A DNA stretch of 64,000 bases. Origin: Albugo candida (taxonomy: Eukaryota > Oomycota > Peronosporomycetes > Albuginales > Albuginaceae). Shown here piece after piece: positions 1 through 64,000 of the stretch (positions are counted from its first letter, which is position 1; each line of letters opens with the position of its first letter). The stretch lies in assembly GCA_905220665.1 (NCBI GenBank), contig CAJNAR010000017.1, positions 124,001-188,000 of the forward strand, read 5' to 3'. A model generated the notes under the pieces. That model did not search any database, had not been told where the DNA came from, and saw nothing but the letters and a program-made list of their open reading frames with translations. A program made the translations under genes and the position numbers.

Positions 1-10
1 TTCGGCTCTG

Positions 11-906
11 ATGCGCAATGAAGCGACTATGAACGAAAAATGCGGAAAAACAGATAGCGATGGCGCAGATCCGATAGTACAAAATCTTATTCGCAAGCAA
101 AAACTGGAACGCAACCGAGAATCAGCTCGCGAGTGTCGACGACGCAAACGAGAGCATATTCTTGGCGTCGAAAAACGTTGTCGACAATTAGAACGAGAAA
201 ATATGGAATTACGAAGTCAATTGCATGCTGGAAAAGAAGCAATGAAACAGGAAGAACGCGAAAAGAATCGCGTCTGTGAAGAACTAGAGAAAATGATACA
301 ACGTGGCGCATCCGAGAAGGAGCTTGCCGAGAAAATCGATAATTTCAAGGAACAGTACTCCGACTACGGTCATGGACGTCGTTCGGCTTTACGATATCAC
401 TTGCATCAAATTGAGCGCTTATTGTTACCGACTCAAGTCACAAAGATGTGCATTTGGGCACTTCGTCAAGATGATTCTTTCTGGCAGGACGAAGAAGACG
501 AAACTAGTTTACCAGTTATTCTCGCCAAAGAGCTCGGACTCACTGATGATCAGAAGAATAGAATACAGCAGCAGAGGTACGAATATCACGTTTTAAGTAT
601 ACGCGCTTAAATGACATTTATGATACGGATACAGAGGATCGATCTCTACAATCTGTGAGAATCTCAAACGCGCGTTGGCATTGCTGGAAGATTTGAAAAA
701 GCAAATTGAGACGAAAAACTCGACTTTGGATCACGAAATGGATAATTTACAGAATATTCTCACTCCTACACAACGCGCAAAGGTATCGAAATGATTCATT
801 GGATGACATTGTTTTCTGACTCGCTGCTTGATAGTTTATTGTATGGGTTACAAACAACCCAGCGTGTATGCATTTGCTAAATAAGCTCTGGCGAACTGTG
901 CTGTAG
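11..906 (+). CDS. bZIP transcription factor with DOG1-like tail
   Basis: Predicted nuclear DNA-binding factor of 261 aa. Exons 11-576, 635-782, 835-906; introns of 58 and 52 nt. Residues about 30-55 form a CREB/ATF-type basic region (NRESARECRRRKR, keeping the canonical Asn and Arg of N-x7-R), followed by a leucine-zipper-like coiled coil to about residue 110. The C-terminal half (RYHLHQIERLL; WALRQDDSFW; and, after splicing, QRAKFIVWVTNNPACM) resembles the DOG1-type domain found behind bZIP regions in plants and stramenopiles. The model starts at the first ATG in the window; because that lies 11 bases from the edge, the true start could be further upstream. The factor keeps Asn in the basic region, unlike the Cys-substituted bZIPs reported in oomycetes. 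Targets are unknown. Confidence 0.85.
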
Positions 907-997
907 CAACCAGCGAATGATTTTATTGACGAACAATATGATGACGTCTTTGTGGAGAGTTTCCCCACCTTCTATTCTCAATTTCCATCGCATCTGA

Positions 998-3137
998 TCA
1001 TTGCAAGAGATTGCGACGTGCACGTTTCATATGATCTCCCCATTGACCCCCTTGGGCCGAAGTTAATCGATACACCAATTCTTCTTCGGTAATCGCTTCA
1101 GCCAAATTCACCAGCGTCCCGAGAACTGTCTGTATGTAATTCGCGCAGTTCTTATCCGGACGTGGACATTTATAATTCCAAAGCCCTTTTTCCGGATTGA
1201 AGCCTATTTCCACGATACAAATACGACGTTGTGCATTTTGGATCACTTTTTGTACCGCTGGGACATCTTTTGGATCCAGTATGATAACTGCATCCAAATC
1301 AATTCGTGTGTTATCGGGACCTCCACAGCTTAGTGAGACTCGATTCGTTTCGGTGTGTACGCTCACAGCCACATCGATTGTGATCAAATCCGCCCATTTC
1401 CACTTGAGGTACTCTTTGTGTGTGTTGGAAACATACGGCGTATTGGGACAGAAAATAATTCCATCGGTGAAATGAACTCGTTTCTCATCGTCGTAGATTC
1501 TAGCCACGCTATGATCTCTTTTCTGCACTCGCTGAATCTGCCGCAAGACGTCCGCGAGATGTCGTAATGGAACCCATCGCTTTTTCAAAATCGTTAAAAT
1601 TGCGTGTCGACTGATTCCGTGCTCTCGCATACCTGCCGCATACGGGCCACTATGGAGACAAAAAACGTGACATGTAAGCGCATTGGAAGATGGAAGCGAA
1701 ACTTACTTTTCAGACAGAAAATCATTCAAAATTTGCAGTCGTTCCGTAAACGTTTTGCTGACATGAGAGTCATTTTCTGTGGGTCCGGTGGCAATGATAT
1801 CAAAAGCCATAAAAACATAACGCTTTTCTTTTTGATGAAACTTTCACAAAAGTGTACAATCAAATAAAAATCGTCGAGTCATGTGGACGTACCACAAATT
1901 CCCCGTCGAGAACGGTTCCTTCTGGAAGAACGAGTTTGAGTTGATCGATTCCGCATGTCGTATAGGCCGCATTCGATCGGTCTACTAGCACTGTGGATCC
2001 TCCAGCCACAACGAGAAAATAACGCACGCCGTCGGTTTTCTCGGAAACGTGGTACTCTCCTTTCTTAACGAACGGAATGTGCCATCGAGCAAAACCGACT
2101 GGCATCGTGCCGTTGAATCGATTTCGATTTCCACCAAGTCGTTTACTATACGCATTCTGCAACTCGGATGCTGCCAAGGAATCCCAACTCGTTTTATATG
2201 CTTGACCAACATGCGGCATGAAAAATCGTACCCATTTCCACAGGATCGAAGCATGATTGATCGCTTTGTTCAAACTCCTGTCCCCGTCATCACTCTGTTG
2301 CAGCCATTCTTGTGTCAATGCATTCGTCAGTTCTAATTCTACTTCGTGTATTTTTTTCTTCTGACCAAATTCCACCGACACTTCAGTCATATCCATGTGG
2401 ATGTCTTTTCCAATCGCTGAGGTTCGATCTCTCAATCGTAAATTCTCCGCGTCTTGTTTCAAAGCTTCCTCGTTTTCCACTGTTTTGAGTGCACCTTCAC
2501 ACGCGACCGAAATACGACAATCATACGAGCAATGCGGTAGGAAAATATTAAGTGATCCAAGACGCTTCTTTTCCTGCAAATGACTCGGTTTTGGACCATC
2601 TTTGTGATCATAACTTATCAGCCGTTTACCATCAGATATCTCATAAACTGTGCTTTTCTCTGTGCGTTCCAAAAACTCGCCACTTTTGCATAAATGGCTT
2701 AACCCTTTGAGAAATACGGGAAATTCTTGTGCGTGGACGCCAGATACGAATTTAGCGCCATATTTTCGCATTTGTTCTTCTGTAAGAACGATCGATGCGC
2801 CAACATTTTCTTGTGAAGGAAGACATCGCAACTCGGTTAAATACGAAGTGATTTTTCCAAAGCGTAATTCAATCTCAATTTCTGTGTCAAAACTCTGCTG
2901 ATCGATTCTATCACGAAACGACTGCAAAAAGTCTGCGATAGCGATATCGGGAGCTTTTGAATTGTTGTCAATAGGAATGCATTGACGACGTCCAGCCGTG
3001 ATTTCAGCCAGTTTCGTTTCTGCCTTGCTTGCAGAGAAGGCAGAACTATTTGTTTTTTCCAGCGAGGAGACCACATGGTTCAAATCCACGCACTGACGCT
3101 TGCCACTCGATATGTTTTCATGAGAACGCGCAAGCAT
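998..3137 (-). CDS. mRNA capping enzyme: RNA triphosphatase-guanylyltransferase fusion
   Basis: Bifunctional nuclear enzyme that removes the gamma-phosphate of nascent mRNA and transfers GMP. Exons 1893-3137, 1707-1822, 998-1649 (introns 70 and 57 nt), 670 aa. The N-terminal half has the two metal-binding Glu strands of tunnel-type triphosphatases (IEIELRFGK near residue 80; EVELEL near 255). The C-terminal half has nucleotidyltransferase motif I with the GMP-accepting lysine (KTDGVR), motif III (LDGEFV), IIIa (YVFMAFDI, formed by splicing), IV (DGIIFCP) and V (LKWKW). The triphosphatase is thus of the fungal/protist tunnel type, not the metazoan cysteine-phosphatase type, and is fused as in other stramenopile-like protists. 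No cap methyltransferase domain is attached. The start codon lies 34 bp from that of the divergent neighbour. Confidence 0.93.
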
Positions 3138-3171
3138 TGGTTAAGGGGTGGAATTGAATGAGGTACGGTAC

Positions 3172-5271
3172 ATGGATGGGATGACGGCAATACAATGCAG
3201 CGACTTTGGAGCTTGTTTAGAGCGGGTGATGCAGCTTGAGATCAATGAAGCCATCAATGAGATAGATAGAGTATCGAATGAGCATGTAGTATCTGGTGGA
3301 GGTACTTTAGAGGAATATCAAATGATTGCAAAGGCGTATTCCGAGTTGAGAGAATTTAATAGAGCCATTACTTGGTACAAAAAAGGTGGACATCGCCTCT
3401 AAAGTTTGACGCCTTTTACTCACAGGAAACCAACGATGTAGGTCTAGAACGGTATCCAAACGATCTACAATTGACGAATGGATTACAGAATGCGCGATTG
3501 CTCGTGCTGGAGAATTTGGAAAGCGATAGCGACCCAGAGTCTGAATCGATAGACGACAGAAGAATGGAGACGACTCAGACGATCACAACTAGCAACTCGC
3601 GAGAACTGACGTTACATCCGTTTGATGGTCCTTCTGATTCTCAATGTACGGAGCCCACAGTCATCTCCAAGATAATGAATCATATCAAGTGTATACGATT
3701 ATTCCATCTGATTGTATACTATACACTATTGGAATTACTCAATTTATGGCAGTTCACAATTGGTGCGAGTTTCATTGCGATGGGTGCAGGTATCCACGTG
3801 ATACTTCGCAGTTATTCGATGATGATGATCTCCATCGTTGCGGTTTGTGTCGCTCATTCTCGATTGAGAAAATTTGCATCTGTTTATGTGTATACCTGGC
3901 TCAAAAGCTCGGATGACAAACTAGGGATTATCGATTGGATTCCAAACATTTCAATTTCTCTTCCGCTCATCTTAAAAATCGTGGGTCAGATCAAATTTCA
4001 ATTGTTCCTTCATCAAAATTGGTGTTTGGAAATGTTTGTGACGATATTGACCGGATTATTTTTGTACTTTTCGAGACGATCGGATAGCTGGGAACATGTT
4101 GTACGAGGCAAAGGGCTTAGAGTAATTGCGTATATCGTGACTCTGTTATATTGGGGTGCATGGTGCGGGCACTGGAAGAGCTGCATTCATTTGCTTGGAA
4201 CAGCTCTTGTTGAGACAGGAAGCGTTGTTCTCAACTCTTTGAACACAAACTCGGTACTAAGTGTGACAAAACGTGCGTGGCAACGAGTTTGGGATGACGT
4301 CTACGAGAAAATGTCAGGAAATATTGATTTCGACGTATACTTTTTGATGGGATTATCGCAATGTATAATGGAATTCTGGCAAACACCAACCACATTTTCA
4401 CTCGACATGCTGCAAACAATGCTACAAAACTCAGTAGCGACCATGGAAACTTCAGCTGTGAATCTCTTTCGACCCGAAATACAACGACTCAAAGATCAGA
4501 TTGGTGACATACAATCAAACTCGGACGATTTATTTTTTTTGACTCAATATCTCAAGCAGAAAGTAAAAACAATGCCACCTTCCAAGTGGCTGGCAGTGTT
4601 AGGTAAGAGAAAAATGCTTGTGTCAGTAATGAATCTCGATTCGAAACTTGATTTTCATAGGCTTGGTGGCACGTCGCTGCCCTTCGTATTTGGTGTTGTT
4701 CTGGTTGATCACATTTCAAGGCATCCTACCGATTGCATTAGCACCATTTCTTTTTGTGGAATGGCCGCATGCAAACGACACATTTACCAAATACCAAGAC
4801 AATTTGCTTTTCGCTTTGGATGGATATGAAATTCTACTAATGGAGTCACCTCTCTTGGCAATATGGTCCAAATACAAATCCGCGATAAACGCACTGGAAA
4901 CTAGTCTTACCTTCTCAAAAGCAGCCCAGACTGGAACAAAACTAATACAAAGTACATATCGAATCGGGTACATTGTATTTGCATGATGTCGGCGTCCTAC
5001 TCACACTTGTGCGACAGAAAACTGGTGCAATTCGCCAAGGAATGGCACCAGCAAGGTTTCGTATCTGTTGATAAATTACCGGACCACCTTACGAGTATTT
5101 TTCTTTTGGCAAAAGAGTCAATGTAAGTTCTTTGTCAAATGCGGTCATCTGCTTATCTGACGTTCTTATGAAAGAGTACTTCGAGAGAGTTTGCAGTCGT
5201 TATCACTGAGCACGCAAATACAACAAGCAAAGGAGTATATGAGCCGATGGTGGTCCGGCACGAGCGAGTAG
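3172..5271 (+). CDS. TPR-containing multi-pass membrane protein, unknown function
   Basis: Not recognised. 627 aa from exons 3172-3385, 3442-4602, 4661-4967, 5018-5122, 5175-5271 (introns 56, 58, 50, 52 nt). Residues 1-90 look like one or two tetratricopeptide repeats (a helix pair ending in AITWYKKGLERYPND, which is created by the first splice). Then comes an acidic, Ser-rich linker and about six to eight hydrophobic helices (about residues 160-300 and 480-520), with amphipathic helices towards the C terminus. I chose ATG 3172 because the frame upstream offers only GTG; ATG 3181 is an alternative. The gene faces the capping enzyme head to head and ends 115 bp before the kinase stop. A scaffold in a membrane compartment is a guess only. 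Confidence 0.7.
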
Positions 5272-5386
5272 GAAATATAGGAAAGTATAGCTCTATTGGC
5301 AAACAAATATTTATAATGAACTCTACACATAAGCAAAAGTAAGCATTGATGCGTCTATGATAGATGTAGCCCCATCGCGTTGGAAT

Positions 5387-6718
5387 TTACGTAAATCTTC
5401 GTTTTTGATTGAATCGCCTCATTTCATGAATGGCAGAGGATAATGGTTTGTCATTGTAGGCGTCAGACTGCCCTTTGATCCACGGATGCTCTAGAGCCAT
5501 TGTAGCGCTGTATCGGTCATGAGGGGTGACATTGAGAAGATTGCGTATCAGATGTTTGGCTGTTTGATCAAAATCTCATTAAGGCACTTTCATCATCTGA
5601 GCGACATCGCAAACCTGCACTTGAGACGTTTGTCCAGTAAGGATGCGGAAATTCCAAGGCACCAGCACGTATTTTTCGATAAACAGCCTCGAGTCCAGTC
5701 TCATCCTCGACAAAAGGTGGGAAGCCGCAAAGCCTAACATCAGAATTCGTGTTATCAAGCAATCAACTTGATATCAATCGTAGAGTACTTTACATGATGT
5801 AGACGACGACTCCAAGACTCCATAAATCGACTTTGCTGTCGTATCCCTCACCCTTTAATACTTCAGGTGCTACAGGCTGCCGCGTGAGATCGCATGCTAG
5901 ATAAACGCAGAGTACGCATACGCACCAACGTAATAATCAGTCCCACAGCTGGTATACGCTCTACCGCGGCCACGGGACCCTGCATCATCACCCTCTGGAT
6001 CCAGTATCTTTGCAATACCAAAGTCACTGATCTTGATATCTGCGCTGTTGTGACTCGCAAGTAAAATATTCTCAGGCTTGATATCACGATGTATGATGTT
6101 ACAAGAATGTAAATATTCCAGCGCTTGTAAGACATTGGCCACAATCTGAGCTGCTTGTCGTTCGGAATAAACTCCCACACGTACAATTCGATCAAATAAT
6201 TCTCCGCCAGTAACTCTGCGACAAAAGGCGAATTAACATCAATATTGAAAAAATGAGCTGTGTTGTTACCTCTCCATGACCAGCAGTAAATCATTATCGC
6301 TTTCGTAAACTTCCTCCAAACTTATTATGTGAGGATGTTTGACCCGGAGAAGGACAGTGATTTCGTCCCGTAAACTATTCTTCTTCACACATAACGCTTT
6401 ATTGATAACTTTGACAGCATACACTTCTTGTGTCGACTTTTTTCTACACAAGTATACCATGGAGACAGCGCCACTGAATGATCGATTAGTTTTGTTTGTG
6501 TCTCAAGTGTTCAAGTACGAACCGTCCAAGAATTTCTCCGACTTCATACAAAGAATGGAACATTGCCGCACTATGGACATCCGCCAAACCTTGCGTCACT
6601 AAATGATCTTCCTCCTTGCGAAAGAACGCGGAAAGTGGTGGGGCTACCAAGTTTACATGTGATCAAGAAAATGACCCAACATTCTTGAGATACACAAACC
6701 AGAAAAATGAGCGGCCAT
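5387..6718 (-). CDS. Ser/Thr protein kinase, CaMK-like
   Basis: Soluble kinase of 333 aa. Exons 6700-6718, 6523-6643, 6270-6473, 5926-6215, 5794-5869, 5615-5733, 5387-5559; six introns of 49-60 nt. Splicing restores every subdomain: glycine loop GRGAVSMVYL, catalytic Lys in YAVKVINK, MERVTGGELFDR, catalytic loop HRDIKPEN, metal-binding DFG (KISDFGIAK), APE (YYVAPEVLKG), and DLWSLGVVVYIM ahead of CGFPPF. The order and the GGELFDRI/PWI signatures are those of the calmodulin-dependent kinase group, but it ends soon after the catalytic domain with no clear calmodulin-binding helix or EF hands. A short basic/acidic insert sits in the activation segment before APE. The first coding exon is only 19 nt, so the N-terminal dozen residues are the least certain part. 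Confidence 0.88.
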
Positions 6719-6749
6719 TATAAAAATCGAGCACGGGTTCTCGTCAAGA

Positions 6750-7146
6750 TCAATTGATCTCGTTACGCTGTATGAAGTGGAACGCTTCTAGCTTGTAAAA
6801 CGCAAAATTGATGGTGTCGAAGCTATCCAAGATTCTGCTTGGCACAGTAGGTAGGAAAAGCACGAATGAACTAGACATGCACACGTAGAAAAGCATAAGG
6901 TACATATTGTGCATCCGGAAAGCTACGAGTTCATACATGCGAAAAAAAGAGCCAGTCGTGTACGTCTTTGAAGCGAAGAAAGGCAGTGATCGCTAATTCC
7001 CTAAAAGAAGCGCTTGAGTGTACACCGTATACCAGCTTCCAGGAATTTATTGTATACTTGTAGTATAGAGCGTCACGAACGGGTTTACTGTTTGTAACAG
7101 TATACTTTAAAATCGGCACGGAAATCTGACGTCTTATCATTGTCAT
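6750..7146 (-). CDS. possible short membrane-protein gene, frame unresolved
   Basis: The gap between the kinase start and the TMEM104-like stop holds two overlapping open frames on the same strand (7146-6931, 71 codons; 6938-6750, 62 codons). The first begins MTMIRRQISVPILKY and the second has a hydrophobic stretch (MYLMLFYVCMSSSFVLFL). They could be joined by a short intron near 6925-6965, but I find no junction that is both canonical and of the usual length here. No family recognised. It may equally be the 5' untranslated and promoter region of the kinase. Confidence 0.25.
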
Positions 7147-7156
7147 GTACTTTACT

Positions 7157-9218
7157 TCAGATCAGCCGTATAACGGTTATCAAAACAAGAAAAACGATCG
7201 AGAGTGCTAAAACACTGTACACCCAGGCTTTATGATGGAAAGGGCTCGAAAATGGATTGTGTGTCGAAAGTGGCGCTTGCGGATTGACATCGCTGTTCTC
7301 CATGAGAAAATCACCCGCTTGAGATAGCTTTACTTGGTCGAGTTGCTGCCGTAATGCAAAGACGAGGCATGTCGGCACGATCCACTGCATGGAGATTATG
7401 AGCATGTTATATACGACATAGAATATTGGACACAGGAGATCCTACCTGAATTCCGAGGCCAGCGTACGCGCCTGTGATGCCGACTAATAGCGCAACATCT
7501 TCCGTGAAGAATGCAATGAGCACTGGAGGAATAAGTGCTGCCAGGCCATAATAATATCTATTTCCTGATGCTCGACTTGGGGCATCTACTCCACGGTCGC
7601 CTTCCACCGCTGTAGATGTGCCAAGAGTCCGTCCTTGAAACAATGACATCAAGTTTTCACGAAGTGTAATTGCAATTAATGGAAAGTTAGCGCTTGAAGG
7701 AGACGCAGTGTGAGGAATCCAAGGTATCATACCGAAATTGAGGTTTTTCTTACCTCAGCGTAAATACGGGAAACAGATTCAAAAAATAAGCTTCGATCCT
7801 GGGTGTGTGATGGTCGAGAAAATTCAAGGTATACACGTCCTGTGGGCAGAATCATCAAACATTCGAAACGCGGATGCGAGTGAATTACATGAATCTCTTC
7901 CGGAGTGAATCGGAATGCAGCGGTTCCACACAATATAATGTACACAATGAATACAGCCTAATGAATAGAAAATGAGAATGTTGTGCGTATACGAAGATCA
8001 TTTATGACCAAAAATGCGCCAAGAAGAACTTTTCGAACTTTCTTTTTATTGGCAATTGGAGCCACAAGACCGGGTATGCTACAAATATGGTGAGAGTCAT
8101 ATTTGCTGGGATGAATTTTACTGCAAATGAACCTGTGATGGCACATGAATGAGTAAATACAAACTCCCAAAAAGGTCGAAATTTCTGCAGGGTCTTCATA
8201 TGCAAGTACTTGTTTGAGCGATCGACCTTGGTGTTGTATGATTCCAATTATCGCGAGCACGATCAAAAGCCCAAACGATGTATGACGGATAATCGTTGTG
8301 ATTAGTTGCATCAGTTTTGTCTTTTGTACGTCACCCATTGCGAATGCGCCAAAAATTACGGCAAAGGCCATCACAAAAATTTGATACACTTGATAACTAT
8401 CCAATGATCCGTAGCAGACCCAAACGCTTTCTAGTGACGGTCGCGGGCAAATCATTTCTCGAAGTGACTTGGGAACGGCTACAGAGAAGGCCACAAATAA
8501 AATTTGCTACACCGTGATAATCATTCCGTACCCACTGCATAAATTGCCAAATCTCCATACAAGTAGATAACAACACAAGCAGAGAAGGCATGCAGACCTC
8601 GGCGATTGAATAAGCGCTGAGCCAATTGTGCCAGTTCCGTCTATGAATATATTGCTTGAAAGGATCAATCAAACCACGCAATACAGCCTCAATAGTACTT
8701 TATCTGATATGTCGAATATACAATTCTTCCAATCCAAGTGAGCAGACGTAGATCCTTCCTCCTACATTCGACAATTTGAGTAACTTCATAAAGCTCGTCG
8801 CATATTACTCAAAGCCACCTTTGATTCTACCAGCAAGGGAACTGCTTCATCGTGATTCAAGCCCGGAGACTCACTTCGCTTCTCTTTCGTATGATCAGAA
8901 ACTCTAAATGAAGACTTTACATTCTCCTCACTCTTTGCTTTTTCCAAAGTTTTGAGCGCATGAACACCGGCAATACATTCAACTACAAATGTCGCCGTAA
9001 TGTAGCTAGTAACTGCTAATAGCGCCAGTAGTACACTGCCATACAAAAGTCCAGTCTAAGACAGTAATTCGAAACTACTATTTCCCTTCATGCTCAGACA
9101 GACCTACCTGCACGAATGAATGCGGGATCGTCAAGGCTCCAGCGCCGACAATTAGATTGAAAATAAACACAAATCCAGTTATCGGCGAATACTCGTTCGC
9201 AACGTTACTTTGCACCAT
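7157..9218 (-). CDS. TMEM104-like amino-acid/auxin-permease family transporter
   Basis: Integral membrane protein, 521 aa, ten exons: 9108-9218, 8819-9055, 8699-8761, 8532-8640, 8133-8478, 8009-8078, 7889-7957, 7754-7839, 7446-7692, 7157-7384. The reading frame follows animal TMEM104 throughout: FNLIVGAGALTIPHSFVQ near the N terminus, IFDISDKTELAQLAQRLF, IYLYGDLAIYAV, SFMCHHSIPGLVAPIANKKK, DVYTLNF, FPVFTLSANFPLIAITLR, VGITGAYAGLGIQ. Several of these strings exist only after splicing, which supports the exon model. The family belongs to the amino-acid transporter superfamily; the human substrate is not established, so none is assigned. The boundary after exon 2 (8819, or 12 nt earlier) is ambiguous. 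It lies 82 bp downstream of the aconitase stop on the same strand. Confidence 0.87.
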
Positions 9219-9300
9219 TGTATCGTTTCAATGGCATTCTTTGTTTCATAAGTTCGGTATACAGCTATACAGAAACTCAATCGGTATACTGCGCACCTTC

Positions 9301-11711
9301 CTATCGTTTGGTCTTTTTCATCAAATTCAATGCACTTCCGTGCTTGAACCATTCAATTTGCTCTTCATTGAACGTGTGGTTCACAGGTACCTCGAAACGC
9401 TCGCCATCCTTTGGTACAACGCAAAGCTTTAGAGGCTTTCCAGGCGCAAAGTCTTTCAGACCCACAATTGACACTTTGTCAGTTCCTCGGATGCGATCGT
9501 AATCAGCTGGATTGGCAAACGTCAATGCAAGAATACCTTGCTTCTTTAAATTTGTTTCATGAATGCGTGCAAATGACTTGGTAATCACAGCACGCCCGCC
9601 GAGGTGACGAGGTTCCAAAGCCGCATGCTCGCGAGAGCTGCCTTCTCCGTAATTGTCGGCACCGATCACAACCCATGGCACACCTTCGGCCTTGTACTGT
9701 CGAGCAACATCCGGAACTTTTCCTGTCTCACCAGTGAACTGATTGACAACTTGGTTCGTTTTACCATTTTCAGCGTTTTCTGCACCAATAAGTAAATTAT
9801 TCGAAATGTTATCGAGGTGACCACGGTACTTTAGCCATGGACCCGCCATACTTATGTGATCAGTCGTGCATTTCCCTTTTGCTTTGATCAATACCGGCAT
9901 GTTTTCCAAATCGTTGCCATCCCACTCATCAAATGCAGTAAGGAGTGCAAGACGATCGCTTTTGGGATCCACCTTTAGCGGCACTGACGATCCATCTACT
10001 GGAGGTGCTTGAAACGTGTCCTCTCCACGATCAAATCCTTTGACTGGTAATTCCTTCCCAAACGGTGCTTTAAATTTAAACTCCTTCCCATTGGCGAGCT
10101 TGATGGCATCCGTTTCTGGATTGAAAGTAGTTTCACCCGCAAAAGAACAAACGGTCACAATTTCCGGTGAGGTCACAAAAGCGTGTGTCGCAGGGTTGCC
10201 GTCATTTCGTTTCGCAAAATTTCGGTTGTAAGAAGTGAAAATTGAGTTTTTTTCACCCATTTTGACATCCGTTCGATTCCATTGCCCGATGCAAGGTCCA
10301 CAAGCATTTGCGAGAGAGATACCACCTGCTTTTGCAAATGTATCCAGAATACCGTCCCGAGCGATTGTAGCCCGCACCTGTTCTGATCCTGGGGTAACAT
10401 AGTACGGGGCTTTGAACTTCAAACCTGCTGCAAGCGCTTGTTCCGTTAGTTCAGCACATCTGCTTAAATCTTCGTAACTCGAATTGGTACATGAGCCGAT
10501 CAATCCAGCACTGAGTTTAACCGGCCAATCGTTTGTTTCGCTAGCCTCTTTCAATTCTTTGCCAGCATGATGAGCAAGATCAGGTGTGAAAGGTCCGTTT
10601 ACGAGAGGTTTCAATTGCGTCAAATCCACTTCGATGATTTGATCGTAGTGAGCGCCTTTGTCCGCTTGAAGATTTTCTGCGAAAGAATCAGCAGCCGATG
10701 CGATTCCGCTTCTGTCTGTCATTTTCAGATAATCTGCCATTCTGTGGGTATACGGGAATGTTGAGCAAGTTGCGCCGATTTCCGCACCCATGTTACAGAT
10801 CGTTCCCATACCAGTGCAAGAGATTGAGTCTACACCCGGGCCAAAGTATTCCACAATCGCTCCTGTTCCTCCTTTCACAGTCAAAATGTCTGCAACTTTC
10901 AAAATTACATCTTTTGGCGACGTCCAACCAGACAATTTTCCAGTGAGTTTCACTCCAATAACTTTAGGAGCTTTCAACTCCCATGCCATTCCAGCCATCA
11001 CATCAACGGCGTCAGCTCCACCGACTCCAATAGCACACATACCAAGTCCACCTGCATTTGGTGTGTGCGAATCCGTTCCGATCATAAGTCCACCGGGAAA
11101 AGCATAATTCTCCAAAATTATCTGATGAATAATTCCACTTCCGGGTCTCCAAAATCCGATTTGAAATTTAGCCGCTGCCGATGATAAAAATTCATACACC
11201 TCTTTGTTGATAATATTTGCATTCTTTAAATCGGTCGATGAGCCTTTCTCAGCAGTAATCAGATGATCACAATGTATGGTCGTTGGAACGGCAGTTGTTG
11301 GAAGTCCGGACGAGATGAACTGAAGAACAGCCATCTGAGCCGTTGCATCTTGCATCGCCACCCGATCTGGACGAAGCTTTAGGTACGTCTGTCCCCGTAT
11401 CAGTTCCTGGTTCGGGTTGTCTAAATGGCCGTAAATGATCTTCTCGGCAAGTGTCAGCGGCTTATTTAGACTTTTGCGAACGCGATGCAAATTCTTTTCA
11501 ATTTTCTCGTAAGTTTTATCAATTGTCGGGCTTCCTGGAGGGTCCAGCACAGACAGTTGGATAGAGGTTGTGCTGTTCGAAAAGCATTTCTATACAAAAG
11601 ATCTATTAGGATTGGTGGGGAATTATGAGCCATTTCGACTGCTACCTTGGATTCACTTAAATGGCGAGCGTTACGAAGGACATGGACATTTTTTGAGCGA
11701 AGTGTTAACAT
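9301..11711 (-). CDS. aconitate hydratase, mitochondrial
   Basis: TCA-cycle enzyme that isomerises citrate to isocitrate through a [4Fe-4S] cluster. 784 aa from exons 11646-11711 and 9301-11589 with one 56-nt intron. The first exon encodes a basic, Arg/Ser-rich leader ([19 protein letters not shown]) typical of a mitochondrial targeting peptide. Cluster ligands are in [12 protein letters not shown] and ACGPCIGQW; the swivel domain carries [15 protein letters not shown], and substrate residues sit in [14 protein letters not shown]. Length and order match eukaryotic mitochondrial aconitase, not the longer IRP/bacterial AcnA type. Nothing odd was seen. Confidence 0.96.
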
Positions 11712-11840
11712 TATGCGTCTACTCCAAGAATCGAATTTTGAGTGAGCGGAAGAATTCAAAACGGGGGAGGATACTGCGATCTATTGATTGGTTGATATGA
11801 TAAAGAGGATCTAATCGGAGCGGTTATTGGGTAAAAAGTG

Positions 11841-13358
11841 TCAGAAGCGAACTTGTTTGGATCGGAATGCTTCTTTGAGCTTCTGTATTGCTTCTTCTTG
11901 AATGAGCCATTTGTCTTGCGCTTTGTGATTTTGCCAAAAGAAAATGCTAGAATCAAAGGAAGCGATACGCCAGCGACTTTTTCGAATTTGCTGTTTTCCT
12001 TCACAAAAACCGTGATGTTTCTGCGAGAGAAATAAATAAGACCGATTGTATTCGCTATTGTATAGGACTTGCCACGCCTAAGAACGCAAGTTGAGAAACT
12101 TCACGCGATTGGAGCGATGGAATGAACCTGTGTATGTTTCCAAGCAGGAACAACGATTATGAACATCAATGCCTCCTCTGCAGCTTCTAATAATCCAGTC
12201 ATATGTGTCGCCATTCGCTCAATCAATCGAGGCAGAAAAGGTGGATTACTTTCAAAGCATCTACACGCAATATTTAGTGTGTGAACAAATGGACTTCAAA
12301 GTGTTCACTAACCCGCTTCGTGGATAGAAATCAAAAAAACTTCCGATACTTCCAAAGCGAAAGTCTGTATCCGGGTAAGCGCTGCAGTATTGCCGATAGC
12401 GACAATTTAGTGGAGAAGCAAAACACTCCATCTGACAATCAAAGTATTGTAACATCACATCAAAGCATTCTTCATTGAGAGAAGCGTGAAGACCTCCTCC
12501 ATCCAAAGCCCTGTAGCGCAATAGAACACAAAATATAGCTTCATTTACGTTCATAACAGGTAATTTCCAAGTATGATTGCGTTTTTCTTGGATAGAGTAA
12601 AGATGTTTCAATTTGCTGTAGTGTCCCGTGCTACATTTCACAGTGATACCACTATAACAAAGTGATACTTGATCTGCTTCAATGCGAACTTTGATCTTTG
12701 TTTTTCCCGGCGCGCGGCTCGTGCATTGATGCTTATGATGGTCTTGTGCGACTTTCTCAAATATGTTCGATAGTTCCCGGCACTTTGCTGCTGCGCGCAG
12801 ATGCTCCACCCCACATTTTTGAAATTCGTCTTCTAACTCACACATAACCATAGAATCTTGCAGAGTGTTGATCTAAAGCATATCTATCCGATCATACGTA
12901 TGTATGAACTCTGGAAAAGCGATGCAAACCTTTGATGTAAATAGTGAACACGTGAACTTCCACACTTCGTACACAGAATTCGGTACTGAAGCGATTCCAA
13001 GCTCTGCGGCAGCTTCCTCGATCATTGTATAAAATCGTTTGACTAAACGGTATCTTTCGACTTCGAGTAAAGCCGATTCGATCTCAATACGATTCTTGAC
13101 GGTGGGATGATTAACTTGTGCCCGGACATCTCTTAACGAGATAATTGACGGTAGTATTGGATTCCAAATGCCAGCAGTACTCCCATCCTTGCCATTCGGG
13201 GCCTCATCTATAGCGTGAAACCTTCTTTTTTTACTTGGAGCACTAATATGGCTTCTCGTTTCATCGTTTGTGCTATTTTCAGTCGTTTCTGATGTGTTGC
13301 CGCTTTTGCGAGACATTGCCGCCAAAATGGCATCAAAGACAGCATCATTGTCCGTCAT
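11841..13358 (-). CDS. PCIF1-like cap-specific m6A(m) methyltransferase, with one-base frameshift
   Basis: Homologue of PCIF1/CAPAM, which N6-methylates 2'-O-methyladenosine next to the mRNA cap. Exons 12930-13358, 12313-12872, 12128-12261, 11841-12077 (introns 57, 51, 50 nt). Family strings: ECFASPLNCRYRQYC, YPDTDFRFGSIGSFFDFYP, catalytic CFESNPPF, then WKHTQ and SIFFWQNHKAQDKW. Immediately after NPPF there are four T where three are needed: read literally the frame stops a few codons later (ASID then TGA), whereas dropping one T gives LPRLIERMATHM and the rest of the family C terminus in the next exon as well. The animal N-terminal WW domain is absent; instead there is a Ser/Thr-rich, basic N terminus. 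Assembly error, frameshift or pseudogene cannot be separated here. ATG 13358 is the first in-frame Met. Confidence 0.85.
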
Positions 13359-13496
13359 TTGCGCATTCAATTAAGTCAAGCACTACTCGTTAAGGTAAAC
13401 GAGGTTTTACTCAAATTAGGTTATTTAAGGGATTATTGGCTCTCGTTGGATTGCGGTTCCTTTGCCTTTTATTTTTCAATTTGTTGCTGATTTTTA
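13359..13496. promoter_or_regulatory. divergent intergenic region PCIF1 / uL3
   Basis: 138 bp separate the two divergent start codons and must hold both core promoters and 5' leaders. No TATA box in a standard place is obvious; there is a T-rich tract just ahead of the uL3 ATG. Its role is inferred from position only. Confidence 0.5.
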
Positions 13497-14663
13497 ATGG
13501 GTCACCGAAAGTTTGAAGCTCCTCGCCACGGATCCCTTGCTTTTTTACCAAAAAAGCGCACAAAGCACCACCAAGGTCGAATTCGCAAGTTCCCACGGGA
13601 TGATTGCAACAAAGCACCTCATCTGACTGCTTTCTTGGCTCACAAAGCAGGAATGACCCATATCATGCGTGAAGTGAACCAACCTGGCTCCAAACTTCAC
13701 AAAAAAGAGATTGTGGAAGCAGTTTCGATCTTGGAAGCGCCGCCAATGGTTGTCGTTGGTGTTGTTGGATACTTGGAAACCCCACGAGGTTTGCGATCTT
13801 TGACAACAGTATGGGCAGAACATTTGAGCGAGGAAGTTAAACGTCGATTCTACAAGAATTGGTACAAATCCAAGCGAAAAGCGTTCACAAAGTACGCCAA
13901 AAAGTATGCAAATTCCTCGGATATCGAACGTGAGTTGAATCGCATCAAAAAGTACTGTCAGGTGGTTCGTGTGCTGGCGCACGATCAACCGAAAAAACTT
14001 CAATTGCGAATTAAAAAAGCTCATATAATGGAGATCCAAATTAATGGTGGTTCTGTCCCTGAAAAAGTGGATTTCGCCAAAAGCTTGTTCGAAAAACAAG
14101 TACCTGTTAGCGCGGTGTTCACTCAGGATGAATTGATCGACATTTGTGGTGCCACCAAAGGACACGGAATCGAAGGTGTTGTGACTCGTTGGGGTGTCAC
14201 TCGTCTTCCTCGTAAGACACATCGCGGGCTGCGCAAAGTCGCTTGTATTGGAGCGTGGCATCCTTCTCGTGTCTCGTACACAGTGCCTCGTGCCGGTCAG
14301 CACGGATACCATCATCGTACAGAAATCAACAAGAAGATCTATCGCATTGGAGCTTCCGGTGATGCAAAATCCTGCATGACAGAGCAAGATTTGACAGAAA
14401 AGTCGATCACACCAATGGGTGGGTTTCCTCATTATGGTATCATAAACGAAGATTGGCTCATGATCAAAGGTGCTGTTGTTGGGGTAAAAAAACGTCCGAT
14501 CACTTTGCGAAAAAGTTTATTGCTGCACAGCAAGCGATCAGCTCTGGAGGAAATCAAATTGAAATTCATTGACACATCCTCGAAATTTGGTCATGGACGT
14601 TTCCAAACCGCGGAAGAAAAGGCCAAATGGATGGGCCCTCTGGCTCGTCAAAATCGCGAGTAA
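13497..14663 (+). CDS. RPL3: 60S ribosomal protein L3 (uL3)
   Basis: Core large-subunit protein lining the peptidyl-transferase centre. A single exon of 388 aa starts [20 protein letters not shown], the invariant eukaryotic uL3 N terminus (usually Met-Ser-His, here Met-Gly-His). The W-finger region is intact ([27 protein letters not shown]), and the GGFPHYG and [10 protein letters not shown] blocks follow. Full length with no intron, unlike most neighbours, and codon use is strongly biased as expected of a highly expressed gene; this bias also creates a long open frame on the opposite strand that is not a gene. Confidence 0.97.
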
Positions 14664-16019
14664 GTAGTGGCGCTCTGACCTAAGCAACAAATGAAAAAGG
14701 GGAAGCTACGTTGTTTCTTTGTCCTACCTCTGTTGGCATGACCTATATGCTGTCCAGCTTACTTTTAATAGACCACAGGGTTCTTAGTTGCAAGTTTCGC
14801 CTCATTTATAATCTCAGGCATAAATTGATTAAACTGGTCTCTATTATGGTGGGCAAAAGAAGTCGTAGGGCATTGTTGTTGATGTCACTATCAAGCAGAC
14901 AGATGTGCAAGCTAGTTCTGATGCTGGACAACAGCCGGACGCTCTGAGTGGCATCTCATACCACCGCACTTTGTGGCACCAGTAGCCTCACATTTCCTTT
15001 TATTCGCCTAGTTGATTTAAGTGTACCACTAGTGTTCACAAACAGCAAAGGCTATATAGTGCTGAAGTTTCCAATTTTGATGGTGACAATCCCCAGAGAC
15101 TTCCCAATAGAGGACTAAGAAAAAGAGTGACTGGAACTGAAGGTGCCGTTCTCCGATGTTAGTCGAGTTCACTCGCTCGGTAGCAAGCCGTTCATATACT
15201 TGAGATGGTTTTTTTATCTTGTGCCTTATTTAAAAGAGTATATACCATCTCAGACTACTGCAGAAGCCCTCGTTATGCTATTGCAACTGAGAACTGTAGT
15301 CCCAACAATCATGCCCGAGCTGAAGCACCTGCAACGTGATGTGCCCTCATGCCAAATTTCAAAATACTGTCTTGTAATGCCAGCACCGATTCAACAATAC
15401 GGTCGATGAATACAGCAATAGTAGTGTCCATCTTTCATACTTGTATTACAGAAGTCATCATTTTAGTCATTTTAGTTGGGCAGCCACTATTGATGATATA
15501 AGAAATAACATACATAAACCTGAATATACTTCTCAAATGACATGTCGGAATGATCGGAACGTACTGTGATATCATACATTGCTTGGTGCAGGTTTTACCT
15601 CAGTACACTGCTGACTTTATTTCCCATTGCTAGTGGAAGGGCAATACCGTCCTGTACGTCAATGAACTTTCATCTCTTCTATCAATCACCCACTTCAAAT
15701 GAATAGCATATAATGTGTGGTCGTCGATGCGATAATAGACTCCGAATTATCACACTTTCTGTCATCCGTTCTCCTAAACTCATCGAACGGTGCCATGCAT
15801 TATGTTTCCTGATTCACATTCTTAGCAGTCGACTGGTCCATTGTAGCCATTTTTTTATCGCTACGAGAACTTTGATATGTAGGATGATTCTCGCCTTTTT
15901 TTGCATCTACAATCAGATTACGGCTCAAATATGATGGACTGAACAAAACCGCATATATTGTCTAACATTTGCCTTGCAAAAGCTTTATATATATTATATG
16001 GCCCCAGAGGTCCAGCAAA
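14664..16019. other. gene-poor stretch upstream of tRNA-Asp
   Basis: About 1.35 kb between uL3 and the tRNA. Open frames are short and overlapping, with no splice-linked exons that I can build on either strand. A short imperfect inverted repeat flanks position 15230 (TTGAGATGGT near 15200 and ACCATCTCAG near 15250). Parts could be decayed mobile-element sequence, but I could not identify any transposase, reverse transcriptase or integrase motif. Confidence 0.5.
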
Positions 16020-16091
16020 TCCTCGATAGTATAGTGGCTAGTATACCTGCCTGTCACGCGGGGGACCCGGGTTCAATTCCCGGTCGGGGAG
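16020..16091 (+). tRNA. tRNA-Asp (anticodon GTC)
   Basis: A 72-base cloverleaf. The acceptor stem TCCTCGA pairs with TCGGGGA and is followed by discriminator G. The D arm holds the A box (TAGTATAGTGGCTAGTA), the anticodon loop CTGTCAC gives GTC, and the T arm holds the B box GGTTCAATTCC. There is no intron and no encoded CCA, as expected in a eukaryotic nucleus. An A/T-rich TATATATATTATAT run lies 20-35 bp upstream. The downstream T tract (TTTCTT) is weak for RNA polymerase III termination. Confidence 0.95.
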
Positions 16092-16219
16092 TTTCTTAAT
16101 ATGTGTGTAAGTGGACGCCGGACATAACACAGATTTGATTCTACTACTTCTATGTTCCTACTTTGGTCAAAGAGTTGACGTCTCACAATAATTACAGTGC
16201 ATTTGACACGGTTTTCTTT

Positions 16220-16886
16220 CTAGCTCCAACTGCTACAGCGGCTAATCTTATTATTGTAGACTTCTAATATACTGGTCCTCGAACTCAATACAAACGCCTT
16301 CTGTTTGAGCTTGAAAAGCTTTATTGAAGAAGCCCCACAATTGTGCCGGATGCACCAGCACTTTCGCATTTTCAAGACCTCACAAGCGGTATTCGGTCAC
16401 CATCGCATATGAAACTACGCATCGACGTGTCCTCTAAATAGCGATGCAAAAGTTGAGCAGCAAGCTCATGATACATTATTAAAGGACGATACAGTCCGAG
16501 CGAGCAAATGATTTGATGTTCATTTAAATGTTCAAAATAGATCAGGATTGGGTGATATGTGCTATTGTAAAGATCCAACTTACTGATCATTGAAACTGAA
16601 TAGTTGTTTCTAGCCCCATCATGACTAAGCTCACGTCAGTACTCCATCCTAACAAAAATCAGAGCCGCAATGGAAGTGTATTGCATTTCTCTGTTACCGA
16701 TAGAATCAGAAGTGTAATATACTTCTGCTCTCCTCTTCATCAATCCTGAATATGCTTCAATTACCTCGTGAGACGGTTAAAAAATTTCTCCATTTCAGTA
16801 TTGATCGAATCGAGCTCGTTGACGTTCATAGTAAAGCGGGAAACTTTCTGGCACAAATGGCATCCTTTTCGTCCTACAAATCTGAT
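16220..16886 (-). CDS. possible multi-exon gene, unidentified
   Basis: Several protein-like pieces lie in series on this strand: a start with MNVNELDSINTEMEKFFNRL at 16886, then after a plausible intron REMQYTSIAALIFV, then a 72-codon open frame at 16590-16372 (ISKLDLYNSTYHPILIYF, then LAAQLLHRYLEDTSM), and a possible last exon near 16290 (LKQKAFVLSSRTSILE). Splice sites of the right size exist for some joins, but I could not make one continuous frame. No family recognised. It lies between tRNA-Asp and PSF2. Confidence 0.3.
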
Positions 16887-17479
16887 TCACAGTTTTTGTT
16901 GTCTGACTGTCCGTGTGAAAGGATGAAATACGAATGGTTTGTCTCCGCCACTCCGAAGTAGTTGCTCAAGTCATCAAGCTGAGGCTTTTGTTTCTTTTGG
17001 AAATTTCTTGCTGAGAAGAAAAGACATTTCATGATCATACTATTAGTACAGAGTGGCTTCCATCAACGGACGATGAAGCGATTGACGGGATCTAATAATT
17101 TCAAAGTCTTAACATTGAATCATCAAACAACACCTATGTTTCTCGCTTAATTTTGCGAAAAGAATGTTTCCATTTGTATCTGATGGTAAACATGATCGTA
17201 TGAACAGCATATATATCGCATATCTCACTTGTACACTGAGTTATAGAGTTTGATCAAAACAATAGACGTCGATCGTCTCTGAACCAATATGGTCAACTCT
17301 GGACTTTAGAATCTGATACGGTAGCTGCGAGGACATTGCTATCAAAGTCGAAAATTATCATAGGATCATCCTCAAGACCTGATCCATCCTCTAGCTCTTC
17401 GATATGTTTGTATCCAGCACCCAATCACCAAAAAAGGGCCCCAGCATCAAATAACCTTGCAGTTTCGTTGCAAGCTAGA

Positions 17480-18432
17480 ATGACATCGATATCATGCACA
17501 GGCGCTCAAGAGTTGGAATTTTTGGTCATTTTTGTTGCTGGCTTCGTTTATAATGCAGTAATTCCTTTATTGTCGATATGAGAAGGCGGAGCAGGAGCTA
17601 ATTAAGATCATACCTTACTTCCAAATCCAAGAGAACCATAAAATGCTACACTTTATCAGCGTATACACCAAGTCAAAATATAGCTCCGAGATTTGATACC
17701 GACGAGATGCTATTGTAGGGTGACTTTGGTCCATTTCAGGCCGGCATACCGCAGCAAGTTCCTATATGGCTCGCAATCATGCTGAAACAATTGCACAAGT
17801 GTCGTATCCTCCCGCCTGATTGGCTCACAATCGGTCACTTCCAATGGTCCATTTTACGTTTGTCTCGATTTTAACTCTGTTTTTGTGCATTCAGAAAACC
17901 TCACAATGCGACTTGAAGAGGAAATCCGTAGTGATGTTTTCGAACCGCTTGCATTTCATTACATGGAAATCTCGTCACTCTTACTCAAGCAGTACGTTTC
18001 TCGGCTTTTGTGCGTACATTTGAAGCAAATGCATTGTGCACAGCGCTGCAGAGGATATTGAACAGGTTGAGCATATTCGATCCTTATTAGAGGATCTTCA
18101 GAACGTTCGTCAAGATAAGATTCGCTCTGGTTTGTGTAAAATCTCGAATGATGTGCAAAGTGGAGGGACGGCTTATGCGATACAGGTAAAAACGCATGCT
18201 TCTATCGGTGGGGATTCACAATACAGACATTCAGATGAATAATATCGCTGCTCTTGAAATCAACTCTGTACGACGACTTATGACCAATGTATTTATCAAC
18301 ACTGTATCGGATGCACGTTTTCTATTGATTGTATTAATTCCAGTCACTACAATTATTCCACAAAATGAAGCAACTTGGCGCTTCAGATGGTATCTAATAC
18401 GATTAGTGACATACTCGTACCAAACATTCTAA
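17480..18432 (+). CDS. DNA replication complex GINS subunit PSF2
   Basis: Subunit of the GINS tetramer of the CMG replicative helicase. Exons 17480-17524, 17583-17660, 17719-17833, 17895-17991, 18044-18185, 18235-18432 (introns 49-61 nt), 224 aa. Splicing yields the PSF2 order: [10 protein letters not shown], then [19 protein letters not shown], then [46 protein letters not shown] and [12 protein letters not shown]. The protein is about 40 residues longer than usual because the last exon reads through hydrophobic sequence ([15 protein letters not shown]) to a stop at 18432; a further intron near 18310 giving a different C terminus is possible. The rest of the model is firm. Confidence 0.88.
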
Positions 18433-18738
18433 CTGCAGACTTGTATGCAGGCACTGAACAGGAGGAAACACAATCGAGTCAGTTGCCATTCAGCAATTCG
18501 TCTTTAGGTACACTCATATTCAGAGTACACTTTCATTCTCACTGCGTATTGTATCATGCACTAGAAACACCACCGGTACATCGTTTACGTCGATTTCGAC
18601 AAAATTAACTTTAGTACATTCAGTCATTCGCCTTGTGTTACTTGTTCTAATTCCGCGGTACACCAATGACACGCCATCCTAATATAGAGTACACCAGTGT
18701 GGTGTGTCAAACAATGGCAAAGCACTTTGAGCCATAGA
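18433..18738. other. intergenic region PSF2 to RRM/CCCH gene
   Basis: About 300 bp with no supported gene. It contains a seven-codon upstream open frame at 18714-18737 that ends one base before the next gene's ATG. Confidence 0.5.
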
Positions 18739-20167
18739 ATGCAAAGCGATAATTTGTGGCGCGATCGCAATAAGGTTTTTGTGGCAGGATTGCCGCGCGA
18801 CGTGGACGACGATGCTCTCTACAATAAGTTTCGAGCTTTTGGCGATATGTTCCAAGCAAAGGTCGTCTATGATGCAGCCACTGGACGCTCTAAAGGTTTC
18901 GGATTCTTGACGTATCGTCAGTATGATCACGCAATGGACGCAATCGACAAGACAAACGGAAAAGTATGTACTCCTATATCCAGAGCCTATCGAAATCTCA
19001 ATGTTATCTATATTAGAATTGGAATGGACGAGTTCTGAATGTCAGATTTTTAAAGCCCAAAACGGGATCAGAAAAAGACATCAAGTCTACCGATGCTCCC
19101 GAATTGATGCCGCTGAAAATTAACACATCTATGAAGAACTGTACTACACTATATGTTGGCAATTTGTCGTATGAAATTACAGAGGACATCGTTCGGAGAG
19201 TATTCAGTCCATTTGGTGATATCAAAGCAGTGCGATTAGCGCAACATATACAGACAAAAAAATTTCGCGGATTTGGCTATGTTCAGTTCTACGACTCAGA
19301 ATCATGCACTAAAGCTTTAGCTGCTAATGGAAAAATCGTGATCGGACGTCCCATGCATGTAGATCTTAGTGGTGAAGATGATGGCTTGATTAAACAGAAA
19401 CGTGAAGAGATGGAAAAAAAGCTGAAGAAAGGGATTTGTCATCGGTTTCAATCAAGTAAATGTGTGCATGGCGACGCTTGTAAATTTGCACACGTACAGA
19501 AAAATCAAGAAAATCATTCGACCGCAAACGCCAAAGCAAATTCCGAACAAGAGTCAACAGCAACTGCGTATCATACTAGCGCAGTCAAGAGCAGCGAGGC
19601 GGGAAGCACAGTTTGCATCAATTATCAAAAAGGAAAGTGTAATCGAGGGAACAACTGCCGATACCTGCATCTCAGTCAGAAAGACCCAAGTACAAGTACC
19701 AACGATATGAGGCAAATCAAAGGTTAGTGTGGCGTCATGTTTCATTCTCTCTTGATAGCTGTAAATATGTGCGCTTTTCAACAGGCATTATTGATGAGAC
19801 ATCGGATGGAAGTGATACCAGCACGTCTTCCTCTCCTCGGACAGAATCTGCGTCCGAAAATGCAGAAAGTAAAGAGGCTACAACGCTTGATACCTCTACT
19901 CCACTTTGCCAAAACTTTCAAAAGGGAAAGTGTAAACGTGGCAGTAATTGCCGTTTCCGTCACTCCGACACAGCATCAGTCTCGGAAGGTGGATCAACAA
20001 AGCCCATCCAGCAGCCACATGATATGAAAGAGAGCTCCAAGACACTAAAGAAATCATCTCGACACGACAGTCTGACAATTGATGAATCTAGTACGCATGA
20101 GGATAAGCGGAAAAAAAAGAAGCGCAAATCGGGCGAAAGTGATGAGAACGCAATACAATCACAATAG
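18739..20167 (+). CDS. RNA-binding protein with two RRMs and three CCCH zinc fingers
   Basis: Predicted nuclear RNA-binding protein, 437 aa, exons 18739-18963, 19017-19722, 19785-20167 (introns 53 and 62 nt). RRM1 (residues about 10-90) has RNP2 KVFVAGLP and RNP1 KGFGFLTY; RRM2 (about 115-195) has LYVGNLS and FRGFGYVQF. Three C-x7-C-x5-C-x3-H fingers follow (CHRFQSSKCVHGDACKFAH, CINYQKGKCNRGNNCRYLH, CQNFQKGKCKRGSNCRFRH), then a Ser-rich, strongly basic tail (KRKKKKRKSG) likely to act as a nuclear localisation signal. RRM1 is split by the first intron. ATG 18739 is the first in-frame Met. The exact orthologue is not recognised; the domain mix suggests pre-mRNA processing. Confidence 0.88.
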
Positions 20168-20198
20168 CATATGCACCATAGTCTCCTATCTAAAGGCA

Positions 20199-20880
20199 TC
20201 ATCAGAACTAATGGAATCACTATTACCATTCTGAGCGTCCGAGCTAACATAAAATAACTGCGAGGATTGTCCCGTAACAAGCTTTCTATAAAGTCAATGA
20301 TTCATGACCAGAAATCTTGGCACTAGTTGACGATTTCTCAGTCGAAAATTTGCAGCTATGCGCTTGAGTGTGCATAAGCTTTTTTGAAGTTCCGAGGAGC
20401 ACAGGTTCGCAAGGTTATAGCTACATCAGTGATGGGCCAACAAGCTTGCAGAGCGGCTCGATGCGGCACATCGAGGCTTGAATAGCTTAATGAAGCGCCA
20501 CTTTGATTCCAGGTTTCAATGCGTTGTACATCTCCATGTGCGACCAAGATTGTACGAGACTGATCTCGACTTGACATATATTAGGTTAGCGATGCGAGTC
20601 AACAATAGGTTTTGATTGCTGGAAGTAAGGGAATAGCGCTGTGTCCCGAGACAGATAAAAGTAAGAACAATACGTCCTCCTTGCAGAGCTGCTCGCATTC
20701 AATGGAGCCATTTAAAGTTATTCTCATCAATTCCCAAAAGAGTAGTGTACGAATCACGTATATGTTGACCCTCTATAACCCGTGCATCAGCCACCATGCC
20801 ACAAAGCCGCTGGAGCACCTAATGCAGCACAATTCCGACAAAGACTAAAGGCGTTGAACAAAGCCATCTTACTATCACTC
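20199..20880 (-). CDS. possible multi-exon gene, unidentified
   Basis: Protein-like segments on this strand include MALFNAFSLCRNCA at 20867, ARVIEGQHIRDSYTTLLGID near 20750, a 73-codon open frame at 20577-20356 starting MSSRDQSRTILVAHGDVQR, and a terminal piece GQSSQLFYVSSDAQNG ending in a stop near 20199. Some joins need frame changes for which I find no clean intron. It may be one short gene between the RRM/CCCH gene and SMC2, or decayed sequence. No family recognised. Confidence 0.3.
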
Positions 20881-21078
20881 TTGAAGGGATAAACGTTTTA
20901 TTATAATGTATCAATGAGCGAGGTAATGATAAGCACCTGATGCAGAGATAGCTGCTTTCTTCTGTACTTGAAGCAGTATCGAGGCCTATAAAGTGTCAAA
21001 AATGCGTCAAAATGACTTATTTCTCTTCTGGTCGTAGAGGCAACATGTCAAAAATACAAAAATTTATGAAATTTTTAA

Positions 21079-24000
21079 TTATTTCGATACACGCATCTGC
21101 TTTTTTGAAGGTACAGTTCTCGTAACCGTCGATACGCCATCCACAAATTTGGTGCGATACACAACGTTCGCGTTATTGAACATACCTTCCTTTAACGATA
21201 CGATGATGAATTGAGATTGTGAAAAATGCGACTGAATCATCTGACCAATATTTTGAGTATGCGAGAGGTCCAAAGCGGCATCCACTTCATCAAGAATATA
21301 CATTGGCGCCGGTTTGAAAAGAAGTAAGGCGAGAATCAGCGATAACGCCAATAAGGAGCGTTGCCCACCACTTAGTTCTGTCAAACTCTCTTTCCACACA
21401 CCACCAAACGCAACAGAAACTTGAAGTCCATCCAACACAGTATCTACAATCTAAACGTCAGAATCACTTTGACACTAACCACAGCGCACATACCGCTGTC
21501 TACAGGTTCCAATTTAGCTGTCGTCCCTGGCAACAATGTGCTGAAAATAGAGCCAAAATCTTTATTCACCTTCCGCCAGGTCGTCTGTAATGCTTCATCC
21601 TTTTTTGTGTCTAATTCCTCAATGACAAAGGTAATTTTCTCTTTATCCTTTTCAATAATTGCTCGTTTTGTCATTAAACTCTGATACTCTTGTTCTGCTT
21701 TTTCAATCATTCCGACAACTTTTTTGTTAATTTTCCGAGAGATCAAATCTTGTTCTTTCTTCAGTGTCATACGGCGCTGCATGACACTATCGGAATCTAG
21801 TTTTTCAAAATCGTAGTCGGTGTGTTCTCGTCCGAAAAACTCTTTCTCAGTCGTTATCCACGAATAATTCTGCTCCATTTCTTGAGCCAATACAGTGGAC
21901 TCTTCTTTCTCGCGAAACAAGCGCTGTTTTCGATGCTCATGTTTCTTCTTACTAACTTGACACTCTGTTTTCTTGCGGCAAAGCTTTGCTCGTTTCTCCA
22001 CTAAAAGCCGTAATTTTTGATCGGATTTCTGAATCATTTCTCGGTGTTGATCCCATTGGAGTGTGGCTTCCTGGAGACCCTTTTCCATCGTCGCTTGTCG
22101 CTCGAAAAGCTGCTGAGCATCTTGCCGCAATTTCTCGATGTCTTTGTCTATATTCTGCATACTTGACTCGATACTCTGAATTTCCTGCACGAGCGACTCG
22201 ATTTCAAGCTCGGATTCTGACTGCTGCTGCTTTATCGACTTGTAATGGCTTTCGGCCTGCTGTGCTTGGATTGTGATAGCCTTGTGCTCGTCCTCCAGAG
22301 CATGAATACGAGTCGTTCGAGAATGCTTGACAGACTGAATATTCTCTTTGATTGTATTGATGGAATCTTGCAGGTTTTCGATACGACTTTGCGTTTCTGT
22401 GAGCTTTTCATTTGCTTCTTGTAATTCGGATTCCGCCTGTAAGACATCACGTTCTTGTTGCGCGTGAGCACTCTGAGAAATTCGCTCATCCATCAGCCCG
22501 AGTTCGTGTACTTTTAGCTCCAGCTGGCTCTGCATTGCGCGATATTCCTCACCATCTTGCCTCAATTGCTCCAAACGCGTGTGCTTGTTCGATAAATCAT
22601 CCTTCAGACTTTGAAGCGTTCGTGTCGATTGTAAAAGATTGTGTAGCTTGAATAACATCGGAGGTCCAGTGGACGGAGCGGAGCCACCTTGAAGCGTGCC
22701 TGCAGGATCAAAAGAATCTCCGTCAAGAGTCACAGTACGCACTTTGATGTCTCGATGGAAGGTAACTTTTTGAGCAATCTCGCTGGTCTCACAGACAATG
22801 CTATTCCCGAATGCGTATTCCATTGCAGGTTGGACCGTTTGATCAAAATGTATGAGTTCCATCGCTTCCCAGATTTTCCCACCGTGTTTCTCTGCAATCT
22901 GGCGAGCTCTTTGAATCTTGGCCGGATCAATCGTTCGTCGCGAAATACGATTCAACGGGATGATTGTGACACGATTCATAAGACGCCCATGCTTGAGAAT
23001 CTCCTTAGCTGTCTTCTCGTTATCGACGACGACTTGATAGAGTTTTCCACCCGCTACAATCTCCAATGCCAACGCTGACCATTCATGCTTGGTTTCGACT
23101 AGTTTAGCAAGTACGCCTTGGACACTTTGTCGGTCAAAATTTGGAGTGGGATCAGTGTAATGGAAATCCAAACGGGAGGAAAGAGCTGATGAGAGCTCAT
23201 CGATATGGCGCTCCTTCTGTCGTATATCAATTCGAAGGTGTTTAATTGCCTGTTCTACCGCTTTCTCTTCGTTCGGATCAAACTTTGATGTGATGGCGTC
23301 CATTTTTGATTTCAGAGCGTCGACTTCCGCACGAGTCTGAGTTTGTTCTTGTACTAGATCTTGATTGTCGTGCCTGGATTGCTCTAGTCTCTTTCGCTGT
23401 TGTTTGCATTGTTTCTCCAAATGTTTGACTTTCAAAGTTGTTTGCTGTTGGAGTGTGTTTACTTGCTGTAATTCTCTTTGCTTGTCTGCTAAATTCTCAG
23501 CCAAAGAGGCTTTTGTTTGACCTTTTGATTGACTGATTCCCGCATTTAACGCTTGCATTTCGTCGTGAATCGCTTCTTTCTTTGCTCGAATCTCTTCCAT
23601 ATGTTTCTTGCTACTTGTCACCTCTTTCTTCTTCTTCTCCGTTTCTCGCTGTAATTTTTGCATACTTTTCTCAGCATCCTTTCGTTGTTCCGACAAAAGT
23701 CGTTGTTTTTCTACTTGAGCTTTGATTTGCGATTCCGCATTTTGATACTGAGTCTGCATTTTGGCAACTTGTTGATCCAATTGATTCACTTTTGCTTTGA
23801 GAGTTTGCAAATTCGGCTCACCACTTTTTTCTTTTTCGCATTCTATTCCATCGATCTCATGATCCATTTCTGTGATACGTTTTTGAAGCTTTTCCTCTCG
23901 TTCTCGACTGCTTTCGAAACTTTGCTCCAGCTGTCGTACATTTGCGTCGACGGTGCTTATAATCTCTACAGCTTTTTGATATTTGTATGCGATACAGAAT

Positions 24001-24695
24001 CGTTCCAAACGATCCAATTCTGTGTTATTGGCGGCCCAAATCAAATACTGCTGCTTTTCCTGTCGAAGTTTTTCCAGTGTGGGAGTGATTTCTTCTGCAA
24101 GAATAGCATTGATCTCTTCAACTTTTTTGTCCTTTTTCATCATCGTTCGTAATGCAGCTTGTTTTTTCGTCTCGTACATTCTCGTGCCAGCGGCTTCTTC
24201 GATCATACTGAGAATCTCTAAAGGTTTCATATTGAGAATTTTGGTGATACGACCTTGCATGATGAGGAAATGAGGACTGTTGACATTCAGCTGGACAGAA
24301 TGAAAGAGATTCTGAATCTGACTCACTTGAGCCGTGTGGCCATTGATCATGTACTTGTTTCGACCTCCAATGATCACCTGACGTGCCACCGATATCTGCT
24401 CATACTGCTCGTATCCAACAGGTGATGCCTTGCTATTTTCGTTGTTGAAAACGATTGTGACCGTCGCTTTTGTGATCCCTGCCTGTCCTTGTTTGTACAC
24501 GAGTTCTTGCAAATTCCCTGCACGGACTTGAGATAAATTGGAGATTCCGAGGACGAAACATATCGCGTCGAGTATGTTTGACTTTCCACTTCCATTGAAG
24601 CCCGTGATAGCATTGAAATGTGGATCAAAACCACTGATTACCGTCCGAGTAGCGTACGATTTGAAGCCATCGATGATGATCTCTTCGATGTGCAT
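21079..24695 (-). CDS. SMC2: structural maintenance of chromosomes protein 2 (condensin)
   Basis: ATPase arm of condensin, which compacts mitotic chromosomes. 1188 aa, exons 21494-24695 and 21079-21443 with one 50-nt intron. N-terminal head: [18 protein letters not shown] with Walker [13 protein letters not shown]2-specific [15 protein letters not shown]; two long coiled coils (about residues 170-500 and 680-1030) flank a hinge with LTLDGD-type sequence ([20 protein letters not shown]). C-terminal head: signature [19 protein letters not shown] and Walker [13 protein letters not shown]. The open frame extends 64 codons upstream, but the conserved N terminus fixes the start at 24695. It is divergently transcribed from the coiled-coil gene, with 99 bp between start codons. 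Confidence 0.97.
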
Positions 24696-24794
24696 TTTTG
24701 CGCCAAAAATCGGTGGCAAGGCGATATAACTGCTATAACTGATAGCATTGCTGTTATGGTTAGCAATTCCTCGTGACGTTTCAAGATCGCCGAA

Positions 24795-27354
24795 ATGGAG
24801 CGGTCCATGACTTTTGCGCAGAGAAGAGAGGAGCTTGAGCGTCAGCGTGCTGCAATGTAGGGTTACAAGTCGATTACTTATATACAAGATTCGCGTCTTA
24901 TGGCTTCTTAGTGCTTCTACACGGAAAACTATCGACAGGAAGATCGCTTTGCGCGAAGCAACTTTTGCAGAATATGGAGCGATGACTTATCAAAGCTATA
25001 AGGCCAAGTGGAAGCGAATCCATGCGGCTAGTGTTAAAGCTGTCAGAAGAAATGAAGATTTTCTCCAATTTGTGCGGGAAACGGAGTCCAAAATGAACGC
25101 AGCGTGCTTGCAGCAACTGCAACAGCTTTCCCCGGCCAGCAAAGCGCTCAACGAGGTAAAAAGACGCTATGAGCGCAAGGTCGACAGGCTTCGTCCAGGA
25201 TGGGAGCAAAAGATACAGCAATTCAGAATGCAAAAGCTTCAAGAGCTCGATCAAAAGAAGCGAACTGTCGAATATCGTCGTCGTTTAGCGCAAAAGGTTT
25301 CCATCTCTTTGACTTGCAGCAATTCTACCGCGTTTCGAGTCTAATTGAGCTTGTAGAACTTTGAGAGAGAGCAGGCATTAGAGGCTCAGATAGGTAAAAT
25401 GGTACGACGAAAGAGTGTCTGGCATAGAAAACGTATTGAGTGTATAATTGTGCATCAGAGCCAGGACCTCGCGATGCATACAGCTTTAGAGAAGCAAGAA
25501 GAACGGCTACGTCAAGAGACCCGGCATTCTCGAGTTTGGAGCACATCAGCGTCTATTGCAGAGCCGCTTCCGAAAACTTGTCTGCTAGCCGACGAAAAAA
25601 TCGCATCCGAAGGGAAATTGTCAGAGGTACGACCCGAGTCAAATGCCTCGCTATTCGATCAAACGATCGCGAAGGACGCTTCCGGTAATGTGACTCTATT
25701 GAGCGCGTGGTCATCTAATAAGCTCGTTGTAGATCTTCGGACTCAGCCACCCAACACACATTGTGAAGAGGTGAGCCATGCGATAGATCACTCTGATGTT
25801 GCTTCTTTATCGCGCGTTCATGAGGATTCCTGGGAAAGAATCGAAGAATTGAAGCTTGAGACTGATGAGGTCTACCGACTTGACGAAGAATGCATTTTTG
25901 AAACATCCCCAGCAGATGCAATTGTTTTGCAAGAGTCAGAATTCGATGGTCTTGGACCAATATGCTCGGGATCCCAACGATCTGATAGAAGCTGTGATTA
26001 CGAGCCGATTGTGGAGACAGACAGAAAAGATACACAAGAGCACAAAGTAGCCGCAGGCATTGAAAACACTACTGAGAGGATATGCACCAAATCTGATCGA
26101 AGCGCGTCGGAATCTACTGAATCCTCCAGGAGCTTTTCGAGCGATAAACCAGCCGATAAAGCTGCTTCTTTAGTAGATGAACCTTTAAATTTCCATCCCG
26201 AATCATCAGCATGCGAGGCTCCCGAAAATGCAGTCTATCCACCGACAGAGGCTTCTGTTCGCAGTCTGGGAACAACTGAGGAGGCAATCGACGTAAATCA
26301 CTTGGCTTTTATCGAGAACATTTCACAAAGCGATCAGCTTGAAGCTCTCAAACTCTTGGTGGAGCGTATTGAGGGTGCTATCGAAGAGAAGGAGGAACTT
26401 CGATTTTGCAGAGATGAGAATACTCAGCGTACAGTTGACATTATGAGGTGCCATATAAAAATTGTTTCAGCGTATTACTTATTTCTATGACAGGATTGCG
26501 CTTGGAAAGCAAAAAGCTCAATTGGCGTTCTACAAAGCAGACGAATGCCTGGATACCATCCTTTCTATAACTCAAGTAGTTGGCCGAGGTAAAGAAGACT
26601 TTATGTCAACCATTCGGAAGAGCCTAACGTGCTTTTGCAGTGGTATTCCCACCGAAAGCGTTTGATGGGATTTTGGATCAGGAAAAGCTTAAGAGCCTTC
26701 ACAAATCGAACCCAAATGCGATGCACTTATGGAAGACATTGTCCGACTTGATACAAAAACTAATCGACTCTAAAATTCAACAACCTCTGCTGATCCTGGA
26801 CATCTTCCTGGCCGCATTGATGAGCCAACATCCGAGTAACACAAAATGGGAACGCAAGGTATCTCTTTCAAGTCGGACTCGTACTGATCTCTTCTGACTT
26901 ATCGTACAAAGCTTAAAGCTTTTTTAATGAATCTCAGCAGCACGACTCTCTCCCAGCTAAATGACTCGGTACCTGTGGCTGATCACCCTGAAAGTTTTCC
27001 GATAAAGGCTCTCTCCACACTGACGCCTTCTAAGCTGGTCCCATCCAAATCATCAACCATCCTTCAAGGAGCCTTTATCGGATCTTCTGCGGCCACTCAA
27101 GCTATGACCAAGTCGAATTCGGAATCTATCTTGCGATCGTTTAGGTCTCCAACTAGCTTTTCCAACAAGGTAGAGTATCGAGCTGCTTCAAATTCCGCAT
27201 TTCACGCGTTTTTTTCCGCTCTATTCAGCTTCTCAGCGCATTCGATGACGATGACGATCTCGACATCCAATTCACGGGAATGAAGCATGTCAGACAAGAA
27301 AATTCGTTTGCGACTTTGGAAGAAGAAAAAGATGCTCTCAGTATCGACTTTTAG
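24795..27354 (+). CDS. coiled-coil protein, possibly Kizuna (PLK1S1)-like
   Basis: 744 aa, seven exons: 24795-24856, 24912-25296, 25357-26447, 26494-26588, 26641-26858, 26912-27169, 27229-27354 (introns 46-60 nt). The first 180 residues are a charged coiled coil (MERSMTFAQRREELERQRAA, KWKRIHAASVKAVRRNEDFL). The middle is long, acidic and Ser-rich, probably disordered. A helical segment (EALKLLVERIEGAIEEKEEL) precedes a conserved-looking block (PPKAFDGILDQEKLKSLH), and the end is acidic (LLSAFDDDDDLDIQF). The N-terminal coil followed by a disordered middle and an acidic end recalls the centrosome protein Kizuna, but I see no diagnostic motif, so the name is tentative. Confidence 0.75.
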
Positions 27355-27736
27355 CCCCAAGCAAAAGTAGCCATAACACATAACAAAAAGTCAGGTTTCA
27401 AAGATATATTTTCCCCAACAGAGCAGCACATCTGAAACTAACGAGTGGAAAAATTGCAACTGCCAAAGCCGACCATATTGGATTTCTACATGACGCACAC
27501 CTAGAGCCATTAGCCGACGATCGACGTGATCGGGGATGCCCTAACGACTTGATGACTCAATTTGCTGATTTCCTACCAAAATTCTAACATCCAGCAAGAA
27601 CATCTGATAATGTTCCTTGGACGGGAATGTCCCTTTCATGTAAAAAACTCAAGTGCCAGCATGCCAGTTCCAATTCCTCAAGCTAGCTTTCAGTACCTGT
27701 TGCAACATGTTGGGGCTCGATAACCTTGATCTTCTT
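27355..27736. other. convergent intergenic region
   Basis: About 380 bp between two convergent stop codons. No gene is supported; short open frames here are extensions of the Sec61 antisense strand. It must contain both 3' ends. Confidence 0.5.
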
Positions 27737-29214
27737 CTAGAAGCCCAAAAGGCCGCTAAAAGGAATCTCCGCTTGTTCTTTGGCAAATGTCTCCGAGTAC
27801 TGATAGATGATTGTGACGGCCAGTAGGATTCCAGTTCCCGATCCAATCGCCCCAAGCAAATCAGCAACCATCGACAATGCACCAATGCACATTCCACCAA
27901 AAGCTGCGGCCGTGGGAATGTAGCGATTGAGAACATGGACAATTGATGAGTCACGGTGGCCTTTCATCACCATTTGCTGATCTCTCAGCTGTTTCGCAAC
28001 ATCTCGAGCAGATGATCCCGAAATTTCAATCCACGTCTTTGAGAATAAGGCGCAGGATCCCAGGATGAAAATCACATACAGCACAAATCGTAATGGATCA
28101 TACAAAATTTGAGCCAAATTGCTGGGTGCCGACATGTAATACGCCGCTCCGCCAACGGGTATGGTCTGTCCCGGCGCTCCATCGACGTCTTGCCACACTC
28201 CAAGCAATCGAACCAGAAAGTTTCCACTGAATTTTCGATACAACATTTGGGAAATAAAGTACAAATTCGACACGAGTGCGGTTTGTAGGATGATCGGCAT
28301 GTTGGAAGTGTAAAAGAGTTTGATTGGGAACGTTCCCTGCTGCCCGCGAAACTTTTGATACTTGACTGGAAGATCGACGCGGAAACCTTGAAAGTAGATC
28401 ACAACTACAAACACCAGCATCGTTGCAAGCAGATTGGTGACATTTGGCAGATTTTGACGGTAGAACGCTTCTTTAAGAGCTCGTAACTTATCGGAACGAG
28501 TTATAAGCAAATGGAAAAGAGCGATGATAGCGCCTTCAAATTCGGTTCCACGGCCCGTGTTGATAGTTGTTGGACTGAATGCCTTCCAGATGATCGTCTC
28601 ACAAATATTGGTAGCGATGAAAAGAGAGATTCCAGAGCCGAGACCGTACCCTTTCTGCAGCATCTCATCCAAAATGATGACGAGAATACCCGCGAATAGG
28701 AGCTGCAGTATGATGAGAATAGCGTTGAAAGCTCCGATATCCGATACGTTCCCATACATTCCTGAGACCACATAAGCCACAGCTTCGCCGAGCGTAATGA
28801 GAATCCCAAACAGTTTCTGTGCCCCGCTGAATAGTGCACGGTCTTCTTTTAAGGATTGGTCGACTTCGATCATTTTGGATCCTGCCATGAGTTGCATGAC
28901 TAGACCAGAGGTGACGATGGGACTGATACCCAACTCCATGAGAGTTCCTCGATTTGAAGCGAGAATGACACGCATCCAATACAAAGGATCCGAAGATTTT
29001 GATGTTTGGATTCCGTACAGAGGAATTTGACAGCAAACTAAAAAGATGAATAAGGTAATCAATGTCCATAGGACTTTTTCACGAAACGGGATTTTGCGAT
29101 CGGGTTGTGCGACTTCAGGGAGTACGCACATCACCGGTCGTATCAGATGGAGGAAACGCACTTTAACAAAATGTGAGTTACATTATGAGAGGGAAAAGCG
29201 AAAGGAGTCTTACT
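27737..29214 (-). CDS. Sec61 translocon alpha subunit, start codon split by an intron
   Basis: Channel-forming subunit of the ER protein translocon, ten transmembrane helices, 474 aa. The body is almost canonical: [83 protein letters not shown]. In the genome the first codon reads GTG after intron-like sequence (TTTTGTTAAAG). The only way I find to provide an initiator is a 53-nt intron (29161-29213; donor GTAAGA, acceptor AAAG): the last base of the upstream exon, A at 29214, joins TG at 29160-29159 to make ATG. The protein then starts [17 protein letters not shown], aligning with the family N terminus. No other ATG fits before the internal Met at residue 11. Confidence 0.93.
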
Positions 29215-29410
29215 TTTGGCTTTGCGACTCCAAACGTGTTCGAGTTAGTCAATTTCGGAGTGTGAGTGGGCGACACGAAACGCAAATTGTTAAGTGCGAA
29301 TCAAATAGTGAGGTTTGAAAAGAGGGTTCGGACTACGTGTCACGTTCTTAGCTACCGAGACCATTTTATATACGATATCATAGTGTCATTATTTTATAAA
29401 GTCTTTGAAA
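29215..29410. promoter_or_regulatory. Sec61 5' leader and promoter region
   Basis: About 200 bp between the TAF11 stop and the Sec61 split start codon. It contains the untranslated first exon of Sec61 that ends in CCAAAA, so the transcription start must lie within it or inside the TAF11 3' end. Confidence 0.4.
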
Positions 29411-29998
29411 TTAAGAAAATAGCCGCCGCATATTCCGTCGACAAGTTGATGGATGACGCTTATAATACCTTCGGTGCGCTTCACGGAGGTAAAAAGGCGA
29501 TATAGGACCATTTTTTCCTCGCTTTTCCATAATTGCTCGTGCTACATGATACGTAATGATAAATCGCGCTCGCTTTATAATAGTGGGCATTACCTTCGGC
29601 GACAATTCGACCTACAAACACTTTTGTCATGCCTGCCATTGCGATTGTCATCAAATTCGTCACGGATGGAATGCGTTCCTCGTGCGTGTAGCATTCTTGA
29701 ATAGCTGCTGTCATGCACTTTTCTACGAATGAATTAAGTGCGAACCTATAGGTATTAAGCCTACCTTTTTGATGGCTGCGCGATCAAAGTGCGATCTTCG
29801 ATACATCTCATGACGACTCGATTCATTTTCATCAAGGTGCGCAACCATGTTGAGCATTGATTCAGGATCATTAGAGTTCACCTGACCTACTGGAGAATCT
29901 TCTTCATGTATCACCTCTATCGTTGCCTCTTCCTTGATCCCTCCAGTCGGAGTTGCTTCTTTTTGCTCGACCAGCGCTTTGACCTCTTCAAGGTCCAT
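29411..29998 (-). CDS. TAF11: transcription initiation factor TFIID subunit 11
   Basis: Histone-fold subunit of TFIID that pairs with TAF13. 162 aa, exons 29765-29998, 29594-29717, 29411-29541 (introns 47 and 52 nt). After an acidic N terminus (residues 1-50) the TAFII28 fold is reconstructed across splices: RHEMYRRSHFDRAAIKK, SVTNLMTIAMAGMTKVFVG, EARAIMEKRG, and PFYLREAHRRYY, matching the animal order MYRRSAF, AMSGISKVFVGEVVE, MREAVRRL. Length is typical of a protist orthologue. Confidence 0.93.
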
Positions 29999-30513
29999 TG
30001 TCCAAAGCGCGCGCTATCGAACTTAAGTGATGGTACAAGTTTGCAAGAACATGTTGAAAGTACGTACTTGTTTTTGAAGTATACCAGTTTGTTTGTTACT
30101 GTGGTTGGAAGACGAGACACTTCTCCCTGACCTGTACCAATTTATTTTGCTGCCCTAGAATCGTCGATCGAAAGGTTGATGGTGGTAGAAGCACTCGTAT
30201 ATACGCATAACCGCCCATTTACGATGCCCTGGACGTACTCTTGTAACAGTGCCAAACCTCTCCTTTACCAACCGACCGTGTTACAGTGTTCGGAGTGTTA
30301 TTCAATATTAGAAATTGTATGGTGGATTTTTGAGAAACTCGGGGGTAGCAGCTTTTGTAGGCCACCGTATAATAAAAGTTCACAGAACAACACAGATAGG
30401 ATCAACAGAACGGGTTCATTGTAACACACAACAGCTTTTCATTCTCAGTTTGAACCATACGGTTAGATATAAACAACTCTTTCAACCTCAAGTAAAAGAT
30501 CGCGATCAGCCCA
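29999..30513. other. divergent intergenic region
   Basis: 515 bp between the TAF11 start and the next gene's start. No supported coding sequence; it is the largest divergent promoter region in the first half of the window. Confidence 0.5.
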
Positions 30514-31919
30514 ATGCCAAAACGTAAAGCCGACGCGTGGCCTATAAATCTCGCCTCAGACCCGGATATCCTCAGCGTAGATGAAAACGGGAAATTTGTA
30601 CTTTGTAAAGTATGTCATTGTCATTATGCGCTGCACGGAGGAAAGAAACCCAAACCTGTCATGATGAATTCCGTATTTCGCACGCGTGCGTGGGAAGTAC
30701 ACAAACAGCGCACTAATTGCCACCGGAGTCAAAATGAAAACTATGAGTTTTATAAGAAAATTCGAATGCAAGAAGACGATCAATCACAGTCCACTCAAAA
30801 ACATCAGACATCAAATACTTCGGAAAGCTGTGCAACTTCGTCGTCTTCGATTTCCTCAAAGGGCCGACCCGTTGTTGGAGTGGAACAAGCCGGGAAACGT
30901 CCAATAGAAGAGGTTGAGCTAATCACATACATGCAATCTAACAAACACATGGCGAACAACAGAGCGAGCCCAATAGTTGGAGCACCAGACTTCTCACATA
31001 ACAAACACGTACCGGAAAAATCAAAACCGTCAAGCGCAGCGGTACGAGCAGAACCGTTTAATCAGTCGGTACGTCTTGTGATACTTACTTGTCAAATGTA
31101 TGGAATGATTGGTTTCTATTGAAGCAATCGGAGAGTCTGGAACGGTGGCGAATGATCCACGAAGGTGTGGCTCGTGCACTGGATTTGACCCACACCAATA
31201 ACCGTATGCAATCTGTCAATTACCACACCAAAGATTTCTTGCATCCTAGTATAATGGATAAGGACACTGTGTCCACTCAAGCAGAGAAGGAATGCCACAA
31301 TATCAAGTCTTCGGATACATCCGATGATGTCAATCGGCAAATAGGGGAGTCGATGCAGCCGTACCGTTCACAGTCAACTGGCTCAGAACAGGCAAAGCAA
31401 TACTGGGGCACTTTACGAGATTTATATAAAGCAGATCAAGCCGACACGAGGAAGATTTTATCTCCTATCCATTCATCAAGTGATAGCGCACAAAGTAACA
31501 GCATCAAAGACGCTATCACCGAATTTGGGGATCAGATCTCAATGAAATGTGGTACCAATGTGACATCTGCCTACTTTTGTAATTTCCTAACTCCCATACA
31601 TGTAGCTGCCGATAGTAATGACTTAATTGAAGCACACGAATCTAGTGATCATTCTCTTGTGAATGCAATCGATCGGCTCACTGGCGTTGTCTCCAAGCAT
31701 TTATTCGCAAAATGCACCACAGATGTGCTCGATAAAAGGAGCGTCTTGAATCAGATGCTCATGGAAATCAACGCGATGCGCTCTCATCAAGAAAGCTGTC
31801 TCACACGCTTGCTTCAGCTAGGAGAGCGTCACGTGGAAGTGCTAGAAGAGATGCTGGAGTGCAAACTTCGCAAAGAAAATCGTGCTGGTACCAAAGTATC
31901 GCGCCTGGAAGAAAAATGA
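30514..31919 (+). CDS. uncharacterised protein with Cys/His cluster and C-terminal helix
   Basis: Not recognised. 449 aa, exons 30514-31068 and 31125-31919 (one 56-nt intron). The N terminus is basic (MPKRKADAW). At about residues 30-70 lies a Cys/His pattern CKVCHCHYALH, then HKQRTNCH, spaced like a small zinc-binding or BED-like module. The middle (90-330) is Ser/Gln/Asn-rich and probably disordered. The C-terminal 100 residues are predicted helical (SVLNQMLMEINAMRS, then RHVEVLEEMLECKLRKE), suggesting oligomerisation. The mix is reminiscent of a lineage-specific DNA-binding protein, but nothing more can be claimed. Confidence 0.72.
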
Positions 31920-32155
31920 GGAAGCGAAGAGTTGTCAGCAATGGCCGAGCGATTCACGGCGGACACTACTGATACAAATTCGAATCCAAGGTCACATCAC
32001 TGATGAGCATTCAACTCCAATGTTGGCTTGGTCATCAGGAGAAGTAATCCAACGGATCGAAACGCGACGGAAATGACAAGTTTTCTTCCACACATAATCG
32101 AAGCTATCGCGTCGTTCCACTGCGAATCGTAAAAATAAAAACTCGGAGATGCGCA

Positions 32156-35100
32156 ATGAACGCTCTATGTCTTTATATTGTGTACGACGTTCTCTCTTTC
32201 TCCTTCCGCGCACAAACGACAAATGACATTGGATTTCCAGACACTCGCGTGAGTCTATCGAGCACTCGAGTCATTCCGTTTTCATGCTTTGGCTCCACAC
32301 GCAATTGCCCCGATAATGGCGATTATGTGGCAGCTGGAGGGAATCTCACAGTCACAATTCTTGAAATGCGAAATCTTCCAAATATGGATCACTTTGGTCA
32401 CGCAACGCTGCGCACTGACGCATTTCTTCGGGTGCGTGTCGGGAACACGACGAAAACTTCGGGCGTGATTTCGAATTCTCTGAATCCCATGTGGCATGCA
32501 TGTGCTCGGGCACAATGCGATGGGAAAAACGATATTGTTCGAGATCTAAATTTCGGATTTCGACGAGCTGGCACACCGATCACACTCGAAATATGGGATC
32601 AAGACAGCGGTTTAGAGTTCCAAGACGATCTCATAGAAACGAAAAAAATGAATGTGATCTACTGCTCGACATTCACAGCTAGAACCCAGCGTGTGAATCG
32701 AGACGATTCGCCATGGAAACTCGCCTTCCAGCCTTATTGTGTGGAACAAAGCTGGATTCCGCTTAGTGATAACGCAAAGGACAGTTGTTACAATGAAACC
32801 ACTGGCAAAGTGTCCACGCGGATTCCCTGTATGCTTGTTCGGCTGTCTGTACTACCCTTCCAAATGCGTGTTGAGCAGGTTTATGTCCAGAATGCGTCGA
32901 TACTTGGCGGCATGGCGGGCTATTATCCAGAGTATCGAAATAGCAGCAACTCGAGTCAAGGGATTTACGGTCGCGTGTTTACGGACTTGAGCCATCGATT
33001 AGTGAATTATTATCGCATGGATCGATCAAAAGGTGGATTACTCGTTCGACTTCAAAGTGATTTACAAAACTCTCCCGGAAATCTCACACTCTTTGATACG
33101 TTTGGATTCGCTCCATACGCGAGAATCACTATCAATTATCCTGCAGAGATGTTTGTGTTTCGAGTTGTGGAGGACGCAAAATCGCTACCCGAGTGGCTGA
33201 CCACTTCTTTCGGATGGACAGTATCTCGAGAATTCGCTCATATCACCAATTTTGGAGGTGAGTATGTCGCGTACGCTCGAAATGTCTCCCCACATGCTAT
33301 TAATTCGTACGGTGACGCAATGGACAGCGGAATTATCATTGGAATGAACGTTCCGAGAGACTTTGCCGACAAAACTGTTGGTATGTATTTCATCATATTA
33401 CAGCCCAAAGAATTCACTGAAACCATTACGTCTGAGATTTCGATCCAATTTTCCCGAATGCCTGCGTTATCGCTTTTAATTCAATTCGGAATCACATTTA
33501 TGCTTCTTTGTGGGATGTTATTACGTTTCCTGCAGCGACTCAATTGGCGAATTGATAGAACCTCGAGCTTTTTTGCTCAACAAGGTGCACTCACGTCTAC
33601 ATTGCCAGTGAAATCGATCAACAAGGCTGGAAGGAAGCAGTCTGTTTTCCCAATTTTCACAAAAAAGCCCACAAAAGAGACCTCAGCCTTCTCAACGCCA
33701 AACACACTAGCCATGCTCTTTTCCAGCGCAGAAAGCGAGGACCTCAACAGTATGCAAATTCGACGATTTGCGTATGCAAACTGCATCGTCTACCTATCTC
33801 TAGCCACACCGTTTATGATCCTGATTGCTTGGGGAGTAAGCGCTATCTTTATTGTAAGCCCGTCCTCACTTGGCCTAGCTATCATTTTCTTAGGCTCTGC
33901 AGTGCTGCTCGTTACATTTGCGCTTTTACGATGGAAACATACGGGCTGGCGAATGTCGAATACGATCTGTATGCTTCTATTGCTGTCGTTCCTCTTCACA
34001 TTCATATTTTTATTTTCTGCAACGTTGACCGATCCACGTATGTTTCTGGGCGGCAAGGACTTGGATATCTCAGCGATCACATCGATTTTTCTAACAGCGA
34101 ATTTGATGCCAATGCTTTGTATCGCATTCTCAAATGATCAAAAGCTTCGTAAATCGCTTTCTCAAGTCCTCGCAGTCATCGGAGCGTCAAAGAAAATAAA
34201 TGTCGTCAAGCAACAATTCAAGAAATTCGGTACTTTGGGGCTCCAGCTTAAGGCCGCCCGAGTAAAACAGGGCAAAGGAGATGCGGTATCACACAAAGGA
34301 TCCATGTTCACACCTCTTATGGGCAATCATTACTCTGTCAGCTCCAAGATCCCAGGATTAGAGCGTGCAGATGTATTACAATCTTCTTTCGTGACACTCG
34401 ACAAGGACAAGCGAAATCAGCAGAATTATCGATTGTATCGATACGCTATCTTTGTGCTGGCAAGTTACATTATGGTCGCGTTGATTTGGACAAAGAATGG
34501 AACATTAGCTATCGGCATCACATCAACTGTTTTGTTTGTAGATTTTTGTATGTTTTTATTAGCACGTGGAGCTTTGAAATGGTCAGCCGGATTTATGGTT
34601 TTTCTCATGAGCGTTGCAAGAGTGTGTATGATCATTACGGCTGGAGAATATTGGATTATAGGACACGCTCTTCTTTACGCCGCTATTGGAATTGCGTTGA
34701 CCCGAGAGATTGTAGGCAAGCAACTACCACGGATGACGGAACGTGAGGCGAGCATGGTGGTGGTATTCGGAATTGAGAACGCTAACGCCCGCCCGCAATA
34801 TGATCTCTCAACAAAGCCAGAGTTTGTATTGGGTCTTCTCTCTTTTGTGTATGTGTTCCTACTGCTTTCTGTCGGGTTTCGTGATGACACAAAGGTCTCA
34901 TTTCGAGTCGGAATTTTCGGAGAAGAGTGGCCTCTGTGGCTATTTGGCGTTCTTTCGTTCGTTTTTGTGGTGTTTAGTGGCGTAGCGCTCTCTACCAGCC
35001 GGGCTTTGTTTCTCCAGAAAGAAGGATTATTACCAGCAGATGCCACGCGTTTATACTTTTTCTCGAAATCGTGGACACTTCCTTTCATTCTCGCATCTGC

Positions 35101-38100
35101 TTTGGAAGTTTTGTTGATTTGCGCTGGACTGTTTATTTATGCTTCTACAGGATCAAGTTTCGCATTAGAAGTGTCCATTTTTGGTCCTCTACTTTTCATC
35201 ACAGCGTTGCCAGTGTACACGCATTGGTGTCGCAACGACTATCGCTTGGTTGTTTGGCCTCCAGACGATTCAGAAGTCGCATTCGATGAAGAGGAAGACG
35301 ATTCAACGGAATACGCATTGGAGAAAGATGTCGTTGTCGAGCGTTTGCGCCAAAAAATCACTTCACTGCATGATCGAAATGGTGGGGAGCCTACTACTTT
35401 CAGCCAAAGTCCTTTATCGTTCAAGACTGTGTGGAGCGATGACGGTGGAGAGAATGAAAACGGTTTGAAAGAAAATGAGTTGGAAGAAGTGAGCTTAAAA
35501 GGGGGACTTTTTTTTGGTGGAAATCGACTTGCAAAGATCAATTATGATCGAGAACGAAGGAGATCTTTGGTGGGAGAAAGCGGCATGATCCATCATGAGG
35601 TAAGGATACATTCGCTCGATACCGAATTAGATACAGCGAAGACGTTAGATTCGACGATTAACGCCAAAAAGCCTCATGAAATCCCTGAGCCACGTCCGTT
35701 CATTCTTGGGCTTCGCGAGTACTTGAGCTACTTTCGAGAAATTCTAATAAATCTCCATCATACAGCTATTGAGGTGATGCAATTCATAAAAGAGAAGCGT
35801 CAAGAAAAGTCTCATGAGCAAAATTGGGATGAAATCGATTTCAAAGCTGTGAGTATGTACAAAGCATTTCTCTCAGGATATTTATTACCCAAAGAATATG
35901 CAATTCTGCTTTGTTTTGCCGCACACTTGCTTCTCCTATTCATATTTGGAATGGTTGTGACTGCAACTGAAGAGCCTGGATGGCTGGGTCATCTCATTTG
36001 GACTGGTGGAATTACTTTCATCTTCTCATTCTTCCCAATTGTAAAGTATTTTCGCATCGGAAATGTGGTCAGTATGGACATCAAACGCAGTCTGACGTTC
36101 AGTTATGCGTTTGCGTGGCTAACGGGAATCGTATTTTTCGTATTGTTCTTCAAAATGAGTCTCAACACAATCGAGCCATTGGTGATTTTCTCCGTGCTGT
36201 TCTACACGCCAGTCTTTATGATTCTCATCGTTACCATATATAAATGGCGCCTGGATGGGTATGAGCCTTCACGGGTCATTAAACGCACATCTATCGCTGG
36301 AGCTTTGATGATCGGCGTGTGGATTTTCGAGATTTATGTGTTTATGAGCGCGAAATTTGGTATTTTTCTCATTCTCTTGGGCGTTTTGATGCTCTTCCTT
36401 AGCTATTATTTTACTCAGTACATCCGCAATGACATGTACCTCGCACCAAAACACCAGATACAAGTACGCACAATCATTTGGGTGACCACAATTGCTGCTA
36501 TTGGATTTGGATTTTTTTTCGGGCTCAATTTCTTTGCGTGCCTTTCGATCGCAATCGTAGTCATGATCCTAAAAAATGTGCTCACATTTTGTGCTCAATA
36601 TTGGCTTTTATTTCTCAATCACGAAATGGTGCTTTATTTCTCTCCGTATGTGTTTCCAATATACGCTTATGATGCGTATCGAGACGTTGTGATCGACTGC
36701 AACTCGATCTACAAATTCCTTTATCTGACATTTATGCTCGTGTTCGCTTGGGGAGCTGCAGCTGTTCTGTTTGTACAACCGATCGGATTTGGAATTGGAG
36801 TCTGCAGCATTGCCTTGCTCACGTTTGCTGTAACTACGGCTCACCTTTGTGCTTGTACGCCAGTTCAAATGGGTATTGCGACCAAGTTTGTGAGCGAGAA
36901 AATCGTACATGATGCCAGTACCGCCAGTAAAAATGCCTTCGATACAGCAAGAATGAAGTTCCAAATCATCTGCTCGGAATTTGATCGTCAGGAAAACCGT
37001 GAAAAAGTAGCAGCACTAAAAATCCAAGCCATGACTTTGGGCTCGCAAACAAGGAAAATCGCTCGAAACCCGGAAACCGATCTCAAGGATTCTGTGACAG
37101 TAAATCGGAAATGTAGTGCAGAGCTTGCATTAACGATTCATTCTGTGGTAAAATCGTGCTTGAGGACTCCGGACGTTGAGGCGGCGGTCTCAGCAAGCGA
37201 TAGAGTAATGGGAATCCGGGACATGCTCTATGACAGCTTTTCACTCGGGATCGGTCCATTGGGATTTCTATACGCATTCAAAGTGCCAAAAGTAGCATTG
37301 GAGCGTCTCAGACAGAGATACTTTCCTCGTCTTCAGCCTGACGCACAAGTGAGTCCCTACGTCGAAGAACATGGACGACGCAAAGAGAACGGGCATACAT
37401 CGCAAAGACGAAGACGGATGAAGCTACTGGCAAATTTAGTGAGACTTCCCGTTTTGGATGAGGAATTGGATCGTGAATTTCATCACGAAACAAAGTGCGT
37501 GATTCATTTCCAACTGCTGCTTTTGGATGCTGTGGACGCCCGACTTGCTCACACAAAAATACTCCTCCAAAAGTTTTTACGTGAGGATCGCTTCAAACTT
37601 GTTTCGAATGGAATCAATACTCCGTCCAACGTATTCCGTTCCAGCTCACTTGCATCCGTCGATATACCGCTTGTCGCAGTTTGGTTGCAATCCTTGAGCA
37701 CAGAAGCACAAAGTCGCTTTCACAAGTTAAGAACAGCGTTTTCAGACCAAGTCGAGTGTGCAGACGCTCTTATCGATGCTGAAGATGAACAAACGCGTCA
37801 AAACCAGCTGGAATTACGTAAATCATGGCTGCCTCATGAAAAGCTGCAATGTCGAAAACGCTCGGATGAATTCTATGCTCGTCGATATCGCCGTGAAAAG
37901 GAGGGTCAAATCAGTAAAAATGCACCTCTTTCGCATGAGGAGGAGGCGCTTGTGAACGTGCAAGAAAGTATAATGGAAATTGAATCTGGATACTCCTGCA
38001 GTATCGGTCATTTTGGCCGGTCCTTACAATATGTCGATACCGACTTTCCTCCAGATCAGAGCTCTCTGTCAAACTGTTCATGTCAAAACGATGTAAAAGG

Positions 38101-39730
38101 CTGGAAAACCTCCATCCAGATCAATGCTGACTGCAGTCTATTTGATGCTGGAAGCGATCCTGATGATGTTTGTGTGGGAAGGCTTGATGATCTGTGGCTT
38201 CTGAGTGCCATTAGCATCATTGCTGCCTCGGGTGGTATTGATGACGGCAAAGTGGACCCGCTGATTGATCATCTGTTTATCACGAAGCAGATATCCTTGT
38301 CCGGAGCTTACGCGATACGAATCTTCAAGAATTCGCAATGGGAGACCGTTATAGTCGACGACTATTTCCCCGTTCTCGATGAAGCGTGTAAAACTAGCGT
38401 CAATGCGGGAGCAGCTTTCGCGTATAGTCCTCGCTTTGAAGAGCTTTGGGTGCCTTTGTTGGAAAAAGCTTATGCAAAGTATCACGGAGGTTTTGGTGCT
38501 CTGGAGAAGGGATACGTTCATCATGCGCTCCAAGAGTTGACTGGGTATCCATCAGAAGAGATTCTTTTGGCTCAAGCTTCACGCGGTATCATGAAGAAAA
38601 CATTATGGAAAAAAATGGTACGCTTCAAAAGCAACCGATTTCTAATGGGAGCAGGGACGTTGAATCGTGAGCATGCTGACGCTGGGATCTTGAACAGAGG
38701 TCTCGTATTTGGCGCTTGTTATGTCGTGTACGAAGTACGACAGGTTGATCAGTATCAGCTTATACTGCTGCGAAATCCCCCTGGTGATCATCCAGAATGG
38801 AAGGGAGATTGGAGTGATTCTTCTCGTTTCTGGACCAGGCGATTACGAAGGATTTTGAAGTACACGCCAGATGTTCAAGATAATAAATTCTGGATCAGCT
38901 TTGATGATTTTTGCCATGCTTTTCGAAGCCTCTACGTTTGCAGGTATTATGAACCCGCCAAGTGGCCGACCATTACGATACAGGGAGGCTGGAGAAGCAA
39001 CGATTCCGCAGGAGGCTTACCCACAAAACATAACGCAAAGTGTGAAATTACAAAAAATCCTCAATTCTCCTTGCAGCTTGACCGTCCAACAGAGGTTATA
39101 ATCCATGTGACTCAGATCGATCCATCAGGAATCGCTGCTGTTGACGTGCAGCCGTTCGCAATATATGTTGTTACTCCCAGCCACACCGTTGCGAAGAGCG
39201 TTCCTGAGGTCGTTTTGGTCACACAATTAAACAAGGAAAATGTCGTCGCACACAGCGGAGAGGTCAAACGCGAGCGTCACATACAGCTTACGTGTGAGCT
39301 TGCGCCCAAAACGTATACAATCTTAGTGGCCACGTACCGGAAGGATATGGAAGGGAATTTTCGCATGTCGATACAATCCAATTATCCCGTGAAATGTACA
39401 CAATTATGGCCACCGGTACAAAAAGATCAAAATGACGTCACCGCTACCGGGAAAATAGTCCAAAAGATCAAGAGAAATGCAATTGAGAAGAAAAAGGCAC
39501 TGGCGCATAAAATTGCGGCGAGTGCCGAAGTCATGGGTTCTATGATGAAAGACGATGGCTCAATTTTGCGGGAGAGGCTTGCCAAGCAAGTTTTGGCAAC
39601 CGATGACGCTGTCAGAAACGACCCGAAGAACAAATCAGAGTGGATAGAAAGATGGGACGCTGCAGCAGGGAAGCCATTCTATTATAATAGAAGGACAGGT
39701 CGAGCTACCTGGGACCAGCCCAGCAATTGA
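32156..39730 (+). CDS. giant DEK1-like transmembrane calpain, catalytically inactive
   Basis: A single exon of 2524 aa. An N-terminal hydrophobic segment is followed by a C2-like domain (about residues 58-165: GGNLTVTILEMRNLP, RTDAFLRVRVG, LNPMWH). Some twenty or more hydrophobic helices (about 435-1580) are interrupted by cytosolic loops, with a coiled region to about 1990. A calpain core (about 2000-2260), a calpain C2-like domain (about 2270-2400) and a C-terminal WW domain (about 2494-2523, FYYNRRTGRATWDQP) complete it. This is the plan of DEK1/TML-type calpains plus WW. The core lacks the triad: the Cys motif reads GRLDDLWLL (Leu2013 for Cys), the His motif GACYVV (Ala2187 for His), while Asn2207 is kept (RNPPGD). 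It is best read as a pseudoprotease or membrane scaffold. Confidence 0.92.
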   Translation: MNALCLYIVYDVLSFSFRAQTTNDIGFPDTRVSLSSTRVIPFSCFGSTRNCPDNGDYVAAGGNLTVTILEMRNLPNMDHFGHATLRTDAFLRVRVGNTTKTSGVISNSLNPMWHACARAQCDGKNDIVRDLNFGFRRAGTPITLEIWDQDSGLEFQDDLIETKKMNVIYCSTFTARTQRVNRDDSPWKLAFQPYCVEQSWIPLSDNAKDSCYNETTGKVSTRIPCMLVRLSVLPFQMRVEQVYVQNASILGGMAGYYPEYRNSSNSSQGIYGRVFTDLSHRLVNYYRMDRSKGGLLVRLQSDLQNSPGNLTLFDTFGFAPYARITINYPAEMFVFRVVEDAKSLPEWLTTSFGWTVSREFAHITNFGGEYVAYARNVSPHAINSYGDAMDSGIIIGMNVPRDFADKTVGMYFIILQPKEFTETITSEISIQFSRMPALSLLIQFGITFMLLCGMLLRFLQRLNWRIDRTSSFFAQQGALTSTLPVKSINKAGRKQSVFPIFTKKPTKETSAFSTPNTLAMLFSSAESEDLNSMQIRRFAYANCIVYLSLATPFMILIAWGVSAIFIVSPSSLGLAIIFLGSAVLLVTFALLRWKHTGWRMSNTICMLLLLSFLFTFIFLFSATLTDPRMFLGGKDLDISAITSIFLTANLMPMLCIAFSNDQKLRKSLSQVLAVIGASKKINVVKQQFKKFGTLGLQLKAARVKQGKGDAVSHKGSMFTPLMGNHYSVSSKIPGLERADVLQSSFVTLDKDKRNQQNYRLYRYAIFVLASYIMVALIWTKNGTLAIGITSTVLFVDFCMFLLARGALKWSAGFMVFLMSVARVCMIITAGEYWIIGHALLYAAIGIALTREIVGKQLPRMTEREASMVVVFGIENANARPQYDLSTKPEFVLGLLSFVYVFLLLSVGFRDDTKVSFRVGIFGEEWPLWLFGVLSFVFVVFSGVALSTSRALFLQKEGLLPADATRLYFFSKSWTLPFILASALEVLLICAGLFIYASTGSSFALEVSIFGPLLFITALPVYTHWCRNDYRLVVWPPDDSEVAFDEEEDDSTEYALEKDVVVERLRQKITSLHDRNGGEPTTFSQSPLSFKTVWSDDGGENENGLKENELEEVSLKGGLFFGGNRLAKINYDRERRRSLVGESGMIHHEVRIHSLDTELDTAKTLDSTINAKKPHEIPEPRPFILGLREYLSYFREILINLHHTAIEVMQFIKEKRQEKSHEQNWDEIDFKAVSMYKAFLSGYLLPKEYAILLCFAAHLLLLFIFGMVVTATEEPGWLGHLIWTGGITFIFSFFPIVKYFRIGNVVSMDIKRSLTFSYAFAWLTGIVFFVLFFKMSLNTIEPLVIFSVLFYTPVFMILIVTIYKWRLDGYEPSRVIKRTSIAGALMIGVWIFEIYVFMSAKFGIFLILLGVLMLFLSYYFTQYIRNDMYLAPKHQIQVRTIIWVTTIAAIGFGFFFGLNFFACLSIAIVVMILKNVLTFCAQYWLLFLNHEMVLYFSPYVFPIYAYDAYRDVVIDCNSIYKFLYLTFMLVFAWGAAAVLFVQPIGFGIGVCSIALLTFAVTTAHLCACTPVQMGIATKFVSEKIVHDASTASKNAFDTARMKFQIICSEFDRQENREKVAALKIQAMTLGSQTRKIARNPETDLKDSVTVNRKCSAELALTIHSVVKSCLRTPDVEAAVSASDRVMGIRDMLYDSFSLGIGPLGFLYAFKVPKVALERLRQRYFPRLQPDAQVSPYVEEHGRRKENGHTSQRRRRMKLLANLVRLPVLDEELDREFHHETKCVIHFQLLLLDAVDARLAHTKILLQKFLREDRFKLVSNGINTPSNVFRSSSLASVDIPLVAVWLQSLSTEAQSRFHKLRTAFSDQVECADALIDAEDEQTRQNQLELRKSWLPHEKLQCRKRSDEFYARRYRREKEGQISKNAPLSHEEEALVNVQESIMEIESGYSCSIGHFGRSLQYVDTDFPPDQSSLSNCSCQNDVKGWKTSIQINADCSLFDAGSDPDDVCVGRLDDLWLLSAISIIAASGGIDDGKVDPLIDHLFITKQISLSGAYAIRIFKNSQWETVIVDDYFPVLDEACKTSVNAGAAFAYSPRFEELWVPLLEKAYAKYHGGFGALEKGYVHHALQELTGYPSEEILLAQASRGIMKKTLWKKMVRFKSNRFLMGAGTLNREHADAGILNRGLVFGACYVVYEVRQVDQYQLILLRNPPGDHPEWKGDWSDSSRFWTRRLRRILKYTPDVQDNKFWISFDDFCHAFRSLYVCRYYEPAKWPTITIQGGWRSNDSAGGLPTKHNAKCEITKNPQFSLQLDRPTEVIIHVTQIDPSGIAAVDVQPFAIYVVTPSHTVAKSVPEVVLVTQLNKENVVAHSGEVKRERHIQLTCELAPKTYTILVATYRKDMEGNFRMSIQSNYPVKCTQLWPPVQKDQNDVTATGKIVQKIKRNAIEKKKALAHKIAASAEVMGSMMKDDGSILRERLAKQVLATDDAVRNDPKNKSEWIERWDAAAGKPFYYNRRTGRATWDQPSN

Positions 39731-39744
39731 AAAAGCTTATGTCT

Positions 39745-40021
39745 TTACTCCAGTAATTCGACCGACTTTCCGCTTACGACTGACCATTTCTTGAGTGCTT
39801 CCAGCATTTCATTGGGATCAGCAGTTCCGTTCACCTCAATGATCTTCTCTTCCATGTCACACTTCACCTCGGAAACCCCTAAAGCTAACGTTTACATACG
39901 CAAGTCAAAAGCATTCAGTAGTGGGATCACCTTGGATTTTGGTCAGAATTCGAGTGCAAGCAGACGAACATCCTTCGCAGGTCATTCCAACTTTGAATTT
40001 CACAGCTTTTCCTTCGGCCAT
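39745..40021 (-). CDS. cytosolic copper chaperone (ATX1/HMA family)
   Basis: Small metallochaperone, 74 aa, exons 39931-40021 and 39745-39878 with a 52-nt intron. The single heavy-metal-associated fold begins MAEGKAVKFKVGMTCEGCSS; the copper-binding motif is MTCEGC, followed at once by a third Cys (CSSAC). The remainder (GVSEVKCDMEEKIIEV, then LEALKKW) fits the ferredoxin-like fold of ATX1 proteins that deliver Cu(I) to P-type ATPases. The stop lies 14 bp from the convergent calpain stop, so the two 3' UTRs must overlap. Confidence 0.9.
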
Positions 40022-40157
40022 TTGATCGTAAAATGTAAAGTGATGTCTCCGCTTCGGTCCGAAGAGGTGGCGCGAAGGTACACAATTAGAAAAGTAGTTT
40101 TCGATACATTTAATGCAGCAATTTTACACACAGTATGCACACACAAAGCAGTACGTA

Positions 40158-41717
40158 CTAATCAAAGTACTCGTAAACACTTGACCGCTTGGATTGCGCA
40201 CTATCCAACTCGAGAGCGATCTGGATGCAAAACAGCGATTTCGAGTCACTGCTGTCTGTAGCGGATAATTCGACTTGATAATTTCCACCCGGCGCGATGA
40301 TTGGAAGTGTCACATTGGCTTCAAGCTCGGCAGTCGCACCCTGCTTTATCGGACAAGTTAAGCCGTACACATAAATGTGACCCAGGCCCAGAGGTAATGG
40401 GACACTCGTATTTCCGCATGCTTTGCTTTGATGTCCAAACACTTGCATGCCTGCAAGTTTAACAGTAAGTTTCAAATTGCCTTCGGTGATGTCCTCCTTC
40501 ACGTCCCCTTTTCCAAAAAGTGAAATTGTTCGTCCCCGCTCGGGTGATTGTGGATTCAGAACCAAAGAGTCAAAATCGACTATAGAGACAGTTTTTGTGG
40601 CACATTGCGAAGCTGAAGCAGATGATGAAAATTCAATTTGGTTGGTGAAGCTTTCATCCAGAATGTCTAGCTCCGCGGTATCATTGAGTAGAGACGCGGT
40701 AGGAAAACTTGGAACCATCGCTATTCCACACTGACCCGAAGGACCATTCTGATCCCGAGAGAGGCGAATGTAACCTCCTTCTCCCCATGTAGTTCCCCAC
40801 GAATTCTTGACCTTCCAAAACTTTTGACCATCTTCAACTCCATAGCCAACAGCGAGCACTCCATGATCAAGTTGTGTCCCACAAGTTTTGTTATACACTC
40901 CGGATTTGTAGAACTGAAAAGATCTGTCGCCTGCATCGATCGCGATGGACACGGGCTGCTGTGCAACCGCTGCTTTGAGCGCAAGCTCATTGTTGGATTC
41001 AACATCCTCGAATCCACTGACGCTTACAACCGGCTTACACGAGCGACAAACTGATTGTGAATGGATGTATGCGTAATCTTCCTCACTACATATGCCTTCG
41101 TGCTCACTGACCCACGAGAAAGCGTGATCCATTAATCCCCCACTGCACCCATGATCGCCATTATGATCACAATCAACCAGCTCTTGTTCAGATAGACTCA
41201 CAAGCTTTCCACTCGAGATAAATGTGGCTCCTTCGATAGCCCCCGTAGTCGAAAAAGCCCAACAAGAGCCACACATTCCTTGATTTTTAACACCGGTTAC
41301 CGCACCTTTTTCAACCCAATCGATGCTGTCGGGGAGGTCGACAGATTGATTATTGAACGAGCTTTTCACCCGAACTTGAGAGAGTCGTTTAGTGAGATAA
41401 TCTTCAGATGCCTCAAATCCATTAAAGCGCTGACGAAATTCTTCATTGCTCAGATGTGAGAACGCGTTGTGTCCCAATTTGAAGCTATTTTCCTGAAGAT
41501 TATGAGTCAGGATGTACACATCGTTGGCGATGTAGGTTTCCAGCCGTTTTGCGTATTCTAACGCATCGGAAAAGGTGAGGTGATGCGCCTTCAACCACGC
41601 TACAAACTCTCCCTCATACTCCATAAACGTTTTCCCATTTACGTGATTTTGAGCAGATATAAGAGATAATGCGATGAGAATACGGGTACTGAATCTGCGC
41701 ATGATTTTCTCTTTCAA
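40158..41717 (-). CDS. secreted papain-type cysteine protease fused to ML lipid-binding domain
   Basis: Secreted C1A peptidase, one exon, 519 aa. A signal peptide (ILIALSLISA, about residues 1-28) precedes an I29-type prodomain (about 30-110), and the mature protease (about 125-345) has catalytic Cys in GMCGSCWAFS, His in LDHGVLAVGYG and Asn in VKNSWGTTWGEGGY, plus GCSGGLMDHA. After a Ser-rich linker (about 355-375) a MD-2-related lipid-recognition (ML/Der p 2) domain follows (about 380-505: TVSIVDF, KLTVKLAGMQVFGHQSKACG, then GLTCPIKQG). This fusion is known from oomycete proteases. The active site is complete, so it should be functional. A role in host-facing digestion is inference. Confidence 0.92.
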   Translation of the reverse strand: MKEKIMRRFSTRILIALSLISAQNHVNGKTFMEYEGEFVAWLKAHHLTFSDALEYAKRLETYIANDVYILTHNLQENSFKLGHNAFSHLSNEEFRQRFNGFEASEDYLTKRLSQVRVKSSFNNQSVDLPDSIDWVEKGAVTGVKNQGMCGSCWAFSTTGAIEGATFISSGKLVSLSEQELVDCDHNGDHGCSGGLMDHAFSWVSEHEGICSEEDYAYIHSQSVCRSCKPVVSVSGFEDVESNNELALKAAVAQQPVSIAIDAGDRSFQFYKSGVYNKTCGTQLDHGVLAVGYGVEDGQKFWKVKNSWGTTWGEGGYIRLSRDQNGPSGQCGIAMVPSFPTASLLNDTAELDILDESFTNQIEFSSSASASQCATKTVSIVDFDSLVLNPQSPERGRTISLFGKGDVKEDITEGNLKLTVKLAGMQVFGHQSKACGNTSVPLPLGLGHIYVYGLTCPIKQGATAELEANVTLPIIAPGGNYQVELSATDSSDSKSLFCIQIALELDSAQSKRSSVYEYFD

Positions 41718-42857
41718 TGATCTTGAAATAAACTAGTTCAGAAAAATGAACTTTCCTTCTTTGGCAACTGCCAAACGCCTAATATTTTGATAGCAATCGT
41801 TCCAATTGGTTGAAATACCAAGATATAATCTCTGCTTCAAATAGAAGAGCGCTCTAATTTGTGTGGCTATTAGTTCTCATTATTTGATTTTTGACTTTAG
41901 ACGCACACGATGATGTTGCTTTGTAAACTGATATAATGAGACTGAACATCAATCTGTTGTAAATTTAATCAAAGCTGAGTGTGAGGAGCAATGCACGCCT
42001 TTCTTAGAAGCGGTACTATTAGAGCGATTGTGCAGTAACTTTATCGTCACTTTTATTTATCTGCACACATTCATAGACGTCGAGACTCATTACTTACCTG
42101 GAAACAACCGTAATTTTACAGTCATTCGTCCTGAATACAAGGCAATCTTTACATTGGTATGCGACACGGGTAAAAAAGGCGAGCACGACGTACCAAAACC
42201 TAATGGCTATCGTAGCCAAATGTATTGCTGGTATAATTGTATGGAGTTTCAATACCTCTACTGCAGTTTCACGTCGCTATAATATATAACTTGCCCATGT
42301 AATATAAAGATAACTGTCAACATTAGACACCGTCGACTATATCATTTGCAAAGAGTAGCTGTTTACAAGCGAATAAGAAAATAAATCACATGGAGATATA
42401 TTCAGTATATCGACGCATACTTCAAGACAGCTTTCTCTTCGTGGTTCTCTCATGGCGTTTTTGATAACCTAACTAACAATAACTCTGTTACTCTGTTGCG
42501 GCCCTACTCCACTTCGGATACAGGCACATAGCACCTATTTCGTTTTATGCGGCTGTCGATATGCACGAGCACCCCCCCCCTACTGCACAAATGTTCGTAC
42601 TTGAAAATCATGAGGTGGTCGTGAGACATTTTGTATCGCAGTAGTGCAGAGACACGTACGCTGACTCTATTCACCAAGAAAAAGCCATTCAGCGACATAG
42701 ACATAACAGAGATGTAATAGTTTGATTAGGTGTAATTGCATAGATACAGTAAAATGCACAGTACATTACAAATGCAAGCGTAGATTTTTGTAAAAGGTGC
42801 ATGCGTCCACCCTCAATTTTGTCAGAATCAAAAAGTTTGCGTTTCCAGTAGCTCTCA
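41718..42857. other. intergenic region, no gene supported
   Basis: 1.1 kb between divergent starts of the protease and the SLC37 gene. It is A/T-rich, holds an 84-codon open frame (42028-42282) with no ATG start or splice partner, and an eight-base C run near 42580. I see no RNA gene. It probably contains the two promoters. Confidence 0.5.
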
Positions 42858-44661
42858 ATGACAACGGTTTTGATGAAATGGTTGAAAATGAAGGCTGCTA
42901 CAAAGCCCGGCATCTTCTTCCTCACATTTTTCAGCTTTGTATTCTTCCATTTCGGACGCAAGTCCTTCGCAGCGATGAAAGGAGAGCTGAGTGCTGAGAA
43001 TTGGATGGAAACATCATTGTATTCTAAGGACGACCAAGCAAAAATGTTTGGACTGATAGATACAGTCTTCATGCTGACGTATGCTGGTGGATTATACGCG
43101 AGGTAACAGTCCACAGAGCGGATCATATTGAGAGGATGAATCTGATTGTGCTGCAGTGGGGTTATAGGCGATCGTTACGATCTGAGGAAAATGATTACTA
43201 TCGGAATGCTGAGCACGTCGGCGATTTTACTTTGCTTTGGAATCGGTGGATTCGCCGGATTACACTCATTTTGGTTCTATTTGATACTTTGGGCGTTGAA
43301 TGGAATAACCCAAGCTTCCGGGTTTCCATCCAATGTTGCTGTCATGTAAGCTGAAAACTTTTGTACGTAAAGATTTTCAACTAAAAAGATCTGATGCAGG
43401 GGCAACTGGTTCAGCCGAAAGGAGCGCGGAGGTACGGTTCACGTTATGACTTGATTGAGTTTTTCTCTGACTCGATCGTATGATCATAGCCATCTTTGGA
43501 ATCTGGGGTGGTAATTCATCGCTTGGAAATGTGCTTGGGGCTGCTTTTGTCGCACTCATGTTTTCCTTATTCGAAAAGTCCATTGCTTGGAAAATCGCTA
43601 TGGTCGCAATGGCACTCATTATCGCTACATACGCCATGCTCATATTCGTATTTTTGGTTCCTGATCCGAAATCTCCGCTTACGCGCCATTTGATCACGGA
43701 CGATATCAAACTAGGATCTCCAGGATCAGACGATGAGCACCTTGTACCTTCTTCGGCCAAGCCAGGAATCTCATTTTGGAAGGCTTGGCTCATTCCAGGT
43801 GTACGTGAAAATCTTCAGACTCGAATATGTATCTGACATCGCTGTAGGTCATCTTTTACGCATTGGCTTTTGCGTGCCTCAAAACGGTCAACTACACCTT
43901 GTTCTCCTGGCTTCCGTTTTACTTGAACAATTCTCTTGGCATGGACAATGCCAAAGCAGCTTCATACTCTGTAAGAGATCTCGTCTTGTATACACGCTAC
44001 TTGATCGTGACTTGAGATTTGTGCATTCAGATGTTGTACGATGTCGGTCAAATTCTTGGTGGGTGCATTGGAGGCTATATATCAGACAAAGGTGGAGCCC
44101 GCTCTCCAGTCATTGCAGTGATGTTGTTACTTTCATGGTACGTCAAAGTTGTGCAGCAATACTGGACCATCTCTGATGTTTTCTTTTAGCATTACGATCC
44201 ATTTTTTTCCTCAAGCAACAAAAGTCACAATCATATTTCTTCTTTTGGCTGCCGGTATCCTCATAGGGGGCCCTACGTGTCTTATTACGACAGCCGTTTC
44301 GGCGGATCTAGGACTTCACGAGAGTATCAGGAACGATGCCTTGGCATTAGCAACCGTGACTGGAATCATTGATGGAAGTGGAAGTCTGGGTGCGGCATTG
44401 AGTCAGTATTTAATAGGCCATCTCTCCGACTGTCATCATGTGCCAAGTGGGTGTCACCCCAAGGATCCTGGCTGTAAACATGTCTGCCATTGGGATCCCG
44501 TTTTTATTCTACTACAGATTGCACCCGTTTTGGCGTGTCTATGTCTGACCCAACTAGTGTATCGTGAAATCCGAACCCTTCATTCTCGACCCGAAGAAAA
44601 GCGAGTATTCAGAACTGCTTTTGCTCGTGTGTTCTGTCGCAATCGAGAGAATATCGCGTAG
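42858..44661 (+). CDS. SLC37-family sugar-phosphate exchanger (major facilitator)
   Basis: Twelve-helix MFS carrier, 492 aa, seven exons: 42858-43102, 43157-43345, 43400-43431, 43490-43800, 43848-43970, 44031-44137, 44190-44661 (introns 47-60 nt). SLC37/GlpT-like signatures: FFHFGRKSFAAMKGELS in helix 1, GVIGDRYDLRKM between helices 2 and 3, NWFSRKERGAIFGIWGGNSSLGN across helices 4-5, and in the second half KTVNYTLFSWLPFYL and GGCIGGYISDKGGARSP. The family exchanges glucose-6-phosphate or other organophosphates for phosphate, mostly at the ER; substrate here is inferred. The last 82 bp of coding sequence overlap the convergent RecQ gene. Confidence 0.92.
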
Positions 44662-46648
44662 AGCTGATCAGCATTCCCCGGATCAATGCCTTTGATCGCA
44701 GCCATTTGCACTGGCGAAGCGGGATTCTGCAGTATTAATCGCTGACAAAAAGTTAGCGTCGATAGATTTCATAATACAACACAGAATCTACCTCGATCAT
44801 TTTTCTTGATAAAGGTCTGACCTTTGGGGATGTAATGCGTTTTGTCTCTTGTTTGAAAAGATTGAAGAGGTACTCGATATGATACTTCTTCTCCTTTTGT
44901 GGCGTAGTATAGGATTCGCGGGAAGGCTGAATATCGATAAGCTCAGAGTCATCTTCAAACTCGGAAGTCGCAGTGACAAAGGTGGCAGGACCACAGTTGC
45001 ATCTGCGACAGCAGCGATCTTGATTGATGGCATAGCCAAAGTGAGAAAACAGGGTGGCTCGACGACATTCTAAAGTCTGGCAGTATGAGACGACTTGGTT
45101 TAATGCTTGAGTAGCGTTCTCATCATCGGCCATGCGAGAGCTAATGTGATCGGGATTTTCGTGCGGAGACTGTCGGACTTTATTTGCTTGGGATTGATCT
45201 GCCTCAGCATACAACAATACACATAACGAAGGTTGGCCATCACGACCAGCTCTTCCCTACAAAAAAAGTGAAAATGTGCCATGAGGAATGAAGTTGTCAC
45301 GTACAATCTGCTGATAATACGCTGTGAGAGAAAGCGGAAGGGAATAATGGACAACCACACGAACGTCAGAGCGGTCGATCCCGAGCTGTCAGAGGCGTTA
45401 TCAGTACTCGGTTCATTGAAAACGTACTTGCTGGACGTACCCCGAACGCACTTGTTGCACATATGATCGATATATTTCCCGCCATCCACTGCTTCCTCAT
45501 ATACTCTCGACGTTTTGGAGTCATCCCCGCATGATAAATACCGGCTCGACATCCTGCACGTATAAGATGCATCGCGGCTTGTTCCGTTTCTCGCTTGGTC
45601 AAACAATACACCACAGTTGGACGATCCTCACAGATCTTTGCAATATAAGCCGCATTGCATGCAGAATTCTCATGCTTGCGGATGACTTGGATGTCCAAAT
45701 TGATTCGATCAAAGACCTGTTGAACGAGAATCATCTTTTCGCTGAGATTTTTCATGCTCTTATTTTCGTCAAAACACTTTATTTCGTTTGTGTAATCCTC
45801 GATCGCGCCAGGTTGTGTCGGCACCAAGTCAAAAAGCCCAGCGAGTGTTCCGATTCCCTCATCTGAAATCGTGGCAGTGAGCAGCGACATAGGGATTCCA
45901 GGACAATTGGAACGTTTCCATGCTGCAAGCTCGAGGTATGCAGGCCGAAAATCGTATCCCCATTCCAAAACACAGTGTGCTTCATCGAGAACAATACGAG
46001 CAAGCATTTGATTTTGTATGCAATTTTCGATCCATTTTTTCATGTCTTTGTTTTTCAACAGGAATTCAGGCGTTGTGTATATCAGACGCTGATTCATAAG
46101 CAATTTTTGAAGCCAATTTTCGTCGTGATTTTTCGACTTTGAGAAGCCATGTTGTGAGCCAATGAGTTGGATCGCATCGATGCTTCTGGCTCTGAGTGCG
46201 GCTATTTGGTCCTGTAGAGAACACAATGAAATGACAATACGAATGGAGCATTTTCCTAGCGATTTACTTGAATGAGTGCGACAAGCGGTGAAATCACAAG
46301 AGTTGCTCTAGCTTCTGGTTCTAAAAGCGCAGGTGCCTGGAAGATGAGACTCTTTCCAGCGCCAGTAGGTAAATGGACAAACAAGCTGTATCCTTTCATA
46401 CAGGCAATTATAGAAGCCTCCTGCTCATGAGTCAAATGTTCCGGCATTAGCGAGTCCACTTTCGACCATTCTGTGGGTGACAAATGTCGGAGAAGCGCGT
46501 CTTTCGCTGTGCTTACTTGAGAGTCAGGAGTAATGGCCGTATGTTTATGAACAAACGTGGAATGAATAAAGCGATTGCGAAATGTGTTTAGCGAGCGCTG
46601 CCAAAGTCGCTCCGACAAATAATTCCTGGCTGACATTATCATGCGCAT
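44580..46648 (-). CDS. RecQ-type DNA helicase
   Basis: 3'-5' SF2 helicase for replication and recombination intermediates, 619 aa. Exons 46268-46648, 45441-46211, 45305-45385, 44792-45256, 44580-44741 (introns 48-56 nt). Motif 0/I LTHEQEASI and LPTGAGKS; motif II DEAHC; motif III SLLTATI; motif V ATSAFGLGIDRSDVR and motif VI QQIGRAGRDG are both completed by splicing. A RecQ-Ct zinc-binding region with clustered Cys follows (CRRATLFSHFGY, then RCCRRCNC). The last exon (ERLILQNPASPVQMAAIKG) is reached through an intron with a CTAAC branch-like motif. No separate HRDC domain is evident. Translation could begin at any of three Met in the first five codons. Confidence 0.92.
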
Positions 46649-46685
46649 TTAGCGATTGTTTGCAATAAATATTGTAAATTCGATC
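46649..46685. promoter_or_regulatory. 37-bp divergent region RecQ / STN1
   Basis: Only 37 bp separate the two start codons, so each gene's core promoter must overlap the other's transcribed or coding region. No recognisable motif. Confidence 0.5.
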
Positions 46686-48108
46686 ATGTCGATTTGGTGT
46701 TTTGGTGAGGATCCATTGACTTGGGTAGTGTGCATCGTCATACTGTAGCAATACGTTCACTAAAGACTGCTTGTAGTGCTTTGTGAAGCTACTTGGCATT
46801 CACATACGAAAATATCTGGTCGAGTATGACGGTATTCCAGGCAGCATCGCATGGCCAGTGCTTGAGTCTACTGGTCAGAATACGAGCATTATAAGGAAAA
46901 GACTTATTACAAAGGCCCAAGTCAGTGGGATTGTGATTTCGATTCAGCACAAAGCAGAGCGAGGTGATAAAAACTCTTATTTTGTGGACGTAATTGAAGC
47001 GTACATAGTCGAGTTTCTAGTTGACGATGGAACAGCCTTAATCCCTGCGGTACTCTGGCTACCTGAAGCATATCAGGAAAGAAGAAGCGTACCGATTGCT
47101 CTTGGTGATTTGGTCCATTTCGAGGGAAAACTCCATAGAGAAGCACGACGTGACAACTTTGGAGAGTAAGGCACGAGAAGCTCGATGTAAGTCTTTTGTT
47201 CAAGGATCGTCCATTATTAGGCCAAACCAAATCGAACTTCGCATCTTACGCTACTCTGTAATGGAAGATCCGAATGAGGAAGTGGCACATTGGCTAGAGA
47301 CCATACAACTATGCCGTGAAGTCTACTCGTCTACGGAATATTTGATAGAGCCAAGTCGAGAAAATTTCTTTGCATCTGAGCTGCATTCTTCAAAAGCTAA
47401 AGGTTGCGAACTTGGGCGCCGGGAAGGTGTTGCATTAAAGGCGTTTCTCGAAATGGAATGGGATCCAATTTTAATGGAAATCAGCGAAAATGACGGATTG
47501 GATCGACTGTTTATGGACGTGATACAAAAACTCATCGATAAACAGAAGAATTCCGGTAGCCCGCGTCATTTTGTATGAACTAATCATGGGACTTATATTC
47601 TGCATTGAGGAAGCTTCCGCACCGATCCGTGTCACCTTTACGGAAATGCTGCACGATTTTGAGGTATCAAGAGAGCGAACGTAATGGGCAACAATTTGAA
47701 ACATTTGCGTGTAGCTGGATGGGAAGATTCAGGTCAAACACGATTTTGTGAGACTTTTACGGCTAGTCTTTTCGGAATTACGATCCCTGGGACTGCTTCA
47801 TCTGTTCGATCCTGAAACCGATGTTCACGTGCTCCAAACGCATAGCTTTACATTGAAATCAGCTCTCATGTCACTTCTTCAAGGTATGATACCTCAAGCA
47901 CGACGGAATGTGTCGATTCGTCTCATGAGTAACAAATCATTCAGGCTCTCCACACGGGCAATCGTTTACCGATATCGCTGGGGCTATACTCCAAAAGAAT
48001 GAATTTCAGCATATTTCGGTAGAATGGCTTCGATACTCGCTACAAAAACTGATTGAGGAAGAACTGATCAGTAAGCACAATGATAAGTTTTCTATTCTCC
48101 TTCAATGA
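46686..48108 (+). CDS. CST complex subunit STN1 homologue
   Basis: Single-strand DNA-binding subunit of CST, which protects telomeres and promotes fill-in synthesis. 381 aa, exons 46686-46724, 46777-47165, 47221-47555, 47614-47663, 47715-47883, 47945-48108 (introns 51-61 nt). The N terminus (MSIWCFGEDPLTW, then CFVKLLGIHIRKYL) parallels the LWGLDP...LYIRDIL start of animal STN1. The OB fold has TKAQVSGIVISI and VEFLVDDGTALIPAVLW, followed by DPNEEVAHWLETIQL. The C-terminal third has two winged-helix-like segments (VKHDFVRLLRLVFSELRSLG; FQHISVEWLRYSLQKLIEEE). The 39-nt first exon and the fourth exon are the least certain. Confidence 0.85.
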
Positions 48109-48491
48109 AAATGCAATTCCCACTGATCGGTATGTCACTTTGCCTCCGTCAAGTCGACTTCTTGCTGATATCGATGCAAGGAATCAAAAAGGGCGTGCGC
48201 TGTCGACCGCATCCATCCCTAGAGGGCGCATCGAGACGTTCATCTTTCTCTCTTTTGTAATGGCAGATACGCCTGATAGAGTTTGACTTCTGCTACTGCG
48301 TGAGTATGGAATCAAAGTCGATGAGTAAAATCAATGTCGCTTGCACCAAACCAGCTTTTCTCGTGTGATTTCATAGTGATGTTTCGATTCCTCTTTATTC
48401 GGTCCGCAGCATACCAAATGGGATTGATTCCTCAATGAGGTATTTTGGATGCGGCATCAAGAACGGCCAAGAAATGTTTCGCGCTATCTGG
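48109..48491. other. convergent intergenic region
   Basis: About 380 bp. On the minus strand, pieces of open frame (for example DSAKHFLAVLDAA at 48485-48435) continue beyond the GBP stop but are broken by in-frame stops, so an extra 3' exon of the GBP gene is conceivable but unsupported. Confidence 0.4.
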
Positions 48492-50497
48492 TTATACCAT
48501 GAATCCTGCAAGCGCATCAGCAAACTGTACATCACCTTCACGGTCAGTACAAAAGTATTCATGCTGTAACGAAGGAGGCAACGCAGTGATCTTCATAAAT
48601 AACTCATTCAAGCGAGCCTGCAATTCATTTTTTTCCTGTATGGGAAGAAAAGGTCAGCTTGGAACGCGCGCAAATCGAAGATGCAAACCTCATTTCGTTT
48701 ATCCAGTGTTGTCACCAAACTTTGGTGCCGAGTATCCGCATTCAGGGTAACGGATTCAAGAAGCTCGCGAACTTTTGAGACTTGTGCTTCCAGGTCTTTT
48801 TCCTTATCTTCTGCAGTTTTGATGCTTTGTGACAAAGTTTCTATGAGCTCACATCGATGTTTTCCCTCCATTTCGAGATCAGAACGAAGCTTCTGTATTG
48901 TTTCTTCCAATTCCTTTTTTTCCAGCGCCGCGTCAACAAGATTCTGCTCTACCACAATTACTTGCTGCGTCAGCTTGTTGTTTTCATCTTGTTGATGTTT
49001 CAGTTCGTTACGCAGTCGATTCGTCTCATTGTCGTCAAGGTTTGCACGAACGTTATGGGCTTGGCGAGCTTTCTCGATCATTTTCCTTTCACTCACTACA
49101 CTTTGCCGCATTTTCTCTTCTTCGCTCTTGAAATGCGCAGTTAGTGCTTCCTTCCTGTCCTCATAATCTCGTTTCAAATGTTCTCTCAGGTCTTTCACCT
49201 GTTCTTCATTCGCTTCACGGACGACATGCTTTTCCAAGTATTCAAAAGTATCGACTGCTTGCTTCTGAATGAAAAGATTCATCACACTTGATTTCTCGGG
49301 CCCTTTGGCCTGATCTTCATACTGTCTAATGAACGCTTCCAAAGCATCTAAAAGAATGTGCTTAGAGCCTTCCAAATCACCTTGTTGACCTGCTTTATCG
49401 AAATCGGGCTTTAATAACTCCCACAACTCTTCTTTTAACAGCACACAATACTGACGAGAATGATCGTGTAACTTTCCGAGCTGTTCTCGATGAACTTCTC
49501 GTAGCTGTTTTCTCAGTTGCTGCTGAACTGTCTGAGACACTGTTGAAGAATTATTTGTTCCATTCTGATAGATTTCCATGGCAAGGCTGAACATTTCTTC
49601 ATGAAGACTTTGGAATGCATCGAGGTCTAGCGGAGGTGATTCATTATTAGCAGCCTCGAGACATTCGGAATACATCACTAAGGCTTCATTGGCCGTCTGC
49701 TCACAGCGAGAATGCACAATTTGATCCCATGCAGCCTCTAGATCGATTTCTCTTGATTCATCATGAATCATCTCATCCATTATCATCATCAGTTGGCCAA
49801 ATACGTTTGCTGAAAGTGCAGTTCCAAACATTGACTTGGTTCTCAATTGTTTAGAAAGCATATCATTATGCTTTTCTCCATCCTCCCCAATAAAGCTCTG
49901 CAAAGAAAAAGTGCCAATATGTCGAAGTCGAACTAGATCTTCCCATTCTGAAAATCCATTGATTCCCAGCGTTATATGCTCAGTAGATTCTAAAGAAGAT
50001 ATTGCGATCGAGTGTGGTAAGAGCTCATAAAGCGTTGCAATGTTATGACGTTCCCAATCGATCGATTTATACAGAGGTCCATAAAGTCGCATCAGAATCT
50101 CTACGAGCGGATCGGAACTGGATGGCCAAAACACCAGCAAAGAGGAAAACATGCAGAAAACATGAAGCCAATTCATCAAAATCTCATTTTGTGTCGTAAG
50201 AGGGGAAACTGTAATACTAAATACGAGTATCAGTGTGTTAGCTCTATCATTGTGAAATGACGCGAGAAATTGAAAAGCAGAAGTTGGCATCTCTGCCTCA
50301 ATGCTATGATTGAAATCGGATAATAGTTTCTCTGCAAGGAGAAAGCGATCTGATTGCGTCAATTCATCTCCAACTAGACAGAGAATAGAGACGTTATGAT
50401 TATTAGATTCGATTTGTAGCTTTTCACTCAACGCCTCGGAAAAATCGTACGAGGATCTATCCAAACACGGCAAATTATGCCAAATCACATGTTCCAT
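48492..50497 (-). CDS. guanylate-binding-protein family member with degenerate GTPase domain
   Basis: 650 aa, exons 48689-50497 and 48492-48635 (53-nt intron). The C-terminal two thirds match the GBP helical domain: ANEALVMYSECLEAA, LHEEMFSLAMEIYQ, HDHSRQYCVLLKEELWEL, and a long coiled coil (about 440-610). The N-terminal 200 residues keep the general pattern of the large GTPase domain (VSILCLVGDEL at the P-loop position, a hydrophobic TLILVFSITVS strand) but lack the GxxRxGKS P-loop, the DxEG switch II and an RD guanine motif. GTP hydrolysis is therefore unlikely. Canonical GBPs act as dynamin-like GTPases on membranes. The family call rests mainly on the C-terminal half. Confidence 0.78.
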
Positions 50498-50541
50498 TTT
50501 GATGGAACTGCTTTATCTGGGATAGTGTTTTGCACATGATT

Positions 50542-51162
50542 TTAGGCAAGATCTGCCGAATGGAGCTGATCAATGACCTTTTTGGCACCGAGATCGATCT
50601 CGATTGGTTCCAACGACGAGTCAGCTGCTAGTGTCGAAAGAGTTTTTTCTCCCTGGTTGCGCTTCTGATGCAATTTTTGAGATGAGACATGGAGATAAAT
50701 ATATAGAATTACGAACGACTACCTTTGACATCAGTGAGCGCATCAAATTAGTTACAGTACCCGATTGAAGTAATGGGTTCGCGACATTGTGTATCATTTC
50801 GAATTGTTTCTCCAGTTCGTGCGTTTTGGCCAAAGCGCGTTGTACAAATTCCTTAGAGCAAAAAAGATTCACGTGAACAGCTTATGTGATAAAAAGTGAT
50901 ATAGCATCCTGACCTCCATCATATCAATCTTATCGAACATCTTTTCAAGTTTCTTGCAATTGAGTTGCAAGGACTCGAGCGCTCGCTGTATTTCATCTGT
51001 TCCCACACTGGCAGACTTTGTCGTAGCAAGCGATTGATCAATTCTATATAATGAAAGCTCTACTTTCTCATCAAATCTCTGCATTCCTTCCACGGCATCC
51101 TCCGCGACGTCTTCGTACTCTAAACAAGCTTCATACAATGATTTGCTACACGAATCGATCAT
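50542..51162 (-). CDS. small coiled-coil protein, possibly BLOC/BORC-like
   Basis: 166 aa, exons 50914-51162, 50723-50851, 50542-50664 (introns 62 and 58 nt). Almost entirely amphipathic helix (YEDVAEDAVEGMQRFDEKVE; KKLEKMFDKIDMMEEFVQRA, the latter completed by splicing), ending with an acidic tail. The size and the K-F-D-K-I-D...EEFV pattern resemble small subunits of BLOC-1/BORC lysosome-positioning complexes, but I cannot assign one. It is divergently transcribed from the PRMT gene and ends 44 bp upstream of the GBP start. Confidence 0.75.
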
Positions 51163-51281
51163 TTGGAAACCGTTTCTGAACCGATGCTGTCGGTAATTAC
51201 ATTTCTGCTCAATAGGCTAATTTGACCGGTTTTTTCGCTAGACGCACTGAAACCATTCGTAATACGCAACACATTGTAACA

Positions 51282-52494
51282 ATGGTCGATGAAGCTCCAC
51301 TAGATTCCTCTTTGGACATGGACCACGGCACCAAGTTGGCATGGGAAAGGAGCTCTGACTTTGCAAATTATTTCTGCACCTATGGCTATGTGTACCATCA
51401 GAAACAAATGCTTTCCGACGATCTTCGAATGCAGTGTTATCGGGATGCCATCTTTGAAAATTCTTCTCATTTCAAGGACAAAGTCGTACTAGATGTTGGG
51501 ACAGGTAGTGGGATTCTGGCAATTTGGGCTGCTCAGGCAGGAGCAAGAAAAGTTTACGCTGTAGAGGTGCTGTGCTGGATTTGTGCCAGTATTGAGAACA
51601 TTGTATGCTAAAGTCCTAATATTTTTTCAGGCCACAGATATCGCGTTACAAGCTCGCAAGCTGGTAAAAGCCAATGCTCAGGAGAACGTAGTCACAATCA
51701 TACAAGCGAAAGTAGAAGATGTCACACTACCCGAAAAAGTTGATGTGATCATTTCAGAATGGATGGGATATTTTCTTTTACGAGAATCCATGCTAGATTC
51801 GGTTCTTGTTGCGAGAGATCGATGGTTGAAACCAGAAGGTTCATTATTTCCGTCTCATGCTTCGATGTATATTGCACCAGTGTGCAATGAAGACAATAGC
51901 AATAAACGGTACTCGGAATTCACGTCGGCTATGGATGATTGGAGGCGTTTTGTTGACAACACGAAAAGCACTTGGGGAGTAGATATGTCTGTACTTGGTA
52001 GTGCATTTCGCAAAGAACAAGACCAGTACTCGTTACGAACATCTGCTTGGGCTGAAATAACACCAGAAGATCTCATTGGCGATGAAGTGGAAATCGCCTC
52101 ATGGAATTTATTAGAGTGCACCATCGATGACGTCAAGCAAGTCCAGGCAAGCTTTGACTTCCAGTTCCAATCAACGACTCGCTTCGGAGGTATTGCTGGA
52201 TGGTTTGAAGTGGACTTCAAAGGATGTCCTAGTCATCCTGCAGCTCATGCGGTCAATCTTACAACTTCACCATTTGTCCAGCCTACGCATTGGGGCCAGC
52301 AAGTATTCCCAATCAGTCCTCCAACTCAGGTTTGCGAGGGCGATCGAGTTGAGGGGACAGTGATTGTGGTGCGTCGATCGGACAATCAACGGCTCATGAA
52401 TGTCAAATTCGAGTACCGTCTCCAATTGCAAGATGATTCCATGCAATCCTCGGAATCTCAAGATAAAGTTTGTCGTACATTTCTTATTGAATAG
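51282..52494 (+). CDS. protein arginine N-methyltransferase, PRMT10-like
   Basis: S-adenosylmethionine-dependent class I PRMT, 382 aa, exons 51282-51566 and 51631-52494 (64-nt intron). Motifs: NYFCTYGYVYHQKQML at the N-terminal substrate helix, SAM-binding VLDVGTGSGILAIWAAQAG, KVYAVEATDIA across the intron, the double-E loop SEWMGYFLLRESML and the THW loop (PTHWGQQVF). The close wording of the SAM and double-E regions matches the plant-type PRMT10 group, which makes asymmetric dimethylarginine on histones and RNA-binding proteins. ATG 51282 is the first in-frame Met; upstream frame has only non-ATG codons. Confidence 0.92.
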
Positions 52495-52534
52495 GAGACC
52501 TTCTATTAAAAATATCACTGTGCTGCATCGGCAA

Positions 52535-53805
52535 ATGAGCCGTGACTTGATCAAAAAGGAGCTCCATGCGCTTTACTTTCTGCGCCATTTGAAATCACTT
52601 TCGGAAGGATATGAGCTTCAAGACTCAAACCGCGTCGTACTTGTACGTGCTTCTTGCCACAACAGGCATACTGACTGACATGGATTCGCAACGAGGCTTT
52701 TTTTTGCATCCACGGTTTGGCTATACTGAACGAGCTTCATCGAGTGGATAAAGGCGTAATTATAGAATGGGTGTATGCGTTACAAACTCAGTTTTGCGAC
52801 TTAGAATGTCAGTAAGAGGCGTCCATTGGAGGCAAACGATCTGATTGAGAGAACGTAGCAGGAAAAATTGTTGGTGGATTTCGTGGTAGCGTGTGGTTCG
52901 GTCGATCTGATTCGGTAAATATGACAATGCGCTTTTCGCATATTTACCAATTATGTCATGTAGACGGAAAACAATAGCGCGCAATTTGACGAAAGCAGCA
53001 TCGCAGCGACTTACGCGGCGCTAAGTATTTTGAAAACACTGGGGGATGATCACAGCCGGGTAAACAAGAAAGCAATTGTTCAGATGCTTCGAAAGCTGCA
53101 AAGTTCTTCAGGATGGTACCGGCGCACATCCTTGCTCGTATTTCCTCTCCGTTTTAACAACATGAAGCTTTTCCTCGATCAGACTCGGCTCGGAGCAGGA
53201 TATGCGGTTTATCTTTTGCGCTTGTGCGATTTCCTACTTGCTGGATGATTGGTCGGGAGTCGATAAGTCGTTGATGTGTCACTACATCAACAAATGTCGG
53301 GTAGGTCGTATGAATGTTTGATGAAAGGGGCTTGCTGACAAAACGACCATAGAATTATGACGGTAGCATTGGTATCGCTCCTGGGGCGGAAGGACAAGGG
53401 GGTGCTGTTTTTTGTGCAATCGCAGCGTTAAAGCTTTCTGGATGTGAGAGAAACTTGGATTGTGACCAGAAAAAATTGATTCGTTGGCTGGTATTTCGCC
53501 AGCAAAATGGATTTCAGGGACGATGTAATAAGGAACCCGACTCGTGCTACGCTTTTTGGAATGGAGGAGCATTGGATTTATTGGAACGTCACACATTTGT
53601 TGACATCGAAAGCATTCGAAATTTCGTTGTATCGTGTCAGCATCCATTGGGAGGATTTGGCAAGTATCCCGACGCATTTCCAGATGTGATGCATTCTTAC
53701 TATAGTCTTGCATGGTTGAGCATCGCGAGTCGATCAAGTCGAAGCTTGGGTATAGAGGGCTTGATTCCAATGGACACAAAGCTGCAAATTCCCTATTGTG
53801 CTTAA
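52535..53805 (+). CDS. geranylgeranyltransferase type I beta subunit
   Basis: Zinc-dependent beta subunit that, with the FTase/GGTase alpha subunit, prenylates CaaL proteins such as Rho GTPases. 337 aa, exons 52535-52642, 52696-52807, 52859-52914, 52964-53115, 53168-53300, 53353-53805 (introns 49-53 nt). Alpha-alpha barrel repeats: DSNRVVLAFFCIHGLAIL, GVIIEWVYALQ, GGFRGSVWFG, ESSIAATYAALSILK, RFIFCACAISYLLDDWSG, EGQGGAVFCAIAALKL. Zinc ligands are in EPDSCYAFW (Asp, Cys) and VMHSYYSLAWL (His). Apparent frame breaks disappear once the introns are removed. The start codon is 41 bp after the PRMT stop on the same strand. Confidence 0.93.
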
Positions 53806-53845
53806 GGATGCTTCGAAGCGTCCACTACTGGACGCACAAGTTTTT

Positions 53846-54868
53846 TTACGTGAGTATTTCAATCCCATTATCAGTGACCAAAATGGTGTGCTCGGCTTGA
53901 GCAGCTCTTGAACCATCCGCCGTTGCTACTGTCCATGCGTCATCCCAATAGACCAGCTAATTAAAAGTATACCATCTGTCAGTATTAGTATAAACCAACG
54001 TCTATACTCACATCAGGTTTCCCAATACATATCGGAGGCTCGATAGTGAACGCCATTCCTGGCAGCATTCGTGTATCTTCCTGATTACGATTATGCAACA
54101 CATAAGGATAACAATGGAACTCCTCACCGATCCCATGTCCCGCGTACTCTTCAATAACCGAAAATCCGTTTTCCTCACACATATCCTCAACGACATCACC
54201 GATTACTGAAAAATAGCTATAAGGGGCGCATCTCTCAATAGAAGCCATCAGTGCCTCATTGGTGACGCGAATGAGTTGCTTGTTACTCTCTTCCACAGAA
54301 CCGACCTCTACCATCCGAGAGGTATCGCCATGGAAGCCTCTTATATAAACTGACACATCGATATTGACTATGTCTCCATCTGCTAACGGCCGACTAAGTG
54401 GTTAGAGTGCACCGTTGTCAGCTACTTCATACGACTTTTCATGATTATAACTCACCTGTCGGGAATTCCATGGACCACCACTTCATTCACCGATGTACAA
54501 ATGCTCTTGGGGTACCCGCCATAATTCAGCGGCGAAGGATACGCTCGATGGCGTATGATCTCATCGTGTACCAATCGATCGATTTCATCTGTTGTTTGGC
54601 CAATATGCACCTGTTTTGCTGCAAATCCGCACATTTCTTTGGCTAATTGACAAGCCGTTCTTAAACCCATTTGCTGGGTAGCATCTAGTATCGGTATGGA
54701 CGAATTCCATGATGATGTTTGCATGTTGGACGCATACGGCGGTTTCTCAATAAAATTAGGAACCTTCCGCAGGGGTGACACCGCTCCTGGTTGCACGCGT
54801 TGCGACTGTGCAGCTGCGTGTGATAACGCGCGGCGGAATCGCATTGTTGGAGGAGATGGCGAATACAT
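53846..54868 (-). CDS. methionine aminopeptidase type I, probably mitochondrial
   Basis: Removes initiator Met. 301 aa, exons 54456-54868, 54012-54393, 53846-53956 (introns 62 and 55 nt). All five metal ligands are present: two Asp in [15 protein letters not shown], His in [11 protein letters not shown], Glu in AFTIEPPI and Glu in [11 protein letters not shown]. The fold order ([32 protein letters not shown]) is that of MAP1/MAP1D. A basic, Arg-rich N terminus ([16 protein letters not shown]) suggests an organellar targeting peptide. No N-terminal zinc finger, unlike cytosolic MAP1. The stop is 40 bp from the convergent GGTase stop. Confidence 0.94.
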
Positions 54869-54907
54869 TATAAAGCGATTTAACACTATTCATTTCAGTT
54901 ATCGTTC

Positions 54908-55456
54908 TTAGCGACGAATTCTTGCCAATAAGCGTGCAAGCATTGGCGTGGCTGTGATCGTCAGTAATCCTCTGGCTGGGCCTACGAATGAATGTATAAA
55001 TAGAAAATTCAGCAATACCGATACAATCGCATACCAGTGGCCAAGGTTGCGATATAAGCACATGCGAGTGAGCCTGCACTGGCGTCGACTTTCCGAGCGT
55101 CTACCATCGGAATCCTATCAAGAAAGGTTTTCACATCGACGCCACTACGAATCACACCATATGAAGCCCCAAATGTTGCAGCGAACATGCTCGCGTGAAA
55201 AGCTGCTGCAATTTTCCCGTATTTTTTCATCACAACCCGAAGTTGTTGCTTCATTGCTTCTTTGTAACTTGAAATCAATTATTTTAGCCAATCAAAAGTG
55301 GCATTGACAGGCTCGTATAACGCATTATGTCCATGTCGTAGTCGTTCAGAGATTTGATGCACGAAGTTTCCTGTGCAATTTTGCTCTTCTTCAAGCCGCT
55401 ACTCCGTGCTGCCGCAAAGATATCGCAAAATTTCGCATATGAGAAACATCTAGCAT
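54908..55456 (-). CDS. FAM210/DUF1279-family mitochondrial membrane protein
   Basis: 130 aa, exons 55448-55456, 55322-55398, 55035-55267, 54908-54981 (introns 49, 54, 53 nt). The DUF1279 core is clear: VMKKYGKIAAAFHASMFAATF, GVDVKTFLDRI, and the C-terminal ATGPARGLLTITATPMLAR created by splicing, which matches TGPAR...TP.IAR in FAM210 proteins. One predicted transmembrane helix. FAM210 proteins sit in the mitochondrial inner membrane and influence mitochondrial translation and morphology. The first coding exon of nine bases (MLD) is an inference from phase and intron size and is the weak point. Confidence 0.78.
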
Positions 55457-55618
55457 TCCAAATTGCCTGAGGTATAGAATCGTCAGCTTAATATATGCCG
55501 AGGCTTGCTATATATTATCACGGCCACCGCATCCGGGAGGAAAGTAGCGATAATAGTTGACGGTTCCGAATTGTTGCTTGTACGGTAACACCGGTTTTTA
55601 ACGGTATCTAGGTTTCAT

Positions 55619-57070
55619 ATGGAACGGCAGCTTTTGGTGCTTTCTACGGGTCAGCATGTCGGCAAAACTACAGTGAGCTTGGGTCTGATCCAGTACTTGA
55701 AGAAGAAATTCGAAGGTTCAAATAAAAATATTGCTTATTGCAAACCTGTTGGTCAACAGCATATTCCTGTCGGTGATAATTTGAGAGTGGATAAGGTACC
55801 CGCATTGAATTAGCTTGCATCTATGGTTACGCGCTGACATCAAAGTACAGGATGCGTACTTATTCAAAGAATACTTCAAATTGGTGCACGACTATCAGCA
55901 CATGTCTCCTGTTATATTTCCAAATGGATTTACGCGCGATTATATTGACGGAAAAGTGACATCAGAGCAGTTGTATCAGTCGATCCAGCGGGCACATGAC
56001 ACCTTGTATAGCCAAAGCGATTATTTGGTATGTGAAGGAACAGGTCATACAGGAGTGGGATCAATTTGTGATCTGAACAACGCTCAAGTTGCAGGTGGCT
56101 GATATTTATTTATCGTCGAGCCAATTCTGATGTAATTTTTGTTTAGCACGTTTGGGTATGAGCGTTATTTGTGTGACTTTGGGAGGACTTGGATCTTCAT
56201 TTGATCAATTGACAATGAATCGGGAATTACTTGAAAAGCATGGTGTCCGCCTTCGGGTTCGTTTCTAAAAGCACGCACTCCGTTGGAGATCTACAAAGTC
56301 TTATTACCATACAATAGGGAGTCATTCTTAACAAAGTGAATGCAGAGAAGTTACCGATGATAAAGGTACTGTTATCGAGAGACACACGAAACCATGCTGA
56401 CATTGCTGGGTGTTTAGAACTACTTTTCACGAGCACTGCAACGATGGGATGTCCCGCTTCTCGGATGCATTCCGGATCTCCCCGATCTTTCTCGTCCCAC
56501 AATGGCAGATTATTGCAAATTGTTTCGGTCTACGTTGATATCTGGTACACAATGGTGCTTTATACCTCTATCTCCCTCGCTAAACGCGATTGTATAATTA
56601 GGGGAGAAAGCGTGGTTAAGACACTTTTCCAGTATTCGTCTAGCTTTAGCACCGGTGGATGATAAAAATATTTTTAAAGCCATCCCAAAGCAGCTCGTTA
56701 TCACAGTACGTTGATCCTAGAAGCAGTGCGTGATTCATAATTGAGACGTGAAATGACGTAGCACACAGGTCGAATGGATGTGATTGACGCCATTCTGGGG
56801 AATCAAACTGCCAGCATTCCTCACGGAAGAGACTTACAATCCGGACTTATCATGACAGGATGGAACCCTCCGCCGGCAGACTTGAAGCAGAAGCTGGACT
56901 TGGCAAATATCCCGTGCATTTACGTGTCACCCGATAAAGCCGATAGCTATACGCTGACAACTCGCCTGGCAACTTTCACAGCGAAAATAAGACTTGAAGA
57001 TACCGATCGCCTAAATCTGGCAGCAAAGCATGTATTACAATCTTGCGATTTCAGTAGTATTTGTATGTAA
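55619..57070 (+). CDS. BioD-like P-loop protein with DRTGG-type domain
   Basis: 372 aa, exons 55619-55795, 55851-56094, 56147-56256, 56318-56365, 56418-56544, 56602-56705, 56762-57070 (introns 52-61 nt). The N-terminal dethiobiotin-synthetase-like ATPase has Walker A STGQHVGKTT and switch-like CEGTGHTGVGS. A DRTGG-like half follows (LVITHTGRMDVIDAIL, then GLIMTGWNPP). This is the N-terminal architecture of large bacterial phosphate acetyltransferases, but the catalytic PTA_PTB domain is missing, so acetyl transfer is not expected. A regulatory or ATP-sensing role is inference. The stop at 57068 is accepted; an alternative 3' exon reaching about 57230 would overlap the KDEL-receptor gene. Confidence 0.82.
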
Positions 57071-57162
57071 CTCTGCAAATATCCAAGAGCTACTTATGCG
57101 TCATTGTGACTTGACAAACTCTCACAAGTTTCTAAATCACTCGGCAGGAACTCTGTCGCAAT

Positions 57163-57984
57163 TTAAGATGGCAACGCCATCTTTTTTCCGTGATATTTAC
57201 TACATAAAAGATCACATTTGTCAGACATAATTGAGACAGATCTATCGGTGTACCTAATGGCGTAGTAATAGAAGAAATCCACATAGAGAGCTGTTTGCAC
57301 CATTCCGGCAATAAACATGAGCCATATCATGTGGTAAGACTTTTCCGTCGACGCCCGATAGATCCAATTCAGTACATAGCATGATCGATAAATTCCCAGA
57401 AGAACGACATAATTGCTTGTAAGATTCTCTACTTCCCCATGCCTTTGAAGCAGAATAAGCTGAGGGACGATCGCAACAGCTTCCAAGTAAATAGAAAATG
57501 TCCAAAAAATCTATATGATTTTTCGTAAGTACGATACATTCGATCTTGATCAAGTCGTATACCTCCATAAGCTCAAAATGCTCGTTGAAAATGATTGCCA
57601 ACAGGGCGCACGGAAGGACAGCAAATTTGAAGTGTAAAAATGCATCCTGTGTTTTATCATACGAGCTCCGAAAGGGTTCTTTACACCGTATCACATAGAC
57701 CACAGCGCCAGAAAACGCCAAAAACAGAAGCTTCATTGCCGTATTGTAAAAGCTCACAAAGTGAGTGAATAGATCCAAATAACGTGTTATGAACACAAGG
57801 AGGAAGAGCTCTTGTGATTTCAGCGATATGCCTTATCATGATGGGAAAAACGTCGGTCAGTGATAGAAAAAAAGAACTTAGTGACTTTTGTACCAGAGGC
57901 AGAACGAGAAGCCAGCAATTTAAGCAGTAAGACCAGAAAGCTGATCAAATGCGTCATATCGCCGACGAAACGAAAGATATTCAT
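57163..57984 (-). CDS. ERD2: ER lumen protein-retaining receptor (KDEL receptor)
   Basis: Seven-helix Golgi receptor that returns K/HDEL proteins to the ER. 217 aa, exons 57894-57984, 57563-57831, 57254-57510, 57163-57199 (introns 52-62 nt). Typical start MNIFRFVGDMTHLISF, then ITRYLDLFTHFVSFYNT, FWTFSIYLEAVAIVPQL, LGIYRSCYVLNWIYRA and FIAGMVQTALYVDFFYYY. The last exon, only 37 bases, restores the COPI-sorting tail KYHGKKMALPS, matching the KKLSLPA-type end of animal receptors. Confidence 0.96.
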
Positions 57985-58738
57985 GGTAAATATGTAAATG
58001 TAATTGGAGCGTCGATGGCAGTGGCAGTGCTTTAATTCGTCAAGCCACGCGTTTGGTGTGGCCTTTTAGGTAATAAGTACGGTATGAATGGATATATATG
58101 CAGTGTTGACTTAATTGGATGAATGTTCGTTTTGTCACTATTTGCTTCTCTTAAATCGTTTTGGGTTGAAGCATAAGCGCTCAGCGTCAAAAATTCGATA
58201 ATATCGACTTTCTAAAAGAAAATATGATGTAGTTCCTCGTATTGTGTAGATAGCATGTTGGTGGGGGTGGTTTGACTTGCCTATTGGACTTTAAACAAAA
58301 AACTCGGCAAAACAGCGATGATAACGAGTACACTCATCCGGTCGAATAAGTCATCTTACAACATATACAGTCGAAGGCCTTTTATCCAGAGTATTTGTGA
58401 GCCACACTACTGAATATGCTACGACCTTCATTCAGCCTATGGTCTGGCATCTGGGAGTACAAGCTTATCGTGATGCAGAAAACGTTTGGATTTTTGTACA
58501 GGGCTCATTGAATGATTGAAGTCATTAGCATTGCAAATTGATACGAAAGTAAGTACATATTTAACCACATTGGTTTGCTTTCATTGACACCGCTTTTAGA
58601 TGAATGACACAGCTACGAAGAACATTGCTGACTTTTTATTTTATCACCTACAAATATTGGCGATGTTAGGAGCATATGTTGATACTTACTTGCAAGTAAC
58701 ATTCCATTAAGTCATATTTTTGGACTTTGGCGATAAAA
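57985..58738. other. divergent intergenic region
   Basis: About 750 bp between the KDEL-receptor start and the 2-oxoglutarate dehydrogenase start. A/T-rich, no supported gene or RNA. Confidence 0.5.
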
Positions 58739-61700
58739 ATGCGACTATTTTCCTATTCAAAAAGGCGAAAGACCCTCTGCGGCCTTCTGACGATATCGAG
58801 ACGATCAAAGTCAAGGAATATCATCCAGAATAGATTCATTATCAGCGCCTTGGTGAGAAAGCTGTGCACCATCCCCTCAGATCGTAAGCATCTTCCTATA
58901 AAGCAGAGTGATCCAAAAATTGAAGCGTCGGTGTTTTGCATCAATATAGAGCATTCAAGCAGCTCCATAGCTTCCACGAAAAAGAATTGGCTCACCGAAC
59001 CTCTTAGCAAAGATAATTTGCATTCACAAGAAGAGAATCGCCGCGTGTTAACTTTAATACGAACGTTCAAGCAGGTCTTTTGTCTCGCTATATTTCGCGC
59101 TGTCGGATTTTAATAATGAATCGCAATAGTACGGTCACTACGTCGCGCAAATTGATCCATTGGAGAAGCGTACTATCAACCAAACGCCATGTCAACAACC
59201 TCTTATCCCTTCATGTCGTAGAGAAAAAGCTTCCAGAATTGGAACGATGGATCAGTGGCGATCGATGGGTAGAGGTTCCTTTCTTTGATAACTTCAATCT
59301 TCGTAATATCGCTTCAGCGAATTTGCTGGAGCTGACAACGTATGGTATCAAAGCCTCTTTCCTCGAAGCAAAAGATCAGCACTACCAACTCTACTCGTAG
59401 GATTCACCTCAAAAGATCTGGACCGCGAGTTCTTCATCGGAGATGACTTGGCCATAGGACCCGTTGCGACATTGCGTGATGTAAGAGGGCTTTATTCATC
59501 CAGCTTCCGGTTTCTTGATAGTAGATTTCAGATTGTCCAGGAGCTTCGAGAGCTTTTTTGTGGTCATATTGGGGTCGAATACCAACACCTTCGAAATCGA
59601 GAGGCTGCTCTTTGGATCCGCCAACAGCTCGAATACCACAAGGTTTCCAAAAAATGCTTCACACTTGACATTTGATCACTACGTTTCTGTGTAGGAATTG
59701 GTGCTGAGTGAGACAAAAAAACTGGCTATAATGAATGATCTCTTACGCGCAAAGCTCTTTGAGCAATTTCTTGGCCGTCGATTCTCCGGTGCCAAGCGAT
59801 TCTCTATTGAAGGTGGTGAAAGTCTCATTCCTGCGCTGAATGAACTTCTTCAACATGCCAGTGCGTATGGAATCGAAGTAGTGCATCTTGGAATGGCTCA
59901 TCGTGGTCGCCTGAACGTTCTCGGAAATGTATTGAAATGCCCATTCCATATGATACTGTCTCAATTCCAGCCGTACCTTCCCGATGAACCAGAGTATCCC
60001 AACAACTCGGATGATGTTCGTTATCACCTCGGAACAACTTCGACACTAGACATGCCAAGTGGAAAAAAGCTTGAAGTGACATTAGCAGCGAACCCTTCTC
60101 ATCTTGAAGCAGTCAATTCCGTCGTTCTTGGCCAAGCCCGAGCTCGGCAAAGGCTCCTGAAGGACGAAGGACGACGTGTCATGCCAGTTTTACTACATGG
60201 TGACGCGTCTATGTTTCAAGGATCTGTTCGCGAGGCTTTTGGATTCAGTGCTTTGGCGGATTACAAGACTGGCGGTACCATTCATCTAATTATCAACAAT
60301 CAGATTGGATTCACGACTTTACCAAAACACGCTGATTCTGCTGTTTACTGCAGGTAAATGTTTGGCTTTTACCGATCACTTATTCTCATTAATTGTATTA
60401 GTGACGTTGCCAAGATTTCAAGAAGTCCGATCTTCCACGTGAATGCCGATGATCCAGAAGCGGTTGTCAAAGTTATGCGAATGGCTGTCGAATTTCGTCA
60501 AACATTTTGTTGTGATGTTGCGATTGACCTGGTTTGTTATCGTCGACATGGACATAATGAGCAAGATTCACCCGAGATTACAGCGCCTCTCATGTACCAA
60601 TTGATTAGAAATCATCCAACTGTGCTGCTGCTGTATCGCGAAAAGCTAGAGGCCGATGGGATTCTATCAGAGGAAGCGTACTCAAATATGGTGGCTGACT
60701 TTGAGAAACGCTTGACACTCGGGTTCAAGCGATCTCAGGAGCTTCCTATTTCCTGGAACAACCAAAGTAATACATGGGAGAAGGAATGGTTTGAACGTAG
60801 CTCACGTATACGACGTGGTGATCAATCAGAAGCCTCAAGTATCATCGCCGCAGAGGAGCAGAAGGAAGAGCAGGAGAAGGCAGTTTTTAGCAACAACAAA
60901 TGCATTCCAACCGGTTTTGATAAGGAAATGTTGAGTCTAGTTGGCCAGGAATTGTTTCGCATCCCAGACGACTTTGCTGCACATCCAAAAGTATCCGCGA
61001 TTATGAGAAATCGACTTCGTGCTTGTGAAATAGGCAATCAGATCGACTGGGGAACGGCTGAAATGCTTGCATTTGGCTCAGTGCTTATTGAAGGTCGACA
61101 TATTCGTCTAAGCGGTCAAGACTGCGAAAGAGGAACCTTCAATCAGCGTCACGCCGTTTTGTACGATCAGAGTCAGACATCCGGCTTTCGACACTTGAGA
61201 TATACGCCGTTGAAAGTGCTGCCGATCGCCAAAATTCGCAAACAGTTTGGATGGACAAAAACAGAAGAATCTCCTGGAAGTTTTGACGTGTGCAATAGCC
61301 CTTTAAGTGAAGAAGGAGTGCTAGCTTTCGAGTATGGTTACTCTTTGCAATGTCCGTCTGATTTGACTATTTGGGAGGCACAATTTGGAGATTTCGCGAA
61401 CGGAGCACAAACGATTATCGATACATTCATTACTTCAGGTGAACAGAAATGGCAGCGTCCCTCGAGTATCGTGTTGTGTCTACCACACGGCTACGAAGGA
61501 CAAGGACCAGATCATAGCTCTGCACGCATTGAGCGATTTTTACAGATGCATAACGAGGACCCGGATCACTTTGTCACGGATGTGGAGGACGCTGATAAAA
61601 AAGCCAATTTCCACGTGCTACTTCCAACTACACCGGCACAATATTTCCACGCACTTCGTTTGCAAGTCATGAAAGAATCCCCGAAGCCACTTGTGTTATT

Positions 61701-62249
61701 TACTCCAAAATCGCTTCTGCATCATCGTCCATGCTCATCCGACATGAATGATTTCGGAATCGGCTCTTCCTACGTCCGTGTCATGCCTCCACATCCACAA
61801 GATCAGCTCAAAATGACGGACGATGCCCATGTAAGCTCGCGATTTTGTGAATTGGAAAATTTTACTCATTCCAATATGCCTTTCAGGTCACGAAACTGAT
61901 TTTCTGTAGTGGGAAAGTCTATTTCCCATTGTTGCATGCTTCTCGCAGTCGATCCATTCAACATATCGCCACCGCGCGAATTGAGCAGTTGGCTCCATTT
62001 CCATTCCAAGCTATTGCGAATTGCATAACCAAGTATCCAAATGCCCAGCTCGTTTGGCTGCAAGAGGAGCCAAAAAATATGGGGGCCTACACGTTCGCGG
62101 AGCCGCGATTACGAACTGTTCTGAGGCATGTTGGTGATATCCGTTCCGTGACATATGTTGGCCGACCTTCGTCCGCATCGCCAGCAACAGGACAGTATGA
62201 AGTTCATTTGCAAGAAATGCGAGCTATTATAGACCAGGCGCTAACATAG
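58739..62249 (+). CDS. 2-oxoglutarate dehydrogenase E1 component, mitochondrial
   Basis: Thiamine-diphosphate decarboxylase of the TCA cycle. 1047 aa, exons 58739-59074, 59130-59268, 59318-59344, 59401-59480, 59532-59642, 59695-60353, 60402-61830, 61887-62249 (introns 48-56 nt). The N terminus is basic and Ser-rich (targeting). Motifs: [58 protein letters not shown], ThDP-binding [11 protein letters not shown]...[68 protein letters not shown], and end PATGQYEVH. The FLSG...Y-type motif near the N terminus of other OGDHs is not evident, so the N-terminal 120 residues are divergent or mis-modelled. It is OGDH-like rather than DHTKD1-like in length and wording. Confidence 0.93.
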
Positions 62250-63201
62250 CAGAAAGCACGCAATGGCACATGATAACCCAATCCTGTGGTATAAATGAAG
62301 ACATGTTCTCATCCAAGTATTCTGCGAGATTGGCTTCCCAGTAAGGAAGAGTGTTGTGAAGGTTGGTAGTGCAAATAGCAATTTAGAACCGTAACAAAAC
62401 ACTTACAACAGCTAATCGAATCTTGACAGCACTGCCAAACGTGGCACCTTTCGTACAATCCGAATAAGCCAGGCAAGAATGAATTGATATTGCTTGGTTG
62501 GACTGGATTATTCTATTCGCCAACATCATCTGCTTATCGAATTACATTCTTTCATCGACTTCTCAAGGAATCTGTCGATGCATTCTCTCATTTCCAATCC
62601 TATTTGAAAGCCTTCGAAGATATTTTCACTATCTGAGAATCAAAAATCATAAGGCGTTTATGCGCAGCCTTGAGCTCCATTTCCTCCGTTCCTCCACGTG
62701 CTTCATTTCCAAAATAACACCAGTTATTCAATTCCTATCCTTTGCCTGTTGCTAATGTCCAGCTGAACCCTGAGCTCCATAATTCTCATAACTTAACGTT
62801 TCGGAACTCAGTTGTTCCTGTTGAAAACGTTTCTTCCGCTGATCGTTGACTCCCAAAATCTTCATCTCGTGACGAGCACACTCCGATTGTGCCAGTCGAA
62901 GTGACTTCACTTCGAGCTTTTCCGTTATGGGCCACAATCTTTGCTAGCCGCTGTGAGAGCTTCCAAGTCGGTGGAACGGTTCTTTCCCTTAAAGCTGCTC
63001 TCCCAGTTTCTTGATAGCCTCCATACGGTCTTTAGCGTTCTCCACTTATTCATCATTGCCTTATGCTTAATATTTTCGACGCTCTCGCCGAGTCGTCGGG
63101 TCGATGTGGTACGTGAATTGTCATCTGATGATTCTTGCGATATACGCGTCAACTTGGTGGCCAGTAAGGCACAAAACGCGTTTTTTTTTCTCCCTCGCCA
63201 T
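62227..63201 (-). CDS. unresolved multi-exon gene, unidentified coiled-coil-like protein
   Basis: Protein-like segments in order on this strand: MAREKK at 63201 leading, if one A of a nine-A run is dropped, into CALLATKLTRISQESSDDN and ESVENIKHKAMMNKW (about 63165-63000); LEVKSLRLAQSECARHEMK (about 62910-62855); GFQIGLEMRECIDRFLEKSM (about 62620-62555); IHSCLAYSDCTKGATFGSAV (about 62480-62425); and NLAEYLDENMSSFIPQDWV with a stop at 62227. Some joins use normal-size introns (for example the donor GTAAGT at 62406). I could not produce one uninterrupted model. No family recognised. The 3' end would overlap the E1 coding sequence by 23 bp. Confidence 0.4.
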
Positions 63202-63321
63202 CTCAGATCCAGCTAAATTCACTAATTGCAGTTAATCCGTATTCACAACTTTTTTATGGGGTCGTGGTGATAGCCAGGGGGCTATATCAACACTTGTGAT
63301 TCTCGGTTTTGTGAGAAAAAT

Positions 63322-63635
63322 CTAAGAAGCTAGTAAAAAGAATATAAACCTAGGCTTTAGGATTTTTAATACCAGAATTGGATTCAGCCAAATTCACCAG
63401 GTTCAGCTTCCTTGCCTTCTCAATTTGTAGGTGAGCGAGGTGATTACATCAAACAGTAGTGGTCCTTAGCGCTGTGTGCAAAATCATCTAGAAATTAGCA
63501 ATACAGAATTATACCTAGGCTTTAGCATTGATCATCACCATTTCGGATCGACCCAAATTTACAAGGTTTAGTCTCCTTCTATTAACAACTCGGATTTGTA
63601 GGTGTCATTTTACCAACCAGGTGATTTATCAAACG
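63322..63635. repeat. two diverged tandem repeat units
   Basis: Units at about 63322-63456 and 63488-63635, offset by 171-175 bp. Shared blocks in the same order: CCTAGGCTTTAG (63349 and 63524), CCAAATTCACCAGGTTCAG against CCAAATTTACAAGGTTTAG, TTTGTAGGTG, and AGGTGATT followed by ATCAAAC. Identity is clearly above chance but with many substitutions and small indels, so the duplication is old. No coding potential is seen. Confidence 0.75.
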
Positions 63636-63649
63636 TTATCGATCCTGTT

Positions 63650-63845
63650 GAATTGCCTTTTCGAGTTACCAAAAGCTATGCTCGTTTGACAGCAAAAAGA
63701 ACCGAATAATATTGGGCCTTCGCGTTCGTGGGCCACGATTTCTAGCTGTAGTAATGCACCTCGGTGACACTCGTATTGTGACATATGGTGGACGCCTTTA
63801 TCCGCATTGCCGACAACAGGACAGGGTGGAATGTATTTGCACTTT
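63650..63845 (+). pseudogene. decayed copy of the 2-oxoglutarate dehydrogenase E1 3' end
   Basis: This stretch aligns over its whole length with 62018-62216 of the intact gene: GAATTGC start, CTCGTTTG, AACAGGACAG and ATTTGCA blocks are shared in order. A Trp codon TGG became TGA (63687-63689) and small indels shift the frame, so it cannot encode the domain. Only the last 65 codons or so are represented, directly downstream of the tandem repeats, about 1.4 kb from the parent. Confidence 0.85.
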
Positions 63846-64000
63846 TCTATGCATCTGCGTGTACACAACGAACCAAATTAGCCCAACAGCCTCGACAATC
63901 GACTTCTCTTTCTTTCAAAAACTATGATTCTAGTCTACTTTACGTAAGAACGAGCTGGCTTGCCCGTAATAGTGTTAACGTGGCAACCTGTCAAACAACA

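What the first reader, a model, noticed from the sequence alone, without database searches (positions are those of the whole stretch)
38120..38960. Giant membrane calpain has lost its catalytic Cys and His
The protease core aligns over its whole length with calpains, yet the oxyanion/Cys motif (normally Q-G-x-L-G-D-C-W) reads V-G-R-L-D-D-L-W and the His motif (normally G-H-A-Y) reads G-A-C-Y. Asn2207 and the surrounding fold residues are kept, the 2524-codon frame is fully open, and a WW domain is added at the end. This implies selection on a non-proteolytic role: a pseudo-calpain sensor or scaffold in a multi-pass membrane protein. DEK1-type calpains are normally studied for their protease activity, so an inactive C2-TM-calpain-WW protein is unusual.
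Basis: partly seen in the sequence, partly recalled or inferred. Interest (0 to 1): 0.85.

Follow-up and report, generated by a model that had tools for sequence, protein, structure and literature searches.

The report
Ancient inactive DEK1-type membrane calpain
A water mould gene encodes a giant membrane relative of a plant growth-control protease whose cutting residues are gone, as in every close relative examined, while its calcium-site residues stay, so it probably signals without cutting; that such relatives lack the cutting residues was already in print.

Summary
By protein identity the window is Albugo candida or a close relative. The 2524-aa ORF (32156-39730, +) is a C2 - multi-pass membrane - linker - CysPc - CBSW - WW protein with Leu2013 at the catalytic Cys, Ala2187 at the His, and Asn2207 kept. 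It is not a private loss. None of the 88 close relatives fetched (oomycetes, Ectocarpus, Cafeteria, Hondaea, unnamed metagenomic proteins) has the Cys or His; the 139 other homologues fetched all have Cys, His and Asn. The inactive set is one clade (100/99). Its membrane part matches that of active DEK1-like proteins. The dead core is the best conserved region in 8 of 11 comparisons, is modelled with the calpain fold, and keeps five acidic calcium-site residues in 83 of 89 rows; the active-site Trp is Pro in 88 of 89. A published proposal of a shifted, working triad is weakened: 23 of 89 lack its Cys or His. No second copy of the membrane part was found in the genome. Best reading: a calcium-responsive, non-proteolytic membrane switch or scaffold. 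The loss in oomycete and brown algal membrane calpains is in print (2023, 2026; architecture 2012), so this is known; the calcium-site counts and Trp-to-Pro mark were not seen in the passages I read.

The parts
32156..39730 (+). Whole gene: Type 4 membrane-anchored pseudo-calpain, 2524 aa, single open frame
   Evidence: same length as P0001
32339..32632 (+). C2 domain (res 62-159); Asp positions D78, D88, D148, D150, D158 are Asp in 72 of 73, 70 of 72, 75 of 77, 75 of 77 and 77 of 79 aligned rows
33443..36865 (+). MEM: multi-pass membrane part (res 430-1570), 19 hydrophobic segments by hydropathy, homologous to the DEK1 membrane part
36866..38020 (+). Linker (res 1571-1955), mostly helical in the model; no LamG-like Pfam match
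38030..38944 (+). CysPc-like core (res 1959-2263), calpain fold, without catalytic Cys and His
38174..38197 (+). Degenerate Cys motif VGRLDDLW (res 2007-2014); Leu2013 at the Cys position, first residue of a helix in the model
38711..38722 (+). Degenerate His motif GACY (res 2186-2189); Ala2187 at the His position
38774..38785 (+). Kept Asn2207 with NPPG in place of NPWG (res 2207-2210)
38150..38167 (+). Calcium site 1 loop (res 1999-2004: G1999, D2004; with E2096 at 38441-38443)
   Evidence: site residues listed in PMC4057710
38795..38881 (+). Calcium site 2 region (E2214, D2221, D2242)
   Evidence: site residues listed in PMC4057710
38981..39373 (+). Calpain_III / CBSW domain (res 2276-2406)
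39635..39721 (+). WW domain (res 2494-2522)

Best explanation
This is the stramenopile counterpart of DEK1: a membrane calpain whose protease was switched off before the sampled relatives diverged (if inherited vertically) and then kept as a non-catalytic domain. Shown by sequence: Cys, His and the active-site Trp are gone in the clade, while the fold, the calcium-site acids and the membrane part are kept under strong constraint. Inferred: cytosolic calcium, perhaps let in or reported by the membrane part, closes the two halves of the core as in calpain activation, but the closed form signals by binding a partner through the core surface, the CBSW or the WW domain, instead of cutting.
Against: Retention of the calcium-site acids may only reflect general conservation of the core: of 13 acidic positions conserved in the active set, 5 of 5 calcium-site ones and 5 of 8 others stay acidic in 94% or more of the clade (one-sided exact p about 0.2, worked by hand). 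That active set is 21 rows, about half of them closely alike. Of the listed site 2 residues, the Glu333 position is Lys here and Thr in most of the clade, though it is mostly not acidic in active membrane calpains either, and PMC4057710 assigns Glu333, Met329 and Asp331 through backbone atoms in its model. In plant DEK1 a Cys-to-Ser mutant is null, so the family is not known to have a non-proteolytic function. The shuffled control does not exclude generic membrane-helix similarity as fully as unrelated membrane proteins would. No calcium binding, partner or localisation was measured.
Confidence: 0.6

Rival explanations
1. The core is still a protease with a shifted, non-canonical triad: an upstream Cys (here C1974), His-His (H2122/H2123) and the kept Asn, as proposed by Fletcher 2026.
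For: C1974 is Cys in 63 of 89 rows, H2122 His in 75 and H2123 His in 70 of 89; the proposal is in PMC13413365. I matched its positions to these residues by spacing only.
Against: Only 66 of 89 rows have a Cys within two columns of 1974 together with a His at 2122 or 2123; 23 lack the set and 6 have no His at either column, one of them a named oomycete (P0010, Pythium insidiosum). The Trp is lost in 89 of 89 and the oxyanion Gln kept in only 26 of 89. Leu2013, not C1974, is at the start of the helix where the papain-fold Cys sits (the papain rule is recalled).
Confidence: 0.06
2. The core is a purely structural part of the membrane protein, folded and conserved but not responding to calcium.
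For: General conservation of the core would explain the kept calcium-site acids without a calcium role.
Against: The five acids are each kept in 84-89 of 89 rows, and the C2 domain keeps its Asp positions as well.
Confidence: 0.22
3. It acts in trans on an active calpain of the same cell, as decoy, substrate presenter or inhibitor.
For: Two other calpain loci of the genome show Cys/His/Asn motifs: L004 and L005/L007 (by eye). The Gly208 column, listed among inhibitor contacts in PMC4057710, is Gly in 89 of 89.
Against: No evidence of interaction; the other such contact, Gly271, is kept in only 53 of 89.
Confidence: 0.1
4. Sequencing error or a decaying pseudogene.
For: None found.
Against: Open frame of 2524 codons, a distinct Albugo candida record and A. 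laibachii agree, the core is the best conserved region in 8 of 11 comparisons.
Confidence: 0.01

Closest known systems
Type 3 / Type 4 membrane-anchored calpains of oomycetes and brown algae (Zhao 2012; Safranek 2023; Fletcher 2026)
   Different: Nothing structural. Added here: the wider clade with no exception among 89 rows, the Trp-to-Pro change, calcium-site counts, and a count against the shifted-triad idea.
DEK1 (DEFECTIVE KERNEL 1), Type 2 membrane-anchored calpain of streptophytes
   Same: Homologous membrane part over 907 columns and homologous core; calcium-site acids kept.
   Different: Catalytic Cys, His and Trp missing; N-terminal C2 and C-terminal WW added; no LamG-like Pfam match.
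CAPN6 and trypanosomatid calpain-like proteins
   Same: Calpain-type proteins with missing catalytic residues and suggested or shown non-proteolytic roles (passages of PMC3563603; abstracts).
   Different: Not membrane-anchored DEK1-type proteins (recalled).
L002 and L003, other calpain loci of the same genome
   Same: Also lack Cys and His (A/C and S/R at the two columns).
   Different: Keep a Trp at the Trp298 column; the genome search with the DEK1 membrane part found only the window gene.

Membership tests
[quoted passage not shown]
   Pfam C2 62-159, Peptidase_C2 1959-2263, Calpain_III 2276-2406, WW 2494-2522, all above cut-off
[quoted passage not shown]
   19 hydrophobic segments between 438 and 1561; helical model
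DEK1 / TML calpain family | Membrane part homologous to that of DEK1 | tested here: met
   hhalign E 2e-85, 907 columns; the window protein scores E 6e-83 with the profile of 9 active membrane parts; no shuffled control among the hits
DEK1 / TML calpain family | LamG-like domain in the linker (streptophyte DEK1 only) | tested here: inconclusive
   No Pfam match and a mostly helical linker model, but the linker was not searched alone
Active C2-family cysteine peptidase (calpain) | Catalytic Cys, His and Asn | tested here: not met
   Leu, Ala, Asn
Active C2-family cysteine peptidase (calpain) | Calpain protease-core fold | tested here: met
Calcium-regulated calpain core | Acidic residues of the two core calcium sites | tested here: met
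   D2004, E2096, E2214, D2221, D2242 present; all five in 83 of 89 rows; the Glu333 equivalent is Lys
Calcium-regulated calpain core | Measured calcium binding | not testable with these tools
   needs biochemistry

The most novel reading that the evidence does not exclude
A whole eukaryotic lineage converted its DEK1-type protease into a calcium-gated, membrane-tethered pseudoprotease: calcium closes a dead active-site cleft (Trp wedge replaced by Pro) that now binds rather than cuts a partner, so DEK1-type membrane proteins have an ancestral or parallel signalling output that does not need proteolysis.
Probability: 0.35. Interest if true: 0.7.

Novelty: already known. Interest (0 to 1): 0.38.

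Why it matters
DEK1 is studied as a protease and its Cys mutant is null in plants. A clade with the same membrane part and a conserved but dead core is a natural separation of the membrane and calcium functions from cutting. It makes testable what those parts do alone, in oomycetes and brown algae, where the function of these proteins is reported as unknown (PMC10762896).

Tried and rejected

Limits of the counts: P0001-P0069 were grouped by the score gap; P0083-P0101 were put in the inactive group after reading their residues. The trees support the group with the catalytic columns included. Many of the 88 relatives are unnamed metagenomic proteins; I cannot show that all are stramenopiles. 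All three protein searches collect only proteins sharing exact words with the query and of similar length, one search scored only its best 2726 candidates, and one search listed 120 of 495 matches, many of them land plants. An active member of the clade outside these lists is not excluded. One search left out P0082 (several tandem cores) and rows over 95% identical (94 rows used); one search used 28 inactive rows out of 89. In some searches P0070 was misaligned at the Cys column (gap); it reads Cys. The 37-row active set was chosen by length and contains one protein without membrane segments (P0123). P0170 has Cys at the Trp column. By hydropathy 85 of 88 relatives and 122 of 139 others have at least 10 hydrophobic segments.

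Papers: PMC10762896: section 4, the section on ancient origin, part 1 of 2 of section 3, passages. PMC13413365: passages and part 1 of 3 of the results section. PMC3563603 and PMC4057710: passages only. CAPN6, trypanosomatid and other papers: search listings and starts of abstracts only. Figures, trees and supplementary tables were not seen. What I say is or is not in print rests on the searches.

Full report
What is there. The window lies in a 38.9 Mb, 196-contig genome (G000:C17:124001-188000). The gene at 32156-39730 (+) matches an Albugo candida protein of equal length (P0001, 98% identical over residues 1900-2524) and an A. laibachii protein (P0002, 82% there). It encodes 2524 residues without an internal stop. 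Pfam finds C2, Peptidase_C2, Calpain_III and WW; 19 hydrophobic segments lie between residues 438 and 1561.

The active site. Against calpain-1 (PDB 7x79) the catalytic Cys115 aligns with Leu2013, His272 with Ala2187, Asn296 with Asn2207 and the neighbouring Trp298 with Pro2209. Codons are CTG, GCT, AAT and CCT.

Relatives. The first protein search gave 81 proteins. P0001-P0069 score at E 4e-125 or better; the next, P0070, is at 2.5e-27. All 69 lack Cys and His and have NPP in place of NPW; all keep Asn. Named members include Albugo, Lagenidium, Globisporangium, Pythium, Aphanomyces, Achlya, Saprolegnia, Phytophthora, Nothophytophthora, Plasmopara, Ectocarpus, Cafeteria and Hondaea; others carry no name. 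A second search from the Cafeteria core added P0082-P0110, of which 19 (P0083-P0101) lack Cys and His and 10 (P0082, P0102-P0110) have Cys, His, Asn and Trp. A third search, from an active membrane calpain, listed 120 of 495 matches, including many land-plant DEK1 proteins. Over all 227 fetched proteins plus the window protein: in the inactive set 0 of 89 have Cys or His (Asn 88, Pro at the Trp column 88), and 139 of 139 others have Cys, His and Asn, 138 of them Trp.

One clade. Trees of 94 and 68 rows put the inactive set on one side of a branch with 100/99 support and in all of 200 bootstrap trees. So the loss is older than the split of the named lineages if the gene was inherited vertically. 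Where the clade roots among active membrane calpains is not resolved.

DEK1 kin. A profile of 19 membrane parts from the inactive set (window protein and 18 relatives) aligns with a profile of 9 from active proteins over 907 columns, E 2e-85; none of the shuffled controls was hit. Unrelated membrane proteins were not used as a control. The search of the own genome with the membrane part finds only this locus.

Constraint. Of eight regions compared, the core is the most conserved in 8 of 11 pairwise comparisons. The exceptions are P0002 (the 29-residue WW, 97% against 87%), P0066 (two short aligned N-terminal fragments) and P0001 (94-100% throughout). dN/dS was not computed. Of 61 core positions conserved in at least 90% of 37 active proteins, 35 stay at 90% or more in 58 non-redundant inactive ones, 18 lie between, and 8 fall below 10%: those aligned with Cys115, His272, Trp298 and Gly113, two (2171, 2173) in the stretch that matches the gate loop before the His, and 1985 and 2148 (the gate loop is described in PMC4057710). 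So half of the strongest losses are the Cys, the His, the Trp and a neighbour of the Cys, and most conserved positions are kept.

Calcium. The residues listed for the two core sites in calpain-1 (PMC4057710 Table 3) that are acids or glycine map to G1999, D2004, E2096 and E2214, D2221, D2242, with 2244 at Glu333. The five acids are kept in 89, 84, 86, 86 and 86 of 89; all five in 83 of 89, against 18 of 22 in the active set of that call. The Glu333 position is Lys here and Thr in most; it is mostly not acidic in active membrane calpains either, and the same paper's legend assigns Glu333 and Asp331 through backbone atoms in its model. Among 13 acidic positions conserved in the active set, 5 of 5 calcium-site ones and 5 of 8 others are kept in 94% or more, so a specific calcium constraint is suggested, not shown. 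The C2 domain keeps Asp78, 88, 148, 150 and 158 in 70-77 of 72-79 aligned rows and Asp157 in 68 of 79. Cys44, 170, 195, 211 and 225 of the N-terminal part are Cys in every aligned row (69-78 rows), which hints that this part, with the C2 domain, faces outside or the lumen; this is inference.

The shifted-triad proposal. PMC13413365 suggests that an upstream Cys and a His pair with the kept Asn might form a working triad in brown algae and oomycetes. By spacing these are C1974, H2122 and H2123. They are present as a set in 66 of 89 rows, allowing two columns for the Cys; 23 rows lack it. A catalytic residue should not come and go in this way, so I give the proposal a low probability, but I know of no assay.

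Other calpains of the genome. The Pfam family search gave seven matches in six loci. L002 and L003 also lack Cys and His (A/C and S/R); L004 keeps Cys, His and Asn; L005/L007, one locus whose motifs lie in different frames, shows GDCW, HAY and NPWG by eye; L006 is a partial match with a weak androglobin hit and was not judged.

Mechanism. Shown by sequence and model: dead active site, kept fold, kept calcium-site acids, kept DEK1 membrane part, C2 and WW. Inferred: calcium closes the core as in calpain activation (the Trp that blocks the calcium-free form of calpain-1, PMC4057710, is Pro here), and the closed form binds a partner. In plant DEK1 the calcium sites are essential and the Cys-to-Ser form is null (PMC10762896), so the outputs of the two families must differ.

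Novelty. Zhao 2012 gives the C2-TML-CysPc arrangement with a C-terminal WW in Albugo and Phytophthora, and reports substituted active sites in many calpains, naming Ectocarpus among those with most; the state of the Albugo protein there was in a figure and table I did not see. Safranek 2023 says Type 1, 3 and 4 residues may be missing and a non-proteolytic function is possible. Fletcher 2026 reports neither the canonical Cys nor the canonical His in its brown algal and oomycete sequences. The finding is thus already known in substance; interest is moderate because the clade-wide pattern, the Trp-to-Pro mark and the calcium-site counts sharpen it into a testable case.

Noticed in passing
L002 (G000:C150:583962-587783), L003 (G000:C146:276518-280570): Two more calpain loci of the same genome lack Cys and His (A/C and S/R at the catalytic columns) but keep a Trp at the Trp298 column, so three of six calpain loci lack the catalytic pair; the sixth, L006, was not judged.
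   Followed up: partly
window 33443-36865: The DEK1-type membrane part has no Foldseek match to a solved structure at E 0.001 or better (best 0.69), although the model is fair (mean pLDDT 75).
   Followed up: partly
window 40158-41717 (-): Neighbour gene encodes a papain-family protease with I29 propeptide and a C-terminal ML (E1_DerP2_DerF2) domain.
   Followed up: no
window core columns 2212, 2253, 2262, 2292, 2296 (residue numbers): His2212, Cys2253 and Cys2262 (83, 84 and 83 of 89) and His2292, Cys2296 (65 and 64 of 70) are strongly conserved in the inactive clade; His2212 and Cys2253 are not the usual residue in the active set. Function unknown.
   Followed up: no
L006 (G000:C151:121251-124415): Partial calpain match with a weak androglobin domain IV hit below cut-off.
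   Followed up: no
P0100: A transcriptome protein of the inactive clade has also lost Asn and the calcium site 2 acids; further decay, a poor record or misalignment.
   Followed up: no
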